A stretch of DNA of 64,000 bases, taken from the NCBI GenBank assembly GCA_029863605.1, contig JAOTVB010000001.1:348187-412186 (forward strand), in the 5' to 3' direction. A program made the position numbers and the translations under genes. The notes beneath the pieces were generated by a model. The model did no database searches and was not told where the DNA came from. It was given only the letters and a program-made list of their open reading frames with translations. This document shows, piece by piece, positions 1 to 64,000 of this stretch (positions within the stretch are counted from its first letter, which is position 1; each line of letters opens with the position of its first letter). Origin of the DNA: Myxococcales bacterium. GTDB lineage: Bacteria; Myxococcota_A; Polyangia; Polyangiales; Houyiibacteriaceae.

Positions 1-398
1 GCCGCGGCATTCTTCGAGGCCTTCATTTTCAGCACCCGCGAGGTCAAGGCAAGCTGTGCTCGGTGATCGAAGGCGAGGTTTTCGATGTCGCCGTGGACGT
101 TCGTATCGGGTCTCCCATGTTCGGCCAATGGGTCGGAGTGACGCTGTCTTCCGAAAACAAGCGACAGCTCTACATTCCTCCGGGCTGCGCACATGGTTTT
201 TGCGTCATGAGCGAAAGAGCTCTTTTTTCGTACAAGTGCACTGACTTCTATTCGGCCGGCAACGAGCTCGGCGTCGCGTGGAACGACGAAGACATAGGAG
301 TCGAATGGCCGATCGACGCCCCGGTGTTATCGGACAAGGATCGAGCCAACCCGAAGCTTCAAGATATTCCTCCCGATCGTCTTCCTCGCTATGCCTGA
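1..398 (+). CDS. rfbC: dTDP-4-dehydrorhamnose 3,5-epimerase (5' end outside window)
   Basis: RmlC/RfbC epimerase of dTDP-L-rhamnose synthesis; it epimerises C3 and C5 of dTDP-4-keto-6-deoxyglucose. The reading frame is open from base 3, and the first visible residues (RGILRGLHFQ, then QGKLC and GEVFDVAVDVR) are the RmlC core holding the active-site His; PPGCAHGF follows. Roughly the first 50-60 residues of a normal ~180-residue protein lie outside the window, so the gene is truncated by the window edge and not broken. Its stop overlaps the rfbD start (ATG at 391) by 8 bases, so the two are translationally coupled. Cytosolic. Confidence 0.95.
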   Translation, partial: RGILRGLHFQHPRGQGKLCSVIEGEVFDVAVDVRIGSPMFGQWVGVTLSSENKRQLYIPPGCAHGFCVMSERALFSYKCTDFYSAGNELGVAWNDEDIGVEWPIDAPVLSDKDRANPKLQDIPPDRLPRYA

Positions 399-1239
399 GT
401 TCTTGGTCACCGGCGCTTCCGGTATGTTGGGGCGAAGCTGGACGAGATTGCTCGAGACGCGGGGCATCGATCATCTTGGAGCGCCTCGCGCCGAGCTCGA
501 CATCACCAAGGTCGACGCACTCAAGCGATGGATAGTTCGAGGGACGAAGTGGGTCATCAACTGCGCCGCCTGGACCGACGTCGACGGTGCCGAGTCGCAC
601 CCCGAGGATGCCAACGCTGTCAACGGTTTGGCAGTGGCTCGCCTTGCGGATCGATGCGTGGAGGTGGGCGCGAAGCTCGTTCATTACAGCACCGACTATG
701 TGTTCGATGGAAAGAAACGCCTACCCTATCGAACTGAGCAAGCGCGCGCACCGATCAACGCCTATGGGCGAAGTAAGGCGTTAGGGGAGGAGTTGCTCGA
801 ACAGGCCGGCGTAAACCACCTGCTCGTCCGAAGCAGTTGGCTCTACGCCCCATGGGGCAAGAATTTCGTCCTCACGATGCGGGAGCTCGTTCAGACGCGT
901 TCGCAGTTGCGCGTCGTCGACGATCAGCGCGGCCGGCCTTCATCGTGTCATCACATCGCGGAAGCGACGCTGGGGTTGCTCGAGAACCACTGCTTCGGGA
1001 CTTATCATGTGTGTGACGGGGGCGAGTGCACCTGGTTTGACCTCGCCTCGCTTGTTCGAGACGTCGTGAACCCCGACTGCGTCATCGAGGCGTGCGCGAG
1101 CGAAGAGTTCCCGCGCCCGGCTCCGAGACCCGCGTACAGCGTCTTGGATCTCACCGCTACGGAGCAGGTGCTCGGCCCCATCTCCGACTGGAAAGGTCGC
1201 GTGACAAGGATGCTCGAAGATCTCGAGGGAATAGGTTGA
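391..1239 (+). CDS. rfbD: dTDP-4-dehydrorhamnose reductase
   Basis: Last enzyme of dTDP-L-rhamnose synthesis, an NAD(P)H-dependent short-chain reductase. The N-terminal Rossmann motif GASGMLG is at residues 8-14, STDYVFDG at about 100-107, and the catalytic YxxxK pair is Tyr125/Lys129 (YGRSK). At 282 residues it has the usual length. It overlaps rfbC by 8 bases and ends 50 bases before the convergent chain-length gene. Together with rfbC it supplies rhamnose donor for the polysaccharide assembled by the next three genes; rfbA and rfbB are expected just upstream of the window but are not seen. Confidence 0.95.
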   Translation: MPEFLVTGASGMLGRSWTRLLETRGIDHLGAPRAELDITKVDALKRWIVRGTKWVINCAAWTDVDGAESHPEDANAVNGLAVARLADRCVEVGAKLVHYSTDYVFDGKKRLPYRTEQARAPINAYGRSKALGEELLEQAGVNHLLVRSSWLYAPWGKNFVLTMRELVQTRSQLRVVDDQRGRPSSCHHIAEATLGLLENHCFGTYHVCDGGECTWFDLASLVRDVVNPDCVIEACASEEFPRPAPRPAYSVLDLTATEQVLGPISDWKGRVTRMLEDLEGIG

Positions 1240-1288
1240 GGGAAACGCGCAGAGACACCGGGCACCTCGCCGATGAGTCCGAGCTCGC

Positions 1289-3253
1289 TTAGGCGCTCAC
1301 CCACCAAAACTCAGCGACGTCGCCGATCCGGTCCGGCAAGGAGCTGAGCTCGTCAGGTAGTCCGACGATGACATACCCGATCCCGTCTTTGCGTCCAAGC
1401 CGACGTTGCGTGTCGTTGAGCTGAAGCACGGAGAGCGCGCCCGAATGAACCAGTACCAGGACCCGGCGTGCGAGGCGCGCGGCCCGTCGAAGAGCTTGCC
1501 CTTCGAAAGGTCCGTCCCAGGCTTCGAGCTTGATGCGCTCCGTGCCGGGTCGAGTCGCGAGTGCCTCGACAGCTCTGATGGAGGGACGCGTGGCGAGTGC
1601 TGTGGACCGGGATACCGGGTAGGGCCCCGAGGGAGGAGGAGTTTGGATCGGCGTCGGTGCACGGATCGGCTGGGGTACCGGCGGACCCCCGCTCGGGGTC
1701 CCCCCGGTGATCACCCAGTCATTGTTCATCCGAGCCCCGAGCTCCAGGGCGAGGGATGTTTCGTGGGGCGATCCACCTACGATCAAGACGCTGCCCCTTG
1801 CATCCGGGGCGTAGTCGTCGAGTCCGGCGACGAGCTCCTCGAGGCCGTGCGGATCGTTCGGCCACGACGTCGTACCCAGTACCGGACCGCGGCCCCAGAA
1901 CGCGACCTCAGCGGGCGTTTGGACTCGGAGCCCCCGAAACTCACGCCACAACACGAACAAGAGGGCGAGTCCAAACGATGCCAAGGGCACCGCGCCAAAA
2001 ACGACGGTCTTCCGCTTGTTGCGGACCGGGTATTCGGGCACCGATCCGGGGTCTAGGATCACGAAGCCGCTCGACGGATTTCGCAACGTATCATCGAGCG
2101 CTGTCTCGGTCCGTCGAAGGCTCTCCACCATGCTTTCGTTGATTTTGACCTCGGCTAGCAGGGCAGACGCTTCGCCCTCGATGTGCGAGAACGCCTCGAC
2201 CCGCTGCTGAGCCTTTTCGGCTAGCTCGACCAGCCCGCGTTGTCGCTCGCGCAGTGCCTCGAAGGTTGACTTGGCAGTGCGAAGCTGCTCCGCGATCGCT
2301 TGGTGGGTCGTGTTGGTCGTGAGCCGTCCATCACCACCGGAAGTTCCGACTCCCCCCGAACGTAGCTGAGCACCGAGCTGATTGACTTGCTGCTGAAGTG
2401 CCTGAACCCGTGGGTGGCTTTCCGAGAGCGTGGCCCTCGCTGTTGCCAGCTCTTGGCGCAGCCGCTGATAGGCGGCGCGCTCGGGGGAGTCTCCGCCGGT
2501 GACGACTCGGGTCTGTGGCGTGCTCGCGAGTTGCGTCTCGAGGCTCTTGATTTGGGCCTCGAGGGCACGAACTTCGGAAATCGCGAGCTCGCTCTCTGCG
2601 CGAAGCTTAGCGGCAGACTCCAACATCGATCGCTGCTCGGTGCTCAGATCTGCGATTCCATGGGCGTCTCGGAACTCGTCAAACCTGCGTCGCGCGACCG
2701 CCGTCTGAGCTTCTGCCGCCGCGATGCGCTTGTTGATACGTCCGATCTCGACTTCGACGCGCTTCGCTTGGCGCTCCTCGTGATACTGGATAAAGATGTC
2801 GATCACGGTACGCGCGAACTGCGCGGCGTCCTCGCCGGTGTCCCCGGGCACTACGATCCGAAGGGTTCGTCCGCGGAGATTCACGTGGTAGTGGATCAAG
2901 CGTCCGAGGGTCGTGAGTCTTCCTTCGAAGCCGACCTCATCGGCAATTCTCTTCAGAAGCGCCTGGCGCTGCAGGGCCTCCGCGGCAGGCTCCAGGGCAT
3001 CGCTTTGCGCCGGCATCCCTTCAATCCGAGGGGTCCCTTCGAACTTCAGCACCGCCGCCGATTCGTACGAGCTAGTCATGACGAACTTCGCGTAAACGAA
3101 GCCGACGACCAGTCCGGCTAGCCCGACTCCGAGCAGCAACCACTTGCCGCTCAGGAGGGCGCGTCGAAGCCGAAACGGATCGACTGCAAGGCCAGGCCGA
3201 GTGCCGCGAGATCCGGTTCTGCCGGATGGGGTCATGACTTCATCGGTCGCCAA
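1289..3253 (-). CDS. Wzz/Wzc-type polysaccharide chain-length protein with P-loop-less kinase-like domain
   Basis: Inner-membrane polysaccharide co-polymerase of 654 residues. A Wzz-type N-terminus with one membrane helix (about 35-55) is followed by a long periplasmic coiled coil (about 150-390), the conserved PEYPVRNKRK segment and a second membrane helix (about 425-445). The cytoplasmic tail looks like a tyrosine-kinase (Wzc/CapB) domain, but where a Walker A GK(S/T) is expected it reads VLIVGGSPHETSLALEL, and there is no C-terminal Tyr cluster. A Pro-rich linker and a short ALATRPS repeat interrupt the tail. It probably controls chain length and contacts the exporter without being a kinase. 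The neighbouring gene on the same strand is the initiating sugar transferase. Confidence 0.85.
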   Translation of the reverse strand: MATDEVMTPSGRTGSRGTRPGLAVDPFRLRRALLSGKWLLLGVGLAGLVVGFVYAKFVMTSSYESAAVLKFEGTPRIEGMPAQSDALEPAAEALQRQALLKRIADEVGFEGRLTTLGRLIHYHVNLRGRTLRIVVPGDTGEDAAQFARTVIDIFIQYHEERQAKRVEVEIGRINKRIAAAEAQTAVARRRFDEFRDAHGIADLSTEQRSMLESAAKLRAESELAISEVRALEAQIKSLETQLASTPQTRVVTGGDSPERAAYQRLRQELATARATLSESHPRVQALQQQVNQLGAQLRSGGVGTSGGDGRLTTNTTHQAIAEQLRTAKSTFEALRERQRGLVELAEKAQQRVEAFSHIEGEASALLAEVKINESMVESLRRTETALDDTLRNPSSGFVILDPGSVPEYPVRNKRKTVVFGAVPLASFGLALLFVLWREFRGLRVQTPAEVAFWGRGPVLGTTSWPNDPHGLEELVAGLDDYAPDARGSVLIVGGSPHETSLALELGARMNNDWVITGGTPSGGPPVPQPIRAPTPIQTPPPSGPYPVSRSTALATRPSIRAVEALATRPGTERIKLEAWDGPFEGQALRRAARLARRVLVLVHSGALSVLQLNDTQRRLGRKDGIGYVIVGLPDELSSLPDRIGDVAEFWWVSA

Positions 3254-3268
3254 ACTGCGCTCTCCTCG

Positions 3269-4687
3269 TCAGTATGCGTGCCGGCGCGCGCTGCGCGCGA
3301 AGATCGTCATTATGATGATTTGCAAGTCCCAGAGCAGGCTCCAGTTACGAATATAGTCTAGATCGTGTTCGACGCGCTTTTCCATCTTTTCGAGGGTGTC
3401 GGTTTCACCACGCCAACCATTGACTTGAGCCCACCCGGTGATTCCCGGCTTGACCTTGTGCCGAAGCATGTACCCTTGGATCTTCTTCCGGTAGAGCTCG
3501 TTGTGAGCCACGGCGTGCGGCCGTGGGCCGACGATGCTCATGCTGCCATCGACCACGTTCAAGAACTGCGGGAGCTCGTCGAGGTTGGTCCGTCGCAAGA
3601 AAGCGCCGACTTTCGTGACTCGTGGGTCGTTCTGGGTGGCTTGGCGGATGTCCGCCCCATCTTCGGTGACCGTCATCGAGCGAAACTTGATGACGTCTAT
3701 CACCTCCCCGTTGAGGCCGTACCGGCGCTGCTTGAAGAGCACCGGCCCTGGAGAGCTCAACTTCACCATGAGTCCAATGATCAGCATCGGGATTGCGATG
3801 ATCATCAGGATGAGAGACCCCAAGACGATGTCCTCGAGGCGCTTCAGCCACCCATCGACCCCATAAAAAGGGGTTTCCCGAAGGCTTACGGTGGGGACGT
3901 CCCCGAGGGTTTCCCATCGAGCATGCAGCAGATCGAAGGCGAAAAAATCAGCCGCGAGGTACACGGACGCCGTCGTATCCGAAAGCTGCCGGAGAAGCTC
4001 GGTGATCCGCGGCTCGGCGCGCAGCGGGAACGCGATGTAGATCAGATCCACGTCCCCGTACCGCGCGGCATTGACTGCGTCTTCGAGGGATCCGATCCTA
4101 CGTCCGAGTGACCTCGGGATCGGGTGGCAACGGTCCTCGGTCCGGTCATCGTAAAACCCGTAGACATGAAGGCCCAAAGAGGGAAGGTCGTTCATTCGGA
4201 GCGCGAGCTGTTCCCCAAGTGGGGTCATGCCGATGATTGCAGCCGGGCGGGTGTTGTACCCGCGGCTCCGAAGCTCGCGAAGCACGAGAGTGATCCCCGT
4301 TCGCCAGATCGAGATGAGAAACGGAGCGAGCACAAACCACGTAGTGACGGTGATGCGTGAGTAGTCCTCGGAGCTCTTTGAAATGAACGCCAAGAAGAGA
4401 AGGGTGGGGACGACGCCTCCGAACCAACCAGTCCAAGCCCGCATGACGAGCTGCTTGAGACGCATGCCGCGCGACTTCTGGTAGAGCTTGAGCGCCTGCG
4501 CGATCAACAAGAAAAGGATTGCTCCAAGTGTTGCGGCGATCCACGACCTCTGGTCCCAGGCCTCATCCCTGGCGAGCGTCGGCAACCAGAGCGCCAAGTA
4601 AATCAAGCCGAAGTCGACGAGGCGCATGAGCGGCGCGAGGTCTGCATCCGTCCCGCGTCCCCAATCGGTGGGTTTCTTGCTCGGCAT
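3269..4687 (-). CDS. Undecaprenyl-phosphate sugar phosphotransferase (WbaP/WcaJ family)
   Basis: Initiating transferase that loads the first sugar-1-phosphate onto undecaprenyl phosphate at the inner membrane. The 472-residue protein has four N-terminal hydrophobic segments, a CoA-binding-like middle region (about 140-250), a further membrane segment (about 285-310) and the catalytic bacterial sugar-transferase domain, with PVLFKQRRYG, KFRSM, LDELPQFLNV, VGPRP and KPGITGWAQVNGWRG. The start lies 85 bases from the divergent wza-type gene, and the stop is 15 bases from the start of the chain-length gene, so these two form an operon. The sugar (glucose or galactose) cannot be read from the sequence. 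Confidence 0.93.
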   Translation of the reverse strand: MPSKKPTDWGRGTDADLAPLMRLVDFGLIYLALWLPTLARDEAWDQRSWIAATLGAILFLLIAQALKLYQKSRGMRLKQLVMRAWTGWFGGVVPTLLFLAFISKSSEDYSRITVTTWFVLAPFLISIWRTGITLVLRELRSRGYNTRPAAIIGMTPLGEQLALRMNDLPSLGLHVYGFYDDRTEDRCHPIPRSLGRRIGSLEDAVNAARYGDVDLIYIAFPLRAEPRITELLRQLSDTTASVYLAADFFAFDLLHARWETLGDVPTVSLRETPFYGVDGWLKRLEDIVLGSLILMIIAIPMLIIGLMVKLSSPGPVLFKQRRYGLNGEVIDVIKFRSMTVTEDGADIRQATQNDPRVTKVGAFLRRTNLDELPQFLNVVDGSMSIVGPRPHAVAHNELYRKKIQGYMLRHKVKPGITGWAQVNGWRGETDTLEKMEKRVEHDLDYIRNWSLLWDLQIIIMTIFARSARRHAY

Positions 4688-4772
4688 CAGTCGTTGGTGG
4701 ACATTATACGCATTGCGGCCCCGCTTCTCACTTCAACCTTGCGGGCGACCTATGGGCAGGCTAACCACGAAT
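4688..4772. promoter_or_regulatory. Divergent intergenic region of the polysaccharide export genes
   Basis: This 85-base gap separates the outward-facing starts of the sugar transferase (minus) and the export lipoprotein (plus), so promoters for both must lie here or in the gene ends. I see no convincing -35/-10 pair and no clear operator. The ATG at 4752 is an alternative plus-strand start. Confidence 0.4.
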
Positions 4773-5780
4773 ATGGGCCGTTTCTCGGCAATCTTACTTT
4801 GCGTGGCGGTGAGTGGCTGTGCGGCGAATCGGTATCCCGGGGCGCCTACGATGCCCTCGGATGACCCAGCGTTCGCCGCCCCGGAGCCGGTGGTGATGCC
4901 CGGCCTCGAGACCGACCCGCCCGAGGCTCTGAAGCTGATGCCGGGAGATATCGTCGAGCTGACGACGGTTTCCGCCCAGACAACCCAATATCCGGGTCTC
5001 ATCGTCGATGCCTTGGGAAATCTACACGTCCCTCTCGCAGGGGACGTGCCTGTCGGCGGTAAAACCCTGACCGAGGCTGAGAAGGCCATCGAAGCCGGGC
5101 TTCGGCGCTACGATCGATTCGCCCGTGCCAATCTGATCATTACCCAACCCGACGGGCACGTCGCGTCGGTGCTTGGAGCCGTCGGCAATCCTGGCCGCAT
5201 CCCGGTGCCCCCGGGGATGCGGGTCGCCGATCTGTTCGCCGCGGCGAGTGGCGGCGGGGAGGTGCGGCTCGCGAGTGAGAACATGCTTCCCAATTTAGAC
5301 TTGGCCCGCCTCATGCGTGATGGGGAAACCGTACCCGTGAGCATACCTTTGGCGATCAAGGGCGACCCAAAGCACAACGTTCGCGTTCGTTCGGGCGATC
5401 AGCTCTACGTTCCGCCGGGCACCGAGATGCTCATCATGGTGCTCGGCCAGGTCGGTGCGCCGCAGCCCATCGCCTATCGCCAGGGAATGCGGCTCACGGA
5501 GGTTCTCGCGCGCGCCGGCGGCATCACCGGTGAGGGCGATCAGAACGACGTGCGGATCGTGCGAGGCCCCTTGCGGGAGCCAAGGATGTATACGGCCAGT
5601 ATCAAGGACTTGGTCAACGGCAAAGCGACCGACGTCCAGCTGGCGCCCGGGGATATCGTTTATGTCACCAAGGCCTGGTACACGAAGACCGGAGACGTGC
5701 TCAACGCCTTGTCGCCTCTGATCTCGCTGGCCAACTCGGCGGCCATCATCGCTGTCGCGGAAGCCATTCGTAGGCCGTAG
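4773..5780 (+). CDS. Wza-type polysaccharide export lipoprotein
   Basis: Outer-membrane polysaccharide export protein of about 335 residues. The chosen ATG gives a compact lipoprotein signal (MGRFSAILLCVAVSGC) with Cys in the lipobox; an in-frame ATG at 4752 adds seven residues. A Poly_export domain (from LMPGDIVEL) is followed by two SLBB-type repeats (VLGAVGNPGRIPVPPG and VLGQVGAPQPIAYRQG). The C-terminal DVLNALSPLISLANSAAIIA segment resembles the helix with which Wza crosses the outer membrane. It is divergent from the sugar transferase and 4 bases upstream of the phosphopantetheinyl transferase gene. Confidence 0.92.
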   Translation: MGRFSAILLCVAVSGCAANRYPGAPTMPSDDPAFAAPEPVVMPGLETDPPEALKLMPGDIVELTTVSAQTTQYPGLIVDALGNLHVPLAGDVPVGGKTLTEAEKAIEAGLRRYDRFARANLIITQPDGHVASVLGAVGNPGRIPVPPGMRVADLFAAASGGGEVRLASENMLPNLDLARLMRDGETVPVSIPLAIKGDPKHNVRVRSGDQLYVPPGTEMLIMVLGQVGAPQPIAYRQGMRLTEVLARAGGITGEGDQNDVRIVRGPLREPRMYTASIKDLVNGKATDVQLAPGDIVYVTKAWYTKTGDVLNALSPLISLANSAAIIAVAEAIRRP

Positions 5781-5784
5781 CGTC

Positions 5785-6441
5785 ATGGGCCGCAGAATGC
5801 TGTTCGGCCGTCTCCTTGACGCCAGCATGACGACCGAAGAGATGGATCCTCGGTCTATCGAAGGAGGCCTTCTCGAACCTGAGGAGCAGGCGGTCGCCGG
5901 AGCGGTGGCTCGCAGAATCGACCAGTTCACCGCCGGGCGCGTTTGTGCCCGCAGAGCTCTCGCGAGACTCGGAGTAGACCCCCAGATCCCAATTCTTGCG
6001 GGCGAAGACCGAGTACCGATCTGGCCAGATGGTTTCGTCGGAAGCATCACCCACACCGACTCTTGGTGTGCTGCGGCCGTCGCGCGTGCTTCGGAAGTTC
6101 GCGGGATCGGAATCGATCTCGAGCCGGCGACGCCGCTCAAGGAGTCCCTCGTGACCCGAATCTGCACCTCGACTGAGCGCCAATGGCTCTCGGACGCATC
6201 GGAACCCGGCTTGTTAGCCAAGGTCATCTTCAGCGCAAAGGAGGCGGTCTACAAGTGCCAGTACCCCCTGACGCGCGAGTTTCTCGGATTCCACGCCGTA
6301 ACGCTCCACCTGGGCGATGGTCTCTTCACTGCGGTGTTTCAGCAGGACGTTGCAGATTTCCGACGGGGTGATCGCATCTTTGGCCGTTACATCATCGAGG
6401 ACGGCGTCGTCGCGACGGCGTGCGCCTTGGGTGGGGCATGA
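5785..6441 (+). CDS. 4'-phosphopantetheinyl transferase (EntD/Sfp superfamily)
   Basis: Transfers the 4'-phosphopantetheine arm of CoA to a Ser of carrier-protein domains of polyketide, peptide or fatty-acid synthases. The 218-residue protein has the EntD-type motifs: VGSITHT (about 85-91), GIGIDLE (107-113; Mg-binding Asp111 and Glu113) and FSAKEAVYK (149-157). No carrier protein or synthase is in the window, so the target is unknown. It starts 4 bases after the export lipoprotein, and its TGA overlaps the next ATG (ATGA at 6438), so it heads a translationally coupled run. Confidence 0.93.
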   Translation: MGRRMLFGRLLDASMTTEEMDPRSIEGGLLEPEEQAVAGAVARRIDQFTAGRVCARRALARLGVDPQIPILAGEDRVPIWPDGFVGSITHTDSWCAAAVARASEVRGIGIDLEPATPLKESLVTRICTSTERQWLSDASEPGLLAKVIFSAKEAVYKCQYPLTREFLGFHAVTLHLGDGLFTAVFQQDVADFRRGDRIFGRYIIEDGVVATACALGGA

Positions 6442-6836
6442 CCAAAGGCCCGATCACGGTGGTCATCGACGTGCCTCGCGGGAGCTTCATCAAGCGAGAC
6501 GACGATGGAACCGTCGACTTCGTCTATCCGGTGCCCTGTCCCTTCAACTACGGCCACGTCCCGGGGACCAAAGCCGAAGACGGCGACGCAGCGGACGCGA
6601 TCGTGCTCGGAAGACGGCTGCCCTTGGGTACTACTACGAGCGTCCTTCCTCGCGGTCGTATTCATTTCATCGACGCTGGTCGATCCGACCCAAAGTGGGT
6701 GTGTGCGGACAAGCCTCTAAGCGAGCTCCAACGCCTGCAGGTCGCCGGCTTCTTTCGGCTGTACGCGTCCGTGAAGTTGCTGATCAACCGCATTCGTGGG
6801 AAGCGCGGAGCTACCCGATACCTCGGCTGGCTCTGA
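6438..6836 (+). CDS. Inorganic pyrophosphatase-like protein (short family I)
   Basis: Resembles family I soluble pyrophosphatases (PPi to 2 Pi). Present are the strand-turn DVPRGSFIK (family ExPxGxxxK, with Asp replacing Glu at 11), FNYGHVPGT (36-44) and the metal cluster DGDAAD (Asp48, Asp50, Asp53), plus a DPK motif. At 132 residues it is shorter than the usual ~175, and the N-terminal strand is reduced. The start is set by the ATGA overlap with the transferase gene. In this operon it could remove PPi released by the prenyltransferase or by adenylating enzymes; that is inference. Activity may be weakened by the substitution. Confidence 0.8.
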   Translation: MTKGPITVVIDVPRGSFIKRDDDGTVDFVYPVPCPFNYGHVPGTKAEDGDAADAIVLGRRLPLGTTTSVLPRGRIHFIDAGRSDPKWVCADKPLSELQRLQVAGFFRLYASVKLLINRIRGKRGATRYLGWL

Positions 6837-8052
6837 TAGGCGTGGTCCGTCAGACTCATTGGCACCCTTGGGCGAGTTGATCGACATACGCGTCCTGTCG
6901 TCGTTAGCCTCGGTAGATGCGGCCGAGTGGGACACCCTGACCGGCGATGACGACCCGTTCGTCGAACATGCGTTCTTGTCGCTTCTCGAGCAAAGCGGGT
7001 CGGTGGGACGCGGCTCGGGATGGGAGCCTACGCACATCACCGCTTGGCGCGGCAAACGACTGATCGGCGCGCTTCCAATATATCTAAAGACGCACAGCTA
7101 CGGCGAGTACATCTTCGACTGGGGGTGGGCCGATGCGGCTGCACGTCTCGGTGTCCGCTACTACCCCAAGCTCGTCTCTATGGTTCCGGTCACGCCAGTT
7201 ACCGGACGACGCATCTTGTACGCACCTGACGAAGACCCGATGCCGATCGTGCGAAGGCTGATCGATGGCTGTCTCGATTTGGCGGACTCCGCGGGCATGT
7301 CCTCCATCCACTTGCTCTTTCTAAACTGCGAGGAGCAGGGGTGGGTGGCGCGCGACGGTCGCCTCGTGAGCCGACTGTCCTTCCAGTTTCATTGGCGTAA
7401 CGAAAGCTACGAGAGCTTCGACGAATTCGTCGATGGTTTTCGCTCCTCGATGCGCAAGAAGCTAAAGAAGGAACGACGGATCGCGGCTGAAGGAGACGCG
7501 AAGATCGAAGTCCTCAAGGGGGCTGACCTCAGCAACGACGACTGGCGTACGCTCGAGCGATTGTACCGGGGGACATGCGGTCGGAAAGGCTCGCACCCGT
7601 ATCTGACTCCCGAATTTTTCGAGATGGCGCCGTCCGTGCTCGGCGAATCTCCCCTCGTCGCCGCCGCCAAGCGTGAGGGGCAGATCGTGGCCGCGTCCAT
7701 CAACTTCGAGAAGGGCGCCAATCTGTACGGCAGGTATTGGGGAGCGGTTCGAAGACACGACATGCTGCACTTCGAGCTCTGCTACTATCGGCTCATCGAC
7801 CACGCGATCAGGCATGGTATGCAGCGCTTCGAGGCGGGCGCGCAAGGGACCCACAAGCTTCGCCGCGGCCTCATGCCGGTGCCCATCTACAGCGCCCATT
7901 GGATCCGGCACCCCGTGCTCGCGCAAGCCGTGGCCGACTTCCTCCCGAGAGAAGCAGCCTCGGTACGAGAGCAGATCGAGCACCTCGGTCGCCATGGGCC
8001 GTTTCGCCGGCACGACGGTCGGGACACCGTGCACCAAAGAGCTTCCGGATGA
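6796..8052 (+). CDS. FemAB-like predicted N-acyltransferase (PF04339/COG3146 type)
   Basis: GNAT-fold protein of the family once called DUF482, about 418 residues. Visible family features are WRGKRLIGALPIYLKTHSYG near the N-terminus, SYESFDEFVDGFRSSMRKKLKKERR (split here only by description, about 198-222), YRGTCGRKGSHPYLTPEFFE and GAQGTHKLRRGLMP. These proteins are thought to transfer acyl or aminoacyl groups, but their substrates are unknown. The ATG at 6796 overlaps the pyrophosphatase-like gene by 41 bases; TTG at 6859 or 6868 in the same frame would begin nearer the conserved region, so the start is uncertain. The stop overlaps the next start (ATGA at 8049). Confidence 0.8.
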   Translation: MGSAELPDTSAGSDRRGPSDSLAPLGELIDIRVLSSLASVDAAEWDTLTGDDDPFVEHAFLSLLEQSGSVGRGSGWEPTHITAWRGKRLIGALPIYLKTHSYGEYIFDWGWADAAARLGVRYYPKLVSMVPVTPVTGRRILYAPDEDPMPIVRRLIDGCLDLADSAGMSSIHLLFLNCEEQGWVARDGRLVSRLSFQFHWRNESYESFDEFVDGFRSSMRKKLKKERRIAAEGDAKIEVLKGADLSNDDWRTLERLYRGTCGRKGSHPYLTPEFFEMAPSVLGESPLVAAAKREGQIVAASINFEKGANLYGRYWGAVRRHDMLHFELCYYRLIDHAIRHGMQRFEAGAQGTHKLRRGLMPVPIYSAHWIRHPVLAQAVADFLPREAASVREQIEHLGRHGPFRRHDGRDTVHQRASG

Positions 8053-9131
8053 CGCTGCTCTTTGTCTACCTCGCGCTGGCGCTTGGCGTATCTTTCGTCT
8101 GCTCCATTCTCGAGGCAGCGCTACTCAGCGTTACACCGGCACATCTTGCTCGGCTCGAGCAGGACCGACCCAAAGTCGGGTCGCGTATTCGCGCGCTCAA
8201 GTTGCACATCGATCGACCCCTTGCAGCGATCCTGAGCCTCAACACGATCGCGAACACCGTCGGTGCAGTCGGAGTCGGCGCAGAAGCGCAACGCCTTTGG
8301 GGCTCGCACGTCTTGGCCATCACTTCGGCGATCTTGACCTTGCTGATCCTGTTCCTCTCAGAGATCATCCCGAAAACGCTCGGGGCGGTGTACTGGCGCC
8401 GGCTGACCGGTTTCATGAGTCGGTTTCTGCCCGCGTTGATAGCCGTTTTATTGCCGCTGGTTTGGCTCTCAGAGGTGATCACGGGAGTCATCAAACGTCG
8501 TCGAGGCTCGGAGAAGCTGTCCCGTGAAGAGTTCGCAGCGCTTGCACGTGTAGGTGCGCAACAGGGAGTATTCGACGAGTCCGAAATGCGAATTCTCTGG
8601 AATCTCTTCCACTTTGGGTCGCTGCGAACCCGGGACATCATGACCCCCCGGACCGTCATGTTCTCGCTCGAGGAGAATACGACCGTCCGGGATGCTGTTT
8701 CCGAGCGCGGCTCTATGATTTTTTCTCGAATTCCGATCTGGAAGGAAAGCCCCGATCAAGTGACCGGGTACATCCTCAAAGACCACTTGCTGATTCAGGC
8801 GGCGCGCAACGAGCTTGATGTCGCTGTCAACAGTTTTGCACGCGAGGCGTTGATGGTCCCGGACACCCTGCCTTTGCCCTCCTTGTTCGAGCGCCTGTTG
8901 GATCGACGAGAGCACATTGCCGTCGTGGTCGATGAATACGGTGGCGTGGACGGTGTCGTGACGATGGAAGACGTTCTCGAAACCCTCATCGGTCTCGAGA
9001 TCGTCGACGAAATGGACTCGGTCCAAGACATGCGAGCGATGGCACGTTCGAAGTGGGAGGCTCGCGCCAAGCACATCGGAAACAATCTCCCCAAACCGGC
9101 TGGTCCGGGGGGTTCGGCGACAGACCTGTGA
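8049..9131 (+). CDS. CNNM/TlyC-family membrane protein (DUF21 plus CBS pair)
   Basis: Inner-membrane protein of 360 residues: an N-terminal DUF21 domain with hydrophobic segments at about 1-25, 58-75, 85-110 and 120-145, then two CBS domains (from DIMTPRTVMFSLEEN, and the region ending DEYGGVDGVVTMEDVLETLIG). The C-terminal CorC/HlyC domain of long TlyC proteins is missing; the protein ends about 35 residues after the second CBS. The family is linked to Mg2+/Co2+ efflux and the name hemolysin is historical. An ATGA start overlap with the acyltransferase and a GTGA overlap with the UbiA gene place it within the operon. Confidence 0.9.
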   Translation: MTLLFVYLALALGVSFVCSILEAALLSVTPAHLARLEQDRPKVGSRIRALKLHIDRPLAAILSLNTIANTVGAVGVGAEAQRLWGSHVLAITSAILTLLILFLSEIIPKTLGAVYWRRLTGFMSRFLPALIAVLLPLVWLSEVITGVIKRRRGSEKLSREEFAALARVGAQQGVFDESEMRILWNLFHFGSLRTRDIMTPRTVMFSLEENTTVRDAVSERGSMIFSRIPIWKESPDQVTGYILKDHLLIQAARNELDVAVNSFAREALMVPDTLPLPSLFERLLDRREHIAVVVDEYGGVDGVVTMEDVLETLIGLEIVDEMDSVQDMRAMARSKWEARAKHIGNNLPKPAGPGGSATDL

Positions 9132-10084
9132 AGGCGTCACCCACCAATCGTCGTCTTCCCTCCTCGGACCTCAACCGCTGGATCTACGCGCTAAAGCCCG
9201 CCAGTTGGCCCAAACTCTTGGTGCCGACGCTGTTCGGTCAGGTCCTCGGCGCAATATCGGTCGGTGCGCTCGACTTCATTGCATTCGTATGGGGTCTGGG
9301 GTTTACGGTGGCGGGGCTCGGGTTCATCGTGCTCCTCAACGACTGGGGCGACCGTAAGGTCGATACGATCAAGCGCGACATGTTCCCCGACGGCTGCTCA
9401 CCGAAGACGATCCCGGATCAGATCCTCAGCGTGAGCGCTGTCGGGGTGGTGGGAGCCGTCTTCGGCCTTGCGACTCTCTTGGTCACGGTTGGGAGCGAGG
9501 TCGTCCTAGGTCGACCGTGGGCGCTCGAAGCGGGCGTCGCCTGCATGGCGTTGTTCGGGGCTTACACGCTGCCGCCCATTCGACTCAACTATCGCGGTGG
9601 AGGCGAGTTCCTCGAGATGCTCGGTGTTGGCGTCGCGCTGCCAATCTACAACGTGTATTTGCAGGCAGGGCTCATCCCACCGCAAGTATGGCCCTGGGTC
9701 ATCGGGTTCGCGTTTCTGAGCCTCGCAGGCGGGATAGCCAGTGGGCTGTCCGACGAGCAGAGCGATCGGCGGGGGGGCAAGCGCACGTTCGCTTCGGTTT
9801 TCGGCAATCGCGTCGCTCGACGATCGACCGAGGTTTGCGTGCTCTTGGGCGCTGTGAGTTGGTGGGTGGGCGCGCTCGTGGTGCCTGCGGCTGTCCCGCT
9901 TTGGGTCGTGGTTCCGGCGGTCGCGATTCTAGGATGGCGCTTCATTGGGATGCGGCGCGTCAGCGCAAAAGCCGTCACCAATGCGTTCGAGGCGCAGGGG
10001 CGGTACAAACACTTCCTTCACGGAGCTATTTGGCATAGTACGATGGTGGCGGCCCTGCTGTTGTGGGTCGACATGATTCTCTGA
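9128..10084 (+). CDS. UbiA-family prenyltransferase (first of two)
   Basis: Polytopic membrane enzyme of 318 residues that transfers a prenyl chain to an acceptor with release of PPi. The first Asp-rich motif is NDWGDRKVD (NDxxDxxxD), the second SDEQSD, and YRGGGE lies between them, as in the MenA branch. Eight to nine hydrophobic segments are visible. GTG at 9128 overlaps the preceding TGA (GTGA) and directly precedes the conserved RWIYALKPASWPK, so it is preferred over in-frame upstream codons. The nearby paralogue at 10812-11693 shares the YRGGGE region and the KRT following motif 2. The acceptor (quinone, porphyrin or lipid) cannot be assigned. Confidence 0.88.
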   Translation: MKASPTNRRLPSSDLNRWIYALKPASWPKLLVPTLFGQVLGAISVGALDFIAFVWGLGFTVAGLGFIVLLNDWGDRKVDTIKRDMFPDGCSPKTIPDQILSVSAVGVVGAVFGLATLLVTVGSEVVLGRPWALEAGVACMALFGAYTLPPIRLNYRGGGEFLEMLGVGVALPIYNVYLQAGLIPPQVWPWVIGFAFLSLAGGIASGLSDEQSDRRGGKRTFASVFGNRVARRSTEVCVLLGAVSWWVGALVVPAAVPLWVVVPAVAILGWRFIGMRRVSAKAVTNAFEAQGRYKHFLHGAIWHSTMVAALLLWVDMIL

Positions 10085-10815
10085 TGAGTGCCCGCGCGAT
10101 AGAGAGCCGGGTTTCGACCCTGGACGAGGTGCAAGCCCGCATCGATGCGACGACGTGGGGGGCGTTGACCCTCGACCCCTGTCGTTCCGAGGCCACCCCC
10201 TTGAAGAACCTCGTCGCCTCGCTTGCGGGGCCCTCCGAGGTCGAGCTCTTGGCCGCCGCAGCCATCGAAGTAGCCTCGGCTCAGCTTGACAACTTCCCGG
10301 AAAACCTCTTCTGGGATTTCGATTGTTATCTCGCCTCAGTTCACGCACACGCTGCCGCGTCCCCCGACTATGCCGCGTACGTCGAGCGGACCACGCTCAT
10401 GACGGTCGGTTTGATGCAGCTATATGGCCAGCAATCCAAGATTCGATTCCGATACGTGCACGATTTCATGTACGGATTCGACTGGGCACGGTGGGTGCGG
10501 CGCGACCCCGCGAATCGACTTCGAGTCGATCCGTTCGGACTGAGCTTCCTGAATCAGTCGGAGAGTCGAGGTCGAGACATTCTGGGTCTGATCGAGGCCG
10601 ATGACAGTTGGTATCCCCGACTTGGAGACGGTGTCGCGAGAAATCCGTTTTCCTTTTCTAGAGAGCCCGAAGACGAGCTCGTTCTCTACCGAGATCTTTC
10701 CGCACGGGACTTAGTTCCTGTGCAGGCTTGGCGAATCGATGCTGCGCCCGACTGGAGTCGCGATTTCGACGCCCTACGCGAGGCGCGAGCCAAGGCACTG
10801 AAGCTCGTCGACTAG
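10084..10815 (+). CDS. Conserved-looking protein of unknown function
   Basis: A 243-residue soluble protein I do not recognise. It has no signal peptide or membrane helix. It is acidic and rich in aromatics, with a central stretch (ENLFWDFDCYLASVHAHA, then RYVHDFMYGFDWARWVRRDP) suggesting an alpha-helical fold. The start overlaps the UbiA stop (TGATG), strongly implying co-translation and a role linked to the prenyltransferase. Its TAG stop shares a CTAG palindrome with the stop of the convergent second UbiA gene. No function is assigned. Confidence 0.75.
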   Translation: MSARAIESRVSTLDEVQARIDATTWGALTLDPCRSEATPLKNLVASLAGPSEVELLAAAAIEVASAQLDNFPENLFWDFDCYLASVHAHAAASPDYAAYVERTTLMTVGLMQLYGQQSKIRFRYVHDFMYGFDWARWVRRDPANRLRVDPFGLSFLNQSESRGRDILGLIEADDSWYPRLGDGVARNPFSFSREPEDELVLYRDLSARDLVPVQAWRIDAAPDWSRDFDALREARAKALKLVD

Positions 10816-11693
10816 GCCGAAAACACCATCGCAGCGATCCAGGCGACGAGCAGCACGTTGAGCGCATTGCTCGCCCACCAAGCGGCACGAAATGGATCCT
10901 GCGCGCGCGCCCCGACCAACAGGGGCACTAGCGGCACAATACCAACGAGCGCTCGCGTCCCCATGGGCACGAGTGGCGTCCACAAAAAGACTCCGAACGC
11001 CGCAAATGCTATCCCGGCCGATGCAGCGCGGCGGGCATGGGTCACTCCGTAGCGGACGGGCCACGTTCGCTTGTCCGCGTTTTGGTCGTCTTCCACATCT
11101 GGTAATGCTGTCAGAATGTTTCCGCAAAGGCCGAGGACGGTCGCCGGCAGGATGATCCACATCGGCGCAAGAACGACTTCGGCCTGCAGGTAGTAACCCA
11201 AAGAAGGAAGGCCGATCCCAATGCCCAGCCCCTGCAGGACTTCTCCGCCACCGCGATAGCTGAGTCGAACCGGGGGGAAGCTGTAGAGCCACAACAATGC
11301 GAGCGCGATCACCGCATAAGCCGGCGTCCAAGGTCGTCCAAGAAACGCTAGTGTCGCCGACCAGGTGACGAGGAGGACCGCACTCGCTTGGGCTGCGCGT
11401 CGCAACTGCACCGGCGTGAGCTTTCCCTCGGGAATGACGCCCGAGCCGCCCGAAATCGGGGTGCGATTCCCGGTATCGGCCTCGTGGTCTGCGTAGTCGT
11501 TCGCGTAGACGACGAAAAGATGATCGAGGATGCCCCAAAGCAACGCGGCCACGAACCAGAACCAGTCAAAGGTTCGCGTGATGTGCCACGCTGCCACTTG
11601 TCCGAGGACCAAGGGCACGGCAATGTTGATTTGCGCGAGCGGTCTTGAAGCCTGCACCCAATGCTTCACTTTCATCACAGTACTCGATAACAC
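10812..11693 (-). CDS. UbiA-family prenyltransferase (second, MenA-like)
   Basis: Membrane prenyltransferase of 293 residues with motif 1 NDYADHEAD, motif 2 DVEDDQNAD followed by KRT, and YRGGGE between. It has about eight hydrophobic segments. It resembles 1,4-dihydroxy-2-naphthoate polyprenyltransferases, but the window holds no other menaquinone gene. It is a paralogue of the plus-strand UbiA gene 700 bases away and converges on that operon with overlapping stop codons. The ArsA-like gene diverges from its 5' end with a 25-base gap. An alternative start is Met7. Confidence 0.88.
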   Translation of the reverse strand: MLSSTVMKVKHWVQASRPLAQINIAVPLVLGQVAAWHITRTFDWFWFVAALLWGILDHLFVVYANDYADHEADTGNRTPISGGSGVIPEGKLTPVQLRRAAQASAVLLVTWSATLAFLGRPWTPAYAVIALALLWLYSFPPVRLSYRGGGEVLQGLGIGIGLPSLGYYLQAEVVLAPMWIILPATVLGLCGNILTALPDVEDDQNADKRTWPVRYGVTHARRAASAGIAFAAFGVFLWTPLVPMGTRALVGIVPLVPLLVGARAQDPFRAAWWASNALNVLLVAWIAAMVFSA

Positions 11694-11718
11694 GATTCTT
11701 TCCTGCTAGGCCTGACTC

Positions 11719-12645
11719 GTGCAGGCGCCGACCAGGGAATCCCTCCACCGGCCAGTGCAGTTTTTCACCGGCAAGGGCGGCGTTGGCAAGTCCACCATCC
11801 TTGCGGCCCTGGCGATGCGGGCTGCTGGCGCTGGGCAGCGCCCTTTGATCGTCGAGCTCGGTGTCCACACGTCGTCATCGCACATCCTCGACGGGCCGGC
11901 GGTCGGGTATGAGCCGGTCGAGGTCACCGAGGGCGTGCACGCTACACGGGTATTGTTCGAGCCGGCGCTGGTCGACTACGTCACATCGAGACTGAAGCTA
12001 CGACCGATCGCGAAACTCGTCGCGAAGAATAATTCTCTTCGGCGTCTCTTCATGGCAGCGCCCGGGGTGGACGAGCTCGTCACGTTGCACAGGGTCGCAC
12101 AACTCGATGCCGGTGAAACGTGGGGACCGATCCTAGTCGACCTCGAGTCGACCGGGCATGCCTCGATGTTTCTCGACCTCCCCGATGTTTTGAACGTGTT
12201 TCTCGAGGACGGTCCCCTTCGCCAGGTCGTTGACAACGCCACCCGACTGCTCCGCGACGCTCAACGTTGCGCTGTTCACATCGTCACGGTGCCCGAGCCG
12301 CTGGCGGTGCGAGAGACGATCGAGCTCTACCGCGATCTTCGCCAGCGAGATGGAATCCACCTAGGTCACCTCTTCATAAATCGCGTTCCGCCTGCTTGGC
12401 TCGATGATGCCGGACGACGATCGATTCGAGACCTGCTCCAGACTGCGAGCACCGACGACCCGTTTCGGCCACACCTCTTGCTGGCGGAGCATTTGTCGAT
12501 GCGGCGAGACACCGCGGAGAAGTGCATCCGAGGGCTGAGGCACGACATCGATTTGCCAACCATTCTGCTCGACGCACAAGACGACACTGGCATCCGGATC
12601 GTTCGGTCGATCAGGGCGCGACTTGGACCGACGGAGGCTTCGTGA
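11719..12645 (+). CDS. ArsA/GET3-like ATPase, subunit A of an adjacent pair
   Basis: Cytosolic P-loop ATPase of the ArsA family, 308 residues, GTG start. The deviant Walker A is intact, including the signature lysine (GKGGVGKST, Lys19 and Lys24). The region after strand 2, normally TDPA in ArsA, is instead VELGVHTSS, and switch II reads DLESTGHASMFLD where ArsA has DTAPTGHT. No Cys metal-binding triplet typical of arsenite pumps is seen, and no arsB or arsR is nearby, so arsenic export is unlikely. The stop overlaps the next GTG (GTGA at 12642). Confidence 0.85.
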   Translation: MQAPTRESLHRPVQFFTGKGGVGKSTILAALAMRAAGAGQRPLIVELGVHTSSSHILDGPAVGYEPVEVTEGVHATRVLFEPALVDYVTSRLKLRPIAKLVAKNNSLRRLFMAAPGVDELVTLHRVAQLDAGETWGPILVDLESTGHASMFLDLPDVLNVFLEDGPLRQVVDNATRLLRDAQRCAVHIVTVPEPLAVRETIELYRDLRQRDGIHLGHLFINRVPPAWLDDAGRRSIRDLLQTASTDDPFRPHLLLAEHLSMRRDTAEKCIRGLRHDIDLPTILLDAQDDTGIRIVRSIRARLGPTEAS

Positions 12646-13721
12646 CCGGGCTTCGCGAAGACTGCAAGCTCGTGTTCTGCGTGGGCGTAGGCGGGGTCGG
12701 GAAGACGACCTTTGCGGCGGCTCTCGGGCTCCGGGAGGCGCTTCGTGGGCGCTCGGTGCTGGTGTTGACCGCCGATCCTGCAAAGCGGTTGGCGGACGCG
12801 CTCGGTATGTACGGCCTCCGCGACGAGCCTTCCACCATCCCTTTGCCGGAGAGCGCCGAGGGGGGCGAGCTTCATGCTGCCATGCTCGAGACGAAGGCTA
12901 GCGCAGACGCGATCATCCGCCGAGCTGCGGAGAACGAGACGCGAGCGCGACGCATTCTCGATAACAAGATCTACCGAGCGTTCTCCAACACGTTGGCACG
13001 CTCGCACGCCTATGCAGCCATGGAACGCGTTCACGAGGCCATTCGAGATCCTCGATACGATTTGGTCATCGTGGACACACCGCCGGCCCAAAGCGCGATC
13101 GAGATCCTCGATGCGCCAGCCAGGCTCGTGCGGTTTTTGGACCAGCGGGTGGTGCGTTGGTTTCTGCAACCCGTGGATGGATCCTCCCGCTTGCGGGGTG
13201 GCCCTCTGGCGCGGCGCCTGCTCACGACGATTGCTGGTGAGTCCCTCGTCGGCACCTTGACGGACTTCCTCGGCGAAATGGCGTTCCTACGGGAAGGGTT
13301 TTCGGAGCGGGCGCGAGACGTGCGCGATGCGATGCGATCCTCCAACACCGAGTTCATATTGGTTTCTTCGGCCGACTCGGTGGGCGTGGAGGCGGCGCGA
13401 TCCGTCGCCGACGAGGTCGCTGATCGCGGCTTCGTGCTCGGTCATATCGTTTTCAATCGTGCGTTCGTTTCAGGTGTGGAGGTCAGCGACGTAAGCAGCG
13501 ACAGGTATCCGCCTTCGCTCGCCGAGCTCGCTCCGACGCTCGAACGTATGCGCGCTTGGTTCGCCCACGAGCAGGCCCAAAAGCGGGCCGTCATTGAGAA
13601 GTTTTGTCGCGAGCAGAGCCGCGGTGCCTGGATCCTTCCGGAAACCTCGAGACCCCTAGGAAATCGGTCGGCGCTTTTCGCTTGGATCTCGGCTGGACGC
13701 TCAATTGCACCTCTCGCGTAG
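12642..13721 (+). CDS. ArsA/GET3-like ATPase, subunit B lacking the signature lysine
   Basis: 359-residue ArsA-family ATPase starting at a GTG overlapping the previous stop. Its P-loop is GVGGVGKTT (residues 15-23), so the signature Lys that reaches across the dimer in this class is Val16, while the ordinary P-loop Lys21 is kept. Canonical TADPAKRLADALG and switch II VDTPPAQSAIEILD are present. The partner gene shows the reverse pattern, which suggests an obligate heterodimer. A helical, client-binding-like region (about 90-240) is present. The cargo is unknown. Confidence 0.85.
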   Translation: MTGLREDCKLVFCVGVGGVGKTTFAAALGLREALRGRSVLVLTADPAKRLADALGMYGLRDEPSTIPLPESAEGGELHAAMLETKASADAIIRRAAENETRARRILDNKIYRAFSNTLARSHAYAAMERVHEAIRDPRYDLVIVDTPPAQSAIEILDAPARLVRFLDQRVVRWFLQPVDGSSRLRGGPLARRLLTTIAGESLVGTLTDFLGEMAFLREGFSERARDVRDAMRSSNTEFILVSSADSVGVEAARSVADEVADRGFVLGHIVFNRAFVSGVEVSDVSSDRYPPSLAELAPTLERMRAWFAHEQAQKRAVIEKFCREQSRGAWILPETSRPLGNRSALFAWISAGRSIAPLA

Positions 13722-13759
13722 CGTGCCCCCACCAGTTCGTGCAATCCTTCGGCCGACCT

Positions 13760-14080
13760 ATGGAGTACACGATCGACCACGATTTGAGCCCGGAGCTTGC
13801 AAAAAAGGCTGCCCAAAAAGCGGCCGACCACTACACGAAGAAGTGGGCAAAGTACGACGCGAAGACCACTTGGTCCGGCGATGATCACGCGGAGATCACG
13901 TTTCATGTCAAAGGCGTCCACGTCGCCGCCACCGTCGACATGCGACCGGGGCAGGTCGTGATCGACATGAAGAAGGTGCCTATTCTCTTGCGCCCTTTCA
14001 AACGGATGGCTCTCGATGTCGTTCACACGACCATGAGCAAGTGGATCGAGAAAGCGAAGAAAGGGGAGCTCGACACGTGA
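13760..14080 (+). CDS. PHA_gran_rgn (PF09650)-like small protein
   Basis: 106-residue soluble protein, start MEYTIDHDLSPELAKKAAQK. It resembles the putative polyhydroxyalkanoic-acid-system family: an N-terminal helix rich in Ala/Lys, then a beta region (HAEITFHVKGVHVAATVDM, VVIDMKKVPILLRPF) and a basic C-terminal helix. Family members occur near PHA granule genes in some proteobacteria, but no PHA synthase, phasin or depolymerase is seen here, so a PHA role is only suggested. It is 38 bases after the ArsA pair on the same strand. Confidence 0.7.
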   Translation: MEYTIDHDLSPELAKKAAQKAADHYTKKWAKYDAKTTWSGDDHAEITFHVKGVHVAATVDMRPGQVVIDMKKVPILLRPFKRMALDVVHTTMSKWIEKAKKGELDT

Positions 14081-14180
14081 CCATCGCTTCCGCTTCCCAA
14101 AGACATACGGTATCGCCGCGATTTGGCTGGAGGCGCGACGATGGACACCGGCTGCTACGCCATCCGTCGGCGCCATGGAG

Positions 14181-15374
14181 TCACTCGCTTGCGATCGGCT
14201 GCTTCTGAAATACGCCGTCTTCGTTGAGCCAGGAAAGTCTGTTGCCCCAGTCGTCGGCGAGGATGTCCAAGTCGTTGTCGTCATCCACGTCTTGGAGAAA
14301 GCTGAAGTCAATCCAGAACCCGCTATGAACTGGGGTGTCAAAACGATTGTCGGTTTGATCGCTGAACGTGCGCCCCCCTTCGTTGACCAAAAGACGCAAG
14401 AAGGTTTGGCTTGTCGGCAGATCTGCGAGAGTGACCAAGAGGTCGCGATCGCCATCCCCGTCGACGTCCTCCGCATCGAAGTCATACGTGTCGTACTCGT
14501 TGAAACCCAGGTTCAAGAAATCACGACCGTAGCTACCCGTCGATGAGCCCCAGAGAATCTTGGTGGTGCTATCGTCGTTGGAGCCGCCGATCAGCAAGTC
14601 GAGATAGCCGTCGCTGTCAAGATCGAGAAATTCACTCGCCCAAATGTTGGTTTGCCAGTGTTCACCCACCAGCTGGCTAGTCGCTGTCATCACGCCACTG
14701 CCATTGTTCTCGAGGAGTACGTGCGCGCGATCTTGCCAAGGGGAGCTGGCAAGGAATAGGTCCAAGTCGCCATCGTGATCGTAGTCGCCTAGCGCCCCGG
14801 CATGATGAAACCCCGTGAGCGTATCGTCAGCTAGGGTCGTGAGTTGACCGGCGCCATCCGAAAGCATGTACACGACGGGTGCTCCGGGGAAGGGGTCCTG
14901 ATCAAAACCGTGATCGATCAGCACAGCGTCGTCGTCGCCATCGCGATTCAGGTCACCTACCAGAAGTTTACGCGGGTGGATGCCACCGGGCATGACCTCG
15001 CTGAATACGGAAGCTCCATCCGTCGCCACCCCATCGATGTCGAGGGTTAGGCTAGCTGGGTTTGGTTCGAGCGAGAGAAACTGACCGCTAAATACAAGGG
15101 CGTCTTCCTTGCCGTCCGCATTGAAATCCCCATATCCAAACGCGTGGACGAAGCCATTGTCAGACTTGTATTGGTGGCGATCGATCCACCGATAACGCTC
15201 CTGAGCAACTGCGTAGGACGTCCTTTGGTGTACTCCCGGATCAGCAGTGAGCTGCAGGTCCGTGGAGTCATCTTGACCGCCGCCGGCGCCGCAGCCGGCG
15301 TCGATCCACACAAGCAAGAGTATGAGAGGTGCGCGGTAGCCACGGGCCGCATGTCGGTTGCAATTAAAATGCAT
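14181..15374 (-). CDS. FG-GAP/VCBS-repeat lipoprotein
   Basis: Exported lipoprotein of about 397 residues. Starting at MHFNCNRHAARGYR it has a hydrophobic stretch LILLLVWIDAGC ending in a lipobox Cys. Six repeats each carry a DxDxDGxxD calcium-binding loop (DFNADGKED, DLNRDGDDD, DYDHDGDLD, DLDSDGYLD, DVDGDGDRD, DVDDDNDLD), consistent with a calcium-stabilised beta-propeller of the integrin-alpha/VCBS type. An in-frame GTG lies 6 bases upstream. Function is unknown; such proteins often bind ligands at the cell surface. It faces the PHA-type gene (convergent) and lies downstream of the dioxygenase gene on the same strand. Confidence 0.85.
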   Translation of the reverse strand: MHFNCNRHAARGYRAPLILLLVWIDAGCGAGGGQDDSTDLQLTADPGVHQRTSYAVAQERYRWIDRHQYKSDNGFVHAFGYGDFNADGKEDALVFSGQFLSLEPNPASLTLDIDGVATDGASVFSEVMPGGIHPRKLLVGDLNRDGDDDAVLIDHGFDQDPFPGAPVVYMLSDGAGQLTTLADDTLTGFHHAGALGDYDHDGDLDLFLASSPWQDRAHVLLENNGSGVMTATSQLVGEHWQTNIWASEFLDLDSDGYLDLLIGGSNDDSTTKILWGSSTGSYGRDFLNLGFNEYDTYDFDAEDVDGDGDRDLLVTLADLPTSQTFLRLLVNEGGRTFSDQTDNRFDTPVHSGFWIDFSFLQDVDDDNDLDILADDWGNRLSWLNEDGVFQKQPIASE

Positions 15375-15466
15375 TTTCACAGTATCATAAGAAAGACGTC
15401 CAAGCGCCACTGACTGCGATCTGCCCCGGCCCCCGTCGCGCAAAGGTCGTGAACAACGGCGACTGA

Positions 15467-16234
15467 CTAGTAATCTTCGAGGACCCGAGCCGGGTGCCCA
15501 TGGTCAATATGGCCGATGAGCATCCGGTAGACGCTGTAACCTACGAGCTCCTGCAAGCGTTTCGGAAAGCGCTTCGCGATGTCTCGCGGGATGCCGAGCT
15601 GTTGGTTTTCTTGCTGGCGAATGAAACCGGCGCAGTAGTTCATCGCGATTCCGATGCGCCGCTCGTCCGTGCAGTTTTCCCCACCCCCGTGCCACATGGA
15701 CCCGTTGTAGATCATGATGCTGCCCTTTTTCATGCAGGCCCCCTGGCTTTCATACGTCTGCCCATAGATGGGAGAGTGGTCGCGTTTGTGTGAGCCGGGG
15801 ATGATGCGAGTAGCGCCGTTGTCTTCCGTGAAGTCCGTGATCGCCCATATCGAATTGCAAACGAGCGGCACATGAGGCTTTTCTATCGGGATCAGTTGGT
15901 CATCCGCGTGAATAGGCTGCGGGCGCTCGCCAGGCAGAATACTGATCGACGATAGCGATGAGATCAGGCAACCGTCGTCGAGCACCCGTTCTACGATGGG
16001 CAGCAGTGTCGGGTGTATGGGGATGCGCTCGTACAGTGGACCGTGCACCAATAGATTGTAGATCCGGATCGTGTTGTGCCCTTCGAAGGTGTTGCGGTTG
16101 GGCGTGACCTCGAGCTCTCGTTCGAGCCTCAGCAGATCTTCCGCAAGCTCGTCGGCGAACACCGTATCGAAAGCGTTCTCAACGATCGTGTAGCCTTGGT
16201 CTTCGACCTCGGCCACGTGCTCGCGGAGGTCCAT
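15467..16234 (-). CDS. Phytanoyl-CoA dioxygenase (PhyH) family protein
   Basis: Fe(II)/2-oxoglutarate-dependent oxygenase-like protein of 255 residues. The metal triad is visible as HADDQ (HxD) and the distal His in NGSMWHGGGENC; the following Arg (DERRIGI) would bind 2-oxoglutarate, and IIPGSHKRDH is typical of the family. Substrates of bacterial PhyH proteins vary widely (halogenation, hydroxylation of small molecules or lipids) and cannot be assigned. It is a single gene between the sigma factor and the FG-GAP gene, with no biosynthetic cluster around it. Confidence 0.88.
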   Translation of the reverse strand: MDLREHVAEVEDQGYTIVENAFDTVFADELAEDLLRLERELEVTPNRNTFEGHNTIRIYNLLVHGPLYERIPIHPTLLPIVERVLDDGCLISSLSSISILPGERPQPIHADDQLIPIEKPHVPLVCNSIWAITDFTEDNGATRIIPGSHKRDHSPIYGQTYESQGACMKKGSIMIYNGSMWHGGGENCTDERRIGIAMNYCAGFIRQQENQQLGIPRDIAKRFPKRLQELVGYSVYRMLIGHIDHGHPARVLEDY

Positions 16235-16318
16235 GCCGACTACTGTGGATCTGAAGCCCCTAACCGTCCAGACGCGTCGCGACGCTGCGTCAGCCAGTCG
16301 GGTGGCAGCAGCCCTCGC

Positions 16319-17665
16319 CTAGGCGCCCACGAACTGCTTCAGAGCCGCATCGCCGTGTACGTTGCGTAGTTTCCGCAGGGCCAGCGCTTGGAGCTGACGG
16401 ATGCGCTCGCGGCTCAGGCCGAACTCCCGGCCGATTTCGGCGAGGGTATGGGACTCTTTTTCCCCGATTCCGAATCGCATGCGGATGATGCGCTGCTCAC
16501 GCGGATTGAGCGTTTCGAGAGCCCGAAGCACGGTCGTCGACAGATCCTCGTCGATCACCGAGTCCATGGGCGTGCCACCTTCTTCGTCAGAGATCAGATC
16601 TCGAAGCTCGCTGTTACCGTCGTTACCAACCGGCATCTCGAGCGACACCGTATCGCGGGAAATCATCAACAGGTTGGCGATCTGGTCTGCCGGAAGCTTC
16701 ATCCGTTTTGCGATCTCGGCCGGGGTTGGCTCGCGGCCGAACTCGCCGGTGAGCTTGCGAGTCATTCCGGTTACCTTGGTGAGCAGCTCGCAAGCATGGA
16801 CAGGGATACGGATGGTACGGGCTTGGTCCGTCGTGGCGCGGGCCATCGACTGGCGAATCCACCAGGATGCATAGGTTGAGAGCTTGTAGCCTCGACGGTA
16901 GTCGAATTTATCGATGGCGCGCATGAGCCCCATATTGCCCTCTTGGATCAGGTCCATGAAGGGAAGTCCCCGCTTCAAGTATTTCTTCGCGATTGCGACG
17001 ACCAGCCGCAAGTTTGCCTCGACCATTTCAGCCTTTGCACGTTCGACGTCAGCGCTCGCAGCACTTACCACTTCATGAAGCTTCCGAAGCTTGGAAGCGG
17101 ACAACCCCGAATCTTCTTCTGCCTTTCTTCGAGCAGCTGCTCCTTCGTCGAGCGACTCAACATAGGAGTCCAACGCACAGAGGACAGACTCGAAGTTCGA
17201 GTCGATGGCCGCTTCACGAATCGCGAGGTCGCCTTCAGCAACACGCTGGCGAACTTCGATCAACTCGTTCGCATGCAGTTTGTGCTCGACGATCGCGTCG
17301 TAGATGACCTGGCGACCTTTTTCGATCTGTCGCGCGAGCTCGACTTCGCCCTCTCGCGTGAGAAGGCTGACGGCACCCATCCAGTCCAAGTAGGTCTGTA
17401 CGGGCTCCGCACTAAGCACGTTCGTCTTTTCGGCGGTCTTCCCGTTTCGTCGACGGTCAGCCTTGCGGTTCTTGCCCGGTTTGACGGTGACTTCGATCCT
17501 CGCGGACTCGATACGCCGAAGAAATTTTCGGATGGTGCCTTGAGTCGCGCCGATCTGGGCGATGACTTCCGAGGCTTCGTCGTAGGTGATCCAGCCGCGT
17601 GGTTTCACGGCCTCGATCAGTTCCTTTATCACGGCGGTTTCCTTGGCTTTGTTCTTCTCCGTCAT
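16319..17665 (-). CDS. rpoD: Primary sigma-70 factor (RpoD/SigA type)
   Basis: 448 residues from MTEKNKAKE; an in-frame ATG five codons upstream (17680) is an alternative. A region 1.1-like start (about 10-60) is followed by region 1.2 ([21 protein letters not shown]), a short linker, and complete regions 2.1-2.4 ([54 protein letters not shown]), region 3 and region 4.2 helix-turn-helix ([20 protein letters not shown]). The full set of core-binding and -10/-35 recognition regions marks a group 1 or 2 factor; it lacks the long non-conserved region of E. coli RpoD (613 residues). dnaG and rpsU are not adjacent. Confidence 0.9.
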
Positions 17666-17745
17666 CCGTCGGTCTCCCATGCTTCTAGGCTTGGAGTACC
17701 ATCATGTTGGAAAAAACGCAACCATGTGATCAAAAAAATCTAGTT

Positions 17746-17771
17746 TCACTGTGAACGGATCATCACTGTGA
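17746..17771. promoter_or_regulatory. Two copies of palindrome TCACTGTGA in a divergent promoter region
   Basis: The nine-base sequence TCACTGTGA occurs at 17746-17754 and again at 17763-17771, 17 bases apart start to start, in the 180-base gap between the divergent sigma factor and amidase genes. Each copy is a TCAC/GTGA palindrome around one central base. The arrangement looks like a pair of operator sites, but no regulator can be named. The surrounding 50 bases are AT-rich relative to the window. Confidence 0.35.
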
Positions 17772-17844
17772 GGCATCTCACCCCCTCCAACGGCGCCGCT
17801 GCGGCGTTGATTTCCGGACCGACCCTGGGGTACGCCTCTCCGCC

Positions 17845-19344
17845 ATGGCTGGGTTTCAGGAGTACGACGCCTACGACGGGTTGGGACTTGCGGAGTTGGT
17901 GCGGGCAGGACAGGTCAGCAGCCGGGAGCTCGTCGAGGAATGTATCGCTCGGATCGAACGCGTGAACCCGAAGATCAACGGAGTCGTTCGTCCGCTGTAT
18001 GATCGCGCGCGTGCCCAATCGAACGAGGCTCTAGGTCAGGGGCCCTTTGCGGGCGTTCCGTTCCTGGTGAAAGACCTGATTCAGTGCATTCCAGGCGTGC
18101 CCACCGAAATGGGGTCGGTCTTCTGGAAGGGGTGGACCCCCCGAACCGCGACCAACCTCTACAAACGGTGGCGCGAGGCAGGTGTCATTCCTGTAGCCAA
18201 GACGGCTACATCGGAGCTGGGGCTCCTGCCTGTCGTGGAGACCGACCTTTGCGGTGCTACGCGCAATCCGTGGAATCTCGGTCGAACGTCGGGGGGCTCG
18301 AGCGGAGGATCCGGGGCTAGCGTCGCGGCCGGCGTTGCTCCCATGGGATCGGCGGGTGACGGAGGTGGTTCTATCCGCATTCCTGCGGCCTGTTGCGGGG
18401 TGTTTGGCCACAAGCCGTCCCGAGCGCGAAACCCCGTTGGTCCGACAGCAAGCGAGCATTGGTCGGGCTTCGTCTCAGAGCACGTCGTCAGCCGCAGTGT
18501 GCGCGACAGCGCGGCGATGCTGGATGCGACGCACGGGCCGGACGCGACCGCCCCGTATTTTGCAGCTCCGATCGAGGGCACGTTTCTTGGGGCTACCGAG
18601 AGTGATCCGAGTCCTCTTCGGATCGCGTTCCATAGCGAGCCCGCGTTTCCATCCACCGTTCATCCAGATTGCAGGGAAGCTGTCGAAGATGCTGCCCGCC
18701 TTTGCGAAGAGCTTGGCCATCGCGTCGAAGAAGTCTCGCCCGGTCATGATCCGGGTGCGCTCAGTCGGGCGTTGGTCGTCGTCTTTGGTAGCAACATCGC
18801 GGCTGAGATCCAAGAAGCGGAAAAAATCGTCGGCCGTCGCGCAACCCCAACGGACTTTCAGCTCACGACGTGGATCAGTCACATGGTCGGCAAAGCGGTG
18901 AGCGCGCAGGACTTCTTGGTTGCCTTGAGATCCCTGCAAGCCGAAGCGCGCCGCCTGGCACGCGTGTACCGTGACTATGATCTCGTGCTCACACCGACAC
19001 TCGGCGCCCCTCCGATCGAGATCGGTGCGCTCGATCCGCAGGGGGTCGACGCTATTGTCCAAAAGCTGTTCGCCGCCACGGGCTGGAGTGCACCTCTCTC
19101 GAACCCCAAGCTCATCGATCGGGCTGCGGAGACCACGTTCTCGTTCGTTCCCTTCACACCGATCGCCAACATCACGGGCCAACCCGCGATGTCTGTACCG
19201 CTATTCTGGAACGCCGAAGAGCTCCCGATTGGGGTCATGTTCGCAGGGCGACCTCCGGACGAGACCGTCATGTTCTCTTTGGCGGCTCAGTTAGAGCGGG
19301 CGCGTCCATGGAAAGATCGCCATCCCCCGGTTTATGCGAAGTGA
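17845..19344 (+). CDS. Amidase-signature family amidase
   Basis: 499-residue amidase hydrolysing an amide bond by the Ser-cisSer-Lys mechanism. Lys76 (VPFLVKDL), cis-Ser in SGGSSGGSGAS (about 149-159) and nucleophile Ser176 (GDGGGSIRIPA) are all present. It is not GatA: no gatC or gatB is nearby, and the C-terminal region (WNAEELPIGVMFAGRPPDE) is that of general amidases such as 6-aminohexanoate-cyclic-dimer hydrolase-like enzymes. The substrate is unknown. No signal peptide is visible. It is transcribed divergently from the sigma factor. Confidence 0.92.
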   Translation: MAGFQEYDAYDGLGLAELVRAGQVSSRELVEECIARIERVNPKINGVVRPLYDRARAQSNEALGQGPFAGVPFLVKDLIQCIPGVPTEMGSVFWKGWTPRTATNLYKRWREAGVIPVAKTATSELGLLPVVETDLCGATRNPWNLGRTSGGSSGGSGASVAAGVAPMGSAGDGGGSIRIPAACCGVFGHKPSRARNPVGPTASEHWSGFVSEHVVSRSVRDSAAMLDATHGPDATAPYFAAPIEGTFLGATESDPSPLRIAFHSEPAFPSTVHPDCREAVEDAARLCEELGHRVEEVSPGHDPGALSRALVVVFGSNIAAEIQEAEKIVGRRATPTDFQLTTWISHMVGKAVSAQDFLVALRSLQAEARRLARVYRDYDLVLTPTLGAPPIEIGALDPQGVDAIVQKLFAATGWSAPLSNPKLIDRAAETTFSFVPFTPIANITGQPAMSVPLFWNAEELPIGVMFAGRPPDETVMFSLAAQLERARPWKDRHPPVYAK

Positions 19345-19345
19345 T

Positions 19346-19360
19346 AATTACCTAGTAATT
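19346..19360. promoter_or_regulatory. Perfect AT-rich inverted repeat upstream of the carboxylase operon
   Basis: AATTAC, a CTA loop and GTAATT form a 6-bp dyad directly after the amidase stop and about 25 bases before a possible promoter. In a GC-rich window such an AT-rich palindrome may be an operator; no regulator gene is adjacent. Confidence 0.3.
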
Positions 19361-19369
19361 TCGGCCGAC

Positions 19370-19397
19370 TTGCGATGATTGAGCCTTCATTCATAAT
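19370..19397 (+). promoter_or_regulatory. Candidate sigma-70 promoter of the acyl-CoA carboxylase operon
   Basis: TTGCGA (19370-19375) and CATAAT (19392-19397) are separated by 16 bases, 43 bases upstream of the carboxyltransferase ATG. The -10 matches five of six consensus bases. This is sequence pattern only. Confidence 0.35.
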
Positions 19398-19439
19398 TTG
19401 ATTGCCCGCTTCGGGGCGCACCCTCTAGGATTCTCGCGG

Positions 19440-21056
19440 ATGACCCAAGAACAGCGCTACCCAATCCTGCGCTCGAAGGTCGATACCACGTCAGACTTCT
19501 ATCAATCCAATCGCGAGGAGAATCTCGCGTCGCTTGGCGAGGTGATCGAAGCTCAGACTGCCGCCAACGGTGGTGGCGGACCGAAGTACGTCGATCGGCA
19601 CCTTGCGCGCGGTCGGATTCTTCCCCGCCAGCGCATCGAGATGATGCTCGACCGCGACAGCTTTTTTTTGGAGATCGCTCCCCTCGCAGGTCACGCCATG
19701 AAGGGAGAGGCCAGTGGGTCTTCCGTCGTCGGCGGTGTTGGCCTGGTCAGCGGCGTCGAGTGCTGTGTCGTCGCGAGTGAGGCGACTATCAAGGGCGGAG
19801 CAATCACACCCACCAGTATGTTGAAAAGCGGGAGGCTTGCCGAGATCTGCGAGCAGAACCGCCTCGTTGGCCTCAGTCTCATCGAGTCTGCAGGCGCGGA
19901 TCTGCCGAACCAAGACAAGATCTTCGTGCACGGAGGCGTTGGGTTTCGACATTTGACACGGCGGTCGGAGCACAAGGTCCCGACGATCTGTTTGGTGTTC
20001 GGAAGCTCGACGGCCGGCGGCGCCTACTTGCCGGGAATGAGCGACTATGTCGTGATGGTGAAAGAGCAGGCACAGGTCTACTTGGCGGGTCCTCCATTGG
20101 TGAAAATGGCCACCGGCGAAGAGGCTGACCATGAAGAGCTCGGCGGCGCGGAGATGCATTCGAGCATGAGCGGCGTGTCCGACTACCTTGCCGAAGACGA
20201 GCTCGACGCCATTCGACTCGGCCGGGAGATCGTCGCGCATCTCGACTGGAAAAAGCGCGCTTCCCCACGACCGCGTCCGGTCGAAGCCCCTCTCTGGGAC
20301 CAAGAAGAGCTACTCGGAATCGCTTCCGCCGACGTGCGTGTTCCCTTCGACCAGAGAGAGGTGATCGCGCGGATCGTCGATGGATCGCGCTTCAGCGAGT
20401 TCAAGCCGCTCTACGGAAAGACCATGCTGTGCGGTTGGGCCCACATTCACGGGTTCCCGGTTGGCATCATCGCGAACAACGGGACGATCTTCAGCGACAG
20501 TGCCAACAAAGGCGCTCAGTTCATCCAGCTCTGCAACAGTAGCGACATCCCCCTAGTCTTCCTCCAAAACACGACCGGTTTCATGGTCGGCAAGAAGTAC
20601 GAGCAGGAGGGCATCATCAAGAATGGCGCCAAGATGATCAATGCGGTTTCGAACAGTACCGTCCCCGCGATCACCATCATGACGGGCTCGAGCTACGGCG
20701 CTGGAAACTACGCGATGAGCGGTCGCGCGTACCGACCTCGTTTTCTCTTCACTTGGCCCAACCACAAGATCGCGGTGATGGGAGGTAAGCAGCTCGCTGG
20801 CGTGCTCGACATCATTCAACGCGATGCCGCTGCCAAGAAAGGCATGGAGGTCGATGAAAAGATGCTCGAGGTCGCCAAGATGATGACCGAGAAGCAGATC
20901 GAGGATCAATCGACTGCGCTCTACGCGACGGCTCGAGTTTGGGACGACGGCATCATCGACCCTCGTGACACACGAACGGTGTTGGCCATCTGTCTGTCGG
21001 CTGCATACAACGCTCCCGTCGAGGGGACCACTTCGTGGGGCGTCTTTCGCCACTGA
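19440..21056 (+). CDS. Acyl-CoA carboxylase, carboxyltransferase (beta) subunit
   Basis: 538-residue carboxyltransferase that moves CO2 from carboxybiotin to an acyl-CoA. Both crotonase-like halves are present, with [20 protein letters not shown] in the first and [20 protein letters not shown] plus [15 protein letters not shown] and [10 protein letters not shown] in the second. Sequence style and the paired biotin subunit fit methylcrotonyl-CoA or geranyl-CoA carboxylase better than AccD or propionyl-CoA carboxylase, but no leucine-degradation genes flank it. The ATG at 19440 ([12 protein letters not shown]) matches the usual family start. It is followed closely by the biotin subunit gene. 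Confidence 0.9.
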
Positions 21057-21070
21057 GGAGTAGGCGCGAC

Positions 21071-23050
21071 TTGACCCGAACAATCCAAAAAGTACTGGTC
21101 GCCAACCGCGGAGAGATCGTCCGGCGCGTCATGCGCACGTGCCGCAAGATGGGGGTCAAGACCGTTGCCGTCTACTCGGAGGCGGACCAGGATGCGCCTT
21201 TCGTTCGAGAGGCGGACGAGGCGTTTCTACTGGGGCCGGCGCCAAGCGCGGAAAGCTATCTTCGGATCGACAAGATCCTCGAAGCGGCCAAGCGCTCGCG
21301 AAGCGACGCGATTCACCCCGGCTACGGGTTCCTTGCCGAGAGCGCCGAATTTGCCGAGGCCTGCCGATCGGCGGGAGTGACTTTCATCGGGCCTACACCC
21401 GAAGCGATTCGCTCGATGGGATCGAAGCGAGAGGCCAAGGCTTTGGTCGGGCAAGCCGGCGTTCCCGTGATTCCCGGCTACGACGGGTCGGATCAAAATC
21501 CTGCCGTCCTAGCCGAGGAGGCCACGCGAATCGGGTTTCCGGTTCTTTTGAAGGCGAATGCTGGCGGCGGTGGCAAAGGAATGAAGCTGGTGCGTAAGCA
21601 AGAAGAGCTTCCGGATGCGATCGCGTCCGCGGCTCGCGAGGGTCAGAGCGGGTTTGGCGATGGCACTCTCCTCGTCGAGAAGTACATCGACAATCCGCGT
21701 CATGTCGAGATTCAGATCCTCGGCGACCGTTACGGCGATCTAGTTCACCTCAACGAACGCGAGTGCTCGATCCAACGTCGTCATCAGAAGATCATCGAAG
21801 AGACGCCATCTCCCGCGCTCGATGCCGAGCTTCGAAGAGAGATGGGGGCCGCGGCGATCTCCTGCGGCAAGGCGATCGATTACCAGAACGCGGGCACCGT
21901 CGAGTTCGTCTTGGCGCCCGATCGGAGCTTCTATTTTCTCGAGGTCAACACTCGCCTCCAGGTCGAGCATCCAGTTACCGAATGTGTGACCGGCCTCGAT
22001 CTCGTCGAAGAGCAGATCCTGATCGCGCAGGGCGAGCCGCTGCGATTCTCACAAGAGCAAGTGCGATTCGACGGGGCTGCGCTCGAGGTGCGGATCTACG
22101 CCGAGGACCCTACCGCTGGCTTTCTTCCACAAAGCGGCAAAGTGGTGGACTGGCACCTCCCTCTCGCAGAGGGCCTACGTGTCGAAACCGGGGTCGAAAC
22201 CGGGAGCGAGATCAGCATCTACTACGACCCGATGCTCGCGAAGATCGTCACCTTCGGGGACAACCGGGCGGTCGCGCTTCAACGAATGCGAAGCGCGTTG
22301 CGGTCCCTGAGCACGCAGGGCGTGGTCACGAACCGCGACTTCTTGCTCCGTGTGCTGAGTCATCCCGAGTTCATCGCAGGCAATTTCGACACGCATTTCA
22401 TCGAGCAGCACATGCAGGCGGCGCTCGCGGAGCCCCCCGACGATTTGGCAGAACGTCACGCAGCGGTCGTGGCTACTCTTGCGTCCCAGCAACGCCGCGA
22501 GCTCGGGCGTGTGCTCATTCCTACGGTGCCATCTGGCTGGCGGAACAACTTTCACACCCCGCAGTGGGCCGAATATGAAGTCGGCGATCGGGTGCACCGT
22601 GTCGAGTATCGACATCTCGGCGAGAACGTCTTCACCGTGTTCGTCGGCGAAACAGAGCAGCAAGTGCGCGTGGTGTCGTGGGATGACCCGCGGTTGACGC
22701 TCGAGGTCGAAGGGCACCGCAGCACGGCTCGAGTCATCATGTCGGGTGATCGCGCCTACGTGCACGCCCGCGACGTCGACGTAGCACTCGTGTTGAAGCC
22801 GCGCTTTCCCGACAAGTCGCTGTTGGTTCCTGCCGGCGGCTGTGTCGCGCCGATGCCGGGCAAAATCATCGAGGTTCGGGTCTCCAAGGGAGATACCGTT
22901 CAGGCAGGTCAGGTCCTCTTGATCATGGAGGCCATGAAGATGGAGCATTCGGTGAGCGCTCCACGGGACGGAACGGTCGATCAGGTCAGCGTCGTCAGTG
23001 GGGATCAGGTAGACGCCGATGCCTTGCTCGTCGTCGTCTCCGAGTCTTGA
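21071..23050 (+). CDS. Acyl-CoA carboxylase, biotin carboxylase plus biotin carrier (alpha) subunit
   Basis: 659-residue subunit that carboxylates its own biotin using ATP and bicarbonate. It shows the biotin carboxylase domain (VLVANRGEI at the start, HPGYGFLAES, ATP-binding Gly-rich loop ANAGGGGKGMKLV, EVNTRLQVEHPVTE), a connecting region and a C-terminal biotinyl domain with the acceptor lysine in EAMKMEH. The TTG at 21071 is preceded by GAGGAG at 21055-21060 and starts just before the conserved VLVANRGEI; in-frame GTG at 21035 would overlap the beta gene. The short distance makes an operon with the beta subunit. Convergent with the diiron gene, 17 bases away. Confidence 0.92.
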   Translation: MTRTIQKVLVANRGEIVRRVMRTCRKMGVKTVAVYSEADQDAPFVREADEAFLLGPAPSAESYLRIDKILEAAKRSRSDAIHPGYGFLAESAEFAEACRSAGVTFIGPTPEAIRSMGSKREAKALVGQAGVPVIPGYDGSDQNPAVLAEEATRIGFPVLLKANAGGGGKGMKLVRKQEELPDAIASAAREGQSGFGDGTLLVEKYIDNPRHVEIQILGDRYGDLVHLNERECSIQRRHQKIIEETPSPALDAELRREMGAAAISCGKAIDYQNAGTVEFVLAPDRSFYFLEVNTRLQVEHPVTECVTGLDLVEEQILIAQGEPLRFSQEQVRFDGAALEVRIYAEDPTAGFLPQSGKVVDWHLPLAEGLRVETGVETGSEISIYYDPMLAKIVTFGDNRAVALQRMRSALRSLSTQGVVTNRDFLLRVLSHPEFIAGNFDTHFIEQHMQAALAEPPDDLAERHAAVVATLASQQRRELGRVLIPTVPSGWRNNFHTPQWAEYEVGDRVHRVEYRHLGENVFTVFVGETEQQVRVVSWDDPRLTLEVEGHRSTARVIMSGDRAYVHARDVDVALVLKPRFPDKSLLVPAGGCVAPMPGKIIEVRVSKGDTVQAGQVLLIMEAMKMEHSVSAPRDGTVDQVSVVSGDQVDADALLVVVSES

Positions 23051-23067
23051 TCGCCGGGAATGCCGAC

Positions 23068-24249
23068 CTACGCAGCGTCCAGCTCGGCGATCAACTCGTC
23101 GCCGCTCAAGTGGTCCGCGGATCGCCCGTCGAAGTACTGCATCAGGCCGACACGTTCGTAGTGAGGCTTGATACGATCACTGAGCAAGCCGATTTCGCGG
23201 AGGTTTGGAACCAAGCGTTGGAACATCACTTGGCGGAAGATCTCGAAACCCGGCGAGTGGGACACCATGTGCGCCCACTGCTTGCGCGTGATCTTGTGCT
23301 CAAACCACTCCTCGTAGACCTCGTACGACAGGAACCGGTTGCGCATGAGGAGCGCGACCTCGAAGGCCCAGTCTTCGCGCTCGCGCTGCTCCGACTCACT
23401 GAGCTCGTTCTGGAAATGATCACGAAGGGCGATCACGCCGTAATGCACGTGGCGCGCCTCGTCTTGGATGACCTTCTTGAGGAGCTCCTTCAAGAGAGGC
23501 TCTTTGGTCATTTGATAGAGTGTGCCGAATGCGCCGAGGGCCAAGCCTTCGACCATGATCTGCATTCCGAGGAACTTCAGGTCCCACCGGGAGTCCTGAA
23601 TCAGGGCATCGATGATGACGAAGAGATTGTCGTTGATCTGATAAAGTTTGTTGAGCTTCGTATCGAGATATCGATGGAATACCTCAACGTGGCGACCTTC
23701 GTCGACCACCTGCGTGGAACCGTAGAGCTTGCCGTCGAAGAACTGCACGGCTTCGGTCACCTGCGCAGCAGCGAACAGTGCACCCTGCTCACCGTGAAGG
23801 AACTGGCTGAGCATCCACGCCCCGACGCTTGCGTTGAGGCGGTGCTGCTCGAGCTCGGTCAGCTTGATACCCATACCCCTTAGCTCGTCGTAGCTCATGA
23901 ACTCCGGCGGTATGATTGGAACCTCAGGATTCTCCGGATCGACATCGATGTCCCAGGGAAGGTCTTCGCCGTTCCACTGCTGCTCTTTGGCGCGGGTGTA
24001 AAGCTCACGCATCTCCGGCTGGTCGTTCGGATACGTCCAGTCGAAGTGAGTCTCATGGTGCGACGGCATCTTGGTGGGAACACCCTGTTTGCCACGCTGC
24101 AGAATCAACCCACGAATCCCGGACGGCGCCATCGCGCGAAGCACCTTCGGATTGCTCGTCTCGGTCATCACTTGGACGGCCTCGATGTAAGGCTCCAGGC
24201 GCCTCCGAATCGAGAAAGGCAGGTTTTCGAGAACTTTGTTGGTGAGCAT
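23068..24249 (-). CDS. Ferritin-like diiron oxygenase-type protein
   Basis: 393-residue protein with the carboxylate-bridged diiron pattern across a four-helix bundle: Glu154 (HGEQGAL), Glu184/His187 (DEGRHVE), Glu234 (MVEGLAL) and Glu264/His267 (DEARHVHYG). This is the ribonucleotide-reductase-R2/acyl-desaturase/AurF-like arrangement, so an O2-dependent hydroxylase, desaturase or N-oxygenase is likely; the substrate is unknown. The start is chosen at ATG 24249, which has GAAGGA upstream. It is the last gene of a three-gene operon with its probable electron donor and a MerR regulator. Confidence 0.82.
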   Translation of the reverse strand: MLTNKVLENLPFSIRRRLEPYIEAVQVMTETSNPKVLRAMAPSGIRGLILQRGKQGVPTKMPSHHETHFDWTYPNDQPEMRELYTRAKEQQWNGEDLPWDIDVDPENPEVPIIPPEFMSYDELRGMGIKLTELEQHRLNASVGAWMLSQFLHGEQGALFAAAQVTEAVQFFDGKLYGSTQVVDEGRHVEVFHRYLDTKLNKLYQINDNLFVIIDALIQDSRWDLKFLGMQIMVEGLALGAFGTLYQMTKEPLLKELLKKVIQDEARHVHYGVIALRDHFQNELSESEQREREDWAFEVALLMRNRFLSYEVYEEWFEHKITRKQWAHMVSHSPGFEIFRQVMFQRLVPNLREIGLLSDRIKPHYERVGLMQYFDGRSADHLSGDELIAELDAA

Positions 24250-24263
24250 GGCCAGTTCCTTCG

Positions 24264-25007
24264 TTAGAGCACGTTGGCGAAGAAGTCGCGAATCTTGGTT
24301 GCGTGTAGACGCATGATGAAGCGATCGAGCACCGGGAGTACTGCCTCGATCATGGTGGCGACCTGCTCGGGCGGCAAGCCCGAAAGGCGTGAAGAAATCA
24401 AGTGCACTTCTTCTTGGAGAAGCTTTGCGATCAGGTCCTGGTAGTAGGACATGTCCTCCACGCCGAACCCGAGTTCCTTCGTGAAACCGAGGGAGCGAAT
24501 CTTGCCAAGCACCTCGAACGACCAAACATCCGCGGACGCGACACGAAGCGTTCCGTTCGTGCACTCTCCGCCGATCAACCCGAGCTCGAACGCACGCTCG
24601 ACGTCTTCAGGGTCGACCCCGGTCTCTTTGGCGATTTCATCCGGGGTAAGAGTGGGACTGCGGTCCTCGCCGGTCTTGAGCGACGCGTCGAGACGTTCTT
24701 TGACCCCGGCGAGGAAAGCATGCTGACGGGGAGAAAACACGTCGTCCTCTCCATCGAGAAGAGCCTTGATCGCCTTGAGCGGGAGAAATCTCTCGTGCTG
24801 AAGCTTTTTGATCAGGTGCAATCGATCGATGTGCTCTTCGGTGTACCAGGCCATGTTTCGACCGGTCTTGCGGCCAGCGGGGAGGAGCCCCTGTTGGATG
24901 TAGAAGTGGATCGCTTGACGCGGAAGCCCGGTCGACTCGCACAGATCCTTCATCCGGTAACACCAGTGCTCTTGGGCGGGCTCGAGAACTTTGGCTGTGG
25001 CCGTCAT
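24264..25007 (-). CDS. MerR-family transcriptional regulator with long C-terminal domain
   Basis: 247 residues. The N-terminal MerR helix-turn-helix and wing are clear (RMKDLCESTGLPRQAIHFYI, then GLLPAGRKTGRNMAWYTEEH), followed by a dimerisation-helix region and an unusually long C-terminal domain (about 130-247) containing a second possible HTH-like stretch (TPDEIAKETGVDPEDVERAF). No Cys cluster for metal sensing is seen. Its ATG overlaps the reductase stop (ATGA at 25004), and the diiron gene follows 14 bases after its stop, so it most likely regulates this operon. The effector is unknown. Confidence 0.9.
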   Translation of the reverse strand: MTATAKVLEPAQEHWCYRMKDLCESTGLPRQAIHFYIQQGLLPAGRKTGRNMAWYTEEHIDRLHLIKKLQHERFLPLKAIKALLDGEDDVFSPRQHAFLAGVKERLDASLKTGEDRSPTLTPDEIAKETGVDPEDVERAFELGLIGGECTNGTLRVASADVWSFEVLGKIRSLGFTKELGFGVEDMSYYQDLIAKLLQEEVHLISSRLSGLPPEQVATMIEAVLPVLDRFIMRLHATKIRDFFANVL

Positions 25008-26416
25008 GAACCCTCTACCTCGATTCTGCTTTGCGCGAGCGGTCGCCCAACGCACGTCAGTATATACCCCCGCTCCTTTTCGGAGCGACTCAAACAGTTT
25101 GGCTCTTCTACTTGGATGTCGCCGCTGCGCTGGCGGACGCGGCAAGCTCCGCAGCCGCCCATGGCGCACGAAAAGGGCATGTCGAGGCCGGCTGCCAACG
25201 CGGCCTCGAGGATCGTCTGCCCCGGCGCGACCTGAACCCCATGCTCGCTGCCGCTCTTGGAGATGACGACGAGCTCTATCTTATCGCTTCCGAGGCCGCC
25301 GTGGCGATCCTCGGGTCGCGTGAATCGCTCCTCGGCAATCCGCGCGGCATCCACACCCCGTCGCTTCAAGACTTCGTGCACCGCTTCCATCATCGGGGTT
25401 GGGCCGCAAACGAAGTACCGGAGCATGCCATCATCCTCGATGCCGAGCGCGTCCAACCTTTCGAGCACGACATCGTCGGACAGGAGCCCTTCGCCGCCTG
25501 ACCAAGCCTCCGGTGGCTTCTCAAGCACATGATCGATGACAAGGCGCTCGCCGAGCTCTACGGAGAGACGGGCCAATCGCTCTCGGAAGATGATGTCATC
25601 CCAACCACGGTTACCGTAAATGAGCGTTACTTTGCTCCGCTTCTCCTGATGAAGAACCGTCTCGAGCAGGCTCATGATCGGGGTAATGCCGCTGCCGCCG
25701 GCGAGCATTACGAAGTGCCTCTCGTTCACGGATCGGGGCTCGACGGTGAAGTTCCCCGACGGACCGAGCACCGAGAGCGTGTCGCCCGCTTGGATGGTGT
25801 CGTTCAGGTGGTTGCTGACGCGTCCGTCTGCCATGCGCTTGACCGTGATGTGCACAGGGACGCCTGGGAGGCATGCGTTTGCCAACGAGTATGCGCGCCG
25901 AAGCTTGTGGCCATCGACGTTGACGTCGACGCTGAGGAACTGCCCGGGTTTGAACTCGATCGGTGACCCATCCTCTTCGGTTAGGTAGATCGACACCGCG
26001 TCGGCGGTTTCGCGCACCACGTCGACGACCTTGACGGTGCGGGCCATTTGGGGCGCTTTGCGTGCAAGCGAAACCACTGCCCCTGGAGCGGGCCGCGGCC
26101 TTTCGATGAGGGGCGCAGGCGTTTTCCCAAAGATCAAACGACCGCCGAGCATGGCGATGTCACGGTGCGCGGTCCGCACCTTGTCGGCCAGGCGTCTCGG
26201 AAGCAGGACGAGCGGGTCGACTTCGTCGAGGGGGGTGGGGGATGGGAGCCTTTCGATCACGGGCGCGGGGGTTTTCCCACCTGCTCGATCGAGAAGCATT
26301 CGCGCATCGAGACGGGCTTGATCGAGGAAAGGAGTGCAGAAGCTTGGAAGGGCCCTGGCAGCCAGTGATGCGGCTGCATCCAGCTTCCCAGGGGGTCGGC
26401 GGCGGTCACCCTCCAT
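25004..26416 (-). CDS. FAD/NAD oxidoreductase with C-terminal plant-type 2Fe-2S ferredoxin domain
   Basis: 470-residue electron-transfer protein of the PaaE/HmpX style. An unusual N-terminal extension of about 125 residues (containing two GKTPAP(V/L)IER repeats) precedes an FAD domain (RAYSLAN), an NAD domain (AGGSGITPIMSLLE, YFVCGPTPMM) and a ferredoxin domain with Cys spacing CX4CX2C (CAMGGCGAC) and a final Cys (ILTCVGRP). It is well suited to deliver electrons from NAD(P)H to the diiron protein encoded two genes downstream. Starts at 26440 and 26416 are both possible; the latter is used here. Confidence 0.9.
   Translation of the reverse strand: MEGDRRRPPGKLDAAASLAARALPSFCTPFLDQARLDARMLLDRAGGKTPAPVIERLPSPTPLDEVDPLVLLPRRLADKVRTAHRDIAMLGGRLIFGKTPAPLIERPRPAPGAVVSLARKAPQMARTVKVVDVVRETADAVSIYLTEEDGSPIEFKPGQFLSVDVNVDGHKLRRAYSLANACLPGVPVHITVKRMADGRVSNHLNDTIQAGDTLSVLGPSGNFTVEPRSVNERHFVMLAGGSGITPIMSLLETVLHQEKRSKVTLIYGNRGWDDIIFRERLARLSVELGERLVIDHVLEKPPEAWSGGEGLLSDDVVLERLDALGIEDDGMLRYFVCGPTPMMEAVHEVLKRRGVDAARIAEERFTRPEDRHGGLGSDKIELVVISKSGSEHGVQVAPGQTILEAALAAGLDMPFSCAMGGCGACRVRQRSGDIQVEEPNCLSRSEKERGYILTCVGRPLAQSRIEVEGS
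26101..26129 (-). repeat. Copy 1 of an in-frame ~30-bp direct repeat in the reductase gene
   Basis: On the plus strand the block begins TTTCGATGAGGGGCGCAGGC and is repeated 150 bases (50 codons) away at 26251-26279 with about 5 mismatches in 30. It encodes GKTPAPLIERP in the N-terminal extension. Confidence 0.7.
26251..26279 (-). repeat. Copy 2 of the in-frame repeat in the reductase gene
   Basis: Encodes GKTPAPVIERL. The plus strand begins TTTCGATCACGGGCGCGGGG. The exact 50-codon offset from copy 1 suggests an internal duplication of the N-terminal extension. Confidence 0.7.
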
Positions 26417-26501
26417 CTCCCTAGCGTGCCGAAGCAGCACACGGGTGTCAAGTGCGACTAAACACTTTACTTACATTGTCGGATATCATAGCAAGAACCA
26501 A

Positions 26502-27338
26502 ATGATTTCAGGCGCCCTCCTCGATCCGCGGACGCTCGCTACGGTGCTCGACGAGGTTGTCGTGCTCGACACTCGGACCGGCGCCGACGTCGACGGGGTC
26601 TTCGAGGCAGGTCACGTTCGCGGCGCGATCCGCGTCGATCTCGAGACGGATCTCTCCGCCCCCGGGGATCCAACGAAAGGAGGTCGTCATCCGCTGCCCA
26701 ACTTCGATGCTTGGCTCGAACGTCTCGGCGATTGGGGGATCACCAAGACGACGCCCGTGGTGATCTACGATGCCGCATCGGGCGGGATGGCCGCGGCGAG
26801 GGCGTGGTGGATGCTTCGCGCTGTGGGTCACGACCCCGTCACCGTCGTCGATGGCGGATGGTCCGCGCTCGTCGCTGCGGGGATTCCTATCGACACCGAG
26901 GCGTCGTTGGTCGAAGCGCTCGGCCCATATTCGAGCAGCCGCTCGACCTGGCCGACGGTCGACGCAGATTTTGTCGATCGCATTCGACGTGATCCCGCGT
27001 GGCGCCTCGTCGATGCACGTGCGCCCGAACGCTATCGTGGTGAAAACGAGCCGCTCGATCCCGTTGCCGGTCACATCCCCGGCGCGAAGAATCTGTTTTG
27101 GAAGTCTCTTCTCGGTCCAAACGAGCGTTTCCTGTCACGCGGTGCGTTGATGAAACGATACGATGCCTTGCGGGGCGACGTACCTCCGGAGCGAGTGATC
27201 TGCTACTGCGGCTCCGGCGTGACCGCGTGCCACTTGCTGCTTGGCATGGAGGCCTGCGGCCTCGAGGGGGCACAGCTCTACGTCGGATCTTGGAGCGAGT
27301 GGTGTCGCCTTCATCCCCCTTCGAACAAGTCAAAGTAA
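26502..27338 (+). CDS. Tandem-rhodanese sulfurtransferase (SseA-like)
   Basis: 278-residue thiosulfate/3-mercaptopyruvate sulfurtransferase with two rhodanese domains. The N-terminal domain is inactive-type; the C-terminal domain carries the catalytic loop with Cys236 in CGSGVTAC. CGSGVTA (rather than CRKGVTA) is the loop associated with 3-mercaptopyruvate preference. The ATG at 26502 starts just before the first domain (LDPRTLATVLDEVVVLDTR). It is divergent from the reductase operon and convergent with the CotH gene, 12 bases apart. Confidence 0.92.
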   Translation: MISGALLDPRTLATVLDEVVVLDTRTGADVDGVFEAGHVRGAIRVDLETDLSAPGDPTKGGRHPLPNFDAWLERLGDWGITKTTPVVIYDAASGGMAAARAWWMLRAVGHDPVTVVDGGWSALVAAGIPIDTEASLVEALGPYSSSRSTWPTVDADFVDRIRRDPAWRLVDARAPERYRGENEPLDPVAGHIPGAKNLFWKSLLGPNERFLSRGALMKRYDALRGDVPPERVICYCGSGVTACHLLLGMEACGLEGAQLYVGSWSEWCRLHPPSNKSK

Positions 27339-27350
27339 TCCCGCGCAGGG

Positions 27351-30005
27351 CTACCGAGGGTCATTCCCGAAGCTTGCAGTCAAAAGGGGAGTCGCAAGCT
27401 CCTCTTCGAGCTCGACTGCCCAACTGATCCACGCCGTCGGTATCGATTCAATCACTTGCAGTCTCGGAGACGCAGGATCCGACTCGAGACGAGTGTTCAC
27501 GAGTTGGAGCTCGGAGAGTGACTCTAGCGAGACATCGGCCACTGAGCTCTTGGTCACCTTTGAGTTTACGAGAAGTGCGCGGCCCGCGTTTCGATAGAAC
27601 TTCTTCTTGCGGTAGCTATGCCATCCGGTCTCGTTCTCACTTACCCCGGAACCGGAAAGAAATACCCTGGAGTCGTCTTTGACTTCGACGCCGATGTGGT
27701 TGCGGATGATTCGCAAACGTTCACCGAGAACAGACGCACCCTCACCGATGCTCATGCCTTTGTCTCCATTGCCTATCAGAGTGGAATCACGAACGATGAC
27801 GGCGCCTCCCATCACATCTAGAGCATCGTTTCTGCTGTTGGTAAATCGACTCCGCTCGATGACTCCATGGCCTACGTCCACGTCAAGCGCATCCGACCGC
27901 GCTCGGTCCCAGCTCGAATCTCTCACGATGAACGTGCTTGATGCGATGTTGACTGCGTCGTCACCGTGTGCGTTCGGTCCGAACTCGCAGTCCTCGATGA
28001 CCGCACCCTCGGTTTCGTAGATATTGAACATCCCCTTGAAGTAGACACGGCCATCGGTACCCGCGCCTCCACCTCGGATCTTCATGTGACTGAAGTGCGA
28101 ACCTCGCGTCCCGGGCCCAGTGACCCCGAAAGTGCCCCAAGGGTGGTGACTATCAGCTGCCTCGATGCTGACCGGAGCGGCGGCCGTGCCTTCGACGGTG
28201 ACCCTTCCCCTTGAGAAGATGCTGACTCCGGGGCCCATCAGCAAACGAGTTCCTGGGCGAATCACGAGCTCTTGACCTGCTCCGACGTGCAGCGATTGGG
28301 TCAGGCCCACGATCCCAGGTCCGAGCGCAACCGTCCCACTTGGTTCCCCCAGTGCCTCGAACGCTCGAGGATGGATTGATCTGACTCCGTCTCCGCCGTC
28401 GGGAACCTCGTTTCTGGGCACGACGGGTTCGCCGGTCACGGCATTCGTGAACGACAAGCTCCCTGGACGACCTTCCACGTCGTACACCAACGGCGCGGGT
28501 GATGGCGCGTAAACCACGATTGGGAAACGATAGGGCCGCATCTCGAAGGGTGTCTGCTCTTCGGTAAGCCCAGGATAGAGAATCGTCGGGTTCGAATCAG
28601 CTCCGCGGCGCACGGACACAGCGACGTTTCCGAAAACCCAGACACGACTGAACCCTGGGCGGCGCTCATTTGATTGCACGGCAACACGGGCATCCGTTAG
28701 ATGAGCGACCAAATACGATGCCCGGGCTCGAATCCACTCTTCCAGCTCCCGCTGCTTCTCGACGAGAGTTTCCCCTGACTCACGAACGAGCCCATAGCCG
28801 CCAGCTAAACCAGGCCTCGGGTTACCCAATTTCTCGAGGCTCGCGAGGTGGGGGTCGGCCCGTAAATCAGGCAGGATGTGATCCAGCTCTTCTCGCGCCA
28901 CCTCGATTTGATTCTTTGCGGAAAGCGACCCCTGAAGAAGCTCGTACAACAGAAGGTTGCGGCGATGCACCCATCGCGGATCGTGCGAAAGCAATGCGGC
29001 GAACGGATGGCGAATCACTTCGACAGGCAGATCAGGAGTCGCCTGAATCCCGTAGCCAGCCACGTCCCAGGGAACCACTTCGATCTTCCCGCGTTCTGGC
29101 GCCACGTGCAGCAGATGATTGTGAAACAGGTCTGCATGCACGCTTCCAGTGATGATCATCAGCACGGCCCAGCGCGTGTAGACGTCCATGTCGAGATAGG
29201 ATTCGAAGTGGTCCAACCCGCGCGCAGAAATCGGGCTCTCAACGGCTACGAGTGCCGGCATGTCGAGAAACGATCCAAAACGCTCGAGAGCCGCCGAATA
29301 GCTTGGCTGTCGCATCGCCACGAGAGCCCTATTGAACAGCTCTATGGCCTCGGGAGTCTCCCCTTGCTGCTTCCACTCCCGTGCATCCCTCCAAAGAGCG
29401 CCCGTGAAGTTGTCCCCCTTGAAAAACGTACCTGGGATCCGGCCCGCCGCCATCAGCACGGAGCTTCCCGGCCTGGTGTTCCGAACGTAGACTCCCTTGT
29501 AGACGCCGTTGATAAAGACGCGTACGTGCTCGAGTTGGGTGCTCAAGAGCCCGAGGTCGCGCCCGAGCCGATCCGGTAACCAGTTGCGCATCGCAAGTAC
29601 GCCCTCAGGGCGTTGAAGCTCGATGCGGCGGTGTCCGCTCTTGAGCGCCTTCTTCCGAATCTTTATGCGGAGAGAGGGCTTTTCCGGGTGATGGTGCCAC
29701 TGGCCCAATCCTCGGTATCCGATCTTGCTGGCCTGGCGAACACCATTCTCATCGATGTAGATGCCCTCCATAAAAGGCTTATTGCCTCCGGATTTACGAC
29801 CGAGCGCCGGATCGCCTTTCACGATCGCGCGGCGCATCAGCTCAACGTCTTCCTCATCTAGCTCGATGCGGATCGTCGGCAGCTCGCTTGCGTCGACGTC
29901 GGGATTGAGGTGCCCCGGGGATGTGCGCAAACCCCAATAACCCAGGGCGACAAGAGCCCCAATGAGCGCGCCCACCAGGACCATCCTCCGGCGATCAGTG
30001 ACCAT
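27351..30005 (-). CDS. CotH-kinase-like protein fused to a parallel beta-helix
   Basis: 884 residues. A single N-terminal membrane anchor (about 8-25) is followed by a CotH-type domain: IGYRGLGQWHHHPEKPSLRIK, FINGVYKGVYV, and the catalytic-like pair HADLFHNHLL ... VVPWDVAGYG. CotH proteins are atypical protein kinases of spore coats. The C-terminal third has right-handed parallel beta-helix repeats (VIEDCEFG, IVRDSSWDRARSDALDV, VIERSRFTNSRNDALDV). The gene starts 11 bases inside the DUF4956 gene, the order VTC-DUF4956-CotH being a recurrent bacterial neighbourhood. It probably acts at or outside the inner membrane; the substrate is unknown. Confidence 0.87.
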   Translation of the reverse strand: MVTDRRRMVLVGALIGALVALGYWGLRTSPGHLNPDVDASELPTIRIELDEEDVELMRRAIVKGDPALGRKSGGNKPFMEGIYIDENGVRQASKIGYRGLGQWHHHPEKPSLRIKIRKKALKSGHRRIELQRPEGVLAMRNWLPDRLGRDLGLLSTQLEHVRVFINGVYKGVYVRNTRPGSSVLMAAGRIPGTFFKGDNFTGALWRDAREWKQQGETPEAIELFNRALVAMRQPSYSAALERFGSFLDMPALVAVESPISARGLDHFESYLDMDVYTRWAVLMIITGSVHADLFHNHLLHVAPERGKIEVVPWDVAGYGIQATPDLPVEVIRHPFAALLSHDPRWVHRRNLLLYELLQGSLSAKNQIEVAREELDHILPDLRADPHLASLEKLGNPRPGLAGGYGLVRESGETLVEKQRELEEWIRARASYLVAHLTDARVAVQSNERRPGFSRVWVFGNVAVSVRRGADSNPTILYPGLTEEQTPFEMRPYRFPIVVYAPSPAPLVYDVEGRPGSLSFTNAVTGEPVVPRNEVPDGGDGVRSIHPRAFEALGEPSGTVALGPGIVGLTQSLHVGAGQELVIRPGTRLLMGPGVSIFSRGRVTVEGTAAAPVSIEAADSHHPWGTFGVTGPGTRGSHFSHMKIRGGGAGTDGRVYFKGMFNIYETEGAVIEDCEFGPNAHGDDAVNIASSTFIVRDSSWDRARSDALDVDVGHGVIERSRFTNSRNDALDVMGGAVIVRDSTLIGNGDKGMSIGEGASVLGERLRIIRNHIGVEVKDDSRVFLSGSGVSENETGWHSYRKKKFYRNAGRALLVNSKVTKSSVADVSLESLSELQLVNTRLESDPASPRLQVIESIPTAWISWAVELEEELATPLLTASFGNDPR

Positions 30006-30609
30006 TGGATCGGTGCGAAACGATGAGATCGGCGCAATCCCGCATCATGTCGATTTTTACAATGTCGACTTGATACACCCTGAGACCCGTTCGAGCTGCA
30101 AGGTCTTCGAGAAGTTGAGGTCTGCTTTCGGGAGCGAGAAGCTTGAGGTTGTCGTACTGGACTGGAATCGTTTCGATACCACGGTTGGCGGTACGAATCT
30201 CGAGAAATGCGGTGATGCCTACGATCGCGGTGTTCACGAAAATAAGCTCGGCTACGCTGATCTTCTTGTTGCTCACCGCATTGAGAATCGCAATCCCAAT
30301 GACGATAAACAAATAGGTCAGATCACGGATACGAATCGGTTCGGTGCGGTAGCGAAGAATTCCAAATACCGCGAACAGCCCGAGGGCAAAGCCAAGCTCG
30401 ATGGGAACTTTGCGGAGCAACAGGCAAGTGCAGAAGGTAATGACATTGAACAAGTAGTACGTGAAAACGTACTCAGGGTTCTTGTGGCAGCGTTGATAAA
30501 CGCCTCGAATGACGATGCTCGCAAAGAAGAAGTTGAGTGCAAAGCGGGCGACGAGCTTGCTGAAGTCGTCCCAATCGATCAAGAGGCTCGCACCGAGAAG
30601 CTCGCTCAT
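29995..30609 (-). CDS. DUF4956 family membrane protein
   Basis: 204-residue membrane protein with about four hydrophobic segments (about 22-40, 48-65, 72-85 and 95-125) and the family stretch FGILRYRTEPIRIRDLTYLF, then a soluble C-terminal region (VYQVDIVKIDMMRDCADLIV). DUF4956 genes recur beside VTC-domain and CotH genes; the function is not established. Its ATG overlaps the VTC stop by 4 bases and the CotH start lies within its 3' end. Confidence 0.87.
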   Translation of the reverse strand: MSELLGASLLIDWDDFSKLVARFALNFFFASIVIRGVYQRCHKNPEYVFTYYLFNVITFCTCLLLRKVPIELGFALGLFAVFGILRYRTEPIRIRDLTYLFIVIGIAILNAVSNKKISVAELIFVNTAIVGITAFLEIRTANRGIETIPVQYDNLKLLAPESRPQLLEDLAARTGLRVYQVDIVKIDMMRDCADLIVSHRSNGH

Positions 30610-31376
30610 CGTTGAAGCCTTTCGATGAGCTTGAGCATACGCGAGAGAGCACCAAACCGAATATCAGAGTGCGCCATCATCGTGCCGATGCAGTACTTGC
30701 TAATGGGAGCTCGCCGGATTCCAGCGCTCCGCAGCGTGAGCATCGCAGGTGTGCGAGAGCAATAGGGTTGCTGCTTGACCTCCACGATGGCGACCCCGGG
30801 CAGACAACGCTCCAACTTGCCGCTACGAAAGACAATGTCGAGGTCGATGGTGATCCGTTCCTTCACCTCGAAGCCGACGAGCGTGAGGCGCCGAAAGCCT
30901 ATCCAAAGGCGAGGCGTCAACGCATCGGGAGGGAGGTCGCTGTTTGCGCCCACGAAGGTCCAGTCCTCCGCGGACATGGAGTTGTCGGCGTATGTCTTCT
31001 GCTTTCGATGCTTCAACGTGAGTGAACCGTTGGTCTTGGTCTTCACTTCCAGATAACTGAGCTCGCGATCTGGATAGTGGCGGATTCGAACCTTGTGCCG
31101 GGCACGGCGCTCTCGACGGTGGTCGTGGTAGCAGCGGAGGGACGAGGTATCGAAATACAGCGTTTCATACTCCGCGAAAGAAGCCTCACTAGCTTTCAAG
31201 ACTCCGTAGTCCGGCTTTAGGGATCTTAGAAGCGCGGGGACTTGTTCCGGCCTGACGGCAAACTTCGTATCCGTGCGACGCAACAAACTGCATTCCTTCA
31301 ACACTTCCGGCGCTACCGGAACGAAGCTGTGCAGCCGCTCCAGTCGCGCCGCTCGTCCGATCTCCACTAAGCTCAT
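30606..31376 (-). CDS. VTC-domain (polyphosphate polymerase-type) protein
   Basis: 256 residues. The VTC/CYTH tunnel fold shows RRTDTKFAVRPEQVPALL, YETLYFDTSSLRCYHDHRR, RHKVRIRHYPD, YLEVKTKTNGS and ERITIDLDIVF ... VAIVEVKQQP: basic strands with paired Arg/Lys and acidic metal ligands, as in yeast Vtc4, which makes polyphosphate from ATP. Many bacterial VTC proteins are uncharacterised. The start at 31376 has a GGGGGAAG ribosome-binding sequence. First gene of the VTC-DUF4956-CotH operon. Confidence 0.87.
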   Translation of the reverse strand: MSLVEIGRAARLERLHSFVPVAPEVLKECSLLRRTDTKFAVRPEQVPALLRSLKPDYGVLKASEASFAEYETLYFDTSSLRCYHDHRRERRARHKVRIRHYPDRELSYLEVKTKTNGSLTLKHRKQKTYADNSMSAEDWTFVGANSDLPPDALTPRLWIGFRRLTLVGFEVKERITIDLDIVFRSGKLERCLPGVAIVEVKQQPYCSRTPAMLTLRSAGIRRAPISKYCIGTMMAHSDIRFGALSRMLKLIERLQR

Positions 31377-31568
31377 GTCTTCCCCCGTCCGCGCCAAGCG
31401 CAGGACGTCCCCTGAAAAAGGGTAGCAATTTTGTGGCTCCGACAGCAAAAAGCGCTTGGGGGCTTTCGCAGCTGGGCGAATGCAGATTCATGCAAATGGA
31501 CGGACTGCAGCCTCGAGAGGACCGGTTTGGCAGTGTCTTCGCCGACTTGCTACTCAACCAAGGGGGAT

Positions 31569-32693
31569 ATGACGATTGGAAGGGCCATCGCGCTCGCGCA
31601 CCTCGCCGCGTTGAGCGCCTGTAGTGACGGAGGAGGTAGTCCTCGCATGGGGTCCGACGACCCGTGTCCGACGACCCTGCAAGAAGTTGCGACGCAGGTC
31701 CTTCAGTCGAGTTGCATCGGAGGAGGCTGTCATAGCTCCGTTGACAGAGCGGGTGCGCTCGACCTCGAAGGTAATGCGCTCGAGCTGGAGCTCATCGGCC
31801 GAGAGGCTGCTCTTTGCAATGGCGAAACCCGAGTCATACCCGGTGACGGCGAAGGCTCGCTGCTCATTGCGAAGCTTCGAGGAACGGCCGACTGCGGCGC
31901 GAAGATGCCAATTGGCGGTGAGATTGCGACCGCAACGATCGACTGCATGGCCGCTTGGATCGATCAGCTCGAAATATCCAATGCTTGTGAGACCTGCGGT
32001 GGCACGGCTTGCATCGACCTTCAGACAAACGCTGACCACTGCGGTTCTTGTGAAACAGCATGCGGAGGCTCAGCCGCTTGTGTCGACGGGGGCTGTGCCT
32101 GTCCCAATGGTCTGGCGGTTTGCGATTCCGGATGTGCCGATCTCGACAGCGACCCTGCGAATTGTGGTGCTTGCGCCTCGGGATGCGGCGATTTGTTTTG
32201 CCTCGCAGGCGAGTGCTTGGCGGACTGCGGGGCGCTCACCGAGTGCACAGGCTCTTGCGTCGACTTGACGAGTGAGTCGAATCACTGTGGAGCCTGTGGA
32301 CGAGCTTGCGGCCCGGGTTCTTCTTGCGTCGACGGACAATGCCAGTGCGGCGGCGCAACAGTGTCGTTCGCCACCGACGTTCAACCGATCTTCGATGCCA
32401 GCTGCGCTTCGATGGGGTGTCACGACGGAATCGGCGGGCCCGGCCGCCCGGGCGGGGGAGGGACGAGCCTCGACCTCACCTCTGGCAACTCGTACGAGAG
32501 TTTGTTGAGTACGACGACGACGTGTGGCCCCGCGGTGGCACCAAGGGATCCCGAGGGCAGCGTTCTCATCGGCAAGTTGACGGGCACCAATCTCTGCATG
32601 GGAAGCCAAATGCCGAAGGGAGACTCACCGCTCGCTGTTGAGCCTATCGACACAATCGCCGTGTGGATCTGCCAGGGCGCCACAAACAACTGA
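31569..32693 (+). CDS. Cys-rich lipoprotein with two CX4CH segments
   Basis: 374-residue exported lipoprotein: MTIGRAIALAHLAALSAC with lipobox Cys18, and AGGGGG upstream of the ATG. Two homologous end segments (about 35-135 and 265-374) each contain a CX4CH motif (CIGGGCH, CASMGCH) followed by a conserved PEGSVLIGKLTGT / GEGSLLIAKLRGT and a KMPIGG or QMPKGD motif, as in cytochrome-c-like modules of large exported proteins. Between them are repeats of the type NHCGACGRACGPGSSCVDGQ found in many Myxococcota lipoproteins. Haem binding is doubtful because the standard motif is CX2CH. Confidence 0.85.
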   Translation: MTIGRAIALAHLAALSACSDGGGSPRMGSDDPCPTTLQEVATQVLQSSCIGGGCHSSVDRAGALDLEGNALELELIGREAALCNGETRVIPGDGEGSLLIAKLRGTADCGAKMPIGGEIATATIDCMAAWIDQLEISNACETCGGTACIDLQTNADHCGSCETACGGSAACVDGGCACPNGLAVCDSGCADLDSDPANCGACASGCGDLFCLAGECLADCGALTECTGSCVDLTSESNHCGACGRACGPGSSCVDGQCQCGGATVSFATDVQPIFDASCASMGCHDGIGGPGRPGGGGTSLDLTSGNSYESLLSTTTTCGPAVAPRDPEGSVLIGKLTGTNLCMGSQMPKGDSPLAVEPIDTIAVWICQGATNN

Positions 32694-32768
32694 GCTCACG
32701 CCTTCTCAATCCGGGTCATCGCACGCGGAACACTCGCACAAACCCGCGGGGATGCTATTCCAACCCGC

Positions 32769-33572
32769 GTGACGGAATCCGTTTGGGAGTTTCCCCTCAG
32801 GCTGCCACGCAACGCCTTCTCCGCGCGGGAGGCTCCTCGAGCGGGCGACATCTGGCGCCTGTGCCAAGATACGGCGACCCTAGCGTCGATTCGCGCAGGG
32901 TGGCCGCCGGCGCGCTTTCGGGCCGAGGGGGTCTTTTTCATCGTGTACCGGATGGTGGTGGTTCACGCAGCCGAGATCCCCTACGGCGAGGTTCTCGATG
33001 CGACTACTTGGGTTTCCCGCCTTCGACGGCGGACGCTTTCCACGCGCGAAGTCCGACTGCGCGCCGCGGGAGAGCTCGTCGCCGCAGCCACCCAGGACTG
33101 GGTGCACGTCGACAGCCAGACCTTCAAGCCCAAACAAGGCAGCGCAGAAACCGCGGCCGCATTTCCGGCGATCGAGGTAGAGCCCTCCGTAAAGATGCCA
33201 GAGTTTGAGGAACACCCCGGCCGGCATGGCATGTTCCAGTTTCAAATGTGGCAGACCTGGGCGGACCCGCTCGCTCATGCCAACCACCCGGCCTACATCG
33301 ATTGGTGTGATGAAGCGACAACTCGGCGCATGGTAGAGGCTGGCATCGAGCCGTCATTGCTGCGTCCCGTGGCGGAGCAGGTCACGTTTCGCGACTCGGT
33401 TTTGCCGGGTGAGCAAGTCACCGTGCACACGGAGCGCGCTGGCGTCCTCGGCCGAAACGCCGTTGTCTTGAAGCACCGTCTCGAGACAAACCGGGGTCCG
33501 GCTGCCGAAGCCACCAGCATTCGGAGCCTCGCCGCTGAGGCTGGGGAACTTTTGATCGCAGCCTGGGATTGA
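32769..33572 (+). CDS. Double-hotdog acyl thioesterase family protein
   Basis: 267 residues with a GTG start. Two hotdog halves are visible, resembling acyl-ACP thioesterase/4-hydroxybenzoyl-CoA thioesterase proteins: the first contains GDIWRLCQDTATLASIRAGW and WVSRLRRRTLSTRE, the second HANHPAYIDWCDEATTRRM, where the N-H-P-x-Y-I-D-W pattern is a typical active-site helix region, and LPGEQVTVHTE. It probably releases fatty or aromatic acids from a thioester carrier; the substrate is undefined. Cytosolic. Followed after 35 bases by the NRDE gene. Confidence 0.8.
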   Translation: MTESVWEFPLRLPRNAFSAREAPRAGDIWRLCQDTATLASIRAGWPPARFRAEGVFFIVYRMVVVHAAEIPYGEVLDATTWVSRLRRRTLSTREVRLRAAGELVAAATQDWVHVDSQTFKPKQGSAETAAAFPAIEVEPSVKMPEFEEHPGRHGMFQFQMWQTWADPLAHANHPAYIDWCDEATTRRMVEAGIEPSLLRPVAEQVTFRDSVLPGEQVTVHTERAGVLGRNAVVLKHRLETNRGPAAEATSIRSLAAEAGELLIAAWD

Positions 33573-33607
33573 CGATACGCGAGGGAGCTCTTAGGGAGGA
33601 TTGACCG

Positions 33608-34396
33608 ATGTGCACCATCATCGTGCGACACAAGATGGACGATTGGTGCTCGACCGTCATCGCTTCGAATCGGGACGAGTTCTACAGTCGTCATTCCTCG
33701 CCTCCGGTCGTGCTGTCGTCGAATCCGCTCATCGTCGGTGGGCGGGACGAGACGAAGGGGGGCACGTGGTTTGGCATGACGCGGGCGGGCCTCTACGTTG
33801 GCCTCACCAACCAGCGCACCTTCAGCTTTCCGGACGATTCGCTTCGCTCGCGTGGAGAGCTCGTACTCGAGGCCCTCAAGACTGGCTCCCACGACGGGGT
33901 GCGGAGCTATCTGCAACAACTCGATCCTCGCCTGTACAACGAATTCAACTTGATCTTCGGAGATGGCGACAGTGTCGCCGTCGCCTACGGCCGGCGGTCG
34001 TACGAGCGGATCGAGCTCGAGTCGCTGTCCCCGGGTGTGCACGTGCTCTGCAACGACCGCCTCGGGTCGGCCGAATTCCCAAAGGCCGATCGCACACACG
34101 CCCGCGTCCTCTCGCTCGCACCCCAATCTTGGCCAGCCCTCAAAGAGAGCTTGATCGCGATTTTGTCGGACACTTCGCTCCCCGACCCGTCCGAGGTTCT
34201 GCCGCTGCCTCCCAATCCGATTTTCGACCAGGAGCTCGCCCGCCGCCTGCAAGCGGTCTGCGTGAAAACCCCTCTTTACGGCACCGTTTCGTCGACGATC
34301 GCCGCGGTCAAACCCGGGGAAGTGGTGCAATATCAGTATGCGGCGGGTCCTCCCTGCGAGAGCCCCTTCGAAGACGTCCTTCATCTCATGCAGTGA
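33608..34396 (+). CDS. NRDE (TANGO2-like) family protein
   Basis: 262 residues starting MCTIIV, with the eponymous SNRDEFY at residues 20-26 and GGRDETKGGTWFGMTRAGL. GGGAGG lies upstream of the ATG. The family is related to Ntn hydrolases by fold and to eukaryotic TANGO2; a role in haem or lipid handling has been proposed for some members, but the biochemical function is not settled. Cys2 is the candidate nucleophile after Met removal. Convergent with the hydrolase gene, 19 bases apart. Confidence 0.92.
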   Translation: MCTIIVRHKMDDWCSTVIASNRDEFYSRHSSPPVVLSSNPLIVGGRDETKGGTWFGMTRAGLYVGLTNQRTFSFPDDSLRSRGELVLEALKTGSHDGVRSYLQQLDPRLYNEFNLIFGDGDSVAVAYGRRSYERIELESLSPGVHVLCNDRLGSAEFPKADRTHARVLSLAPQSWPALKESLIAILSDTSLPDPSEVLPLPPNPIFDQELARRLQAVCVKTPLYGTVSSTIAAVKPGEVVQYQYAAGPPCESPFEDVLHLMQ

Positions 34397-34415
34397 TAGC
34401 CATGCCGCAGGCCGT

Positions 34416-35036
34416 CTAGCGCAGGCTGTTGGCAAACGCGATGATCGCATCCGCGGCTGTGGCGAGGTTTTGCTCGTTCGTTCGGCCGCTCTTTTTGCGC
34501 GGCTTGAATGAGTGGTCGCCGTCTTTGATCCATACGACCTCGATCGATGGCGACAGCGCGTAAGAAGCGACTTCTTTGGGCGTTCCAAAGGGGTCCCGCG
34601 TTCCCTGCGCGATGAGGGCCGGGGTTCGTAGCGTCTCCAAATGCGCCGTTCGAAGGCGTTCGGGCTTCCCCGGAGGATGAAACGGATATCCGAGGCACAC
34701 GAGCCCGGCGACGCCGGCATCATCTGCAATCATGGAAGCGATGCGCCCTCCCATGGACTTTCCCCCGATGATCGTACGTCTGGGGTCTCCGACCTGCGCG
34801 AGCACTTCTTGGTAGCGTTCGATGAGCTCGGGAGCACGATCGGGTCCTCGCCGTCTTCCATCTTGGCGCCGCTTGGACATGTACTCGAACTCGAAACGCA
34901 CGACGGAGATCCCGGCTTCGGCAACCGCCTCGGCGATCGCGTTCATGAAGGGCGTATCCATCGGAGCGCCCGCACCGTGCGCCAGCACGAGGAAGAGCCG
35001 AGACTCTTTGGGTCCGTTTCTCAGAAGGTCTTGCAC
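34416..35036 (-). CDS. Small alpha/beta hydrolase (KANL3/Tex30-like)
   Basis: About 206 residues. Visible elements are LAHGAGAPMDTPFMN, the nucleophile elbow GGKSMGGRIAS (Ser), GYPFHPPGKPE, LIAQGTRDPFG (acid Asp) and KDGDHSFKPRKKSGRT (His), matching the dienelactone-hydrolase-like family with a short lid. The exact start is unclear: GTG at 35036 is used, while CTG at 35051 would overlap the preceding stop by 4 bases (CTGA). It is the last gene of the metY-metXW operon, so it may be co-expressed with methionine synthesis, though no enzymatic link is known. Confidence 0.8.
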   Translation of the reverse strand: MQDLLRNGPKESRLFLVLAHGAGAPMDTPFMNAIAEAVAEAGISVVRFEFEYMSKRRQDGRRRGPDRAPELIERYQEVLAQVGDPRRTIIGGKSMGGRIASMIADDAGVAGLVCLGYPFHPPGKPERLRTAHLETLRTPALIAQGTRDPFGTPKEVASYALSPSIEVVWIKDGDHSFKPRKKSGRTNEQNLATAADAIIAFANSLR

Positions 35037-35047
35037 TTTTTTCTGCG

Positions 35048-36805
35048 TCAGCGCCCGCGTAAGATCAGCACTGCCGTGTCCGCCTTCAAGTTCGGGTCGT
35101 CTGACTCCGCGATCCTGATCCCCTTGCTGTCGTCGTAATACCGCGCGTCTTCCACGGTCACATTCATCTTGTCGCAGAGGTCCAGCACGTCTTGAATCGA
35201 AGGGAAGCGTCGGTTGGGCGTGTCGTACCATTCGAAGGCGTAGGATCCTGGCGCTTTGGGAACGCGGCCCTCGCGCGCGAACATCGTTCGCAGTGTCTCG
35301 TACCCGAAGTTGGCGAAGCTCACGATGGCCCGCTTGCCCACTCGGAGGGAATCCGTGAGCAGTTGCTCGATGTTGGGTACGACTTGAAGCGTCGATGAGA
35401 TGACGACGTAGTCGAACGTACTATCGTGGAATTGCGGCAAGCCTAGGTTGAGATCACAGTCGATAGCGTCGACACCGTGCTGCATCGTCGCGGCGATGAG
35501 CGGTGTGCTGACGTCGACTCCCACCAGTCGAGCTTCTCCACGCTCGCGCAGCCGGGCAAGGAGGTCGCCTTCGCCACAACCGAGGTCGAGGACCGAGCTC
35601 CCCGGGGGGATCAGCTCGATGATTCGGTCGTCACTCTTCCTGCGATCGGGTGTGCGCGGCCTCATGTCGCCGAGCTTGGCCCGGACCAACGGCCCGTAGG
35701 CCTCGATATCGTCCGGCAGAAGAAACCCGTCATGGCCGCCATCGGTTTGGATTTCGCAATACGAGACATCTTGGTCCAACGAGGTCATTGCGGCGACGAG
35801 GTTCCAGGACTGAGCCGGGGGAAACAACCAATCGCTCGAAAAGGAGATGACCAGCCAATCACATCGAGCCGATCGCAGGGCACGGACCCGCTCCTCGTGG
35901 GTGCCTCCGAGATCGAAGTGGTCCATCGCCAGGGTGATCGACACGTAGGAATTGGCATCGAAACGCCCGACGAACTGATCCCCCTGATAGGCTAGATACG
36001 ACCCTACCGAGAATCGCTTTTCGAACTGGGTGGCGATGTCACGCGGCTCGTGCCGATTGACGTCGAACCGTTTGCTCATGGACTCGGATGAAAGGTACGT
36101 GATGTGCCCGAGCATGCGCGCGATCGCGAGCCCCATGTGAGGAAAGTCTCCTGTGTCGTAGTACTGCCCGTCATGAAACTTCGGGTCGGTCTGAATGGCG
36201 TTCCGTCCCACCACATCGAAGGCCAACGCCTGCGAGGTAAGTCGTGAAGACGAACCGAGAACCACACCGGTTTGAACCTGCTCGGGATACCGTGTCGCCC
36301 AACAAAGCGTTTGGTGCCCGCCGAGCGAGCCGCCCACGACTGCGCGCAGGCGACGGATCCCGAGCAGATCGACGAGACGTTTCTGTACGTCCACCATGTC
36401 TTCGACCGTGATCAGGGGGAAGTCCCGGCCGTACGGGGCTCCGGTGCTCGGGTCGATGGTGCTCGGCCCGGTCGTACCTCGGCACCCGCCGAGCAGGTTC
36501 GAGGAGATCACAAAGTAGCGATCGGTGTCGACGGGCCTGCCCGGCCCGACCAGCGTTTCCCACCATCCCGGATCGTCGTTTTCGTCGTGGCGCGAGACGT
36601 GCGAGTCGCCCGAGATCGCGTGGCAGATCAGGACGGCATTGCTGCGGTCCTGGTTGAGCGCGCCATAGGTCTCGTAGGCCACTTCGATGCTTGGGAGCGT
36701 CCCTCCTAGTCGAAGGCTCAGTGGAGTAGGGAACACCGCCGTTTGAACGTGTCGAAGCGGCTTAGCGGTTCGGACCGAATCCGTGCTTTGGAAATCATGG
36801 CTCAT
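35048..36805 (-). CDS. metX: Homoserine O-acetyltransferase fused to MetW methyltransferase-like domain
   Basis: 585-residue fusion. Residues 1-380 are MetX: acetyl-CoA-dependent O-acetylation of L-homoserine by an alpha/beta hydrolase with nucleophile Ser160 (GGSLGGHQ), Asp325 (SSDWLFPP) and His358 (DGGHDGFLL). Residues 390-585 are MetW: SAM-type motif VLDLGCGEGDLL (405-416), DVSTPLI, and the family's SFANFGYETLRT and PNRRFPSIQDVLDLC. In most bacteria these are adjacent separate genes. The sequence runs through the junction with no stop. The ATG at 36805 is 23 bases after metY, so O-acetylhomoserine made here would feed MetY. The role of MetW is thought to be activation of MetX. Confidence 0.93.
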   Translation of the reverse strand: MSHDFQSTDSVRTAKPLRHVQTAVFPTPLSLRLGGTLPSIEVAYETYGALNQDRSNAVLICHAISGDSHVSRHDENDDPGWWETLVGPGRPVDTDRYFVISSNLLGGCRGTTGPSTIDPSTGAPYGRDFPLITVEDMVDVQKRLVDLLGIRRLRAVVGGSLGGHQTLCWATRYPEQVQTGVVLGSSSRLTSQALAFDVVGRNAIQTDPKFHDGQYYDTGDFPHMGLAIARMLGHITYLSSESMSKRFDVNRHEPRDIATQFEKRFSVGSYLAYQGDQFVGRFDANSYVSITLAMDHFDLGGTHEERVRALRSARCDWLVISFSSDWLFPPAQSWNLVAAMTSLDQDVSYCEIQTDGGHDGFLLPDDIEAYGPLVRAKLGDMRPRTPDRRKSDDRIIELIPPGSSVLDLGCGEGDLLARLRERGEARLVGVDVSTPLIAATMQHGVDAIDCDLNLGLPQFHDSTFDYVVISSTLQVVPNIEQLLTDSLRVGKRAIVSFANFGYETLRTMFAREGRVPKAPGSYAFEWYDTPNRRFPSIQDVLDLCDKMNVTVEDARYYDDSKGIRIAESDDPNLKADTAVLILRGR

Positions 36806-36828
36806 ACCGCGCCCATGTGCGGTCTGGC

Positions 36829-38142
36829 TCAGCTCGTCGCAGCGGCAAGTGCCTGGTCGATGTCCGCGATGATGTCCGCGACATCTTCGATCCCGACCGA
36901 TACCCGGACGTACTCGGGCACCACGCCCGTCGCCTGCTGATCCTCCGGCGTGAGCTGCTGGTGAGTCGTCGAAGCTGGATGGATCACGAGAGTTTTCGCG
37001 TCTCCGATGTTGGCCAGATGCGAGCAAAGCTTGCAGGCGTTGATGAATGTCTTGCCGGCTTCCATCCCGCCCTTGATGCCGAACCCTAGAATTGCGCCCT
37101 TGCCGTTGGGCAAATAGTGGTTTGCCGCCTCATGGTCGGGATGTGACGGAAGACCTGGATAGTTGACCCACTCGACCCCGTCATGGCCTTCGAGAAACCG
37201 TGCGACGGCTAGGGCATTCTCGCAGTGCCGCGGCATTCGCAGGTGCAGTGTCTCGAGCCCTTGAAGGAACAGAAACGCTGCGAACGGGCTCATGGCCGCG
37301 CCCGTGTCCCGCAACCAATGGGTCCGGACGTAGATCAGGTAGGAGACATTTCCCATCGGTTCGAGCGCATCGGCGAGCACCAAGCCGTGGTAGTTCGGCG
37401 ACGGACCGCAAAGCTCGGGCCATTTTTCCCGCTGGTCGGTCCACTTGAAGTTGCCCGAATCGACGATCGCTCCGCCGACGTGTGCTCCGTGGCCGCCGAT
37501 GAACTTCGTGGTCGAGTACACATTGATGTCGACGCCGTGTTCGAAGGTGCGCAGCAGGCACGGGGTGGTGACGGTGTTGTCGCACACCAGCGGAAGCGCC
37601 CCATACGGTGCACTGTGGGCAGCATCGGCGATCGCGCGGAAGTTTGGAACGTCGTTCTTTGGGTTGCCGATCGACTCCATGTATACGAGCCGGGTGTTCT
37701 CATCGACGAGATCGTGGATCTGCTCCGGATGCTTCGGGTCGAAGAACCGAACCTCGACACCCAGGTTCTTGAAGGTCTGCGTGAAGAGCGTCCAAGTACC
37801 ACCGTAGAGGCTCGTCGCGGAGACTAGGTTTTGACCCGAATGACAGATGCTCAGAATGGCGGCATTGACGGCGGACTGCCCTGAAGCAAAGCATAGGCCC
37901 ATCACACCCCCGTCCATTGCCGCAAGCCGCTTCTCGAGCACGTCGACCGTCGGGTTCATGATGCGAGAGTAGATGTTCCCGAACTCTGCTAGGCCGAAGA
38001 GCGCCGCGGCGTGGTCGGTATCGCGGAAGACATACGACGTCGTGGCATAGATCGGCACGGCCCGTGCGCCGGTGGCGGGGTCAGGCTCTTGGCCGGCATG
38101 AAGAGCCATCGTTCCGAGTCCCTGTTCTCCTGGAGCTGTCAT
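36829..38142 (-). CDS. metY: O-acetylhomoserine aminocarboxypropyltransferase (sulfhydrylase)
   Basis: 437-residue PLP enzyme that converts O-acetylhomoserine and sulfide to homocysteine and acetate. It shows Cys/Met-metabolism family features: YATTSYVFRDTDHAA, EYSRI-type segment NIYSRIMNPT, ASGQSAVNAAI, DNTVTTP, and PLP lysine in STTKFIGGHG. Its length fits MetY rather than MetB or MetC. The ATG at 38142 has GAGGTAA 6 bases upstream. It heads the operon metY, metX-metW, hydrolase. The 86-base upstream gap shows no recognisable SAM riboswitch. Confidence 0.95.
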   Translation of the reverse strand: MTAPGEQGLGTMALHAGQEPDPATGARAVPIYATTSYVFRDTDHAAALFGLAEFGNIYSRIMNPTVDVLEKRLAAMDGGVMGLCFASGQSAVNAAILSICHSGQNLVSATSLYGGTWTLFTQTFKNLGVEVRFFDPKHPEQIHDLVDENTRLVYMESIGNPKNDVPNFRAIADAAHSAPYGALPLVCDNTVTTPCLLRTFEHGVDINVYSTTKFIGGHGAHVGGAIVDSGNFKWTDQREKWPELCGPSPNYHGLVLADALEPMGNVSYLIYVRTHWLRDTGAAMSPFAAFLFLQGLETLHLRMPRHCENALAVARFLEGHDGVEWVNYPGLPSHPDHEAANHYLPNGKGAILGFGIKGGMEAGKTFINACKLCSHLANIGDAKTLVIHPASTTHQQLTPEDQQATGVVPEYVRVSVGIEDVADIIADIDQALAAATS

Positions 38143-38228
38143 GGTTACCTCACTGCGAAAGCGGCGGCGGGGGACCGCATGGGGGGCGGCGAGGATAGCG
38201 CAAGAAGCCGCGACAGCGCCAGTGGCTC

Positions 38229-38591
38229 CTAGGTGAGTAGGAGCAGGGTTAGGGCGATCATGGCAGGTAGGCCCTGCATGAACAGGATCGACATGTTTGC
38301 CGTGATCCCTCCATAGAGCCCCGCCAGGGACACGCAGGCGAGGAAGAACACTTGTAGCGTGAAAGCGGTGTCCGGGTTTGGAACGAGGAGGCTCAGCACG
38401 AGCCCAGCAGCGAGGAACCCGTTGTAGAGGCCTTGGTTGGCCGCGAGTGTTTTCGAAACCTCCGCGTCTTCTTTGGAGAGGCCGAATGTCTTTCGTCCGA
38501 GGGGCTTCGTCCAAAGGAACATTTCGAGAACCATCGCCCACACGTGGAAGATGATGACGAAGACGATCAGGACTGTGATGATTACCGTCAC
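38229..38591 (-). CDS. DUF1304 family membrane protein
   Basis: 120-residue integral membrane protein with four hydrophobic segments and the family signature FHVWAMVLEMFLWTKPLG, then AANQGLYNGFLAAGL. GTG at 38591 gives the normal family length and avoids overlapping the SelO gene; an in-frame ATG at 38660 would add 23 residues inside SelO's 3' end. Function unknown. Downstream of selO on the same strand. Confidence 0.85.
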   Translation of the reverse strand: MTVIITVLIVFVIIFHVWAMVLEMFLWTKPLGRKTFGLSKEDAEVSKTLAANQGLYNGFLAAGLVLSLLVPNPDTAFTLQVFFLACVSLAGLYGGITANMSILFMQGLPAMIALTLLLLT

Positions 38592-38611
38592 GCGGGGCGA
38601 GCCTATCAGGC

Positions 38612-40204
38612 CTACGAACTGCACGAAAGAGCCGAGCACCCGGGACGTGTCCGGGCCCAATCCGGCCGTTTCTCCGCGTATTGCTCTCGCTCTAGCTGTT
38701 CGTCGTAAGGGCGCCGCATGACTTCCAACAGCTCGTCGACCATCGTAGGATCGCCCGCCTCGGCCTTGTCGATCGCAAGCTGTGCGAGGTAGTTGCGGAG
38801 GACATATTTGGGATTGGCCCGAACCATCTTCGCCAGGCGTTCGGTTGCCGGGAGCTCATCGGTCAGCAGCCGCTCGGCATATGAACGAAGCCATCCCCCA
38901 ATGCGCTTCGTGACCGCTTCGTCGAGCTGCTCCGGGTCGTAGTAGGCATCGAGGAGCGGTGCGATCCGTTGGTCGTCGGGTTGCGTCGCGACCGCTGCAG
39001 GCTCGATGTTCGCGAGTCGGCGGTAGAAGATCGTCATGTCGGTTTCGGCCGCCTGGAGCACGCCAAAGAGCTCAGCGATCAACGTGTCGTCCTCATCGTG
39101 GCGGAACGAACCGAGCCCAAGCTTGTTCGCCATCATTTCGCGATACGCCTTCTCGAAGGTCTCCGGGTAGGCTTTGAGCGCGTGCTCGATCGGCTCTGTT
39201 TCTCCGATGAGCGGATAGATCGCGTTCGCGAATCGAACGAGGTTCCACATGGCTATGTTCGGTTGGTGGCCGTAGCGGTAACGCCGACCCGAGGCGTCTG
39301 TCGTGTTGGGCGTCCAATCGGGATCGTAGTTGTCTAGCCATCCGTACGGGCCGTAGTCGATCGTGAGCCCCAAAATCGACATGTTGTCGGTATTCATGAC
39401 TCCGTGGACGAACCCCACCCGCATCCAATGTGCGATCATTACCGCCGTCCGACGGGCGATTTCGGCCAACCATTGCAGATAGACGTCGGGGGAAGGGTTT
39501 CCGAGCTCGGCAAAGTGCACGTTGATCGCGTAGTCCGCGAGGGTCTTGAGGACGTCCAGCTCGTCGCGTGCAGCAAAGATCTCGAAATTTCCGAAACGGA
39601 TGAAGGATGGGGAGACTCTACACACGATTGCACCCGGCTCGGGGCGAGCATTGCCGTCATAGAACATGTCGCGCACGACTTGCTCGCCGGTGGTGACGAG
39701 ACTCAGCGCACGGGTCGTCGGCACGCCTAGGTGGTGCATGGCTTCGCTGCACAAAAACTCTCGAATCGACGAGCGCAAGACGGCGCGACCGTCGGCCGTT
39801 CGGGAGTAGGGGGTAGCGCCTGCGCCTTTGAGCTGAAGCTCCCAGCGCTCGCCGCGCCGGTTGACTACCTCTCCGAGTCCGATCGCGCGTCCGTCACCGA
39901 GTTGCCCGGCCCAGCTTCCGAACTGATGACCGCCGTAGCATGCCGCGTAGGCGTCCATCCCGGGCCAGGCCTTGTTGCCTGCGAGCACCTGCGCAAGCTC
40001 GTCCACCCCAACAGCGTGTACCTCGAGGTCGCACAGGTCGGCGACTTCCCTCGAGTACGCGATCAGTCGGGGTGCGCTGACAGGGGTTGGCGCCACGTGC
40101 GAGTAACAAGCGTTGTGGACTTGCCGGCGTCGGTTGGTCGCGTCGGGGTCAGCAGGCAATTCGCGGACGAAAGTATTGTCGAAGCTGAGCATGCGGCGAT
40201 CCAA
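38612..40204 (-). CDS. selO: SelO/YdiU protein adenylyltransferase (pseudokinase-fold AMPylase)
   Basis: 530 residues. SelO transfers AMP from ATP to protein Ser/Thr/Tyr, with ATP bound in a flipped orientation. Family hallmarks include ACYGGHQFGSWAGQLGDGRA, LKGAGATPYSR, DGRAVLRSSIREFLCSEAMH, VHGVMNTDNMSILGLTIDYG and GHQPNIAMWNL. The C-terminus ends CSS, with Cys where human SelO has selenocysteine. An alternative start is Met5. Upstream of the DUF1304 gene on the same strand; adjacent to a Nudix gene. Confidence 0.95.
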   Translation of the reverse strand: MDRRMLSFDNTFVRELPADPDATNRRRQVHNACYSHVAPTPVSAPRLIAYSREVADLCDLEVHAVGVDELAQVLAGNKAWPGMDAYAACYGGHQFGSWAGQLGDGRAIGLGEVVNRRGERWELQLKGAGATPYSRTADGRAVLRSSIREFLCSEAMHHLGVPTTRALSLVTTGEQVVRDMFYDGNARPEPGAIVCRVSPSFIRFGNFEIFAARDELDVLKTLADYAINVHFAELGNPSPDVYLQWLAEIARRTAVMIAHWMRVGFVHGVMNTDNMSILGLTIDYGPYGWLDNYDPDWTPNTTDASGRRYRYGHQPNIAMWNLVRFANAIYPLIGETEPIEHALKAYPETFEKAYREMMANKLGLGSFRHDEDDTLIAELFGVLQAAETDMTIFYRRLANIEPAAVATQPDDQRIAPLLDAYYDPEQLDEAVTKRIGGWLRSYAERLLTDELPATERLAKMVRANPKYVLRNYLAQLAIDKAEAGDPTMVDELLEVMRRPYDEQLEREQYAEKRPDWARTRPGCSALSCSS

Positions 40205-40316
40205 AGTATCTAAGGCGTCCCGCGAGAACGTCGAGGTGGCGCTTATCCCGTTGAACCGGGCTGCGGCGCGCCTCAGCTTCTTCGCGAAGAAACTGGCAGT
40301 TACGCTGGCGCTGGTT

Positions 40317-40967
40317 CTAACGCCAGGCGAAGACTGGCTGGTCGTATTGGGCTACTCGTGTCTCGCGCCCGTAGAGCGCTACCTCGCGCAGTTGGAAGAG
40401 GATCGCGGCGGTTGGGGCAAAGATGAAGTCTCCGAGCAAGGGAACGGAGATCACCGGCCGATCGCTCTCGGGAATGTCGAAAAGTCGGGGCACGCCAGGT
40501 AGGTCGAGGTCAGCCAGACGCACCCGATGGGCTTCGGCGACTTCGTCGGGGTTCGGCGACAACACCGCATCCGCGCCAGCCCAAACCACGACTGGGGTAA
40601 TCAGAAAACCCGAGCGAGTCGGGTAGCCGTCGAGCAAGCCTAGGACTTGGTCGGGCGTGCATTGGAGCCCTACCTCCTCGCCGAGCTCGCGCAGCGCGGC
40701 GGTGGTGACGGTCTCGCCTTCGTCGAGACTTCCGCCCGGAAGTGCCCACTGTCCGCTGTGGTTACGTAGGCTGTCTGCACGCCGCGTGATCACGAAAGCC
40801 GCTTCGCCGGCCTGACCCGCGACGAGTGCCACGGCAACGGCGGCGTGCGTCAAGCACGGATCCCGGTTTGCGGCACGGGTATGCGCGGCCAGATTGCGAG
40901 CCATCTGGTTCCGCAGGGCGAGGTCGAGCGGCCGGATCGGCATTGGCGGAGCTTGGTGCAGCGTCAT
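40317..40967 (-). CDS. Nudix hydrolase (CoA-pyrophosphatase-like)
   Basis: About 216 residues. The Nudix box is GSLDEGETVTTAALRELGEEVGL (described, key residues Gly, Glu and REL-EE-G), preceded by HSGQWALPGG and followed by GYPTRSGFLITPVVVW, an arrangement like CoA diphosphatases (NudL/Nudt7 group). It hydrolyses a nucleoside diphosphate linked to another moiety. Starts at 40967 (MTLHQAPP) and 40943 (MPIRPLDL) are both possible; upstream ATG at 41057 would run into low-complexity sequence. 112 bases separate it from selO. Confidence 0.85.
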   Translation of the reverse strand: MTLHQAPPMPIRPLDLALRNQMARNLAAHTRAANRDPCLTHAAVAVALVAGQAGEAAFVITRRADSLRNHSGQWALPGGSLDEGETVTTAALRELGEEVGLQCTPDQVLGLLDGYPTRSGFLITPVVVWAGADAVLSPNPDEVAEAHRVRLADLDLPGVPRLFDIPESDRPVISVPLLGDFIFAPTAAILFQLREVALYGRETRVAQYDQPVFAWR

Positions 40968-41067
40968 AGACAGCGCCAGTGCCACCCCGCAAAGCGACTT
41001 GGTCGCCACGGGGTTTGCTGACGAGTCGGTCGGGGCAAAGCCCCGTGGGCGACGCAAAGCGTCACCT

Positions 41068-41913
41068 TTACGGGGGGCAGGCTCCCTCGCTTTTCACCGA
41101 GACTCCCGCGGCGCTTGCGGAGCATGCGTTGGAATAGGTGTTTCCGTCGCACCCGCAAACCGGGTTGTAATCGGCCGTGCAAGCTTGAGGGCGGGCCTGG
41201 CACTTGCCCGGTTTGTTCGTCGTGCCGCAACGAGCTGAAGGTCGGTAGTTGCAGTAAAGGCCTGTCGAGCAGCGCGCGGTGTTGGCGGTGCCACATGCTG
41301 CGCCGATATCGCCGGTTGCGGCCTCCGCTGCGTCTTGACAGAGACCCCGATGTCGAATCGAGGCGCTGTGGGAGTGCGCCACACAGTCGTTGCTGTAGTT
41401 GCGACCGTCGCACCCGCATACGGGAGCCCACTCTTTCGTGCATTCGGTGGGTCGCTCTGCGCACTCACCGGGTGCTCCGACCTCGCCGCAATATTGAGCT
41501 TCGCTGTATCTGCAGAACGTCGACTCCGGACATTGGGCGACCGCGCCACCTTTACCGCAGGTGATTGGGCCGGCCGACGCGGCGTCCGGACATGTGCCAG
41601 TGGTTCGAGGTGACACCGCGTGCGAGTGCGCCACACAGATGTTCAAGTACGTGCGTCCGTCGCAACCACAAATCGGACTGTAGTCTCTAGTGCAGGTCGT
41701 AGGCATCGGGAAACACGCGCCCTTCGCGCCTGACTCCCCGCACGCCGCGCCTGGAGCGTAGTGACACACCGAACCTTCGTCGCATGTGTCCCCGGGAGCT
41801 CGGCTGCATTCTCCGCCGGGCTTGTCTGGATAGCGGGCAGGCTCACTATCCTTCTTACACGAAGCGACCAAACCCAAACCCAAGCACAAAACCAAGACCG
41901 ACAAATTGCGCAT
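41068..41913 (-). CDS. Lipoprotein with three Kazal-type protease-inhibitor domains
   Basis: 281-residue secreted lipoprotein: MRNLSVLVLCLGLGLVASC with lipobox Cys19. Three near-identical modules each hold a small Cys-rich stretch (CxYxPxAxCG...GxC) followed by a Kazal domain core: YSPICGCDGRTYLNIC, WAPVCGCDGRNYSNDC and YNPVCGCDGNTYSNAC. Kazal domains inhibit serine proteases; reactive-site residues lie before the CGCDG. Such lipoproteins are common in predatory or secretory Myxococcota and may protect the cell from its own or foreign proteases; that is inference. Confidence 0.92.
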   Translation of the reverse strand: MRNLSVLVLCLGLGLVASCKKDSEPARYPDKPGGECSRAPGDTCDEGSVCHYAPGAACGESGAKGACFPMPTTCTRDYSPICGCDGRTYLNICVAHSHAVSPRTTGTCPDAASAGPITCGKGGAVAQCPESTFCRYSEAQYCGEVGAPGECAERPTECTKEWAPVCGCDGRNYSNDCVAHSHSASIRHRGLCQDAAEAATGDIGAACGTANTARCSTGLYCNYRPSARCGTTNKPGKCQARPQACTADYNPVCGCDGNTYSNACSASAAGVSVKSEGACPP

Positions 41914-41953
41914 ATCGCCTAGGTATCGCCGAAGCCGGCTCGAGGCAAGCCCC

Positions 41954-42769
41954 TCAAGGCGCGGAGAGCAGCTCGGCGATCCGTGGAACCCAGTGGCCTG
42001 CGGTTCCTTCGAGGAAGGCGCCCTTACCGGTTTCCCCGACCAGCTCGCTGAACGGATTGGGCTCCGGATTGACGACCAGCATCGGCGTGCCCTGCGCCGC
42101 CGCAAGGTTTCCGATGTGCATGGGAAGCGAAGTGGCCCCGGTCGTTCCGACGACGATCACCAAAGACGCTCGTTCTGCCCCCTCCAGGGAGCTCTGAAAC
42201 CGAAAGTTCTCTTCGTCGTAGCTTTCGTCGAACCAAAGGACATGGGGACGAGCCGGGCTATCACACGACGGGCACCGAAGCGCGTCACGCTCCGGCCCGG
42301 TGAGGGGTCGACCCCGTTCCCAGAATATGTCGATCGCGTCCGAAATAGGCACGGGTGCAGGAAGACATTCGCGTGCGCACCGCATGAAGTCGATGTTGCC
42401 GTGGATCTGGTAGGTGCGATCGAGGGTGTTCCCCGCTCGGAGGTGTAGCCCGTCGACGTTTTGGGTAACGAGCAGAAAGCGTTCGCCCGATCGTTCTTCC
42501 GCTGCTGCGAGCGCACGGTGCGCCGGGTTCGGTTCGGCGAGACGGCAGATCCCTCGTCGGTAGAGGTACCAGGCCCATACTTCGTCCGGCATCTGGCGAA
42601 ACGCCGCATGCGTTGCCATTTCCTGTGGATGATAGTTCCGCGACCCGACTCGCCAGTAGCCTTCCTTGCCTCGAAACGTCGGAATGCCGCTCTCGGCTGA
42701 AATCCCCGCGCCAGTGAGCCAGAGGACGAGGCCGTCAACGCTGGCTAGGAGTTCGTCGAGCTCGGCCAC
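41954..42769 (-). CDS. Sirtuin (NAD-dependent protein deacylase)
   Basis: 271-residue Sir2-family protein with GAGISAESGIPTFRG (20-34), TQNVDGLH (102-109), catalytic His123 (QIHGNID), zinc Cys pairs Cys131/Cys135 and Cys166/Cys169, and GTTGATSLPMH for the NAD pocket. The variant GTT instead of GTS is seen. The Tyr/Arg pair of SirT5-like desuccinylases is not evident, so substrate class is open. It is the first gene of a minus run with the Kazal lipoprotein, which starts 40 bases after its stop. Confidence 0.93.
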   Translation of the reverse strand: MAELDELLASVDGLVLWLTGAGISAESGIPTFRGKEGYWRVGSRNYHPQEMATHAAFRQMPDEVWAWYLYRRGICRLAEPNPAHRALAAAEERSGERFLLVTQNVDGLHLRAGNTLDRTYQIHGNIDFMRCARECLPAPVPISDAIDIFWERGRPLTGPERDALRCPSCDSPARPHVLWFDESYDEENFRFQSSLEGAERASLVIVVGTTGATSLPMHIGNLAAAQGTPMLVVNPEPNPFSELVGETGKGAFLEGTAGHWVPRIAELLSAP

Positions 42770-42865
42770 GCCATGTTGCTAGCCCAGCGCTAGTGCCAGC
42801 GCCAGTACCAGGACAAAGCGGTCGGGCCGCTTTCTCGTCCGTAGACTGACACTGTCAACACGAAG

Positions 42866-42889
42866 ACCGGCCCCCGAGGGAGCCGGCTT
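42866..42889 (-). terminator. Hairpin terminator downstream of the porin gene
   Basis: CCGGC, CCCC, GA, GGG, A, GCCGG form a GC-rich stem-loop about 30 bases after the porin stop (42917). On the plus strand it is followed by CTTTTG, on the minus strand by TCTTCGTGTT, so it may work in both directions. Confidence 0.5.
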
Positions 42890-42916
42890 TTGTGCCCGTT
42901 CGTTGGCTACTGCTAG

Positions 42917-44215
42917 CTAGTTCCCAATGTGTCCGCTGACGCCAAGGATGACCGCGCCGTAGATCTTCTCGTTGGGCTGAAGAATTTCCTCGCCGTTCAC
43001 CGATTCAGTCAGCGAGCTACGCGTGAAGTAGATGTCTTCGCCAGCGCCTTCGACTCGCCCCTCGAGGCTGAGCACAAGATACTCGACCGGCTTGTAGCGA
43101 ATCGTGAGCGTGCCGGTCCAGAGGAACCCGAAGCTGCTGTCGAATAGGTCCGTGTCGTCTCCTGGGAAATCGCGGTAATTCCCGTTTCCGCTCAAGTGCT
43201 CGCCACGAACGCCGACCGACCACTCATCAGCGGCATCGAAGATCAACGCGATGCTATGACCATATTGGAAGATCATTTGATTGGTGGCGCCAGTAAAGGC
43301 GTTTACGCCGTTCCCGTCGATCTGGTAGTCCCCGTTGAAAAGTAGCGTGAACCAGTCGATGTTGACGCTCAGCACCAGGTCATAGAACGACTCCCAGTCC
43401 TTGTTCCCGTTATTTCCATTGGGGGCGTGGTTACCGCCGATGTAGAGTCCTATGTCGTCGCTGATTGCGAAGGCGAACTGCCAGCCCACCGCCGGAACCT
43501 GGTTGTCGTCGATCGGCGTTCCGCCCAAGACACCACCATTGGTGAGCATGAACGTGAAGCCCACCTTATCGGCGAGCTCAGCACCCATTCGAATGCCCAA
43601 ATGGTTGAACGGCTGCCGCAGGAAGTAGAGAGCGCCACGTGTGTAGTTCGCATTCTCCCACTCATCTGCGACCTCGGCGCCGAAGATGGTGTCGAAGAAA
43701 CCGAAGTCGATCGACAACTTCTCGATTGGGAAGTAGCTCACATAGCCTTGCTTCACCGGGACGAGCCGAGTCAGCAGTGGCGCCGCAGTACCCCAACGGA
43801 GGTCGACTGTCACACCCCACTTGTCGTCCGTGTAGCTCGCCATGCCGCCGACGAAGTTGACGCCAAAGCCCATGTAGTTGGTATAGGGATACGCTGAACG
43901 CTCGGCCGGGTTTGGATCCAAGTCGTTGTAAGGCCCCGATACCCGGTACCCGTTGAAGTTGTAGAAGGCACTCGCCATGACCTGCCAGGCGAGGCCGTCG
44001 AGGAAGGGATTGGACTCGTCGCCTGCTTCGCCAGCGTACTCCGCCTCCATGTCGTCAGCGGCCACTTTGGGCGGTGCGACATCGTCTATCGCCGGCTTTG
44101 TCGGTTCGGGGACCTTCTCGACCTCGACCTCCTCGGCCACCACGTCGTCTTGCGCCAGGGCCATCGCGGGCCATGCCAAACTGCACGCCACCACGACGGA
44201 AACAAACTTACTCAT
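42917..44215 (-). CDS. Outer-membrane beta-barrel porin (BBP2/OmpL-like)
   Basis: 432 residues with a signal peptide (MSKFVSVVVACSLAWPAMALAQ, cleavage near AMALA|Q), an acidic Pro-rich linker, then a long beta-rich region typical of the putative beta-barrel porin-2 family: WGVTVDLRWG, VKQGYVSYFP, SIDFGFFDTIFGAEV, FGFLWTGTLTIRYKPVEYLVLSLEGRVE, ending GVSGHIGN. The start has GGAGG 7 bases upstream. It lies downstream of amtB on the same strand, and a terminator-like hairpin lies between them. It may form an outer-membrane pore for ammonium or other small solutes; inferred from position only. Confidence 0.8.
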   Translation of the reverse strand: MSKFVSVVVACSLAWPAMALAQDDVVAEEVEVEKVPEPTKPAIDDVAPPKVAADDMEAEYAGEAGDESNPFLDGLAWQVMASAFYNFNGYRVSGPYNDLDPNPAERSAYPYTNYMGFGVNFVGGMASYTDDKWGVTVDLRWGTAAPLLTRLVPVKQGYVSYFPIEKLSIDFGFFDTIFGAEVADEWENANYTRGALYFLRQPFNHLGIRMGAELADKVGFTFMLTNGGVLGGTPIDDNQVPAVGWQFAFAISDDIGLYIGGNHAPNGNNGNKDWESFYDLVLSVNIDWFTLLFNGDYQIDGNGVNAFTGATNQMIFQYGHSIALIFDAADEWSVGVRGEHLSGNGNYRDFPGDDTDLFDSSFGFLWTGTLTIRYKPVEYLVLSLEGRVEGAGEDIYFTRSSLTESVNGEEILQPNEKIYGAVILGVSGHIGN

Positions 44216-44304
44216 CACTACCTCCACTCCAGCGTGTTCCCACGCACCAAACCTTGTTAAACGACTCTCTCCACTGTCCACGTCGATAAAGAGGGTAGAG
44301 AAGG

Positions 44305-44337
44305 GGGGTGGAACAGCCCCGAGAGCCGTTCCACCCC
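44305..44337 (-). terminator. Hairpin between amtB and the porin gene
   Basis: GGGGTGGAAC (44305-44314) pairs perfectly with GTTCCACCCC (44328-44337), loop 13 bases. On the minus strand it lies 15 bases after the amtB stop and is followed by a pyrimidine-rich, T-containing tail. Likely terminator or attenuator between transporter and porin. Confidence 0.5.
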
Positions 44338-44351
44338 TCTCCTCGAACTAG

Positions 44352-45701
44352 TTAGCGGTTCTCGGCGGGGACCATGACGCCCGCGGCCTCTCGCGCCGAT
44401 GCGCCCATGGGGATGTCCGCATGCACACCCGCCAGCTCTTCGTTGTAGGCTTCGACGCCACATTCGGCGATGTCGAGACCCTCGAGCTCGTGCGCCTCGG
44501 AGACGCGAACGCCGCCGGGGACGAGGAACTTGAGCATGAGCCAAACCAAGCCTCCGATGAGGAACGCAAATCCGACGCCTGCGAGGGCGCCGTAGGTCTG
44601 GATCCACAGTTGCGAGGCGCCGCCGCCCACGAAAAGGCCGACCGGCTCGGCGAGCTCTGCTGCGTTTCCATAGCCGAAGAGCCCGACGGCGATCGTGCCG
44701 AAAATCCCGCAGATGCCGTGCACCGTGATCGCACCGACCGGATCGTCAATTCTGAGCTTGTCGAGCAGCAGCACGCCCTCGACGCAAAGGACCCCCGCGA
44801 GGAGGCCGACGACGATCGCCCAGCCTCCGGGAATGTTGTAGCAACCCGCGGTGATGCCCACGAGGCCGGCAAGGGCGCCATTCAGGGCCATCGATAGATC
44901 GAGAAGGCCGCTACGCATCCGGATCCACGCGAGCGCTCCGAGGAATCCAGCCGAAGCCGCGATGTTGGTGACCAAAACGATACGGCCGACCTCGGCGTCG
45001 ATCGCGAGCTCCGAGCCGCCGTTGAACCCAAACCAGCCGAGCCAGAGGATCAGCACGCCAAGTGCGGCAAGCGGGAAATTGTGCGCGGGCATCGGGCGGG
45101 ACGTGCCGTCCTTGAGGTATCGACCGAGGCGCGGTCCAATGATGAGGGCACCCGCAAGAGCCATACCGCCGCCCACTCCGTGGACGACCGTGCTGCCGGC
45201 GAAGTCCATGAAGCCGGCTTCAGACAACCAGCCGCCGCCCCAGACCCAGTGGCCGACGACCGGGTAGATCATCATTGTTGCGATTGCCGTAAAGATGAAA
45301 AATGTCAGGAGTCGCGCGCGTTCGGCGATCGCACCGGAGACGATCGTGCAGGCGGTTGCCGCGAAGACCAGCTGGAAGAAGAGGAACACGTACGGCGGGA
45401 GATCCGAGTCCGCGCCGCCGTTGTTCGGGAAGAAGCTCGCGAGCCCCATGAAGGCATTGCCTTCCCCAAACATCACCCCGTACCCCACGAGGAAGAATAT
45501 GATTGACGAAACAGCAACGACGCCGAAGTTCTTCATCAGCACCATAACTGCATTTTTCCTGCGGCAGAATCCGCTCTCGACGAGTGCGAAGCCGGCGTGC
45601 ATGAAGAAAACGAGTGCGGCACTGACGAGGACCCACAGGGCGTTCGCGTACATGGTCAGCTCTTCTGCGGACGCCGTCAGTTTTGCAAGTTGGTCTTCCA
45701 T
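44352..45701 (-). CDS. amtB: Ammonium transporter
   Basis: 449-residue Amt/Mep/Rh channel of the inner membrane with eleven hydrophobic helices. Conserved features include HAGFALVESGF, ATACTIVSGAIAERA, the first pore His in VVHGVGGGMALAGA and the second in ITVHGICGIFGT, and LWLGWFGFNGGS. The cytoplasmic tail is long (about 50 residues after the last helix, rich in acidic residues). No signal peptide of the E. coli type is seen. No glnK/glnB gene is adjacent, which is unusual for amtB. AAGAGGTGAGAG precedes the ATG. Confidence 0.95.
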   Translation of the reverse strand: MEDQLAKLTASAEELTMYANALWVLVSAALVFFMHAGFALVESGFCRRKNAVMVLMKNFGVVAVSSIIFFLVGYGVMFGEGNAFMGLASFFPNNGGADSDLPPYVFLFFQLVFAATACTIVSGAIAERARLLTFFIFTAIATMMIYPVVGHWVWGGGWLSEAGFMDFAGSTVVHGVGGGMALAGALIIGPRLGRYLKDGTSRPMPAHNFPLAALGVLILWLGWFGFNGGSELAIDAEVGRIVLVTNIAASAGFLGALAWIRMRSGLLDLSMALNGALAGLVGITAGCYNIPGGWAIVVGLLAGVLCVEGVLLLDKLRIDDPVGAITVHGICGIFGTIAVGLFGYGNAAELAEPVGLFVGGGASQLWIQTYGALAGVGFAFLIGGLVWLMLKFLVPGGVRVSEAHELEGLDIAECGVEAYNEELAGVHADIPMGASAREAAGVMVPAENR

Positions 45702-45868
45702 GATCTCTCACCTCTTGGTCATGTCCGCGGAGCACCCACGGCAGCGGTACGGGGGGATCTATGGCTGGCCTTGATTTCCACTTTGTTTCGTCGAGACATC
45801 GGTTTGGGAAAAACCGCGAGTGCAAGTGAGCAGTTGCGCTGTATTCGGGTGGGACCCATGTTCGTCAG

Positions 45869-46762
45869 GTGGGTGATTTCCCGCATTTGGCCTACGGAAC
45901 ACCTCGAAAGCTGCCCAAGCCAGAGAGTCTTCCAGGGCGTGTGGTCGTGCTGGATGTCGCCTTTGCCGCGAACGCAGGCGGGGCCAGCTACGAGAAGACC
46001 ACCCTTCCGTTCATCGAGGGGCTGGGGTCTCGGCTCGCCATGTGGGTCGACCATCACGATCACGAGCGACACGCAGACTACGCCGACGACCCACGATTCG
46101 TGCTGCGAACCAAAGCCCAACACGGCGCCTGTCCCGAAATGGTCACGCCCGAGCGCGTTGAGGCCGCCGGACACATCGATACGATCTGCTGTCATCTCGA
46201 CTTCGACGGACTGTGCTCGGCGGCGAAATGGATCCGCGGCGGGATCGAGCCCTACGAAGGTGCGGACGACGATGCCCGCGCGATCGACACGCGACTCGGC
46301 CAGCCGAGTGAGAGAGCTCGCGTGCTGGATCGCGCGCTCCGAGCGCGGCCGCGGGACGAAGCTCTTCGAGGGTTGATGGTTCGCTACCTCGCGCAGGGCG
46401 CCGATGACGCCTCGATGTATCGCGAGTTCCAGGCGGCCGCCGGCGGGCTCGAGGCCATGGAACGCGAGGCGAAACGGCTTTCCGCGAGGTACTTCATTCG
46501 CGGCGGGCTCGCGATCTGCGATGCAACCCGTCGTGACGGCCCCTACGACAAGACGGCTTTGCTATTGATCGGCCAAGAGCTGGCCCCGATCTCTCTCGTG
46601 CACGATGAAACCACCGTCACGGTGGCCGCAAGGTTCGACAGTGGCATCGACTTGGTGGGCGCGCTCGGTCTCGGCGGCGGCATGCCGACTCGCGTGAGTG
46701 TCGCGGCTAAGCGTCTCGATGAGGTCATCGAGATCCTGGGCGAGTTCCCCAAAAACGGGTGA
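45869..46762 (+). CDS. DHH-phosphoesterase-like protein with apparently permuted motifs
   Basis: 297 residues, GTG start. It shows VVVLDVAFAANAGGA (about 25-39), DHH-type WVDHHDHE (about 59-66), then a DxDG-type motif CHLDFDGLCSAAKWI (about 107-121) and a C-terminal GGGMPTRVSVAAKRLDE resembling the DHHA1 end. In ordinary DHH proteins HxDxDG comes before DHH; here it follows, suggesting circular permutation. The likely role is a manganese-dependent phosphodiesterase, but neither substrate nor activity is known. The stop overlaps the adenosine deaminase start (GTGA at 46759). Confidence 0.65.
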   Translation: MGDFPHLAYGTPRKLPKPESLPGRVVVLDVAFAANAGGASYEKTTLPFIEGLGSRLAMWVDHHDHERHADYADDPRFVLRTKAQHGACPEMVTPERVEAAGHIDTICCHLDFDGLCSAAKWIRGGIEPYEGADDDARAIDTRLGQPSERARVLDRALRARPRDEALRGLMVRYLAQGADDASMYREFQAAAGGLEAMEREAKRLSARYFIRGGLAICDATRRDGPYDKTALLLIGQELAPISLVHDETTVTVAARFDSGIDLVGALGLGGGMPTRVSVAAKRLDEVIEILGEFPKNG

Positions 46763-47898
46763 ACAGAGAGCCGAAGAGCTTCGCGTGGAGCTCGAAGGCG
46801 GTGTTGGCTACACTAGAGGCAGTGGCGCTGACACTCTCGTACATCGAAGGACTGCCCAAAACGGATCTCCACGTCCACTTGGATGGGTCGCTGCGCCTTT
46901 CGACCATGCTCGAGCTTGCCGATGAACAAGGTGTCGAGCTCCCGGCCGATACCCCTGAGGACTTGGCCAAAGCCCTGCATTGTGGCGAAAACGCCGGGTC
47001 GCTGGTCGAGTACCTCAAGGCATTCGACACCACATTGAAGGTTCTACAAGACGCGGATGCGTTGTACCGGGTGGCTTACGAGCTGTCCGAGGACGCCGCT
47101 GCCGAAAATGTCCGTTATATGGAGGTGCGGTACTCGCCGATGCTTCATACCCGCGGCGGTCTCCGGCTCACGACGGTGGTGGAAGCGGTGCTCGCTGGTC
47201 TTTGGGACGCACAAAAAGATCATGGTGTCATAGCCAACGTCATCCTCTGTGGCATTCGCAACATCTCGCCGGAGTCTTCGTTCGAGATGGCGCAGCTCGC
47301 CGTGGCGTACAAGAATCGAGGCGTCGTTGCGTTCGATCTGGCTGGGGCCGAGTATGACAACCCCGCTAAGCACCACCTTCGAGCGTTCAAGCTGGTGAGA
47401 GACAACAACATCGCCGTCACCATTCATGCGGGTGAAGCCTATGGGCCCGCGTCGATTCACCAGGCGATCCACGTTTGCGGCGCGCATCGCATCGGTCACG
47501 GTTGTCGTCTCCGAGAAGACGGGGATTTGCTCCACTACGTCAACGACCACCGAATCGCGCTCGAATGCTGCCCGTCGTCCAACGTGCAGACGGGTGCCGT
47601 CAAGGACCTGCGGACTCACCCGCTCAAGCTTTATCACGACCTCGGGTTACGTGTGACGATCAACACCGACAACCGACTTATCACCCACACGACCGTGTCT
47701 CGCGAGCTTTGGCTTTGCCACGCGAGGATGGGAGTCGATCAGGACGACATCCATCGGATGATCATCAACGGCTTCAAAGCCGCGTTCCTGCCGTTTCACC
47801 AGAAGCAGACGATGGTTCGGGCGGTTTCTCAGGAGCTGTCCAACGCAGCACGGGCTTTCGAGCGGCGCGAGTCTCGTCGAGACGACGCAAGCGTGTGA
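46759..47898 (+). CDS. add: Adenosine deaminase
   Basis: 379-residue metal-dependent amidohydrolase converting adenosine to inosine. The zinc and catalytic motifs are KTDLHVHLDGSL, TIHAGEAYG, HRIGHGCRL and NTDNRLITHTTVSREL; the metal Asp is kept and the following residue is Asn where many ADAs have Asp, a variant also known in actinobacterial enzymes. The GTG start overlaps the preceding stop; the first ~30 residues before LSYIEGLPKTD are non-conserved, so an internal start is possible. Its last 125 bases overlap the convergent gcvPB gene. Confidence 0.9.
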   Translation: MNREPKSFAWSSKAVLATLEAVALTLSYIEGLPKTDLHVHLDGSLRLSTMLELADEQGVELPADTPEDLAKALHCGENAGSLVEYLKAFDTTLKVLQDADALYRVAYELSEDAAAENVRYMEVRYSPMLHTRGGLRLTTVVEAVLAGLWDAQKDHGVIANVILCGIRNISPESSFEMAQLAVAYKNRGVVAFDLAGAEYDNPAKHHLRAFKLVRDNNIAVTIHAGEAYGPASIHQAIHVCGAHRIGHGCRLREDGDLLHYVNDHRIALECCPSSNVQTGAVKDLRTHPLKLYHDLGLRVTINTDNRLITHTTVSRELWLCHARMGVDQDDIHRMIINGFKAAFLPFHQKQTMVRAVSQELSNAARAFERRESRRDDASV

Positions 47899-49306
47899 TT
47901 TGCGGCGCCGTCTTGACCCGATCGGGCTCGCTCGACGCCTCGTCACTGATCGACTGCATGACTTCGACGAACTCGTCGAGTGTTTGGATGCTCTCGGTTT
48001 CGGTGGGTTCGATCAGCATGGCGCCCTTGATAACCAGCGGGAAGTAGACCGTCGGGGGATGAAAACCATAGTCCATCAGCCGTTTCGCGACGTCCATGGT
48101 GGTGACTCCGGTCTGTTTCAGGTGCCGGTCGCTGATCACCACCTCGTGCATGCATGCCGTCTCGTACGGGACGTGCCAGATCTCGCCGAGGCGCACCCGT
48201 AGGTAATTGGCGTTCAAGACGGCGAGCTCGCTAACACGCCGCAAACCTTCCGCGCCCATCTCGCGAAGGTAGGCATAGGCGCGCACCATCATGCCGAAGT
48301 TACCCTGGAACGAACGGAGCCTCCCGATTGAAGCCGGGCGACTGCCGTGATCGAGAACGAAGCGTCCGTCACGTCGTTCGACGACCGGAATCGGCGCATA
48401 CGGATCGAGAAGGGCTTTGTAGCCGACGGGACCGCAGCCTGGACCGCCGCCACCATGCGGTGTCGTGAACGTCTTGTGGAGGTTGAACTGCATCACGTCG
48501 ATACCGAGATCGCCCGGTCGAGCTTTACCCATCATTGCGTTCAAATTCGCTCCATCCCCGTAGACCAACCCACCCTTGGCGTGGATCAGCTCTGCGATCG
48601 CCTGCATGTGCGTTTCGAAGAGCCCAACGGTATTGGGGTTGGTCACCATGACAGCCGCCACGTCGTCGTCGACGAAGGGCGCCAAGGCCTCAGGGCTGAC
48701 GATCCCGTCTTCGCCAACGGGGAAGGGGACCGCCCGGAGGCCGTTGAGCGCGCACGATGCGGGGTTCGTTCCGTGGGCTGTATCCGGGACCAACACCTTC
48801 TTCGGATCCCGACCCTGACTGCGGTGGTGGGCGCGGATCATCATCAAGCCAGTGAGCTCGCCTTGTGCGCCCGCTGCGGGATGAAGCGAGACGCGATCCA
48901 TGCCACACACTTCGGCAAGCCCCTGCTCGAGGCGCCACATCAACTCGAGCGCACCCTGCACGAGGTCGTCGGTCATATACGGATGAAGATCCGCAAACCC
49001 GGGCAAACGCGCCGCCCATTCGTTCACCTTGGGGTTGTACTTCATCGTGCAAGAGCCGAGCGGGTACATCCCCGTGTCGATGGCAAAGTTCTGCTGACTG
49101 AGCCGCACGTAGTGGCGCACGGCTTCGGGCTCCGAAACCTCGGGCAACATCGGCGGACTCTTTCTTGCCATCGAGCCGAATGCGGTTTTCGGGTCGACGC
49201 GTGGCAGGTCCTCCGTTTTGAGCGACGCGGCGGTGCGACCTGGCGAGCCCTGCTCGAAGATCAACGGCGACTGAAACGATAGACCTGAGGTAGCCGAACG
49301 AGGCAT
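47774..49306 (-). CDS. gcvPB: Glycine dehydrogenase (decarboxylating), subunit 2
   Basis: 510-residue PLP subunit of the P-protein of the glycine cleavage system, split type. Key features are MYPLGSCTMKYNPK, PAAGAQGELTGLMMIRAHH, DTAHGTNPASCAL and PLP lysine in NLHKTFTTPHGGGGPG. The C-terminal tail after RKPVLRW (about 20 residues, Pro/Ser/Glu-rich) is non-conserved and lies in the overlap with add. gcvPA, gcvT and gcvH are not in the window. It is 48 bases downstream of an ArsA-like gene on the same strand. No glycine riboswitch is visible upstream. Confidence 0.95.
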   Translation of the reverse strand: MPRSATSGLSFQSPLIFEQGSPGRTAASLKTEDLPRVDPKTAFGSMARKSPPMLPEVSEPEAVRHYVRLSQQNFAIDTGMYPLGSCTMKYNPKVNEWAARLPGFADLHPYMTDDLVQGALELMWRLEQGLAEVCGMDRVSLHPAAGAQGELTGLMMIRAHHRSQGRDPKKVLVPDTAHGTNPASCALNGLRAVPFPVGEDGIVSPEALAPFVDDDVAAVMVTNPNTVGLFETHMQAIAELIHAKGGLVYGDGANLNAMMGKARPGDLGIDVMQFNLHKTFTTPHGGGGPGCGPVGYKALLDPYAPIPVVERRDGRFVLDHGSRPASIGRLRSFQGNFGMMVRAYAYLREMGAEGLRRVSELAVLNANYLRVRLGEIWHVPYETACMHEVVISDRHLKQTGVTTMDVAKRLMDYGFHPPTVYFPLVIKGAMLIEPTETESIQTLDEFVEVMQSISDEASSEPDRVKTAPQITRLRRLDETRAARKPVLRWTAPEKPPEPSSASGETAGTRL

Positions 49307-49354
49307 GACGCGCTTGCATGGGAAGCTAGTGGATTCGTGACCGCTCGCAAGCGA

Positions 49355-50278
49355 TCATTCCGAGATCTGCAAGGCCTTGCTCAGCACGTCGATGGCATCG
49401 GGGTCCGTTTCTAGGCCGTTGAGATAAGGTAACTCGCTGCAAGGAGCCTCGACATGACCGCGCACGCGCCTGATCGCGCGGTCTTGAACTGTCTCGCGCA
49501 GGACCCGCCGTTTCCCTGCGACCGCGAGCCCGCGGATATCGGCGTTCTCGGGGAGCTCGGCGGGTAGGCTTTCGATCACGGAACGCTCTTTTTCGGCGAA
49601 GAGCACACTTAGGACGCGGTTGATAACGAGTTGGAGGACGGAAATTTTCAATTCCTCCGTGAGCGCTTGCGTGAGGTCGAGCGTCTCGCTGACGGGCATG
49701 TACTCGGGGAGCGTGACGACAACCGCCCCGGCCTGCGTGGGATCTCGAAACAGCTCCACGGCGCGGGCAGCATCGCGCCGCAGGATGCCCGGAGGCGCGA
49801 CGCTCTTGATCACGAACGGGACCCGAAGCATGTCGAGCGCGTGACCGGTTGCTGGGGCGTCTAGGATCACGAGGTCGTAGTCGGGCTCTCCTCGAGGCGG
49901 TGAAGCGTGATAGAAAGCCTTGCCGAGCATCGACCAGGCCTCGAGCCCGGGTGTTCCCTTGAGAAAAGCTCGGACCAGGCGACTACCGAACACCGCGTTG
50001 TAGACCGCGCGCACCTTGAGGATCATCAAACCGTATTCCTCTAGCGCGGCGTCCGGAGTCATGTTCACGGCGTCCAAGTTCTCACGAAGGCGGACGATCC
50101 TCGAGCCGATCGGATCGGTGCCCAGGAGCTGGCTGACGCGCTCTTTGCAGTTGACCATCGCGAGAAGGACCTTTTTGTCGCGGCGACTTGCCTCGAGTGC
50201 AAGCGCAGTTGCGACAGTGGTCTTGCCGACGCCGCCCTTACCGACCACGAACAGGAAGCGTCGGTCGAGAAGATCCAT
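49355..50278 (-). CDS. ArsA-like ATPase (third, canonical P-loop)
   Basis: 307-residue ArsA/GET3-family ATPase with VGKGGVGKTT (signature and P-loop Lys intact) and switch II LDAPATGHALDML. The A-loop region reads MVNCKERVSQLLG, not the TDPA of arsenite ATPases. No adjacent membrane partner or ars gene. It resembles the single-copy ArsA-like protein found in many deltaproteobacteria whose client is unknown. Upstream of gcvPB on the same strand and divergent from ccmC by 96 bases. Confidence 0.88.
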   Translation of the reverse strand: MDLLDRRFLFVVGKGGVGKTTVATALALEASRRDKKVLLAMVNCKERVSQLLGTDPIGSRIVRLRENLDAVNMTPDAALEEYGLMILKVRAVYNAVFGSRLVRAFLKGTPGLEAWSMLGKAFYHASPPRGEPDYDLVILDAPATGHALDMLRVPFVIKSVAPPGILRRDAARAVELFRDPTQAGAVVVTLPEYMPVSETLDLTQALTEELKISVLQLVINRVLSVLFAEKERSVIESLPAELPENADIRGLAVAGKRRVLRETVQDRAIRRVRGHVEAPCSELPYLNGLETDPDAIDVLSKALQISE

Positions 50279-50374
50279 CAGCGCCGTCTTTAGCGGCGCG
50301 CTGGAATCGCGGCAAACGGACGCCGTTGTTGCTGTAATTTCGGCCCGCTCGGAGGCTGACGAGCGTGCTGTCGC

Positions 50375-51100
50375 ATGCTAGCGTCCGAGACGCGCATGGG
50401 CATGAAGGGTGTACGACAGTCGGGCAGGTCCACGCTTTGGGGGCTGATAATGCTCAGCACGCTCGTGCTGTTTGGCGCCACTCTCTATACGGTCTTCGTC
50501 GTGGCGCCCGTCGAGATGCAGATGGGCATCGTGCAGAAGATCTTCTACTTCCACGTGCCAAGCGCCTATGCGATGTACATCGGATTTGGCGTCTCTGCCC
50601 TCGGAAGCATGGTCTACCTGATCAAGCGAGACCCCAAATGGGATGCGCTCGGCGTCGCTGGTGCCGAAGTGGGTACGTTGTTCTGTCTGATCGTTTTGCT
50701 CACCGGCCCGCTCTGGGCACGCAAGGCCTGGGGTGTCTGGTGGACATGGGACCCCCGGCTCACGACGACACTGCTCGCGGGCATGATTTTCGCCGCTTAT
50801 CTCGCCCTTCGCTCGATGGGAAACGCCGGCGAAGTGGAGAAACGATTCGCCGCAGGGTTGGCGATCTTTGGTTTGGTGGACCTCCCGCTGATCCACTACA
50901 GCGTGCAACGTTGGAGAGGGGTGCACCCAACGGTCATCACCGGTAAGGGTGGTGGCCTAGAGTCTGAAATGTATTGGGCGCTCGGGCTGAGCTTCCTTGC
51001 ATTCACCGGGTTGGCGATCCTCCTGATTTGGGCCCGCGCCGAGGTCGAAAGACAGCGGGACGAAACCGCGCGTTTGCGCGTTGAGTTGATGCACAGATGA
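50375..51100 (+). CDS. ccmC: CcmC-type haem exporter
   Basis: 241-residue membrane protein of system I cytochrome c maturation. It has six hydrophobic segments, the WWD-type tryptophan motif WGVWWTWDPRLT flanked by conserved His residues (FYFHVPSAYAMY and IHYSVQRWRGVHP). CcmC presents haem to CcmE. The remaining ccm genes are not in the window, though a CcmD-like gene follows 10 bases later. Met9 or Met11 are alternative starts. Confidence 0.9.
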   Translation: MLASETRMGMKGVRQSGRSTLWGLIMLSTLVLFGATLYTVFVVAPVEMQMGIVQKIFYFHVPSAYAMYIGFGVSALGSMVYLIKRDPKWDALGVAGAEVGTLFCLIVLLTGPLWARKAWGVWWTWDPRLTTTLLAGMIFAAYLALRSMGNAGEVEKRFAAGLAIFGLVDLPLIHYSVQRWRGVHPTVITGKGGGLESEMYWALGLSFLAFTGLAILLIWARAEVERQRDETARLRVELMHR

Positions 51101-51110
51101 AGGGAACGAC

Positions 51111-51434
51111 ATGCGAGCTCTGACCGTCGCGTTCGTGTTGGTTACTACGATGCTCATGGCACCGAGCGTGCTCGCCCAGGATGAAGCGACCGCGCGGGAT
51201 TCCACGAGCGAGCGAGTCGCCGACGATCCAGCTGACGAACGCGCCGCGCAGTTCGTGGGGGTGCGCGGTCCGGACGCCGAGCAAGTTCCGGGCGGAACGT
51301 TGCTGCTGGCCGCGTATGCAGTCGTGTGGGTGCTCCTTTTCGTCTTTCTCCTCCGAATGCGAGGGCTTCAAAGACAGACGGCGGATGAGCTCCAGAGGCT
51401 GAGTGCAGAAATCAGGGCGTCCGGTGGCCGGTAA
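51111..51434 (+). CDS. CcmD-like small membrane protein with signal peptide
   Basis: 107 residues: signal peptide-like start (MRALTVAFVLVTTMLMAPSVLAQD), an acidic linker, then one membrane helix and basic end (LLAAYAVVWVLLFVFLLRMRGLQRQTADEL) in the CcmD style (aromatic-rich helix followed by Arg/Gln-rich tail). CcmD is usually only about 60 residues and lacks a cleavable signal, so this is an extended relative. It immediately follows ccmC. Its TAA stop overlaps the start of a 42-residue ORF (TAATG). Confidence 0.75.
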   Translation: MRALTVAFVLVTTMLMAPSVLAQDEATARDSTSERVADDPADERAAQFVGVRGPDAEQVPGGTLLLAAYAVVWVLLFVFLLRMRGLQRQTADELQRLSAEIRASGGR

Positions 51435-52479
51435 TGCCTTCGATCGCACACCTCATCTACATCCCGGGCATCTTGTTGGTCGGCTTCGCGTTCGGTTTTC
51501 GAATGGGAGCACGGGCGGTGCGCGCCGAGCTAGAGCGCCGAGAACAAGAGCGGCGACGCTAGCTGCGGCGCTGGTCTTCTTAGCGGGCGCGGGCGTCAGC
51601 GCCGAGCCGGATCCATTGCCCGCGTTCGTCGGGACAACCGACTCTCAAGATGCGCTCTTGCAAACCCTAGCCGACTCGCAATCGCGTCAGTTCAAGCCGG
51701 TGGGACGCACTTCCGTGCTCTTTCGAATGCGAACGGAATCTGGCGTCACCGCCGGATACAAAGTCAAGAGCCTCGATCTCGAATATGGCTACCAATCGGA
51801 GATCGCCGCCTATCGCCTGAGCCGATTGCTCCTTTTGGACAACGTCCCGCCTACGATCTTTCGGCGGGCAACACGCAAAGAGATCAAGGCCCGCTTCCAC
51901 AAAGAAAAGCTCGCCCGTTGGAGCTCGGTGCAGAGTTCGACCTCGTGGGAAGATGATGGAACCGTGGTTGGTGCTGCTTCTTACTGGATCAAGGGCGCGC
52001 GAAGGGGCTTGGAAGACCAGAAGGGCAGGTGGCAGGCCTGGCTTCGCATCGAGGGCACGGTACCGCCCGGGAAGATGAAGCTCGCACAGGACTTGTCCAC
52101 CATGACACTGTTCGATTTTCTCATCGGCAACTGGGACCGGTACAGTGGGGGTAACCTCTTGACGAACCGGCAGCGGACTCGCGCTTTGTTGATGGACCAC
52201 GACCACGCTTTCTCGGGCATGAATGAAGCGCTCTACGACAGGCTCCTCGGGGATCTCACACAGACCGAGCGCTTCTCACGAGGAGTGGTCGACCAGCTCG
52301 TCGCCCTCGACCGAAACGCCATCCGGCAGGAGCTCGCGCAAGACCCAAGTCACAGTTCCGAGCCACTCTTGACGGAGTCACAAATCACCGCGCTTTTGGA
52401 ACGCCGCGCCACGATTCTCTCGTACATCGCCGCATTGGTCGAAGAGCATGGCGAAGACGAGGTGCTCTTCTTCCCATGA
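51424..52479 (+). CDS. Exported FAM20/HipA-superfamily kinase-like protein
   Basis: About 350 residues, start uncertain (GTG 51424 or 51403; no ATG/GTG/TTG lies closer to the signal-like segment AATLAAALVFLAGAGVSA, about residues 45-62). Kinase-like features are GYKVKSLDLEYG (candidate ATP-binding Lys), SEIAAYRLSRLLLLDNVPP (Glu and P), catalytic-type LIGNWDRYSGGNLL and metal-type LLMDHDHAFSGM. This combination matches the FAM20/HipA/PI3K-like atypical kinase branch. A periplasmic location would be remarkable for a phosphotransferase; the substrate is unknown. It follows the ccm genes. Confidence 0.65.
   Translation: MAGNAFDRTPHLHPGHLVGRLRVRFSNGSTGGARRARAPRTRAATLAAALVFLAGAGVSAEPDPLPAFVGTTDSQDALLQTLADSQSRQFKPVGRTSVLFRMRTESGVTAGYKVKSLDLEYGYQSEIAAYRLSRLLLLDNVPPTIFRRATRKEIKARFHKEKLARWSSVQSSTSWEDDGTVVGAASYWIKGARRGLEDQKGRWQAWLRIEGTVPPGKMKLAQDLSTMTLFDFLIGNWDRYSGGNLLTNRQRTRALLMDHDHAFSGMNEALYDRLLGDLTQTERFSRGVVDQLVALDRNAIRQELAQDPSHSSEPLLTESQITALLERRATILSYIAALVEEHGEDEVLFFP
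51434..51562 (+). CDS. 42-residue membrane protein, probable
   Basis: An ORF from ATG 51434 (MPSIAHLIYIPG) to TAG at 51560-51562. The product has one hydrophobic segment (LIYIPGILLVGFAFGFRMG) and a highly charged Arg/Glu tail, like tiny inner-membrane regulators. TAATG coupling to the CcmD-like gene is strong evidence for translation. It runs in a different frame over the beginning of the next gene. Family unknown; possibly a cytochrome-maturation accessory. Confidence 0.6.
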   Translation: MPSIAHLIYIPGILLVGFAFGFRMGARAVRAELERREQERRR

Positions 52480-52505
52480 GTTGGTCACCGTGGTAGGGAT
52501 CTAGC

Positions 52506-53213
52506 GTGGCGAAGCCCGATGTGATCAATGCGGACGAAATGGGGCATGCGCTCGGTCTCCTCGTGCATGACTTCCGCAATCCTGCTGCGACGATCAGTGC
52601 CAATGTCGACTTCCTCCAGGAAGTAGGTCTGTCGGACACCGACTCGGTCGAGGCTCTTCAGGACGTGAAGCTGGCCGTTGGGGAGTTACGTCGAGGACTC
52701 GATCTTCTCGCTTGGATCAGCCGCTGGTTCTCGGGACAAATTCCGCTCGAAGCCGCGAACGGTGATGTCGGTGTTTTCATTCGGCGACTGGAGCGCGAGG
52801 AAACACCGGCCCCCGTCACGGTCGAAATCGACGACAGCGGCCAGCTATACGCACAAGGGGCCCAAATCTCGGTTGAGGTCGTCGACTTGTTGCTCCACAA
52901 CACGCGCGCGAACGCACCGAACACCACCGCGACGGTTCGCGTCTACGAAGATAAGCATAGAGTCGTCATCGAGGTGCAGGACTCCGGCGAAGCCATCGCC
53001 CCGGAACTTCGTGCCAAAGCCTTTACGCTAGAAGGGCAGAAGGATCTCAAGGGGCGGCTCGATGGACGATACGGTCGTTTCGTCGGCTTGTTCGCCGCTG
53101 CGGTCGTTCTCGACGGCGTTGGCGGCTCGATCGAGGCAGACGGCGAGAAGGGTGCCGCGGTCTTCAGGATTCGGCTTCGTCAGGCTCGCCCGACGCGCCC
53201 GCCTTCGATTTGA
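52506..53213 (+). CDS. Soluble histidine kinase-like protein (HisKA plus HATPase)
   Basis: 235 residues, GTG start, no membrane segment or sensor domain. The dimerisation helix carries the phospho-acceptor His21 in LVHDFRNPAATI; the ATP-binding half has an N-box-like HNTRANAPNTT and G1-like VQDSGEAI, but the G2 lid is poorly conserved. It may be a partner of another sensor or a degenerate kinase. No response regulator is adjacent. Its 3' end overlaps the convergent rarA gene by 50 bases. Confidence 0.75.
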   Translation: MAKPDVINADEMGHALGLLVHDFRNPAATISANVDFLQEVGLSDTDSVEALQDVKLAVGELRRGLDLLAWISRWFSGQIPLEAANGDVGVFIRRLEREETPAPVTVEIDDSGQLYAQGAQISVEVVDLLLHNTRANAPNTTATVRVYEDKHRVVIEVQDSGEAIAPELRAKAFTLEGQKDLKGRLDGRYGRFVGLFAAAVVLDGVGGSIEADGEKGAAVFRIRLRQARPTRPPSI

Positions 53214-54513
53214 GGGGCCCTCGAAGCTCTTCGAGGCGCTGCCTAATGCGCGCTTCGAGACCAGCATCGTGCGGGCGATAGTAACGACGCCCGACGAGTC
53301 GGTCGGGCAAATAAGTTTCGCCTGGGCTGTGACCGCCTTCGTCGTGAGGGTAGCGGTAGCCCTCACCATATCCCCACGACTCCATCGCCTTGGTGGGGGC
53401 GTTCCGGAGCTTGAGCGGCACGGGCAGGGCGCCGAGCTCACGCACATCGACTTGGGCCGCCTTCCACGCCTGGTAAGAGGCGTTGCTCTTGGGCGCGCTA
53501 GAGAGATAGGTGCAGCATTGCGCCATCGCAAAGATCCCCTCGGGCGTTCCAAGTCTCCGAAACGCAGCGTCTGCGCTAACGGCGATCTCAAGCGCCCGCG
53601 GGTCTGCATTGCCGATGTCTTCACTCGCGAAGATCAGCATTCGCCGCAAGACGAACTGTGGGTCTTCACCAGCTTCCAGCATCCGCATCATCCAATAAAT
53701 CGCCGCGTCCGGATCGCTCCCGCGCATCGATTTGATGAACGCGCTGATCACGTTGTAGTGCTCTTCGCCGGACTTGTCGTAGAGGAGGGTTTGTGTCGCT
53801 AGCGCTTCTTGGACCATGGGTACCGTGACCCGCTCGACCCCCGCAGACTGCGCATAGTCACTCGCGAGCTCCAGGGCTGACAGGGCGCGTCGCGCGTCTC
53901 CGCGGGCGTTTTCCGCGATCGCCGCGATCGCATCGTCGTCGACTTGGTGGGGCACGTGCCCGACTCCGTGCTCGTCATCTTGCAGCGCGCGCTCCACCAG
54001 GGTTTGCAAGTGAACGGCTTCGAGCGGCTTCAGATCGAACACGCGCGTGCGCGATAAGAGAGCGGAGTTGACTGCGAAGGAAGGATTTTCGGTGGTCGCC
54101 CCGATGAGCGTCACGGTGCCGTTCTCCACGTGGGGCAGGAGGGCGTCCTGCTGCGCTTTGTTGAATCGGTGGATCTCGTCGATGAAGAGGATCGTCTTCT
54201 TCGCGTAGTAGTTCTTCTGCTCCTTCGCCGCTGCGATGATCTTCCGAAGCTCGGGCACCCCGCCTAGGACCGCGCTAAAGGGGACGAAGATCGAATTCGT
54301 TTCGTTTGCGATCACGTGCGCGAGGGACGTCTTACCGGTGCCGGGCGGCCCCCAGAGGATCATCGAGGGAATGCGGTCGGACCGAATCGCGCGAGCCAGG
54401 ATGTGCCCATCTCCGAGCAAATGTCTTTGACCCACGACGTCTTCCAGCCGCTTGGGACGCATTCGGTCTGCGAGGGGCGAGCTCGACTCCGCCTGGCGCT
54501 CAAAAAGGTCCAC
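53164..54513 (-). CDS. rarA: Replication-associated recombination protein A (MgsA family AAA+ ATPase)
   Basis: 449-residue AAA+ clamp-loader-like ATPase acting at stalled forks. Walker A is [12 protein letters not shown], Walker [12 protein letters not shown], sensor 1 GATTENPSF, with the Arg finger in [10 protein letters not shown] and sensor 2 [10 protein letters not shown]. The C-terminal half ([54 protein letters not shown]) is the family tetramerisation region. Usual length is about 440. It starts 15 bases from the mrp stop. Confidence 0.95.
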
Positions 54514-54528
54514 GCGAGTACTTATAGC

Positions 54529-55635
54529 TCACCGGAGGATTCGAAGTCTCTTGGGCCCTTCACCTTCGGGTGCGGCTTCGCCACCGCCACGTTCGAAGTG
54601 CTCACGGGCCACGCGCTCCGCCAGGGCGTCCGCGATGCTCGCAAACGCCTGGGCTGATGAAGAGGAGGGTGCCGCCTGGACGACCGGAGTTCCTCGGTCT
54701 CCCCATTCACGCACTTCAGGGTCGAGCGGCACCTGCCCGAACAACGGCGCCTCGGCAAACTCCGCGATCCGTTGACCGCCACCGCGTCCAAACAGCTCAT
54801 GGGTCACGCCGGCGCTATCGACGAAGTAGCTCATGTTCTCGACGACACCCAAGATGGGGACATTGAGCTTCTGACACATCGATACCGACTTGTAGACGTC
54901 CTGGATCGCGACCCCTTGAGGGGTCGTGACGATGATCGCGCCCGTGATGCGCAAGCGTTGCGCCAGAGTCAGCGCGACGTCTCCTGTCCCGGGCGGCAGG
55001 TCGAGGAGCAGGTAGTCTAGCCCGCCCCAATCGACGTCGTTTACGAACTGTTGGAGCGCGCCATGGAGCATCGGGCCACGCCAGACGACTGCCTGTTTGG
55101 GGTCCTCGAGCAGAAACCCGATGCTCATCAGCTTGATGCCGAACCGCTGGAGCGGTTGGATTCGCTTGCCGTCCTTCGATGTGGGGTGCCCTTCGATGCC
55201 AAGCATCGTCGGGATTGAGGGCCCATAGATATCCGCATCGAGCAGCCCGACCCTCGAGCCCAACCGCCGCAAGGAGAGGGCTAGGTTGGTGGCCACGGTG
55301 CTCTTGCCGACGCCACCCTTACCGCTCATCACCAGTATGACGTTGCGAACGTCGGGGATGGGGTCCGTGCTGGTCGTCTCGCGCGTCGGCACGTCGACAG
55401 TAAGCTCCAATTCGATGAATCCAACCTCGAGTGGCTCGAGTGCTTCATCCACTCGCTTCCGAATCGTGTTTCGAACTTCTTCGGCTGGAGAGCTCACCTT
55501 GATATTCACCCACACACGGCCATCTTCGACCCGAACATCAAGGAGCGTTCCCAGCTCGCCTAGGGGCCTTCGAAAGATTGGATCTTCGACTTGGTGAAGA
55601 GCGTTGGTGACTGCCTCAAGGGTGGGCGACCCCAT
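54529..55635 (-). CDS. Mrp/NBP35-type ATPase lacking the CxxC motif
   Basis: 368 residues: N-terminal DUF59/MIP18-like domain (about 1-85), then the ParA-like domain with MSGKGGVGKSTVATNLALSL, DADIYGPSIPTML, LLLDLPPGTGDVAL and ENMSYF. In Fe-S carrier Mrp proteins ENMSYF is followed by CxxC; here it is VDSAGVTHELFGRGGG with no Cys, so the bridging cluster ligands are absent. It may act in Fe-S assembly through other ligands or have another role. Upstream of rarA on the same strand. Confidence 0.9.
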   Translation of the reverse strand: MGSPTLEAVTNALHQVEDPIFRRPLGELGTLLDVRVEDGRVWVNIKVSSPAEEVRNTIRKRVDEALEPLEVGFIELELTVDVPTRETTSTDPIPDVRNVILVMSGKGGVGKSTVATNLALSLRRLGSRVGLLDADIYGPSIPTMLGIEGHPTSKDGKRIQPLQRFGIKLMSIGFLLEDPKQAVVWRGPMLHGALQQFVNDVDWGGLDYLLLDLPPGTGDVALTLAQRLRITGAIIVTTPQGVAIQDVYKSVSMCQKLNVPILGVVENMSYFVDSAGVTHELFGRGGGQRIAEFAEAPLFGQVPLDPEVREWGDRGTPVVQAAPSSSSAQAFASIADALAERVAREHFERGGGEAAPEGEGPKRLRILR

Positions 55636-55719
55636 GAAAACCTCCGAGTCCTGGAAACCAAAATCTACTAGGGCGGCGGTTTCGCCCCGTCAAGGTGGAC
55701 AAACTTCGGGTAGCCCGAC

Positions 55720-57051
55720 ATGGCCGGTTATCCTGCCGGGGTGTCGATTTGGGAGAAGCGGTGGGCCATTCCACTAACGATATTTGCTGCGTTTGCGGCT
55801 TTCTATTGTCTCACCTCTGGCGAGCGCCTGTTTTCGCCGTCCCCCAACAACCATTACGTGCATCTCGCGCAAGCGTGGCTCGACGGGCGTCTGGATCTCG
55901 GGGGGAGCCCTCCGGGGGCGAACGATTGGGCCTGCTTCGACCGCGATGAGCGGGCTGCATGCCCCCCAGGTAGCTTTTCGGTCACCGGCGATGATGCTGC
56001 GCGCTACCGCTGGTACGTCTCGTTTCCACCGCTGCCCGCGCTCCTCTTGTCGCCGCTCGTCGCGATCTTCGGGCTTGCCACTTGGGACCGCTTGTTCTGG
56101 GCGCTGTTCGCTGGCCTTACCCCCGCGTTCATGTTTTTGGTGCTGCGCTTGGTTCGCGAGTCCGGCCGGAGCGGGCGCACCGTGCGCGATGATCTGCTAG
56201 TCACGGCTTTGTTCGCGGTTGGGTCCGTGTACTTTTTCGTGGCCGTTCAAGGAAGCGTCTGGTTTGCCGCGCACCTCGTGGCAACCGCGGCGACCTGTCT
56301 CTATCTCCTGTTTTCGTTCGACGCGCGTCGGCCGGCGTCGGCCGGTCTGATGTTGGGTCTGGCGTTTCTCAGCCGACCAGCAACCCTCCTCCTCGCGCCA
56401 TTCTTCGTGCTCGAGGCAATTCGCGCTTCCGGGCGCCCGGGCGCAGAATCCTCCAGGCTTCCGAGGTCGCTCGGGCGGTTCGCGCTTCCGGCCGTGGTGT
56501 TGGTCCTCCTAGCGATGTGGCACAATTTCGCGCGGTTCTACGACCCATTCGAATTCGGCCATCGCTTCCTGCAGATTCGTTGGCGGCCGCGAATTGAAAC
56601 GTGGGGCCTGTTCGATCTTCACTACCTCGAGCGCAACCTGACCGTCTTCCTCGCGTCGTTGCCGTGGCTCTACACATCGAGCCCTTTCGTTCGAATCAGC
56701 AGGCACGGCCTCGCCTTGTGGTTCACTTCGCCGAACCTGTTGTGGAGCTTCTGGCCCAAGCGCTTCGACCGGACGATCGCCGCTCTCTGGGCAGCCGTGA
56801 TCCCGACAGCCATCTGCACGTTGCTCTACCAGAACACAGGCTGGGTTCAATTCGGCTATAGGTTCTCCCTCGACTATCTGCCTCTGGTGTTCGTGCTCAT
56901 CGCGCTCGGTAAGCGCCGCTTTGGCGTCGCTTTCGTGGCGTGCGCCGTGTTTTCGGTCGTCGTCAACACGTTCGGCGCCGTGACCTTTGATCGCCATCCG
57001 CAGTTCTACGATACCGATCCCTCTCAGCAGGTCATCTTCAAACCGGACTAA
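55720..57051 (+). CDS. Polytopic membrane protein of the glycosyltransferase (GT39/ArnT-like) type
   Basis: 443 residues with about ten hydrophobic segments. The N-terminal region after helix 1 contains NNHYVHLAQAWLDGRLDLGG, the DxD/ED-like lumenal loop seen in polyprenol-dependent mannosyltransferases, and later GYRFSLDYLPLVFVLIA. It likely uses a polyprenyl-phosphate sugar to glycosylate a protein or lipid. No clear donor or acceptor. GTG at 55741 is an alternative start. Overlaps the convergent TPR gene by 14 bases. Confidence 0.7.
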   Translation: MAGYPAGVSIWEKRWAIPLTIFAAFAAFYCLTSGERLFSPSPNNHYVHLAQAWLDGRLDLGGSPPGANDWACFDRDERAACPPGSFSVTGDDAARYRWYVSFPPLPALLLSPLVAIFGLATWDRLFWALFAGLTPAFMFLVLRLVRESGRSGRTVRDDLLVTALFAVGSVYFFVAVQGSVWFAAHLVATAATCLYLLFSFDARRPASAGLMLGLAFLSRPATLLLAPFFVLEAIRASGRPGAESSRLPRSLGRFALPAVVLVLLAMWHNFARFYDPFEFGHRFLQIRWRPRIETWGLFDLHYLERNLTVFLASLPWLYTSSPFVRISRHGLALWFTSPNLLWSFWPKRFDRTIAALWAAVIPTAICTLLYQNTGWVQFGYRFSLDYLPLVFVLIALGKRRFGVAFVACAVFSVVVNTFGAVTFDRHPQFYDTDPSQQVIFKPD

Positions 57052-57958
57052 CCCGCGGCGTCTCTTCGGCGTCGTCGATGAGCTCACGCGCGAGCGCGCT
57101 GGCGGGGCCATTTGGGTGGAGCGCGCGTTCAAGGCCTGCGCGGCCAGCAGCTCGATGGAGGGTCTTCAGCTCCTCCAGCGCGGCACCCCGTTGATTCTGA
57201 CCTGCCAGAATGTGTGCCCTGACGAGTCGATGAGACGCTTCAAGCGACGGGTTGTCCGAGGTGTCCTGCCCTCGGAGCTTGGCCCGGGCCGCTTCGGGCT
57301 GTCCCCGCACGGCGAGCAGGAGTGCCTCCATGGCGACCAACCAGACTTCGATCGACGGCTCCGCCGGTCTCGGAATGCGTTCGATCGCGTTTTCCGCCGC
57401 GCCGAGCTCGTCAAACTGTAGCTGACACGTAGCAAGCGCTTGGTTTCGGAGAACGGATTGGGAGGGCGTCAGGCTTTGCTCGTCGATGCTTGAAAGTCCT
57501 GCCCGCGCCTCCTCCCAAAGCGACGCTTGGGTCAATGGGCCCGTAGCCATGAGCACGAGAGCGATGTGCCGATCGGCATCGCTCTTTTTCACGCGATCCA
57601 GCAGTCGTCCTAGGGCTCGGAGCGCCGTGGCCTGTGCGTCTTCTTCGGCGAGTCGCTGGCACAAGACGGACAAGCCACGCACGTGTCGCATTCGGCGAGC
57701 CGAGCTCAACAACAGCACAAAGCCGCCCACCGCTCCAAAGCCCCCCGCCATCGTGTCGATCTGATCCGGTGTGAGCGTCGTTGCCCGAAGAAGAAAACCC
57801 ACCATCACGCCGATGAGCAGAACCGTCAATGCGGACCCCGTGAACGACACCAGGACGGTGCTGATCGACAACAGACCGAAGGGCACTCCCCAGACGAGCG
57901 CCCGCGCCATTGGCGCCAACAATCCCACCACAAGCGCTGCGATCAAGGTCGTGGTCAT
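57038..57958 (-). CDS. Membrane-anchored TPR-like protein
   Basis: 306 residues: three N-terminal hydrophobic segments (about 5-20, 25-50 and 70-85) and a helical C-terminal domain of TPR-like pairs (ALRNQALATCQLQFDELGAAE-type helices, described; also EVWLVAMEALLLAVRGQPEA). No catalytic motif. It follows the lytic transglycosylase gene with a 2-base gap, suggesting co-expression and possibly a scaffold role at the cell wall. I do not recognise the family. Confidence 0.7.
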   Translation of the reverse strand: MTTTLIAALVVGLLAPMARALVWGVPFGLLSISTVLVSFTGSALTVLLIGVMVGFLLRATTLTPDQIDTMAGGFGAVGGFVLLLSSARRMRHVRGLSVLCQRLAEEDAQATALRALGRLLDRVKKSDADRHIALVLMATGPLTQASLWEEARAGLSSIDEQSLTPSQSVLRNQALATCQLQFDELGAAENAIERIPRPAEPSIEVWLVAMEALLLAVRGQPEAARAKLRGQDTSDNPSLEASHRLVRAHILAGQNQRGAALEELKTLHRAAGRAGLERALHPNGPASALARELIDDAEETPRVSPV

Positions 57959-57960
57959 CG

Positions 57961-58614
57961 TCAGGGCGAGGTCTCGGAGCGATAGGCATAGTAGTGCTTC
58001 AGCACTCGGCGCACGTAACGCTGGGTTTCTTGGTAGGGTGGAATCCCCTCGTACTTATCGACCGCGGCTTCCCCGGCGTTGTACGCCGCAACCGTCAGGA
58101 TCAAGTCTCCCTTGAAACGATTCGCCAGAATGCGCAGGTACCGGGCGCCGCCGAGGACGTTCTGTCGGACATCAAATGGATCGGAAACCCCCATTGAACG
58201 CGCGGTCTTGGGCATGAGCTGCATCAGACCCATCGCCCCTGCACGACTGACCACGGTCGGATTGAAGTTGCTCTCCACATGCATGACCGCGCGGATGAAC
58301 GAGTGGGGGAGTTGGTAGAGTTGCGCGGCCTCGTTGATCAGGTGGTCGTACCGCGTTTGGCGCTCGGGATCTTTGACCCTCCTCTTGGCGGTCTGTCTCG
58401 TCGTGCTTGGCGACTTCTTCGCACTGGCTCTGGTTCTAGACTTCTTGCTAGCCCGGACGACAACCTTGCATCGGCCGCCGTGCTCTCGGACGTTCGTGTA
58501 GTGCTGCGTCCCATCGGCGCGCTTGCACCGATAAATATCGGCGCCCGCAGACGCGGCGGTGCCCAGCGCAAAGCTGGCCACAACTACCACGAATGGCAAT
58601 GGAAATCGCATCAT
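57961..58614 (-). CDS. Lytic transglycosylase with DUF4124-like N-terminal domain
   Basis: 217 residues, start MMRFPLPFVVVVASFALGTAASA (signal peptide). A short DUF4124-like region (IYRCKRADGTQHYTNV) and a basic linker precede a Slt/MltC-type domain: catalytic Glu in AVMHVESNFNP, GAMGLMQLMPKTA, and AAYNAGEAAVDKYEGIPPY. It cleaves peptidoglycan glycan strands to 1,6-anhydromuropeptides in the periplasm. Next gene on the strand is the TPR protein. Confidence 0.93.
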   Translation of the reverse strand: MMRFPLPFVVVVASFALGTAASAGADIYRCKRADGTQHYTNVREHGGRCKVVVRASKKSRTRASAKKSPSTTRQTAKRRVKDPERQTRYDHLINEAAQLYQLPHSFIRAVMHVESNFNPTVVSRAGAMGLMQLMPKTARSMGVSDPFDVRQNVLGGARYLRILANRFKGDLILTVAAYNAGEAAVDKYEGIPPYQETQRYVRRVLKHYYAYRSETSP

Positions 58615-58703
58615 CACCGAGTGTATCTCCCACCGCCAAGACGCGCCAAAACCAGCCTCCCGCGCTTGCACCCCGCTTTCTTAGCCTCATCATTAGCCCT
58701 TCT

Positions 58704-59654
58704 ATGTCGTCCCTGAACTTTTTCGAGGGCCCAGAGAAGAAGCTCGAGCTGGTCGTTACGCCGGATTCGGCGTCGCTGCGTTCCCTCGGGGACGACACTT
58801 GGCGAGAGGTCGTGGGCGCTGCTGGGGCAGATGTCATCTCCGTGATGCGCAACGACCACTGCGACGCCTATCTTCTCTCCGAGTCGAGCTTGTTCGTCTT
58901 CGATGATTACTGCGTGATGATTACGTGTGGTCTGACGACTTTGGTCGACTCGGTGGCGCAATTGTTCGAGAGCATTTCGGCGGATTCGATCGCATTCCTC
59001 ATCTATGAGAGAAAGAACGAGCATTTCCCGGAACGCCAGCCGGCGACGTTTCTCGAGGATGCAAGGCGTCTGAAGTCCATGATCCCGGGTCGCGCACTTC
59101 GGTTTGGCGATGAGCACGGGCATTACGTGCAGATGTTCCACACGACTCGTGCGTTCGTGCCTGAAACGAACGACCCGACCATCGAGATACTGATGCACGG
59201 CATCGACGAGCGCGTTGCAGCGCAGTTTACGACGGCAGAGGTATCGGAGGATCGTTCGTTGGCGGTTGCGCTCGGCATCGACAGCCTGCTTCAGGGTTTC
59301 GACACATCAGAACATGTCTTCGACCCAGCCGGTTATTCCCTCAACGCGCTTCGGGACCAGGAATACTACACACTCCACGTGACCCCCGAAGATTTGGGGA
59401 GCTACGCGAGCTTCGAGACGAATCGCGATTTCGGGACTGATCTAACCGGGTTTGTCGGGGCCATCGTCGAGCTTTTCCAACCTCGGGCCTTCGATGTCGT
59501 CGCCTTCTTGCCGGTGGGCGAGCCCAAGCTGAAGCTGGCCGGTTATCAGTTGGGGGACCACGTAGTACGAAGCCTTGGGGGCTATCGCGTGACTTATCTC
59601 CAGTACTACATTCCTCCGAGTGGGCCCCGCGCCCCTTACGAACTACCCCTGTAA
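58704..59654 (+). CDS. S-adenosylmethionine decarboxylase, eukaryotic type
   Basis: 316 residues, close to the human enzyme (334). Eukaryotic-type features are all visible: FEGPEKKLE with Glu8 and Glu11, the self-cleavage site SESSLFVF (Glu60|Ser61; Ser61 would become the pyruvoyl group), Cys75 in ITCG, FDPAGYSLNAL with Ser212, and LHVTPED with His225. Bacterial SpeD proteins are normally much shorter (about 120-260 residues) with a different site. It makes decarboxylated AdoMet for spermidine. No speE or speA is in the window. Start chosen at the conserved FFEG motif. Confidence 0.92.
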   Translation: MSSLNFFEGPEKKLELVVTPDSASLRSLGDDTWREVVGAAGADVISVMRNDHCDAYLLSESSLFVFDDYCVMITCGLTTLVDSVAQLFESISADSIAFLIYERKNEHFPERQPATFLEDARRLKSMIPGRALRFGDEHGHYVQMFHTTRAFVPETNDPTIEILMHGIDERVAAQFTTAEVSEDRSLAVALGIDSLLQGFDTSEHVFDPAGYSLNALRDQEYYTLHVTPEDLGSYASFETNRDFGTDLTGFVGAIVELFQPRAFDVVAFLPVGEPKLKLAGYQLGDHVVRSLGGYRVTYLQYYIPPSGPRAPYELPL

Positions 59655-59710
59655 TGCTCTGAGACGACGACATACAACACTTCCCTTTCCCCTGATAGAC
59701 TGCCCCGTTC

Positions 59711-61318
59711 ATGCGAACCGAATGTGACTATCTGGTGCTGGGTAGCGGTGTGGCAGGCTTGAGCTTTGCGCTCGAGGCGGCACTGCACAGCAAGGTCACG
59801 ATGGTGACAAAGCGCAGCAGAACCGACTCGGCGACAAATTGGGCGCAGGGTGGGATTGCGGCCGTTCTCGATCCCAGCGACTCGTTTGAAGCGCATGTCG
59901 AAGATACGCTCAACACGGGTGGTGGCCTCTCGCATCGGGAGGTCGTCGAAATGGTGGTTCGGGACGGCCCGGGTCGGATCCACGAGCTCATGACGCTTGG
60001 GGCTCAGTTCAGCCGCGACGAAGAGAGCAAGTCGCTCGATCTGACGCGCGAAGGTGGACACAGCGCACGCCGCGTCGTTCATGCTGGAGACATCACGGGT
60101 GAAGAGGTACAGCGGGTGCTCATCGAGGCCGCAGCTGCCGCACCCAATATCGAGATCTACGAAGATCACATGGCGATCGACCTCGTCCAAGCCCAGGGCC
60201 CAGGTGGTTCGTCTCGAGTCGTCGGCGCCTACGTCCTCGACGAGACGACTGGCGACGTCAAGACCTTCCTTGCGAAGGAGACCATCCTCGCAACCGGGGG
60301 TGCTGGGAAGGTCTATCTCTATACTTCTAACCCCGATGTCGCGACGGGCGACGGCGTGGCTATGGCATATCGTGCCGGCGCCGAGCTTGCCAACATGGAG
60401 TTCTTTCAGTTTCACCCGACGTGTCTCTATCACCCGAAGGCAAAGAGCTTCTTGATCAGTGAAGCGCTCCGCGGAGAGGGAGGAATCCTTCGGTCTCGTG
60501 ACGGCACGGCCTTCATGGTCACGCATCACGAGATGAAAGACCTCGCGCCTCGCGACATCGTTGCCCGCGCCATCGACTACGAGATGAAACGCACGGGCGA
60601 AGAGTGCGTTTATCTAGATATGACGCACAAGCCGGCGTCGTACCTGGTCGAGCGCTTCCCCAACATTCACGCGCGGTGCCTTCAGTACGGTGTCGACATG
60701 ACCCGTGCGCCGATCCCCGTCGTGCCTGCGGCGCACTACATGTGCGGTGGAGTCGTGGTCGATGACGAGGGGCATACGACGCTTCGCGGTCTGTGGGCAG
60801 TTGGCGAGGTGACCTGCACGGGCCTCCACGGCGCGAATCGACTCGCATCCAACTCGTTGCTCGAGGGGCTCGTCTACGGTCACCGTACCGCGATCGCTGC
60901 GTGCGCGAGGTCTTCTGACCTCAACGAAGCGTTCGAGGCGGTTCCAGACTGGGATGTGGGCCAGGCCGTACCTAGCGATGAAGCCGTCGTGGTCACCCAA
61001 AACTGGGACGAGCTTCGGCGCTTCATGTGGAACTATGTAGGGATCGTTCGCACCGATCGGCGATTACGTAGAGCGGCCCGCCGCATTGCAATGCTCCAGG
61101 AGGAGATCCGTGAGTACTACTGGGCCCACTTGGTAAATCGCGACATGTTGGAGCTCCGAAACATTGCCGACGTTGCAGAGCTGATCATCCGTTGCGCCGA
61201 GGCTCGCAAAGAGAGTCGTGGGCTACATTACAATCTCGACTACCCGCATGCGGGCGAAGAGTGGCGCGGCGACACGCGCATCGCAAAGGGCATGCCTCCT
61301 CGCATCACGCACGAGTAG
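59711..61318 (+). CDS. nadB: L-aspartate oxidase
   Basis: 535-residue FAD enzyme, first step of quinolinate and NAD synthesis (aspartate to iminoaspartate). FAD motif YLVLGSGVAGLSFALEAA is at the N-terminus; TNWAQGGIAAVL, TREGGHSARRVVHAGD, QFHPTCLYHPK and VVPAAHYMCGGVVVD are the succinate-dehydrogenase-like family motifs, and ANRLASNSLLEGLVYG is specific. nadA and nadC are not adjacent. Followed after 69 bases by a TPR protein gene; a weak hairpin (61351-61369) lies in the gap. Confidence 0.95.
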   Translation: MRTECDYLVLGSGVAGLSFALEAALHSKVTMVTKRSRTDSATNWAQGGIAAVLDPSDSFEAHVEDTLNTGGGLSHREVVEMVVRDGPGRIHELMTLGAQFSRDEESKSLDLTREGGHSARRVVHAGDITGEEVQRVLIEAAAAAPNIEIYEDHMAIDLVQAQGPGGSSRVVGAYVLDETTGDVKTFLAKETILATGGAGKVYLYTSNPDVATGDGVAMAYRAGAELANMEFFQFHPTCLYHPKAKSFLISEALRGEGGILRSRDGTAFMVTHHEMKDLAPRDIVARAIDYEMKRTGEECVYLDMTHKPASYLVERFPNIHARCLQYGVDMTRAPIPVVPAAHYMCGGVVVDDEGHTTLRGLWAVGEVTCTGLHGANRLASNSLLEGLVYGHRTAIAACARSSDLNEAFEAVPDWDVGQAVPSDEAVVVTQNWDELRRFMWNYVGIVRTDRRLRRAARRIAMLQEEIREYYWAHLVNRDMLELRNIADVAELIIRCAEARKESRGLHYNLDYPHAGEEWRGDTRIAKGMPPRITHE

Positions 61319-61386
61319 GCCTTCACCTTTTCTGACTGCTATCCTGGAGGAAAGCCCGTACTGGGCCTTCTTACTTGTGGGGAGAA

Positions 61387-62157
61387 ATGCGTTTCCTTCT
61401 TATCGTGGCGGTCATCGCCGCATCCTTAGTTTCGACGACCAGTCTGCATGCGCAGAGCTCTGCTTCGCGCGACGAGCGAATAGCGCAGGCAAAAACCGAG
61501 TTTGCCTCGGGCACCAGCGCCTATCAGAACGGCGATTTCGAGGCAGCGTTGGCGCACTTTCGCCAAGCTTACGAGCTCACGAAGAGCCCTGACTTGCTCT
61601 ACAACATCGCGACGGTCTCCGACCGAATGCGCCACGATGCCGAGGCCCTCGCGGCCTACGAGGGGTACATCGAGGCAAGGCCGAAGTCGCCCGATCGGGA
61701 GCATGTCGAGGGCCGGATCGAAGCTTTGCGCTCTGCAATTCGCGCTCAACAGCGGGCTGAGCTCGATGCTGAGATCGAGGCGCGCCGGGCCGCCATCGAA
61801 GCAGCGGCGAGGGTCAAAGCGGAAAGACCCCTGACGCGGCACGTCGGCCCGGGACCAGGTCCGTGGATCACGATCGGAGCAGGCGGTGCCTCGATGGTGA
61901 CGGGAGCGATCTTGGTCGGGCTTGGTCAACGCGATCAGAAGAACGTGTCGAGTGCGCCGGCTGGATCCAGCTTTGCCGAATATCAAGACATCGCAGACCG
62001 CGGGCCGCGCCGGACGAAAGTGGGCTTGGGACTTCTGGGCGTCGGAGCCGCCGGGGTCATCGGGGGTGTCATTTGGCAACTCACAGGAGGTCACGAGGAA
62101 GAGGTTCCCGAAGTCAGCATCGGGCCGACCGGTATCTCCGTCAGGGGGAAGTTCTGA
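61387..62157 (+). CDS. Exported TPR protein with C-terminal transmembrane hairpin
   Basis: 256 residues from MRFLLIVAVIAASLV (signal peptide, cleavage near LHAQ). One to two TPR units (GTSAYQNGDFEAALAHFRQA and AEALAAYEGYIEARP) are followed by an acidic/basic coiled segment (about 115-145) and two hydrophobic Gly-rich helices (WITIGAGGASMVTGAILVGL, VGLGLLGVGAAGVIGGVIW). This layout recurs in Myxococcota surface/periplasmic proteins of unknown role. Its TGA overlaps the next ATG (TGATG at 62157). GGGGAGA precedes the start. Confidence 0.85.
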   Translation: MRFLLIVAVIAASLVSTTSLHAQSSASRDERIAQAKTEFASGTSAYQNGDFEAALAHFRQAYELTKSPDLLYNIATVSDRMRHDAEALAAYEGYIEARPKSPDREHVEGRIEALRSAIRAQQRAELDAEIEARRAAIEAAARVKAERPLTRHVGPGPGPWITIGAGGASMVTGAILVGLGQRDQKNVSSAPAGSSFAEYQDIADRGPRRTKVGLGLLGVGAAGVIGGVIWQLTGGHEEEVPEVSIGPTGISVRGKF

Positions 62158-63440
62158 TGAAACATCTCATAGTATTGTCGCTCGGTCTCCTCCTGCTTGG
62201 TGGTTGCAACCTCGCGATCCCCAACGGTCTGTTCGGCTGTGGCCAGCAGTCGGACTGTCCTTCGGGATACTTCTGTTGGAGCAGCGATAGTCGGTGCTAC
62301 GACGCACAAGAACCAGGCTGCGAGCCCAAGACGTGCGAGCAGGTCATTGCCGAGTTTGCGTCCCTCGGGATCCCGATCGAATGCGGCTCACTTCCCGACG
62401 GTTGCGAAGGCTCGATCGAGTGCGGCAACTGCCCCGAGGGGACTGAGTGCGGGGCGAATGGACAGAACTTCTTGTGTGGATGCGAAGAGCTCACGTGTGC
62501 CACCGCCGGCACGGGCGCCGAGTGCGGCACGATACAGACTCGTTGCGGTGGAGCGTCGGCAGCGATCTATTGCGGTGAATGTTTTGGTCAGCAGGTCTGC
62601 GACAACAACAAGTGCGTCTGCCCCGCGGGTGTCAACTGCAATCAGGGTTGTGGCACTTGCCCCGAGGGCCAGGTTTGTGTGGCCGGTGCATGCTGTGCCC
62701 CGACCTTTCCATGCTCCCGGAATGAGTGCTCCCCGCCCGGAGGCCTCGATGACGGCTGCGGCGGCAAAGCACAGTGCCCTCCGTGTACCGATGACGAGCA
62801 ATGTGTGCTTACCGAAGACCTGACCTTTCAATGCCTCGGAGACTGCACCTGTGAGGCTCAGGGCGTCGAATGCGGAAGCGCGACCATCTGCAATCAGCCG
62901 ACCTTGTGCGGCACCTGTCAGGACAATGGCTTCCAAGACGGTTTCCGGTGCAGCAGCGGCAATTGTGTCTGCGACGACGTATACGAATACAACGACACTC
63001 TCGAGAACATCGCGATCGTCTGTGGGGGCCTCACTTGTCTACAACCCGCGTGGGGGATCGAGGTTCCGGCCACGCTGCACCACAAGGGCGACATCGACTA
63101 CTACGCGCTCGAGGTTCTCGATGCCGATACGGCGATCGTCGCCGAGATCTTCGAGGGTTCGGGTCAATACACCCTACACCTCACCTACATCTGTCCCGAC
63201 GGCCGGCCCGGGCTTGTAGACTGTAGCGAGTCGACCGACGATCTCGGAGGCATCGAGTTCTGCAAATCTGACGGTGGTTTCGTCGCGCTCTCTCGCTACT
63301 GCCCAGCGAGTACCGCTTCTGCGAACGGGACGGTGTTGGTCGGGGTGCGCTCGAAGGAATTCGCGCAGGACTGCGATGCCTACGGGCTGCGGATCTTCGC
63401 AACTTTCGGCCCTTCCCAACCGTCGGAACCGCCGTTCTAA
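62157..63440 (+). CDS. Cys-rich lipoprotein with C-terminal PPC-like domain
   Basis: 427 residues: lipoprotein signal MKHLIVLSLGLLLLGGC (Cys17), a long Cys-rich region (about 25-280) of small disulfide modules such as CGTCPEGQVCVAGACC and CSPPGGLDDGCGG, and a C-terminal beta-rich domain (DDVYEYNDTLENI, DIDYYALEVLDADTAI, TVLVGVRSKEF) that resembles bacterial pre-peptidase C-terminal domains. Probably surface-exposed; no enzyme motif. Coupled by TGATG to the TPR gene. Confidence 0.85.
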   Translation: MKHLIVLSLGLLLLGGCNLAIPNGLFGCGQQSDCPSGYFCWSSDSRCYDAQEPGCEPKTCEQVIAEFASLGIPIECGSLPDGCEGSIECGNCPEGTECGANGQNFLCGCEELTCATAGTGAECGTIQTRCGGASAAIYCGECFGQQVCDNNKCVCPAGVNCNQGCGTCPEGQVCVAGACCAPTFPCSRNECSPPGGLDDGCGGKAQCPPCTDDEQCVLTEDLTFQCLGDCTCEAQGVECGSATICNQPTLCGTCQDNGFQDGFRCSSGNCVCDDVYEYNDTLENIAIVCGGLTCLQPAWGIEVPATLHHKGDIDYYALEVLDADTAIVAEIFEGSGQYTLHLTYICPDGRPGLVDCSESTDDLGGIEFCKSDGGFVALSRYCPASTASANGTVLVGVRSKEFAQDCDAYGLRIFATFGPSQPSEPPF

Positions 63441-63447
63441 GCTCCGT

Positions 63448-63474
63448 TTGACTAGCGGCTATGCGGCGTATAAG
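63448..63474 (+). promoter_or_regulatory. Candidate metK promoter
   Basis: TTGACT (63448-63453) and TATAAG (63469-63474) with a 15-base spacer lie only 12 bases before the metK ATG, so a transcript from it would have almost no leader; no ribosome-binding sequence is visible. The spacer is shorter than ideal. Confidence 0.35.
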
Positions 63475-63485
63475 AGCCATCGCCT

Positions 63486-64000
63486 ATGAGCGGATACCTG
63501 TTTACTTCCGAGTCGGTGACGGAAGGCCATCCCGACAAAATCTGCGATAAGATCAGCGACTCCCTGCTCGATGCATACATAGGCCAAGACACACGGTCGC
63601 GCGTCGCACTTGAGACCATGGTGAAGACCGGTTTCGTCGTGGTGGGAGGCGAGGTCACCTCGAAGGCTACGATCGACATCGCGGCGATCGTCCGCGACGC
63701 GATCACTGGAATCGGCTACACGGACTCCTCGATGGGCTTTGACGCCGCCACCTGCGGCGTCCTGACGGCCGTCGAGCAGCAGTCGCCTGACATCGCGCAA
63801 GGCGTGGATCGGGCCAAGGGGCAGGAGCAAGGCGCCGGAGACCAAGGCCTGATGTTCGGCTACGCCGTCGACGAAACGCGCCAGCTCATGCCAATGCCGA
63901 TCGACCTCTCGCACAAGCTCGCGAGGCGGCTGGCTCAAGTCCGCAAGCGTGGCGTCCTTCCCTGGCTTCGTCCCGACGGGAAGACCCAGGTTACAGTGGA
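63486..64000 (+). CDS. metK: S-adenosylmethionine synthetase (3' end outside window)
   Basis: The first 171 residues of Met[21 protein letters not shown] carries the ATP/methionine-binding TSESVxEGHPDK motif, followed by [31 protein letters not shown], and [16 protein letters not shown], the family's Gly-rich ATP signature. It makes AdoMet, the substrate of the decarboxylase encoded 4 kb upstream. Truncated only by the window end. Confidence 0.97.

Follow-up and report, generated by a model that had tools for sequence, protein, structure and literature searches.

The 64,000-nucleotide window analysed here (Myxococcales bacterium, GenBank assembly GCA_029863605.1, contig JAOTVB010000001.1, positions 348,187 to 412,186) carries, at positions 58704..59654 of the forward strand, a gene for a 316 aa class 2 (eukaryotic-type) S-adenosylmethionine decarboxylase (AdoMetDC) proenzyme. 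Class 2 AdoMetDC is usually found in animals and plants and is regarded as having arisen in eukaryotes and been borrowed by some bacteria; the window gene is of a kind already known from bacteria. It very probably specifies a working enzyme, the sole AdoMetDC of the cell, which replaces the short bacterial SpeD, feeds the spermidine synthase SpeE, and has been inherited vertically within its family from an old bacterial clade.

Identity, fold and active site of the window protein

The open frame consists of 316 codons and a stop. The single Pfam match of its product, PF01536 (SAM_decarbox), scores 214.8 bits against a cut-off of 22.2 and is full length, running from residue 5 to 301 of the protein and from position 2 to 342 of the 343-position profile. 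At E values up to 10 the protein matched PF01536 alone, with no match to the class 1 SpeD family, PF02675. It also matches the solved AdoMetDC enzymes of human (29% identity), trypanosome and potato. Its score against the NCBIfam equivalog TIGR00535, 158.9 bits, falls under the cut-off of 233.15, which indicates that the protein is divergent; however, NCBI sets this cut-off for automatic naming, and it defines no structural feature of the class; membership by Pfam, residues and fold is compatible with a score below it. The window gave no hits in Rfam and tRNA scans, and no signal above chance in promoter and terminator scans.

An AlphaFold model of the protein (pLDDT 86, pTM 0.88) matches human AdoMetDC over 297 residues (Z 38, 2.2 A). 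Its N-domain (residues 8-110) resembles the class 1b SpeD of T. maritima (Z 8.9), and its C-domain (residues 155-271) resembles the SpeD-like domain of human spermine synthase (Z 8.7). As modelled, the protein is a fusion of two SpeD-like domains with the class 2 architecture and one predicted cleavage site.

The preliminary description of this DNA had called a eukaryotic-type AdoMet decarboxylase at this locus and listed its catalytic residues. The full-length PF01536 match, the fold and the completeness of the listed set bear out the call, and the residue numbers also hold: in the alignment E8, E11, E60|S61, C75, S212 and H225 correspond to human E8, E11, E67|S68, C82, S229 and H243, the human row being the S68A mutant 1msv, in which Ala68 is engineered. 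Among 97 non-redundant bacterial homologues, E11, E60, S61, S62, C75, S212 and H225 are identical in every one, and E8 is replaced by D in two. The codons of Glu60 and Ser61 lie at 58881..58886 (+). Judging from these conserved residues and the alignment with human E67|S68, the proenzyme would cut itself between the two, leaving a 60-residue β chain and a 256-residue α chain capped by the pyruvoyl cofactor into which Ser61 would be converted. The two fused domains would build a single active site, to which the first would contribute Cys75 and the second Ser212 and His225.

The substrate-site residues of the window protein, F7, L58, E60, F206 and E229, are of the human type (human F7, L65, E67, F223 and E247). 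The human putrescine site (E15, K80, D174, T176, E178, E256, F285 and Y318) is likewise retained, as E15, D157, T159, E161, E238, F268 and Y294, except that K80 is replaced by I73. Position 13 is Lys in the window protein, Arg in the potato and T. brucei enzymes, and Leu in human; K13 puts a charge near the putrescine site. In the potato enzyme, positive charges in the putrescine-site region can replace putrescine. Given the two changes, Lys80 to Ile73 and Leu13 to Lys13, putrescine stimulation of the window protein is not predictable.

Genomic context and the polyamine pathway

PF01536 is a family otherwise typical of eukaryotes, and the same search matched none of 14 well-known control prokaryote genomes, which speaks for contamination of the assembly with eukaryotic DNA or for a recent gain from one eukaryote lineage. 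However, the surroundings and relationships of the gene make both vanishingly improbable. The source genome (4.2 Mb) is 100% complete with 0.24% contamination, and the gene, which has no introns, sits on a long contig among bacterial neighbours. Upstream and divergent lies a lytic transglycosylase (SLT) gene (57961..58671, -; PF01464), a context marker outside the pathway. The next gene downstream, on the same strand, encodes a nadB-like L-aspartate oxidase (59711..61318, +; PF00890, PF02910), a conserved neighbour in the genus. It is followed in the same conserved order by metK, the gene for S-adenosylmethionine synthetase (63486..63998, +; PF00438, PF02772), which leaves the window and has a complete ORF of 417 aa. 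The GC3 of the window gene is 0.716, and its GC and codon usage fall inside the range of its neighbours. The gene order of the genus reads RarA, Mrp, membrane protein, repeat protein and SLT on one side, and AdoMetDC, NadB, TPR protein and MetK on the other. It is retained in the genus members examined, save for one contig that ends early, and AdoMetDC-NadB(-MetK) is also kept in two more distant family members. The class 2 gene was found in 7/8 sampled members of the genus, the eighth being a fragmented, 90% complete assembly. In the trees described below, the window gene lies deep within a bacterial clade. Contamination and recent eukaryotic acquisition are refuted by synteny and tree together. 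The preliminary description had named beforehand what would count against its reading, and in each respect the opposite was found: the gene lies outside any one eukaryote clade, has the codon usage of its surroundings, and is carried in the same order by its relatives. A search of plasmids, phages and viral contigs found no relative of the window protein, and a mobile or viral origin was rejected.

The product of metK is the substrate of AdoMetDC, and the AdoMetDC-nadB-metK cluster may form a loose AdoMet/polyamine unit. Elsewhere, the genome encodes one SpeE above the TIGR00417 cut-off, and it contains a biosynthetic arginine decarboxylase, SpeA, above the TIGR01273 cut-off. A search of this 100%-complete genome for class 1 SpeD (PF02675) gave no match, and thus decarboxylated AdoMet (dcAdoMet) has no apparent source in it other than the window gene, its sole AdoMetDC. 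Since SpeE and SpeA are present, the window enzyme most likely supplies spermidine synthesis, as far as gene content can tell. It would decarboxylate AdoMet to dcAdoMet, from which SpeE would make spermidine (or aminopropylagmatine), using putrescine or agmatine derived from SpeA, and it would serve as a functional substitute for the short bacterial SpeD. SpeA was the only match to PF02784 in the whole genome; the same search gave no second match as a candidate for the standard diaminopimelate decarboxylase, LysA.

A changed substrate, or a role independent of polyamines, is improbable for the window protein, although precedents exist. Neofunctionalised class 1b SpeDs, the SpeD-derived ornithine/arginine decarboxylases, are known (PMC10407285), and a polyamine-independent role has been published for some AdoMetDCs, according to the title of Li et al. 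2019 as cited in PMC10407285. Such published roles, together with the lack of speE linkage of the gene in Myxococcota, count against the explanation preferred here. However, the human-type substrate-site residues (F7, L58, E60, F206 and E229) and the fact that the genome has a canonical SpeE and no other AdoMetDC argue for AdoMet decarboxylation in spermidine synthesis.

Distribution, phylogeny and direction of transfer

Among sampled genomes, PF01536 is present in 21/377 Myxococcota, 15/248 Elusimicrobiota and 69/291 Bdellovibrionota. The suggestion of a rare bacterial branch therefore stands in part: the trees recover a distinct bacterial branch, but great rarity is not borne out by these counts. 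Class 1 and class 2 forms occur together in 7 of the 69 class 2 Bdellovibrionota (Fisher p 6e-12) and in one of the 21 class 2 Myxococcota (p 2e-4), and class 1 is present in none of 22 further class 2 genomes, mostly Elusimicrobiota. This avoidance suggests that one form has taken the place of the other, both serving the same pathway. The single myxococcotal case, an 11 Mb genome of the same order (G144), carries a class 1b speD-speE pair in addition to its class 2 gene. Six Bdellovibrionota (G726, G757, G775, G796, G888 and G920) have, beside class 2 in the genome, frames of 350-390 aa with a weak class 1 SpeD domain, which are possibly SpeD fused to another domain.

The speE gene lies directly 3' of the class 2 gene at 72/75 Bdellovibrionota and 31/31 Elusimicrobiota loci (loci with enough sequence, duplicates included), and adjoins it at none of the 21 Myxococcota loci with room. 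A PF01564 match is present in all class 2 genomes checked; this family also takes in other aminopropyltransferase-like proteins, and the best match is weak in a few genomes (e.g. G357, G360 and G264). Two of these, G357 and G360, belong to a small-genome genus of the same family as the window genome and encode very divergent PF01536 homologues, which are candidates for a changed or polyamine-independent role.

Trees were built with 97 and with 47 bacterial sequences, eukaryotes being represented by three PDB chains (human, potato and T. brucei). In the unrooted larger tree, all 97 bacterial sequences fall on one side of a 99% branch, with human, potato and trypanosome on the other (bacterial clade 99/99), and the 47-sequence tree gives the same split. 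The window gene is nested within a genus clade (100/100) and a Myxococcota clade of 16 (100/98), which groups with Elusimicrobiota and some Bdellovibrionota (98/96). Transfer between bacterial phyla is likely, since a few sequences from Myxococcota sit elsewhere, among Bdellovibrionota. Comparison with plant, animal and bacterial homologues, the check proposed in the preliminary description, places the window gene in the bacterial clade and outside any one eukaryote lineage. Given the 99% split, the sequences indicate that the gene is inherited within bacteria rather than recently taken from one eukaryote lineage. Descent would have been vertical within the myxobacterial family, from one old bacterial class 2 clade common to Bdellovibrionota and Elusimicrobiota. 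Of the proposed lateral transfer, a recent gain from one eukaryote lineage falls away; what remains is an ancient transfer between eukaryotes and bacteria, with the direction from eukaryote to bacteria weakly favoured by a rooted tree.

That tree, of the N-domain, was rooted with class 1b. Its root falls among the eukaryotes, T. brucei branching first (83), and the bacteria form a derived clade (95). It comprises 109 columns and three long eukaryotic branches, and is treated as weak, long branches being prone to attract a distant outgroup. Class 2 probably passed once, anciently, from a eukaryote to bacteria and later spread among Bdellovibrionota, Elusimicrobiota and Myxococcota. Besides the rooted tree, the patchy bacterial distribution fits this history, and a passage of PMC10407285 that cites Li et al. 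2019 states a eukaryotic source for bacterial class 2. However, bacteria as sister to all eukaryotes would fit the unrooted tree equally. An origin of class 2 in bacteria, for example near Bdellovibrionota, with later passage to the eukaryotic stem, is unlikely, even though class 2 diversity among bacteria is deep, the gene forms a two-gene unit with speE in two phyla, and PMC10407285 places class 1b SpeD, with its two-domain fusions, in bacteria. The tree rooted with class 1b points in the opposite direction, and no intermediate was found among the bacterial sequences: class 1b and class 2, compared by HMM and by profile, give weak matches, in the correct register at the TCG region. The fuller proposal, that class 2 is an ancient bacterial enzyme belonging to a speD2-speE unit of Bdellovibrionota-related lineages, and that eukaryotes owe their essential AdoMetDC to an acquisition by their ancestor from a bacterium of this kind, is correspondingly doubtful. 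What the window gene can say about how the fused enzyme of eukaryotes arose hinges on the direction of transfer, and the rooted tree leans, if anything, toward eukaryote to bacteria.

Relation to known AdoMet decarboxylases

With about 100 diverse members from three phyla, in most cases standing in for class 1 SpeD and in many adjoining speE, the bacterial clade provides a sampling with which the direction of transfer can be tested, and the bacterial class 2 enzymes offer models of a human drug target. That some bacteria encode a class 2 AdoMetDC, attributed to a eukaryotic source, is stated in the passage of PMC10407285 citing Li et al. 2019. The enzymes of Li et al., as that passage presents them, are bacterial-encoded and of the same class as the window protein; documented here beside them are three phyla, 97 sequences and the linkage to speE. 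The extent in Myxococcota, Elusimicrobiota and Bdellovibrionota, the single clade and the speE linkage may be new.

Among characterised enzymes, human AdoMetDC (AMD1, class 2; PDB 1msv, 1jl0) shares with the window protein the fusion of two SpeD-like domains, the cleavage site, the catalytic residues and most of the putrescine site; the two are also of similar length, and their folds match at Z 38. It differs in sequence (29% identity), with human Lys80 and Leu13 corresponding to Ile73 and Lys13. The class 1b SpeD of T. maritima (PDB 1tlu, 1vr7) has the fold of the N-terminal half of the window protein (Z 8.9), and its SES and TCG motifs align; however, it is half the length, its chains have one domain, and its sequence similarity is barely detectable. 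The SpeD-SpeDC fusions of Victivallis, Omnitrophota and Desulfotignum (PMC10407285) likewise are single bacterial chains with two SpeD-like domains, of which the second stays uncleaved in Victivallis. By the account of PMC10407285 these fusions are class 1b homologues, whereas the window protein matches PF01536 only, and it is by this description that the two are set apart.
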